DNA of 12,562 bases, from the NCBI GenBank assembly GCA_937885735.1, contig CALABN010000119.1, positions 1 through 12,562 on the forward strand, in the 5' to 3' direction. The notes beneath the pieces are model-generated. The model was not told the origin of the DNA. It did not search any database and was given only the letters and a program-made list of their open reading frames with translations. Shown piece after piece: positions 1-12,562 of the stretch. Both the position numbers and the translations under genes were made by a program. The stretch is from an uncultured Bacteroidota bacterium (GTDB lineage: Bacteria > Bacteroidota > Bacteroidia > Bacteroidales > SZUA-534). Numbering within the stretch: position 1 is the first letter of the stretch; every line of letters starts with the position of its first letter.

Positions 1-61
1 TTTATTCGTTTGGTATTAAAAATGGAAAAAGTGCAACTTGCTGTCAGTGAACTTAACGTTG

Positions 62-292
62 TTAACTCACGTTGCGCATTCTGAATTTGAGAGGAGTTGA
101 TCCCGTTTCTTTTTTAAAGCACTTGATAAAGTAGTTTGTGTCGGTAAATCCAATCTCGGTTGCAATATCAGCAATGGCCATGTTGGTTTCGCGCAAAAGT
201 CTGCGGGCTGTTTGTATGCGTATTTGTATCAAGTATATTGACGGCGATGAGCCTACTGCCTTTTTGAAAATGCGCTGAAAAAAGGCGTTCTT
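62..292 (-). pseudogene. AraC-family regulator, C-terminal HTH remnant (N-terminus missing)
   Basis: The minus strand reads an open 76-residue frame to a TAA at 62-64. It contains the AraC/XylS DNA-binding pattern: FFQRIFKKAVGSSP (end of the first helix-turn-helix), then RIQTARRLLRETN, IADIATEIGFTDTNYF (second helix-turn-helix) and FKKETGSTPLKFR. This family binds DNA through two HTH motifs to control transcription. The sensor part and the start of the first HTH are absent. A TGA (complement of 293-295) ends the frame just upstream, and the sequence beyond it no longer resembles AraC proteins in any frame I read. There is no start codon in a sensible place, so this is a broken gene or half of an assembly join. 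It abuts, head to head, a truncated histidine kinase on the plus strand. Confidence 0.85.
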
Positions 293-589
293 TCAAAACA
301 GGAAGGCGGAAGCCTTGCCCTGTCAATCGACGAGAGTCAATCGGACAAGGCCTTGATTGTCAGAATATCAGACGACGGCCTGTACCGCAACCTCACCGAC
401 ACCGCAAGTTTCACGCACAACATAAAGGTTGTAAATGCCCTGGTAAACAAGTTGAATGCCATTAACAGTCAGAAAATAAGCATTTCGTACTCGGCAAACG
501 GCAATGTAAACGGCGAACCTCAAGGTTGCATTGTCGAGATGAAGATACCTTTGGAATACGATTACAACCTGACACCTATTCAAGCCTGA
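251..589 (+). pseudogene. LytS-type sensor histidine kinase, C-terminal ATPase domain remnant
   Basis: The frame is open from just after a TGA at 248-250 to the TGA at 587-589 (112 codons). Family-like sequence starts at about 260 with LFENALKKG, matching the ATP-binding N-box of LytS/YehU-type kinases (usual form VENALKHG). It continues with GGSLALSI, then LIVRISDDGLYR (the D-x-G ATP-lid motif), NALVNKLNAIN, and ends in a CIVEMKIPL strand typical of these kinases. The sensor, membrane and phospho-accepting histidine parts are missing, and there is no plausible start codon or promoter. In the intact family the kinase autophosphorylates and signals to a response regulator at the inner membrane. 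Here only the ATPase end remains. The last 14 bases overlap the 3' end of the convergent DUF2851 gene, which suggests that this 3' junction is native. Confidence 0.82.
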
Positions 590-1856
590 AAACAGGCGAC
601 ATAACCTGTCTTCCTATCCTGCACGCCAGACACTTGCGCTTTTGGCAATAATTGTTGGACAACTGAATGAGCGCCTGACTCTCAAGTGCACATTTGGCGG
701 TTATGCCAAACTCGGCCCATTGCGTCAAAATATGGTTGCTCTCGGCAGGGACCTCCTCAAGCCACTGCATTGCCCTGTCAACAAGATTAGGCTTGCCGAC
801 ACTCTTGCCGTAAATAAACATAAACGGCACAAAGGCATTGATTACAAGCAGGAAGAACGACGACTTGCCCAAATTCTTGTCCTTTCGGGCCGATTCCTTT
901 CCAAAAACATAGTGAGTGAGCCAATACTCGGAAACATTTGTGGAAAATAGCCGTTGCACATTGTCAAGTTTCTCGCACTCAACCAGTTTCGACAGCAACG
1001 CCGACGACTTAAATATAAGCGACGCCAACTGCGCAATGCGGATTGTAGGCATATTGACAGGGCGCATTCGGGCAAATTTCCACATCTGTCCTTGAATAGG
1101 CTCGAGACTGTACTTGGCTTTCAGATGCCTATATTCGCGCAACAATACCGACGTATATTCGTCGACAGGTTCCGCAGGCAACAGTCCCGCTTGCCCAAAA
1201 AGCAACGCCTCGACTTGGACAAGGCTGTTCTTGTGATGCGCTATGACATTGAGTGGCAATGCCTGTGCGAGCATCAGGAACGGCTGTGCATTGGTCTTGA
1301 ACCCGAAAGCCTGCGCTATGGCATAGTAGAATGATTCCTCCCAATTATTGCGGGTTGTCTGCAGACTTTTGGCCACAGTCTCGGTCTTGTCTTCAATGCG
1401 CTCCACAGCCAACGACTCATACCACTGAATCATCACAAACGGGTCAACCTTGTTGATGAACGACTGGCACGGAAGCCATTTTTCGGTCTGCATCAAGAAC
1501 ATATAACGCTTGAGCAGTTCGTCGGGACACTTAATCTCGGCGGTTGGAATAAGATTGCCGTAACTGTCCTTGACTGGCGAGTCGTTCTGCCCGACAACGT
1601 GAAGTATGATGTTGTCGTAGCGCTCGTCGGTTTGATGCCGATGCCTTGCCCAATCAGACGAACGCTGGTGAATTTCCACATTTCCCGCCCAAATGGTATT
1701 GCCAATTCGGATGCGGGCATTGAAGAAATCGGGCCCCTGGTCGTGATTGTGCTGGCCTGGATTGATTACTTCAATAGGTTCACCCGTGTAGCAATCGGTG
1801 ATTGGTGCCTGATATAGGCCGTTTTTCCAAAGGAAATGAAGAAAATCCTCGTTCAT
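576..1856 (-). CDS. DUF2851 family protein
   Basis: This 426-residue protein matches my memory of the DUF2851 family, common in Bacteroidota and of unknown function. Key segments are MNEDFLHFLWK at the N-terminus, then EVINPGQHNHDQGPDFFNAR, WAGNVEIHQRSSDWARH and YDNIILHVV. The C-terminus has a cysteine cluster (C404-x4-C409-x2-C412, in YCQKRKCLACRIG), a possible metal site. I chose ATG 1854-1856 over an in-frame ATG 51 bases upstream because the family starts at MNE and a promoter-like box (1877-1884) lies 20 bases before it, inside the longer frame. The low-complexity-free, conserved N-terminal half suggests a soluble enzyme-like domain, but no catalytic role is assigned. It follows nadB by 84 bases, with a terminator and then a new promoter in the gap, so it is probably transcribed separately. 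Confidence 0.9.
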   Translation of the reverse strand: MNEDFLHFLWKNGLYQAPITDCYTGEPIEVINPGQHNHDQGPDFFNARIRIGNTIWAGNVEIHQRSSDWARHRHQTDERYDNIILHVVGQNDSPVKDSYGNLIPTAEIKCPDELLKRYMFLMQTEKWLPCQSFINKVDPFVMIQWYESLAVERIEDKTETVAKSLQTTRNNWEESFYYAIAQAFGFKTNAQPFLMLAQALPLNVIAHHKNSLVQVEALLFGQAGLLPAEPVDEYTSVLLREYRHLKAKYSLEPIQGQMWKFARMRPVNMPTIRIAQLASLIFKSSALLSKLVECEKLDNVQRLFSTNVSEYWLTHYVFGKESARKDKNLGKSSFFLLVINAFVPFMFIYGKSVGKPNLVDRAMQWLEEVPAESNHILTQWAEFGITAKCALESQALIQLSNNYCQKRKCLACRIGRQVMSPVFRLE

Positions 1857-1876
1857 CAATTTATGAATTTGATGAG

Positions 1877-1908
1877 GAAAGGTAGTGCATAACAACGTCT
1901 TATCCAAA
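1877..1908 (-). promoter_or_regulatory. Candidate promoter of the DUF2851 gene
   Basis: Read on the minus strand, TTTG (complement of 1905-1908), 20 bases, then TACCTTTC (complement of 1877-1884) matches the Bacteroidota -33 TTTG / -7 TAnnTTTG layout with one change in the last -7 base. The box lies 20 bases before the chosen ATG. The -33 element falls in the tail of the nadB terminator. Confidence 0.6.
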
Positions 1909-1937
1909 CAAAAAGGGTCGGCAATGAACCGACCCTT
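1905..1937 (-). terminator. Rho-independent terminator of nadB
   Basis: On the minus strand, four bases after the nadB stop, a perfect 9-bp stem AAGGGTCGG / CCGACCCTT (arms at 1929-1937 and 1913-1921, 7-base loop) is followed by a T-rich run, TTTGTTTGG. This is a textbook intrinsic terminator and would end nadB transcription before the DUF2851 gene. Confidence 0.85.
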
Positions 1938-1940
1938 ATG

Positions 1941-3527
1941 TTACTTTCCTTCAGATACTGGCGGGTAATCAACGTTGAAATGCAAGCCTCGGCTCTCTTT
2001 GCGCTCAATGGCCTGCCGTGTAACAAGATACCCGACGTTTATCATATTTCGCAACTCGCAAATCTCCTTGTTGGCCTTCACGCGCTTGAAAAGGTCTTCG
2101 GTCTCCTCGTAAAGCAGGTCGAGGCGGGTCCACGCACGTTTCAGACGCAGGTTGCTACGCACAATGCCCACATAGGTGCTCATTATCTGGCCAACCTCGC
2201 GAATGTCTTGCGCAATAAGCACGCGCTCCTCGTTTGTAAGTGTGCCCTCGTCGTTCCATTCTGGCACATTGTGGTTGAATGTGTATTCGTCGATATGCCG
2301 AAGGCTGTGCTTTGCGGCGGCATCGGCATATACAACGGCCTCTATCAACGAGTTTGAAGCCAGGCGGTTGCCACCATGCAAGCCTGTGCAAGAGCATTCG
2401 CCTACGGCATAAAGCCTCTTGATGCTCGAGCAGGCGTTCAAATCAACCTTTATGCCACCGCACATATAGTGGGCGCAAGGTGCAACGGGAATGTATTGTT
2501 TTGTAATGTCGATGCCTATGCTCAAGCATTTGGCATAAATGTTCGGGAAATGTTTCTTTGTCTCTTCAGGGTCCTTGTGTGTGACGTCGAGGCAGACGTG
2601 GTCGAGGCCGTGAATCTTCATTTCCTTGTCAATGGCGCGTGCGACAATGTCGCGAGGCGCCAGGCTCAACCTCTCATCATACTTGTGCATAAATTCCTCA
2701 CCGTTTGGCAATCGCAAGATGCCACCGTAGCCACGCATAGCCTCTGTGATTAGATATGCTGGATGAGTCTCGCCTGGGTGGAAAAGAGCCGTAGGGTGGA
2801 ATTGCACGAACTCCATATCCTGAACGGTGCCCTTGGCACGATAGACCATCGCTATGCCGTCGCCAGTGGCAATGTTAGGATTGGTTGTGGTGGCGTATAT
2901 GGAACCAATTCCGCCGGTTGCCATAAGTGTCACTTTCGACAGATAAGTATCGATTTTCTCTGTTTCCGGATTAAGGATGTATGCGCCGTAGCATTCAATG
3001 TCGGGCGTGCGCCGTGTAACCTCAATGCCCAAATGGTGTTGCGTGATAATCTCGACAGCGAAGTGATTTTCAAGAATGTCAATGTTTGGATTGCTACGGA
3101 CAGCCTCCATAAGGCCACGCTGAATCTCGGCACCCGTGTCGTCGGCGTGGTGAAGGATACGGAACTCGGAATGGCCTCCCTCACGATGAAGGTCGAACTC
3201 GCCGTTGTTGTTGCGGTCGAAGTTCACACCCCACTTGACCAACTCTGCAATCTGGCTTGGTGCATTTCGGACAACCTGCTCTACGGCATTGCGGTCGCTC
3301 AAGAAGTCGCCAGCAATCATAGTGTCCTGTATGTGTTTGTCGAAATCGTCAACCTTCAGGTTTGTGACCGAAGCGATTCCGCCCTGGGCTTTTGCAGTGT
3401 TAGCCTCTGCAAGCGTAGTCTTGCAAACAATTGCCACCTTGCCCTTACCTGCATTGGCCACTTTAAGGGCGTAACTCATTCCTGCAACGCCAGAGCCAAT
3501 AATCAGAAAATCGTATTCCTTAATCAC
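1941..3527 (-). CDS. nadB: L-aspartate oxidase
   Basis: NadB is the FAD-dependent enzyme that oxidises L-aspartate to iminoaspartate, which quinolinate synthase (NadA) then uses in de novo NAD synthesis in the cytoplasm. The protein shows the FAD dinucleotide fold GSGVAGM near the N-terminus, NTAKAQGGIAS, the substrate/flavin region HREGGHSEFRILHHADDTG, then EFVQFHPTAL, EAMRGYGG and SLAPRDIVARAI. The hallmark C-terminal FAD segment CGGIKVDLN...YAVGECSCTGLHGGNRLASNSL follows. With the start chosen here it is 528 residues, normal for the family. I start at GTG 3525-3527 (MIKEYDFLIIGSG). A TTG at 3554 would add nine residues but lies inside an exact -7 box (3552-3559), so it cannot be translated from that promoter. 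No nadA or nadC is visible nearby. An intrinsic terminator follows the stop. Confidence 0.96.
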   Translation of the reverse strand: MIKEYDFLIIGSGVAGMSYALKVANAGKGKVAIVCKTTLAEANTAKAQGGIASVTNLKVDDFDKHIQDTMIAGDFLSDRNAVEQVVRNAPSQIAELVKWGVNFDRNNNGEFDLHREGGHSEFRILHHADDTGAEIQRGLMEAVRSNPNIDILENHFAVEIITQHHLGIEVTRRTPDIECYGAYILNPETEKIDTYLSKVTLMATGGIGSIYATTTNPNIATGDGIAMVYRAKGTVQDMEFVQFHPTALFHPGETHPAYLITEAMRGYGGILRLPNGEEFMHKYDERLSLAPRDIVARAIDKEMKIHGLDHVCLDVTHKDPEETKKHFPNIYAKCLSIGIDITKQYIPVAPCAHYMCGGIKVDLNACSSIKRLYAVGECSCTGLHGGNRLASNSLIEAVVYADAAAKHSLRHIDEYTFNHNVPEWNDEGTLTNEERVLIAQDIREVGQIMSTYVGIVRSNLRLKRAWTRLDLLYEETEDLFKRVKANKEICELRNMINVGYLVTRQAIERKESRGLHFNVDYPPVSEGK

Positions 3528-3551
3528 TGTCGATAGTTTTGGTACACGTGA

Positions 3552-3559
3552 CAAAAGTA
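3552..3559 (-). promoter_or_regulatory. -7 box of the nadB promoter
   Basis: The minus strand reads TACTTTTG, an exact TAnnTTTG match, 24 bases before the GTG start at 3527. No good TTTG is seen at -33. Confidence 0.65.
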
Positions 3560-3562
3560 TGC

Positions 3563-3599
3563 AAATAGGCGTTATGTTATAATGGGCTGATGCCTATTT
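3563..3599. promoter_or_regulatory. Inverted repeat upstream of nadB (candidate operator)
   Basis: AAATAGGC at 3563-3570 and GCCTATTT at 3592-3599 form a perfect 8-bp inverted repeat with a 21-bp spacer. The proximal arm ends 3 bases from the nadB -7 box and the repeat spans the -33 region, so a regulator bound here would block or adjust nadB transcription. No regulator is identified, and an 8-bp repeat this close can arise by chance in AT-rich DNA. Confidence 0.35.
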
Positions 3600-3696
3600 T
3601 GTTGCTTGCACTGATGATTCTTTTTCGCACGAATGACTCGGATTTTTGCCGAATAGTATAAAAGAGATGTGGTTGCCTTAAATTGAGGATGTTTAT

Positions 3697-3861
3697 ATGT
3701 CGCCGCTCTGCGGCTTCAGACATATTTAGCATCATTTTCTACCATTATTAGGCTGCTCTGCAGCCACTTGCCACAAACACTGATTTTTGTAAGCCGCAGA
3801 GCGGCGATATAATGGTAGATTACATTCGCCAATCAGAATTCAAGCCGCAGAGCGGCGACAC
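3697..3861. repeat. 165-bp palindromic (REP-like) element, copy 1
   Basis: This unit is bounded by 19-bp perfect inverted repeats, TGTCGCCGCTCTGCGGCTT (3698-3716) and its complement (3842-3860). It contains four short hairpins, each with a TCT or AGA loop: GCCGC/GCGGC within the left end, GGCTGC-TCT-GCAGCC at 3751-3765, GCCGC-AGA-GCGGC at 3791-3807 and again at the right end. A further 10-bp inverted pair, CTACCATTAT (3739-3748) and ATAATGGTAG (3809-3818), brackets the middle. It ends 5 bases before the transposase stop codon. The direct copy at 4363-4527 differs at 10 of 165 positions by my hand alignment. Confidence 0.92.
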
Positions 3862-3866
3862 TTAAG

Positions 3867-4328
3867 TCAATACCATTGGAACAAATAATCTTCACTATAC
3901 TTTATATCTAACTTTTGCAAAATACTCAAATACTCTTCTTTAAATGATTTAGATTTATGGTGTTCCTCTTGATTAATAATGTACTTAATGACTTTATCCC
4001 TATCTGATTTTGAATGAGAAAAAACACCTGCCCCTCTTTGCCATTCAAAATGTCCAGGAACAAAATGATTTTCATTTATCCATTTTGATGAATTAGACTT
4101 AATATCCTTAATGAGGTCCGAAATAGCAATGCTGACTTTATGCTCATAAAATATATGTATATGGTCATTATGTGCATTAATAGCCAATGGATAACAATCA
4201 CTCTTGTTCAATATGCCTCCAATATATTTACACAATTGCAAACGGAAAAAATCTGAAATCACATTCTCCCTATAAAGAACTGCAAATACAAGGTGAATAT
4301 TTATCTGAGAATAAACATTTGGATACAT
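3867..4328 (-). CDS. IS200-like/RAYT Y1 (HUH) transposase
   Basis: The 153-residue protein matches the Transposase_17/IS200-like fold: QINIHLVFAV at the N-terminus, the HUH metal/nickase motif NDHIHIF, SSKWIN, FEWQRGAGVFS, and the catalytic tyrosine in VIKYIINQEEHHK followed by SFKEEY. Both the HUH histidines and the tyrosine (about residue 116) are intact, so the enzyme could be active. Such proteins cut and join single-stranded DNA at hairpins during replication. I start at the ATG of MYPNVYSQ (4326-4328), because the -7 box at 4346-4353 is then 17 bases away. An ATG two codons earlier (4334) is possible. The gene is more AT-rich than nadB, consistent with a mobile origin. Whether it is a mobile IS or a domesticated RAYT cannot be told without genome-wide copy counts. 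Confidence 0.93.
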   Translation of the reverse strand: MYPNVYSQINIHLVFAVLYRENVISDFFRLQLCKYIGGILNKSDCYPLAINAHNDHIHIFYEHKVSIAISDLIKDIKSNSSKWINENHFVPGHFEWQRGAGVFSHSKSDRDKVIKYIINQEEHHKSKSFKEEYLSILQKLDIKYSEDYLFQWY

Positions 4329-4345
4329 ATACATTCGTGTTTTCC

Positions 4346-4353
4346 CAAAGTTA
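4346..4353 (-). promoter_or_regulatory. -7 box of the transposase gene
   Basis: The minus strand reads TAACTTTG, an exact TAnnTTTG, 17 bases before ATG 4328 and only 9 bases from the edge of repeat copy 2. The -33 region therefore lies inside the outer hairpin of that repeat. Confidence 0.55.
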
Positions 4354-4362
4354 GTGTTTTTT

Positions 4363-4527
4363 ATGTCGCCGCTCTGCGGCTTCAGACATATTTTACATCA
4401 TTTTCTACCATTATTAGGCTGCTCTGCAGCCACTTGCCACAAATACTGACTTTTGTAAGCCGCAGAGCGGCGATATAGTGGTAGATTGCATTTGCCAATA
4501 AAGATTCAAGCCGCAGAGCGGCGACAC
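4363..4527. repeat. 165-bp palindromic (REP-like) element, copy 2
   Basis: This is a direct copy of 3697-3861, the same length with 10 differences and no indels. The 19-bp terminal inverted repeats and all four TCT/AGA-loop hairpins are unchanged. The differences fall mostly in the spacers, the pattern expected if the palindromes are under constraint. The inner pair has one change (ATAGTGGTAG), which still pairs as G-U in single-stranded form. Confidence 0.92.
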
Positions 4528-4571
4528 AACCTATTTTAATGACATTATAAATAATGCTCTGCCTTGTTTAT

Positions 4572-4620
4572 TCTGCGGCTTCAGACATATTTTACATCAT
4601 TTTCTACTGCAGCCACTTGC
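4572..4620. repeat. Truncated third copy of the REP-like element
   Basis: From TCTGCGGCTTCAGACATATT the sequence follows copy 2 exactly for 35 bases to TTTTCTAC, skips 16 bases, then resumes with TGCAGCCACTTGC and stops matching. It lacks the left half of the first hairpin and all downstream hairpins. The skipped piece includes one arm of the central GGCTGC/GCAGCC palindrome, as expected of hairpin-mediated deletion. It shares the TTTTACAT variant of copy 2, so it derives from that copy or a close relative. Confidence 0.85.
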
Positions 4621-4673
4621 TTTGTTCACGAATGACATATCAAGAAAAAGTGTATTGTATGACCTTCGTCCCC

Positions 4674-5180
4674 CTACTTTTTTTTCGCAGGATTGGTAAT
4701 GAAATACGAAACATTGTCGGAATATTCATAGCCCATAAGTCCATACTTGACCGACGAGTACAATGCCGTTGGTCCTGTCACTGAATCATCTTCATAATAT
4801 AAAAATGTCTTGACAACTGTGTAATCTGTATTGTTGATGTTTATAGTATCCTTTTGTGCATCAGACACCCAACTCGACTCACAGACTGCAACCAACAAAC
4901 AATCATCGCTATATGGTGGACGAATACTCACTCTGACTGCGGTGTCGCCAACCTTGTCAAAGGTTGACTCCTTAAAGCAATATCTTTCATCATCAATATC
5001 ATATTGATATACAACCGATGAAACAACAAAAGCCTCTGTCTCCTTTGTCTGCCCTGAATAATAGTAGAACGTGTCGCCGTAATTGTATAAAGGTCTTTGG
5101 TTTGGAAGTACATCATAATTAGGGTCTTCCTTGCAAGAAAACAATGTCAATATCAATAATGGGATTATCAGCCTTTTCAT
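4674..5180 (-). CDS. Tandem-paralogue lipoprotein (fourth gene of the operon)
   Basis: This is a 168-residue lipoprotein: signal MKRLIIPLLILTLFSC with the acylated cysteine at residue 16, followed by KED, an acidic/charged start like the lipoprotein export signals reported in Bacteroidota. I do not recognise the family. It shares two blocks with its three neighbours: an N-terminal PLYNYGDTFYYYSGQT and a C-terminal YGLMGYEYSDNVSYFITNP. The middle is divergent. The frame extends 31 codons further upstream, but the start at 5178-5180 gives the signal peptide and overlaps the previous gene's TGA as ATGA, indicating translational coupling. It is probably a periplasmic or cell-surface beta-rich protein. 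The function is unknown. Confidence 0.85.
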   Translation of the reverse strand: MKRLIIPLLILTLFSCKEDPNYDVLPNQRPLYNYGDTFYYYSGQTKETEAFVVSSVVYQYDIDDERYCFKESTFDKVGDTAVRVSIRPPYSDDCLLVAVCESSWVSDAQKDTININNTDYTVVKTFLYYEDDSVTGPTALYSSVKYGLMGYEYSDNVSYFITNPAKKK

Positions 5181-5737
5181 TTCTTGTATTTCTTTTCGGT
5201 TAATGGATTGAGAATATTGTAAGTCACTGTATCTCCATACGAGAAACGCAACACCCCGCACTGATGCGAGCAAAAAATCTCTGTGGGATAGTATTGGTAC
5301 GATTTTTCAGGTCTCATAACATCGACATAATAACCTTCATCGTCTATGACAATATAACTGGCACTCACTGGATAATAATAAATACGGGGATAATGTGGCT
5401 TATAGAACTCAATATTCTCGATTCCGCCTTGGTTTTGACTGATGATAACAGAAACCGAATCGTCTATGCTATAGTATGTTGTATATCTATCACCCATATA
5501 ATGGTCGGTCTCTTCACAATTCAATCTATAGTCGACCAATTGGTATTTTTCTTTGACAACCCTGTCGACTGTCCACTCTTCAGTCTTGCCGTTCTGCGAG
5601 GAATAATAACTGAACACATCGCCTGCACTGCAGATTGGCTTTATGTTTTTTGGAATCTTGTAATAGACATCGTCATCGTCGGTATTGCACGACGAAAACG
5701 CTATCAAGATTGACATTATTGCAAGTATCTTTTTCAT
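5177..5737 (-). CDS. Tandem-paralogue lipoprotein (third gene of the operon)
   Basis: This is a 186-residue lipoprotein, the longest of the four. The signal MKKILAIMSILIAFSSC is followed by NTDDDD, which closely resembles the SDDDD-type surface export signal described for Bacteroides lipoproteins, so surface exposure is likely. The shared N-terminal block reads PICSAGDVFSYYSSQ and the C-terminal block reads CGVLRFSYGDTVTYNILNP. An ATG at 5746 would add three residues, but the MKK start is typical of such signals. The gene begins 11 bases after the preceding stop and its TGA overlaps the next start. I know of no function for the family. Confidence 0.86.
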   Translation of the reverse strand: MKKILAIMSILIAFSSCNTDDDDVYYKIPKNIKPICSAGDVFSYYSSQNGKTEEWTVDRVVKEKYQLVDYRLNCEETDHYMGDRYTTYYSIDDSVSVIISQNQGGIENIEFYKPHYPRIYYYPVSASYIVIDDEGYYVDVMRPEKSYQYYPTEIFCSHQCGVLRFSYGDTVTYNILNPLTEKKYKK

Positions 5738-5748
5738 AATCAGCATTG

Positions 5749-6261
5749 TTATTTGTCTACAATATATTCATCGTTGTCGGCAGTGACATATTTAAGGATG
5801 CCGTGTTTAGGCGAAAAATAGACAAGCATTGGCGCATTCAATGTATCTACAGCATTTTGTGACATCAAAAACACGTTCTTGGCCTTCTTTTTGTTAACCA
5901 CAACGTCGACCATATCAACTTTTTGCATATCGATTGTTTCGCCATTGATTTCAAGGCTCATTTCCCCAAAACCGCCATAAGATTCGTGAATAATGAATTT
6001 TACATTGGTTGATATGTTGACAAACAAGTAATCACCGCTTTCGTAGTATTTGGTACCCGACTCTTTGGTCGTTTCCGCCTCAACATTGATATTTTTCCGC
6101 ACAACATAAAGCGTGTCTTTCTGCCCTGAAGACTGCGAAGTGTAGTAATAGACATCGCCTGCATTATAATTTGGGAACTCTACGTTTGGCAGGTCGTTAT
6201 ATTTCTCACAACTGCAAAACGCAGTCAAGACCAGAAGTATAATTGGAAACAACTTTTTCAT
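5749..6261 (-). CDS. Tandem-paralogue lipoprotein (second gene of the operon)
   Basis: This 170-residue lipoprotein has the signal MKKLFPIILLVLTAFCSC and Cys18 as the likely acylation site, then EKYND. The N-terminal shared block reads PNYNAGDVYYYTSQ and continues KDTLYVV. Its C-terminal block is the most divergent of the four (HGILKYVTADNDEYIVDK, without the ITNP ending). Its signal-peptide codons share a run of 23 identical bases with those of the first gene (6206-6228 against 6747-6769), pointing to recent duplication or gene conversion at the 5' end. It lies 10 bases after the first gene. Function unknown. Confidence 0.86.
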   Translation of the reverse strand: MKKLFPIILLVLTAFCSCEKYNDLPNVEFPNYNAGDVYYYTSQSSGQKDTLYVVRKNINVEAETTKESGTKYYESGDYLFVNISTNVKFIIHESYGGFGEMSLEINGETIDMQKVDMVDVVVNKKKAKNVFLMSQNAVDTLNAPMLVYFSPKHGILKYVTADNDEYIVDK

Positions 6262-6271
6262 AGTGAATGTG

Positions 6272-6802
6272 CTATTTTATTGGGTTTGTAATAATATATG
6301 TAATTGAATCTGAATATGTATAGCCCATTATGCCGCAAGTGTATGAAATGAATATTGAAGTAGGAAGATTTTCGACATTTGTTTCATCAGGATAAATGAT
6401 ATCGTAATCATAATTCCTTCCGTCTATTTCTATCTGACCATTTTCTTGCATAAAACGAGAATAATATAACCTTGAACCATCAATTCTACAAGTATAGATC
6501 TTCATATTTCCCAACAAACTATAGGTATAATTAAATTTAAATGATTTCCTATCTGACATATTAGTTTTAACATAGCATTCATACGTCACATTCTCGTACT
6601 CTTCTTCATCGCAATGTTCAAAACCATGATACATATAATTAACATATAGCGTATCGGTCAAATGTGTCTGTTCTGAATAATAGTAGAAAGTGTCACCTTC
6701 GTCAAACCTCGGCTTCTCTGATTTTGGGAGATAAAATGTATTGTCATCACAACTGCAAAACGCAGTCAAAACGATAAGGAACAATGGAAATACCTTTTTC
6801 AT
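6272..6802 (-). CDS. Tandem-paralogue lipoprotein (first gene of the operon)
   Basis: This 176-residue lipoprotein leads the four-gene operon. The signal MKKVFPLFLIVLTAFCSC is followed by DDN, with Cys18 as the likely lipid attachment site. The shared blocks read PRFDEGDTFYYYSEQ with TDTLYV (N-terminal) and CGIMGYTYSDSITYIITNP (C-terminal). It has many Tyr and Asp residues and no transmembrane segment after the signal, suggesting a small beta-rich domain outside the inner membrane. The start is preceded by a good promoter (6826-6853). The family has no name that I recognise, and similarity to known enzymes is not visible. Confidence 0.86.
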   Translation of the reverse strand: MKKVFPLFLIVLTAFCSCDDNTFYLPKSEKPRFDEGDTFYYYSEQTHLTDTLYVNYMYHGFEHCDEEEYENVTYECYVKTNMSDRKSFKFNYTYSLLGNMKIYTCRIDGSRLYYSRFMQENGQIEIDGRNYDYDIIYPDETNVENLPTSIFISYTCGIMGYTYSDSITYIITNPIK

Positions 6803-6825
6803 AATTAAAATTTTAAGGTTAAATA

Positions 6826-6853
6826 CAAATATAAGACAATTAAGTGGCGCAAA
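6826..6853 (-). promoter_or_regulatory. Promoter of the four-lipoprotein operon
   Basis: The minus strand reads TTTG (complement of 6850-6853), 16 bases, then TATATTTG (complement of 6826-6833), an exact -7 box, 23 bases before the first ATG. The spacing is slightly short of the usual 19 or so. No comparable box is seen before the other three genes, which fits a single transcript. Confidence 0.65.
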
Positions 6854-6901
6854 ACCCTACGGATTTTTCAGGATTTTTTTCAATTTTTCTTAATCATATG
6901 C

Positions 6902-6909
6902 TAATTTTG
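6902..6909 (+). promoter_or_regulatory. -7 box of the YfhO-family gene
   Basis: TAATTTTG is an exact TAnnTTTG, 18 bases before ATG 6928. It lies within the longer reading frame that begins at GTG 6844, arguing against that start. Confidence 0.55.
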
Positions 6910-6927
6910 ACTTGGAAAATCACTCTA

Positions 6928-9084
6928 ATGAAAATTGGAAGCATTAAGACAGTTTTATGGTCAAAAGCGAGCAAAGTCATTGCGTCGCCTTACTTCATCC
7001 TTCTTGCTGCCACAATACTATGCTATTTTGATGTAGCCACTTTTCAGCATCCACTTAAATGGGACATAATAGACCTTGACCTGCCTTTGCGGTACTTTGT
7101 GTCGGACTGCATTCAAAATGGCATTTTCCCATATTGGAATCCATATCAAAGTTGCGGATACCCAAACTATGCCATTCCAATAACTTGGTATCCAACAGTG
7201 TGGATTTTCAGTCTAATGGGACATTATGGAATCATTGCCTTGACTGTCGACTTCCTTTTGCATATATATATAGCGGGCATTGGAATGTTTTTGCTCGCAC
7301 GAAGGTTTGGTTATTCCGACACCACAGGTTGCATATTGGGAATCTGCTACCTGGCATGTGGTTTCTTTGTGGGCAATGCACAGCACTTTGGCTGGGTCAT
7401 AGGTGCAGCCTGGATTCCGTTCCTGTTTGCATACTTTATGGATTTTTCCAAAAATCCCAAAGACATTAACAATCATCTGAAACTGATTCTTGTTTCATAT
7501 TTTATTGCAACAGGTGCTTATCCTGCCATAATATTTCTTTCGGGCTACATTGTTCTTTTTATGGCAATCTACTATTGCTTAAAACACATACAAGAACAAG
7601 GCTATAAAGGATTCCTGACATATAGTTCAATGTTATTGATTCTATCACTATTCATTTGCATCATATCATTGATAGCCATTGTTCCAACTCTCCAATCTCT
7701 AGATGTTGTCAACAGAGATATGAGTCTCGACTACCTTTTGCACCATTTGCCACAACCTGTCAGAGGTATGATATCACTGATGTTGCCTTATGCTGTGATT
7801 GGCGACAATGACGATTGGACAACTATTTATGATTTTTTTGGAACCGATGCCAATTCTATGATGAATGTCTATTTCGGGCTATTTACCTTGTTTTTTTTCG
7901 CAATAGCCGTATTTAAAAAGAAAAATGCCATTCATAGGATTTTCCTTTATACAGGATTTGTGTATTTGTTGGCTTGTTTCCCACACAAACTGCCAATCAG
8001 GGAATTTATGATTCGGTATATTCCTACTATGGATTTGTTCAGGATACCTTCCGTCTACCGACTATTCTTCATTATCGCCTGTTTGGCAATTGCTGGCATA
8101 GCACTTGACGGTTTCATAAAAACAAAAAACAATAAACGCTTAATAAATATTATTGCCACTGTTGCATTGGTTTCTATGTTTACGCTTTCTATGTTTTCAT
8201 TCCACAAAACCAGCATTACCTGGCAACATATCGCCATTCAGTCAATTATACAATGTTGTCTGATAGGCGTCTTCATATTGTTTAACAATCAGGAAAAAAT
8301 ACCAATAAAATATTGGCTTGTAGGCTTGGTTTTGATAGACTTGTCTGTTGCCACCCAAATGAACGGAGGTGGCACCATTTTTCATAAGCCAAATACCACA
8401 ACAAAAGTATTGCAAAACGAGACTTCATTTCCCAAAACACAATATCCAGCAACCAATGAGAAACCTATAATAGCCACAAAAGGACACGGATTCTCACATT
8501 ACTGGCGTAACACAAACACCTTTATGAAGGATTTCTCGGCTGAAAACTATTCTCCATATTACTTGAAATCCTTTACTGATTTCGAAAAAAACGATCTGCT
8601 ATACAAGGAAACCCTCGACAACAACATTGCATTTCTTAGTACAAATGTTTTCGCTACTAAATCGGTAAAAGACACTGCCTTATATTCTAATGACATTGTC
8701 TTTGCCGACCTGCCAAATTTTGAAAAATATTCACCAGCAGAAAATGATTCTACACGTGCAATTGAATACCTTATAGCCCAACCTGACCAGTTTGAAATGA
8801 AAACATCGGCAAACTATCCACAAATATTGACCTTGCTTCAAAATCACCATAAAGGTTGGCACGCATACATTGACGGCAATGAAGTACCAGTTTACATTGC
8901 CAACATAAGTTTTATGGCTGTTGAAGTGCCATCAGGCAACCATTATGTACATTTTGTATTCAAAAACAACCTGATTGTCACATTATCCATTATTTCCTTA
9001 GTATCATTCTTGATATGTGTCTTACTGCTTTTGTTTAACACAGGCAAAAAGACGATTCTGTCCATTAAGAATACCTTTATATAA
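6928..9084 (+). CDS. YfhO-family multi-pass membrane protein (GT-C-like)
   Basis: The 718-residue inner-membrane protein has about a dozen hydrophobic segments, then a soluble region and a final membrane helix. Early on, DLDLPLRYFVSDC (D49, D51) and YWNPYQSCGYPNY match the first extracytoplasmic loop of YfhO proteins, which resemble GT-C glycosyltransferases, where acidic loop residues are catalytic. The C-terminal hallmark is GWHAYIDGNEVPVYIANISF...VPSGNHYVHFVF (about residues 643-680). YfhO proteins are tied to cell-envelope glycosylation (lipoteichoic acid modification in Bacillus). The Bacteroidota role is not established, but a lipid-linked sugar donor is likely. I start at ATG 6928. An ATG at 6898 and a GTG at 6844 are in frame, but the -7 box (6902-6909) lies after both. 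It is divergent from the lipoprotein operon and 42 bases before hemW, which has its own promoter box. Confidence 0.87.
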   Translation: MKIGSIKTVLWSKASKVIASPYFILLAATILCYFDVATFQHPLKWDIIDLDLPLRYFVSDCIQNGIFPYWNPYQSCGYPNYAIPITWYPTVWIFSLMGHYGIIALTVDFLLHIYIAGIGMFLLARRFGYSDTTGCILGICYLACGFFVGNAQHFGWVIGAAWIPFLFAYFMDFSKNPKDINNHLKLILVSYFIATGAYPAIIFLSGYIVLFMAIYYCLKHIQEQGYKGFLTYSSMLLILSLFICIISLIAIVPTLQSLDVVNRDMSLDYLLHHLPQPVRGMISLMLPYAVIGDNDDWTTIYDFFGTDANSMMNVYFGLFTLFFFAIAVFKKKNAIHRIFLYTGFVYLLACFPHKLPIREFMIRYIPTMDLFRIPSVYRLFFIIACLAIAGIALDGFIKTKNNKRLINIIATVALVSMFTLSMFSFHKTSITWQHIAIQSIIQCCLIGVFILFNNQEKIPIKYWLVGLVLIDLSVATQMNGGGTIFHKPNTTTKVLQNETSFPKTQYPATNEKPIIATKGHGFSHYWRNTNTFMKDFSAENYSPYYLKSFTDFEKNDLLYKETLDNNIAFLSTNVFATKSVKDTALYSNDIVFADLPNFEKYSPAENDSTRAIEYLIAQPDQFEMKTSANYPQILTLLQNHHKGWHAYIDGNEVPVYIANISFMAVEVPSGNHYVHFVFKNNLIVTLSIISLVSFLICVLLLLFNTGKKTILSIKNTFI

Positions 9085-9101
9085 TCTTTGCCCCATTTTA
9101 C

Positions 9102-9109
9102 TACCTTCG
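9102..9109 (+). promoter_or_regulatory. -7 box of hemW
   Basis: TACCTTCG matches TAnnTTTG with one change, 17 bases before ATG 9127, directly after the YfhO-family stop at 9084. No clear TTTG at -33. Confidence 0.5.
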
Positions 9110-9126
9110 CAACAAAAGAACAACTA

Positions 9127-10257
9127 ATGGCAGGCATCTACATTCACGTTCCTTTCTGCAAGCGCCGTTGCGGGTACTGCAACTTCTACTCATCGACAAG
9201 GTTGACACTGAAGGACGACTACCTGTCGGCTGTGAAACGTGAACTGCAAGACCGAACTGCATACCTCAACGGCGAACAGGTGAGGACAATATACTTTGGC
9301 GGTGGCACCCCGTCGCTTTTGAGCCCTGCCGAAATTCAATCGGTTATTGACCACATACGCCAACACTACAGCGTGTCGGAAACGCCAGAGATAACCGTCG
9401 AGGACAATCCCGACGATCTCTCGAAAACATACATCGGACAATTGGCACAAACCGACGCCAACCGCTTGAGCATCGGCATACAGTCGTTCGACGACGGTTA
9501 TCTGCAACTGATGAACCGCCGACACAACGCCCAACAGGCAATAGACGCCGTCAGATACTGCCAGAAATGCGGATTCGGCAACATCAGTGTGGACCTTATC
9601 TACGGCTTGCCAAACCTGACTTCCGATATCTGGCAACGCCAACTGGACACCGTTGCGGCGCTCAACGTGCAACACTTGTCGGCCTATCATCTGTCGTATG
9701 AGGAAGGCACGGCCTTCACCTTGAAACTGAAACAGCATAAAATTGCCGAAGTGACAGAAGATGAAAGCCTTGCACAGTTTGACAGACTTACCGATTGGGC
9801 CAAATCGACAGGATTCGAGCATTACGAGATTTCAAATTTCGCGCAAAGCGGATATCAATCAAAACACAATTCAAGTTATTGGAACAGAACCCGTTATTTG
9901 GGCGTCGGACCCGCATCGCACTCCTACGACATTCGCACCCGCAGTTGGAACGTTGCCAATGTGCAAGAATACATATCAGGAATAAAGTCAGGCATTTGCG
10001 TAAGCGAGACTGAAGTGCTTACCCCCTCCGACTCGTTCAACGACTATGTGATAACAGCCCTGCGCACATCGAGAGGCATCGATATGAATTACCTTGAATC
10101 GGAACAGCCAAGGCAAATGACAGAATACCTGAAACAACAAGCCGAAAGTTTCGTCAAATCTGGCAAACTTGAATTTGTGAACGGCCACCTGAAATTGACA
10201 CACAGTGGCATCTTCATTTCGGACGAGATTATGGAAAAACTGATTTATTTGGGGTAG
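9127..10257 (+). CDS. hemW: HemW radical SAM heme chaperone
   Basis: The 376-residue protein matches HemW, a radical SAM relative of HemN that binds heme and delivers it to target proteins and does not oxidise coproporphyrinogen. The iron-sulfur motif is CKRRCGYCNF. Phe occupies the place where true HemN has its fourth motif cysteine, a standard way to tell HemW from HemN. Other motifs follow in order: YFGGGTPSLL, NRLSIGIQSF, ISVDLIYGLP, LSAYHLSYEEGT, HYEISNFA and YLGVGPASHSY. The C-terminal HemN-type domain (ALRTSRGID) is complete. The start is ATG 9127 (MAGIYIHVPF), the usual family start. A TTG at 9088 would lie upstream of the -7 box. Older annotation may call it coproporphyrinogen III oxidase-like. 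The neighbours give no heme pathway context. Confidence 0.95.
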   Translation: MAGIYIHVPFCKRRCGYCNFYSSTRLTLKDDYLSAVKRELQDRTAYLNGEQVRTIYFGGGTPSLLSPAEIQSVIDHIRQHYSVSETPEITVEDNPDDLSKTYIGQLAQTDANRLSIGIQSFDDGYLQLMNRRHNAQQAIDAVRYCQKCGFGNISVDLIYGLPNLTSDIWQRQLDTVAALNVQHLSAYHLSYEEGTAFTLKLKQHKIAEVTEDESLAQFDRLTDWAKSTGFEHYEISNFAQSGYQSKHNSSYWNRTRYLGVGPASHSYDIRTRSWNVANVQEYISGIKSGICVSETEVLTPSDSFNDYVITALRTSRGIDMNYLESEQPRQMTEYLKQQAESFVKSGKLEFVNGHLKLTHSGIFISDEIMEKLIYLG

Positions 10258-10301
10258 CAAATTGTTCAACCCACCGTACACATTTTATCAATTTTTGTTC
10301 G

Positions 10302-10353
10302 TTGCACTGAACATACATTTTGGTATATTTGTGACATATCGATTTGAATGTCA
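10302..10353 (+). promoter_or_regulatory. Candidate second promoter with dyad upstream of the sirtuin gene
   Basis: TATATTTG (10324-10331) is an exact -7 box, with TTG at 10302-10304 19 bases upstream as a weak -33. Immediately after it, TGACAT (10332-10337) and ATGTCA (10348-10353) form a perfect 6-bp inverted repeat around the predicted transcription start. The gap between hemW and the sirtuin gene (10258-10460) holds no reading frame I would call, so this promoter would give a leader of about 120 bases or a short RNA. Confidence 0.4.
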
Positions 10354-10431
10354 GTGTAATGCGTCGGATTTGCATCGACTGTGTTGAAAAATCATAGAAC
10401 CGCCACCTCTCCAACTATCGACTAAAATCCG

Positions 10432-10438
10432 TATCTTG
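10432..10438 (+). promoter_or_regulatory. -7 box nearest the sirtuin gene
   Basis: TATCTTG in the context CGTATCTTGCA resembles the Bacteroidota -7 consensus with one T fewer, 22 bases before ATG 10461, the same placement as at other genes in the window. Confidence 0.45.
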
Positions 10439-10460
10439 CATTGATAAAAAAACTCCAATT

Positions 10461-11162
10461 ATGGGCAAACCAAAACTTGTGGCACTTACGGGTGCAGGTA
10501 TCAGCGTTGAAAGTGGACTTACCACTTTCCGCGACGCTAACGGATTGTGGGACAACTATCCTGTAGAGGACGTGGCTACGCCCGAAGGGCTGGACCGCGA
10601 CCCCGAACTGGTACTCAACTTCTACAACGGACTGCGTGCAAAACTGGCCGACATAAAGCCAAACGACGGCCATAAGGCTCTTGTCCGCCTCGAAGAGTTT
10701 TTTGATGTCTATGTGATAACGCAAAATGTCGACGACCTGCACGAACAGGCTGGTAGCAAGAATATTGTCCACCTTCACGGCGAACTGACCAAGGTGCGTA
10801 GCATACGCAACGAGAACCTGATTTACGACATCGGATACAAGCCCATTTACATTGGCGACAGGGCCGACGACGGCTGGCAACTACGCCCGCATATTGTGTT
10901 CTTTGGCGAGGGCGTGCCCGAAATGGAACGCGCCATTCCGCTTGCCGAGCAAGCCGACGTGTTTGTGGTCATTGGCACATCGCTCAACGTGTACCCCGCC
11001 GCTGGACTGTTACACTACACTCGCCGTGAAATTCCTAAATTTGTAATCGACCCTAAAATGGTGCCGTTCCCTTCAAACGAGAACTACACATTCATTCAGA
11101 AATCGGCGGGCGAAGGCGGACGCATACTTGAACAGAAACTTGCCGAACTTTTCAATTATTAA
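10461..11162 (+). CDS. Sirtuin-family NAD-dependent protein deacylase (CobB-like)
   Basis: This 233-residue Sir2/CobB-like enzyme would remove acyl groups from lysines using NAD. Visible motifs are GAGISVESGLTTFR (NAD binding), TQNVDDLHEQAG (Q88, N89, D91), HLHGEL with catalytic His106, PHIVFFGE and the second NAD motif IGTSLNVYPAAG. Two things are odd. There is no cysteine anywhere in the protein, so the four-cysteine zinc site of E. coli CobB is absent and the region is a short KVRSIRNENLIYDIG stretch. I believe other Bacteroidota sirtuins also lack it. In addition, the acyl-recognition pair Y92/R95 of E. coli CobB corresponds to Y55 and L58 (FYNGLR), so the arginine that favours succinyl-lysine is replaced. 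The stop codon overlaps the next gene's start (TAATG). I give no symbol because the substrate class is uncertain. Confidence 0.93.
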   Translation: MGKPKLVALTGAGISVESGLTTFRDANGLWDNYPVEDVATPEGLDRDPELVLNFYNGLRAKLADIKPNDGHKALVRLEEFFDVYVITQNVDDLHEQAGSKNIVHLHGELTKVRSIRNENLIYDIGYKPIYIGDRADDGWQLRPHIVFFGEGVPEMERAIPLAEQADVFVVIGTSLNVYPAAGLLHYTRREIPKFVIDPKMVPFPSNENYTFIQKSAGEGGRILEQKLAELFNY

Positions 11163-11764
11163 TGAAGAGAAATTTGCTTGCAATCGTCTTGCTGTCAGCA
11201 ATTTGTACCAATGCCCAAGAATTCGGGGCAAGCATCGACGCAGAGGTTGTAGCCTCGCAAATCGACGGCGACCGTTTCGGCGGGTACAACAAATTCGGAT
11301 TCACCGTAGGTGGCAGTGTGCATCGCTTTTTTGTAAAAAACACCATTGGCGCCAAAATGGGACTGCGATACGTCCGCAAGGGAAGCCATTCCGAAGAGAC
11401 CGAACACTCACAGTTCTATATGACCGAACTGCACTACGCCGAATTGCCAATCACGGCATTCTACCGTTGGAAAGATTTTGAATTCGAGGCAGGCTTGTCG
11501 GCTGGATACCTGCTCAAAGCAAAGGAAGATACCGACGGATATGGCCTACGTGAGCCAAACTATCAATACCGCAAGGCGGACGTCTGCGCCATTGCAGGTG
11601 TCAGATACAACCTGTTCGGAAGCATTTGGGCAAATGCACAATTCAACTATTCGGCACTTGCCATTCGGAAATACCATTCCGCCCAAGACTCATATATGGT
11701 GTCAGGCCAGCACAACAATCTTCTTATGTTCGGTCTGTGCTATGAATTCAGTCCTCGAAAGTGA
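11162..11764 (+). CDS. Small outer-membrane beta-barrel protein (PorT/OMP_b-brl-like)
   Basis: The 200-residue protein has a cleavable signal peptide (MKRNLLAIVLLSAICTNAQ, predicted cut after AQ). Alternating hydrophobic strands typical of small Bacteroidota barrels follow: KFGFTVGGSV, IGAKMGLRYVRKG, ELHYAELPITAFYRW, FEFEAGLSAGYLL, VCAIAGVRYNLFG, IWANAQFNYSAL, and a final strand NLLMFGLCYEF. The LHYAELPI strand and the G-x-R-Y patterns resemble the PorT/outer-membrane beta-barrel domain families. The likely location is the outer membrane. The role is unknown: porin-like, structural or assembly. Its ATG overlaps the sirtuin stop by one base, so the two are translated from one message even though no functional link is obvious. 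Confidence 0.85.
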   Translation: MKRNLLAIVLLSAICTNAQEFGASIDAEVVASQIDGDRFGGYNKFGFTVGGSVHRFFVKNTIGAKMGLRYVRKGSHSEETEHSQFYMTELHYAELPITAFYRWKDFEFEAGLSAGYLLKAKEDTDGYGLREPNYQYRKADVCAIAGVRYNLFGSIWANAQFNYSALAIRKYHSAQDSYMVSGQHNNLLMFGLCYEFSPRK

Positions 11765-11822
11765 CAATTGCATTATTCTGTTTTTTTGACCAAATTGCAG
11801 TCAGCATTAAAACCAGTACGCA

Positions 11823-12562
11823 ATGAAAACAATAGTTCCAATAATGGCAATAATGGCGCTTGCACTCGCATCGTGCCAACCAGAAAACAACCGCAACGGC
11901 GAGAGATATGGCGGAACACTGCGCGTCAACATAAGCGATGTCCCTCACAACATATTTCCTGGCCAAATTGCGAAACGAAGCGAGCAGATAATTGTAAATC
12001 AAGTGTATGACGGATTGGTGAAATACCACTCGAAGACATTGGACATTGTTCCTTCAATAGCAAAATCGTACGAGTTGTCAGCCGACAGCCTCACCTACAC
12101 CTTCCTGCTCAACACACAGGCACGCTTTCAAGACGATGCCTGCTTCACAAACGGCATAGGCAGGCCTATTGTAGCCAACGACGTCAAATATTCAATCGAG
12201 CAGATTTGCCGCAACAGGCTCGCCGACAGCCTGCCGATATCAAATCAAGTTGCAAACATTGTCGGCTACGGCGAATTCCTTCAAACGGCAAGCATCAGTG
12301 GCATTACGGCGCAATCGGACAGCGTGCTCATAATCAAACTAGACAAGCCCGACGTGCTGTTGCTTCACTTTCTGGCAAGCACCGACGCCCTCGTTTTTGC
12401 CAGCGAGGCCTTCCAAGCATACGCAACCAAAAACACAGTTGGCTCTGGTGCCTTCAGTTTGAAATATTCCGAACAGGACGGACAGCCTGTCACGCTGAAT
12501 CCGGGCGAGACCCTTGTCGTGGATTTCGGACAGAACAGTGCCGCAGTGCCCGATTTCGCGTT
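11823..12562 (+). CDS. Peptide ABC transporter substrate-binding lipoprotein (SBP family 5), 5' part
   Basis: The frame is open from ATG 11823 to the end of the window (246 full codons), so the gene is cut by the window edge. The signal MKTIVPIMAIMALALASC places the acylated cysteine at residue 18. The body matches family-5 solute-binding proteins: YGGTLRVNI, EQIIVNQVYDGLVKY, IVPSIAKSYELSADSLTYTF, RFQDDACF, GRPIVANDVKYSIEQI and VGSGAFSLKY. These capture peptides or similar ligands in the periplasm and hand them to an ABC permease. Family members run to about 500-560 residues, so roughly half is present. The CF...GRPIVANDV insertion is a form I associate with Bacteroidota homologues. It starts 58 bases after the barrel gene, with no strong promoter box between, so it may share that transcript. 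Confidence 0.9.
   Translation, partial: MKTIVPIMAIMALALASCQPENNRNGERYGGTLRVNISDVPHNIFPGQIAKRSEQIIVNQVYDGLVKYHSKTLDIVPSIAKSYELSADSLTYTFLLNTQARFQDDACFTNGIGRPIVANDVKYSIEQICRNRLADSLPISNQVANIVGYGEFLQTASISGITAQSDSVLIIKLDKPDVLLLHFLASTDALVFASEAFQAYATKNTVGSGAFSLKYSEQDGQPVTLNPGETLVVDFGQNSAAVPDFA

What the first reader, a model, noticed from the sequence alone, without database searches (positions are those of the whole stretch)
3697..4527. Y1 transposase between two intact 165-bp REP-like elements with 19-bp terminal inverted repeats
Each element carries four hairpins that all use a TCT/AGA loop, nested between perfect 19-bp inverted ends. The two copies are in direct orientation on either side of a transposase with intact HUH and Tyr residues. 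Differences (10 of 165) spare the palindromes. This looks like a Bacteroidota counterpart of the RAYT/REPIN systems described mainly in Proteobacteria, with a larger and more complex unit that could spread on its own using the transposase in trans.
Basis: partly seen in the sequence, partly recalled or inferred. Interest (0 to 1): 0.72.

Follow-up and report, generated by a model that had tools for sequence, protein, structure and literature searches.

The report
Hairpin repeats paired with IS200-like transposase
A small DNA-cutting enzyme gene in a Bacteroidales bacterium sits between two copies of a hairpin-rich repeat, and its relatives show that this enzyme class, listed in a published survey as lacking such repeats, often has matching hairpin repeats of its own beside it.

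Summary
In detail: two direct 165-bp units (10 differences, none in the hairpins), perfect 19-bp inverted ends and four small hairpins each, on either side of an intact Y1 transposase; a decayed third copy lies nearby. The interpretation needs one correction. The transposase is not a RAYT: it carries the signature of TnpA_Y1 subclass 1.2 (DHIH / WQ / Y---Q--HH), an IS200-like subclass that Quentin et al. 2018 list as having no REPs. Of 114 relatives tested, 49 have matching GC-rich hairpins on both sides of the gene (0 of 455 distant positions). Many near relatives share one design: tag ending RYC, 5-bp stem that covaries, triloop, closing T, often repeated on the same strand every ~51 bp, as in the window. 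One subtype occurs in 62 of 393 Bacteroidales genomes, up to 120 copies; in 60 stretches examined, 72 of 82 copies were intergenic and 58 stretches had no transposase hit. So this is a REPtron-like arrangement for subclass 1.2: a new variant of a known kind. Mobility in trans is inferred, not shown. The parent genome is not held, and the window's own unit was not found elsewhere.

The parts
3697..3861 (+). 165-bp composite hairpin unit A: two same-orientation hairpins (second degenerate) then two inverted ones
4363..4527 (+). 165-bp composite hairpin unit B, direct copy of A, 10 mismatches
3698..3716 (+). left 19-bp inverted end of unit A, TGTC tag plus first hairpin
3842..3860 (-). right 19-bp inverted end of unit A
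4364..4382 (+). left 19-bp inverted end of unit B
4508..4526 (-). right 19-bp inverted end of unit B
3751..3765 (+). second hairpin of unit A, GGCTGC-TCT-GCAGCC; follows CTACCATTATTA (degenerate tag), about 50 bp after the first
   Evidence: spacing read from the sequence
3793..3805 (-). third hairpin of unit A, read on minus: CTACCATTATATC-GCCGC-TCT-GCGGC-T
3844..3856 (-). fourth hairpin of unit A, 51 bp from the third, same orientation
4417..4431 (+). second hairpin of unit B
4459..4471 (-). third hairpin of unit B
4510..4522 (-). fourth hairpin of unit B
3867..4334 (-). Y1 (HUH) transposase, 155 aa, TnpA_Y1 subclass 1.2 signature (DHIH, WQ, YIINQEEHH)
4572..4633 (+). partial third copy of the unit: 35 identical bases, 16-bp deletion, then further matching bases

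Best explanation
This is a REPtron-like locus of the IS200-like TnpA_Y1 subclass 1.2. The hairpins are REP-like elements: a tag ending RYC, a short GC-rich stem, a triloop and a closing T. They are the likely cognate single-strand substrates of the transposase encoded between them. Shown in the window: the anatomy and an open gene. Shown in relatives: a conserved tag with covarying stems, enrichment around the gene, matched hairpins on both sides, a ~51-bp register of same-orientation REPs, dispersed copies without the gene, REP type following transposase relatedness, and gain or loss of whole units between near-identical loci. Inferred: a TnpA dimer binds a REP folded on single-stranded DNA, uses the tag as guide (as IS608 does), nicks through Tyr118, and copies or moves REP units in trans, while the gene itself stays at low copy rather than spreading as an IS.
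For: Signature Y---Q--HH in 65 of 70 tblastn hits and 98 of 105 distinct proteins. Motif-free test (same GC-rich 5-bp half-stem in hairpins on both sides within 300 bp): 30 of 59 genes of the first set, 13 of 39 and 6 of 16 in two later sets, 0 of 455 distant positions; first form 34 of 65 against 0 of 1300 shuffles and 0 of 138 distant positions. Generic REP density 2.99/kb within 100 bp of the gene, 0.017/kb at 2-4 kb; genes not used to derive the motif: 28 in 24.1 kb near, 10 in 454 kb far. Anchored on tag, loop and T without demanding pairing, 114 of 165 near sites pair fully with 33 different stems, against 14 of 239 far. Direct flank repeats of 50 bp or more in 42 of 98 loci, inverted in 28; control 4 and 1 of 300. 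Dispersal: 62 of 393 genomes, 3 reversed-pattern matches in all; 72 of 82 copies intergenic and 2 of 60 fetched stretches with a transposase hit. Shared stem and loop follow protein identity, 0 of 2000 permutations. Same-genome proteins average 50% identity in 25 pairs. Same-orientation neighbours 44-56 bp apart in 72 of 109 pairs and, among gene-free copies of G042, 29 of 36. Orthologous loci differ by one unit. None of 13 class 2 genes has the motif within 300 bp.
Against: The window's unit and stem are not shown to be dispersed: unit in 0 of 20 family genomes, its stem in 1 of 20 and there beside a transposase. The strict motif is not universal: 1 of 16 more distant subclass 1.2 genes, 11 of 39 held-out genes. 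REPs are also found far from the gene: 9 in 129 kb at 8-10 kb, and with one anchor 8 of 33 far sites pair fully. 2 of 13 class 2 genes pass the motif-free test, 4 of 13 with flank repeats added. 12 of the 62 genomes with the dispersed subtype have no transposase hit, one with 42 copies. In the richest genome 4 of 11 copies looked at fall inside ORFs. The excess of that subtype in transposase-positive genomes (p = 3.6e-5) is not corrected for kinship or genome size. Unit gain and loss in tandem arrays can also come from slippage or recombination. No activity, cleavage site or target site was shown.
Confidence: 0.72

Rival explanations
1. An ordinary IS200/IS605-type insertion sequence whose terminal hairpins happen to be duplicated; the repeats travel only with the gene.
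Against: In relatives, same-genome copies average 50% protein identity over the 25 pairs I had, while Quentin et al. give 99.4% for true IS200; copies without the gene; tags on the two sides mostly face the gene, whereas IS200/IS605 ends lie on one strand (inferred from the guide rule).
Confidence: 0.1
2. A canonical RAYT/REPIN system (class 2 TnpA_REP) in Bacteroidota.
For: Gene flanked by inverted REPs; dispersed REPs and low gene copy number in relatives.
Confidence: 0.05
3. Repeats independent of the transposase: passive palindromes (terminators, recombination or slippage products, or MITEs of another transposase) that accumulate around it.
For: Tandem arrays expand by whole units; the ACCCC subtype occurs in 12 of 393 genomes without a transposase hit.
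Against: Steep decay with distance from this gene class, none of the motif at 13 class 2 genes, REP type follows transposase relatedness, conserved tag with covarying stem.
Confidence: 0.13

Closest known systems
TnpA_Y1 subclass 1.2 (Quentin et al. 2018, PMC6006769; abstract, sections 12, 15 part 1, 38 and passages seen)
   Same: HUH DHIH, WQ, Y---Q--HH, about 150 aa, Bacteroidetes, low copy, divergent within a genome
   Different: Described there with no REPs and generally no IS200-like terminal structures; their automatic REP search demanded a GTAG/GTGG tag and a basal stem of 7-20 nt, which these 5-bp, RYC-tagged hairpins cannot pass
RAYT / TnpA_REP REPtrons (Nunvar et al. 2010, PMC2817692, passages seen; Corneloup et al. 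2021, PMC8266576, abstract and passages seen)
   Same: Y1 gene flanked by inverted tagged hairpins; REPs elsewhere in the genome; co-evolution of REP and transposase
   Different: RAYTs have an NP(L/V)(R/K)xG motif by the Tyr and GTAG-type tags; here Q--HH, an RYC tag, 5-bp stem, triloop and ~51-bp same-orientation register
IS200/IS605 insertion sequences (IS608, ISDra2)
   Same: Closest fold; hairpins with a guide-like tag directly 5' of the stem
   Different: In relatives the gene is not found as near-identical copies and the hairpins are multicopy without it
CGTC-tagged REPs (Di Nocera et al. 2013, PMC3733652; abstract, sections 6, 16 and passages seen)
   Same: Tag CGTC often changed to TGTC; reported in Bacteroidetes among five phyla
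   Different: Stems 8-9 bp, loops mostly 4-5 nt, mostly CCA tails, no dedicated transposase found; here 5-bp stems, 3-nt loops, closing T, beside a transposase

Membership tests
TnpA_Y1 subclass 1.2 | DH[IV]H, WQ and Y---Q--HH motifs | tested here: met
   DHIH, WQ, YIINQEEHH
TnpA_Y1 subclass 1.2 | low copy, divergent copies within a genome | tested here: inconclusive
   met in relatives (25 pairs, mean 50%, maximum 90%); the window's genome is not held
TnpA_Y1 subclass 1.2 | no REP or IS200-like structures next to the gene (a reported trait, not a sequence criterion) | tested here: not met
   window; 49 of 114 genes have matched hairpins on both sides; the published automatic search could not see them
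RAYT / TnpA_REP (class 2) | Y---NP motif | tested here: not met
   YIINQEEHH
RAYT / TnpA_REP (class 2) | GT[AG]G-tagged REPs | tested here: not met
   window tags TGTC, ATATC, GTGTC; relatives end RYC in most
RAYT / TnpA_REP (class 2) | gene flanked by inverted REPs | tested here: met
   window; relatives: upstream 54 of 71 and downstream 41 of 61 REPs have the tag towards the gene
RAYT / TnpA_REP (class 2) | many dispersed REP copies in the genome | tested here: inconclusive
   met in relatives for one subtype; parent genome not held
IS200 (subclass 1.1) insertion sequence | near-identical multiple copies of gene plus ends | tested here: inconclusive
   not seen in relatives; cannot be tested in the parent genome
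CGTC REPs | 8-9 bp stem, 4-5 nt loop, CCA tail | tested here: not met

The most novel reading that the evidence does not exclude
Subclass 1.2 TnpA proteins run a third, separate REP system, distinct from GTAG/RAYT and CGTC. The basic mobile unit is a same-strand pair of tagged hairpins about 51 nt apart, which is the geometry of a miniature IS200 left and right end. The enzyme would excise and insert ~51-nt single-stranded circles, building tandem arrays and, by inversion, composite units such as the window's 165-bp element. It would be a living intermediate between IS200 transposition and domesticated REP systems.
Probability: 0.3. Interest if true: 0.78.

Novelty: new variant of a known kind. 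Interest (0 to 1): 0.62.

Why it matters
Subclass 1.2 was set apart as IS200-like proteins with no IS features, no REPs and no known role. Matched hairpins give this common group (transposase hits at E <= 0.001 in 227 of 393 Bacteroidales genomes; not all were checked for subclass) a candidate substrate and a testable function. They add a REP tag type outside GTAG and CGTC and place REP-type systems in class 1, next to true IS200, which bears on how REP systems arose from insertion sequences.

Tried and rejected
Searching the parent genome: none held. 165-bp unit by DNA search in 7 genomes and 20 family genomes: nothing. Exact 23-mer from the unit's left part in viral contigs: nothing. Empty-site comparison: nadB and its neighbour are conserved in G234 but the DNA upstream of nadB is not alignable beyond the first bases, so no empty site could be read. 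A first hairpin scan with stems of 7 bp or more found nothing in 46 of 70 hits, the window included; a 5-bp scan that asks for a match on both sides replaced it. A strict order-wide pattern with a full tag found 48 sites in 13 of 393 genomes and no reversed-control site; at least two of the 48 are not fully paired. My first class labels for control genes were wrong for several; redone. CGTC REPs as the same family: rejected on stem, loop and tail. Canonical RAYT: rejected on the Tyr motif. No tree was built. Boundaries of dispersed units are not uniform: sharp in G205, shorter in G101, longer in G340. Stem sharing with transposase identity is not monotonic: 16% of pairs below 40% identity, 5% at 45-50%, 45% at 65-95%. 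Literature searches for REPs with subclass 1.2 or in Bacteroidales found none beyond the papers named; they cover open-licence PMC only, so a paper elsewhere is possible.

Rows dropped: genes with under 150 bp of flank (5 of 64 and 2 of 41), under 200 bp (7 of 105); genes were made distinct by exact protein only, so a few near-identical orthologues (such as L028 and L029) count separately. Six of 22 subclass 1.2 genes were already known and left out of the third set.

Full report
1. What is there. The window is a 12,562-bp contig with no held genome. The nearest genome found among 295 Bacteroidales genomes, G234, has DUF2851 72% and NadB 93% identical in protein. Between nadB and a run of four small ORFs lies a 155-aa Y1 transposase on the minus strand (3867-4334). 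On each side is a 165-bp unit in the same orientation (3697-3861, 4363-4527). They differ at 10 positions, all outside the hairpins. A decayed third copy lies at 4572-4633. Each unit has four small hairpins. On the plus strand the first is tagged TGTC; the second (GGCTGC stem) follows CTACCATTATTA about 50 bp later; the third and fourth read on the minus strand, 51 bp apart, with tags ATATC and GTGTC. A unit is therefore a same-orientation pair facing an inverted same-orientation pair, and the 19-bp inverted ends are the two outer REPs. Unit A folds as one long single-strand structure, z = -9.9.

3. Hairpins around relatives. I asked, without assuming any sequence, whether hairpins on both sides of the gene share a GC-rich 5-bp half-stem. 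They do in 30 of 59 genes of the first set, 13 of 39 of a second and 6 of 16 of a third, together 49 of 114; at positions away from the gene, 0 of 455. Counting flank repeats of 50 bp or more as well, 69 of 114 qualify. Direct flank repeats, the window's arrangement, occur in 42 of 98 loci and inverted ones in 28 of 98; control positions gave 4 and 1 of 300. Class 2 genes of the same genomes gave 2 of 13 in the motif-free test and 4 of 13 with flank repeats added; class 2 is known to have REPs of its own.

4. One design. Hairpins oriented by their tag give T[GAT][TC]C, five paired bases, a triloop mostly TAC, TTC or TCT, five paired bases, T. A box like the window's CTACCA lies just 5' of 138 of 280 such REPs, most often in the second of a pair, 44 of 54. 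Density falls from 2.99 per kb within 100 bp of the gene to 0.017 per kb at 2-4 kb and 0 at 4-8 kb, with 9 more at 8-10 kb. Genes not used to derive it: 28 in 24.1 kb near, 10 in 454 kb far. Anchoring on tag, loop and closing T but not on pairing, 114 of 165 near sites pair fully with 33 different stems, against 14 of 239 far; two narrower anchors gave 42 of 58 near against 8 of 33 far (one stem), and 9 of 14 against 0 of 45. The stem covaries. Tags mostly face the gene: upstream 54 of 71, downstream 41 of 61. Adjacent same-orientation copies lie 44-56 bp apart in 72 of 109 pairs, as in the window. The strict motif is not universal: 1 of 16 more distant subclass 1.2 genes, 0 of 13 class 2 genes and 0 of 2 other class 1 genes.

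5. Dispersal. The pattern YCACCCCTNCGGGGTT, one subtype, matches in 62 of 393 genomes, 520 sites by my tally, with 120, 50, 42 and 35 copies in the richest four; the reversed control gave 3 in all. In G042, which has 120, the 100 sites listed lie on 53 contigs, and 29 of 36 same-strand neighbours are 44-56 bp apart, 24 of them exactly 52. I looked at 60 fetched stretches: 2 have a transposase hit and 72 of 82 copies are intergenic; in G042 it is 7 of 11. For loci chosen by the strict generic pattern, 23 of 30, several overlapping, have no transposase hit. In G205 the dispersed unit is a same-orientation pair whose conservation stops at the tag and just after the second hairpin; in G101 it is shorter and in G340 longer. 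Genomes with the subtype more often have the transposase (50 of 62 against 177 of 331, p = 3.6e-5), without correction for kinship or genome size; 12 have none.

6. Co-evolution and turnover. Over 51 loci, shared stems and shared loops follow transposase identity (Mantel r 0.225 and 0.344, 0 of 2000 permutations each), though the trend is not monotonic for stems. Near-identical loci differ by whole units: L028 and L029 by one of 67 bp, L021 and L035 by one of 75 bp. Slippage or recombination could also do this.

7. Why it was missed. Quentin et al. state that subclass 1.2 has no REPs and generally no IS200-like structures. Their automatic search required GTAG or GTGG and a basal stem of 7-20 nt. 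A 5-bp stem with an RYC tag cannot pass it. My searches of open-licence papers found no report linking REPs to this subclass.

8. How it probably works. By analogy with IS608 and TnpA_REP (guide sequence 5' of the palindrome, single-strand and strand-specific cleavage; passages of PMC8266576), the tag would be the guide and the hairpin the recognition element. The gene with its flanking units would supply the enzyme; REP units would be multiplied in trans. The ~51-bp same-strand pair looks like a miniature left and right end, which leads to the bolder hypothesis in the section on the most novel reading. None of these steps was shown here.

9. Limits. No parent genome; the window's own unit was not found elsewhere and its stem is rare in its family (1 of 20 genomes, beside a transposase). 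Absence of a transposase hit in such an assembly is weak evidence.

Noticed in passing
window 4674-6802 (-): Four consecutive small ORFs (199, 189, 170, 176 aa), several with lipoprotein-like starts by eye, with stretches of DNA similarity to one another (repeat families D2, D4, D8, D12) and no Pfam or NCBIfam match; looks like a tandem paralogous family.
   Followed up: no
L023, L024, L036 upstream of the transposase: The upstream repeat follows at least the C-terminal part (YINNQAEHH...) of a second subclass 1.2 transposase, so gene plus unit seems duplicated in tandem; G219:C1 (1393776, 1394623) and G200:C1 (3871607, 3872401) also have Y1 hits about 0.8 kb apart.
   Followed up: partly
G321: 42 copies of the ACCCC REP subtype in a 2.1-Mb genome without any transposase hit: lost enzyme, assembly gap, or a divergent enzyme.
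   Followed up: partly
L159 (G222:C13): Array of same-orientation GCCCC REPs at a regular 46-47 bp period beside the transposase.
   Followed up: partly
L012, L020, L030, L038, L039: More distant subclass 1.2 genes carry longer hairpins (7-10 bp stems, for example CCCCGTGC or CTTGGGGC) on both sides, without the RYC-tagged 5-bp form for most of them.
   Followed up: no
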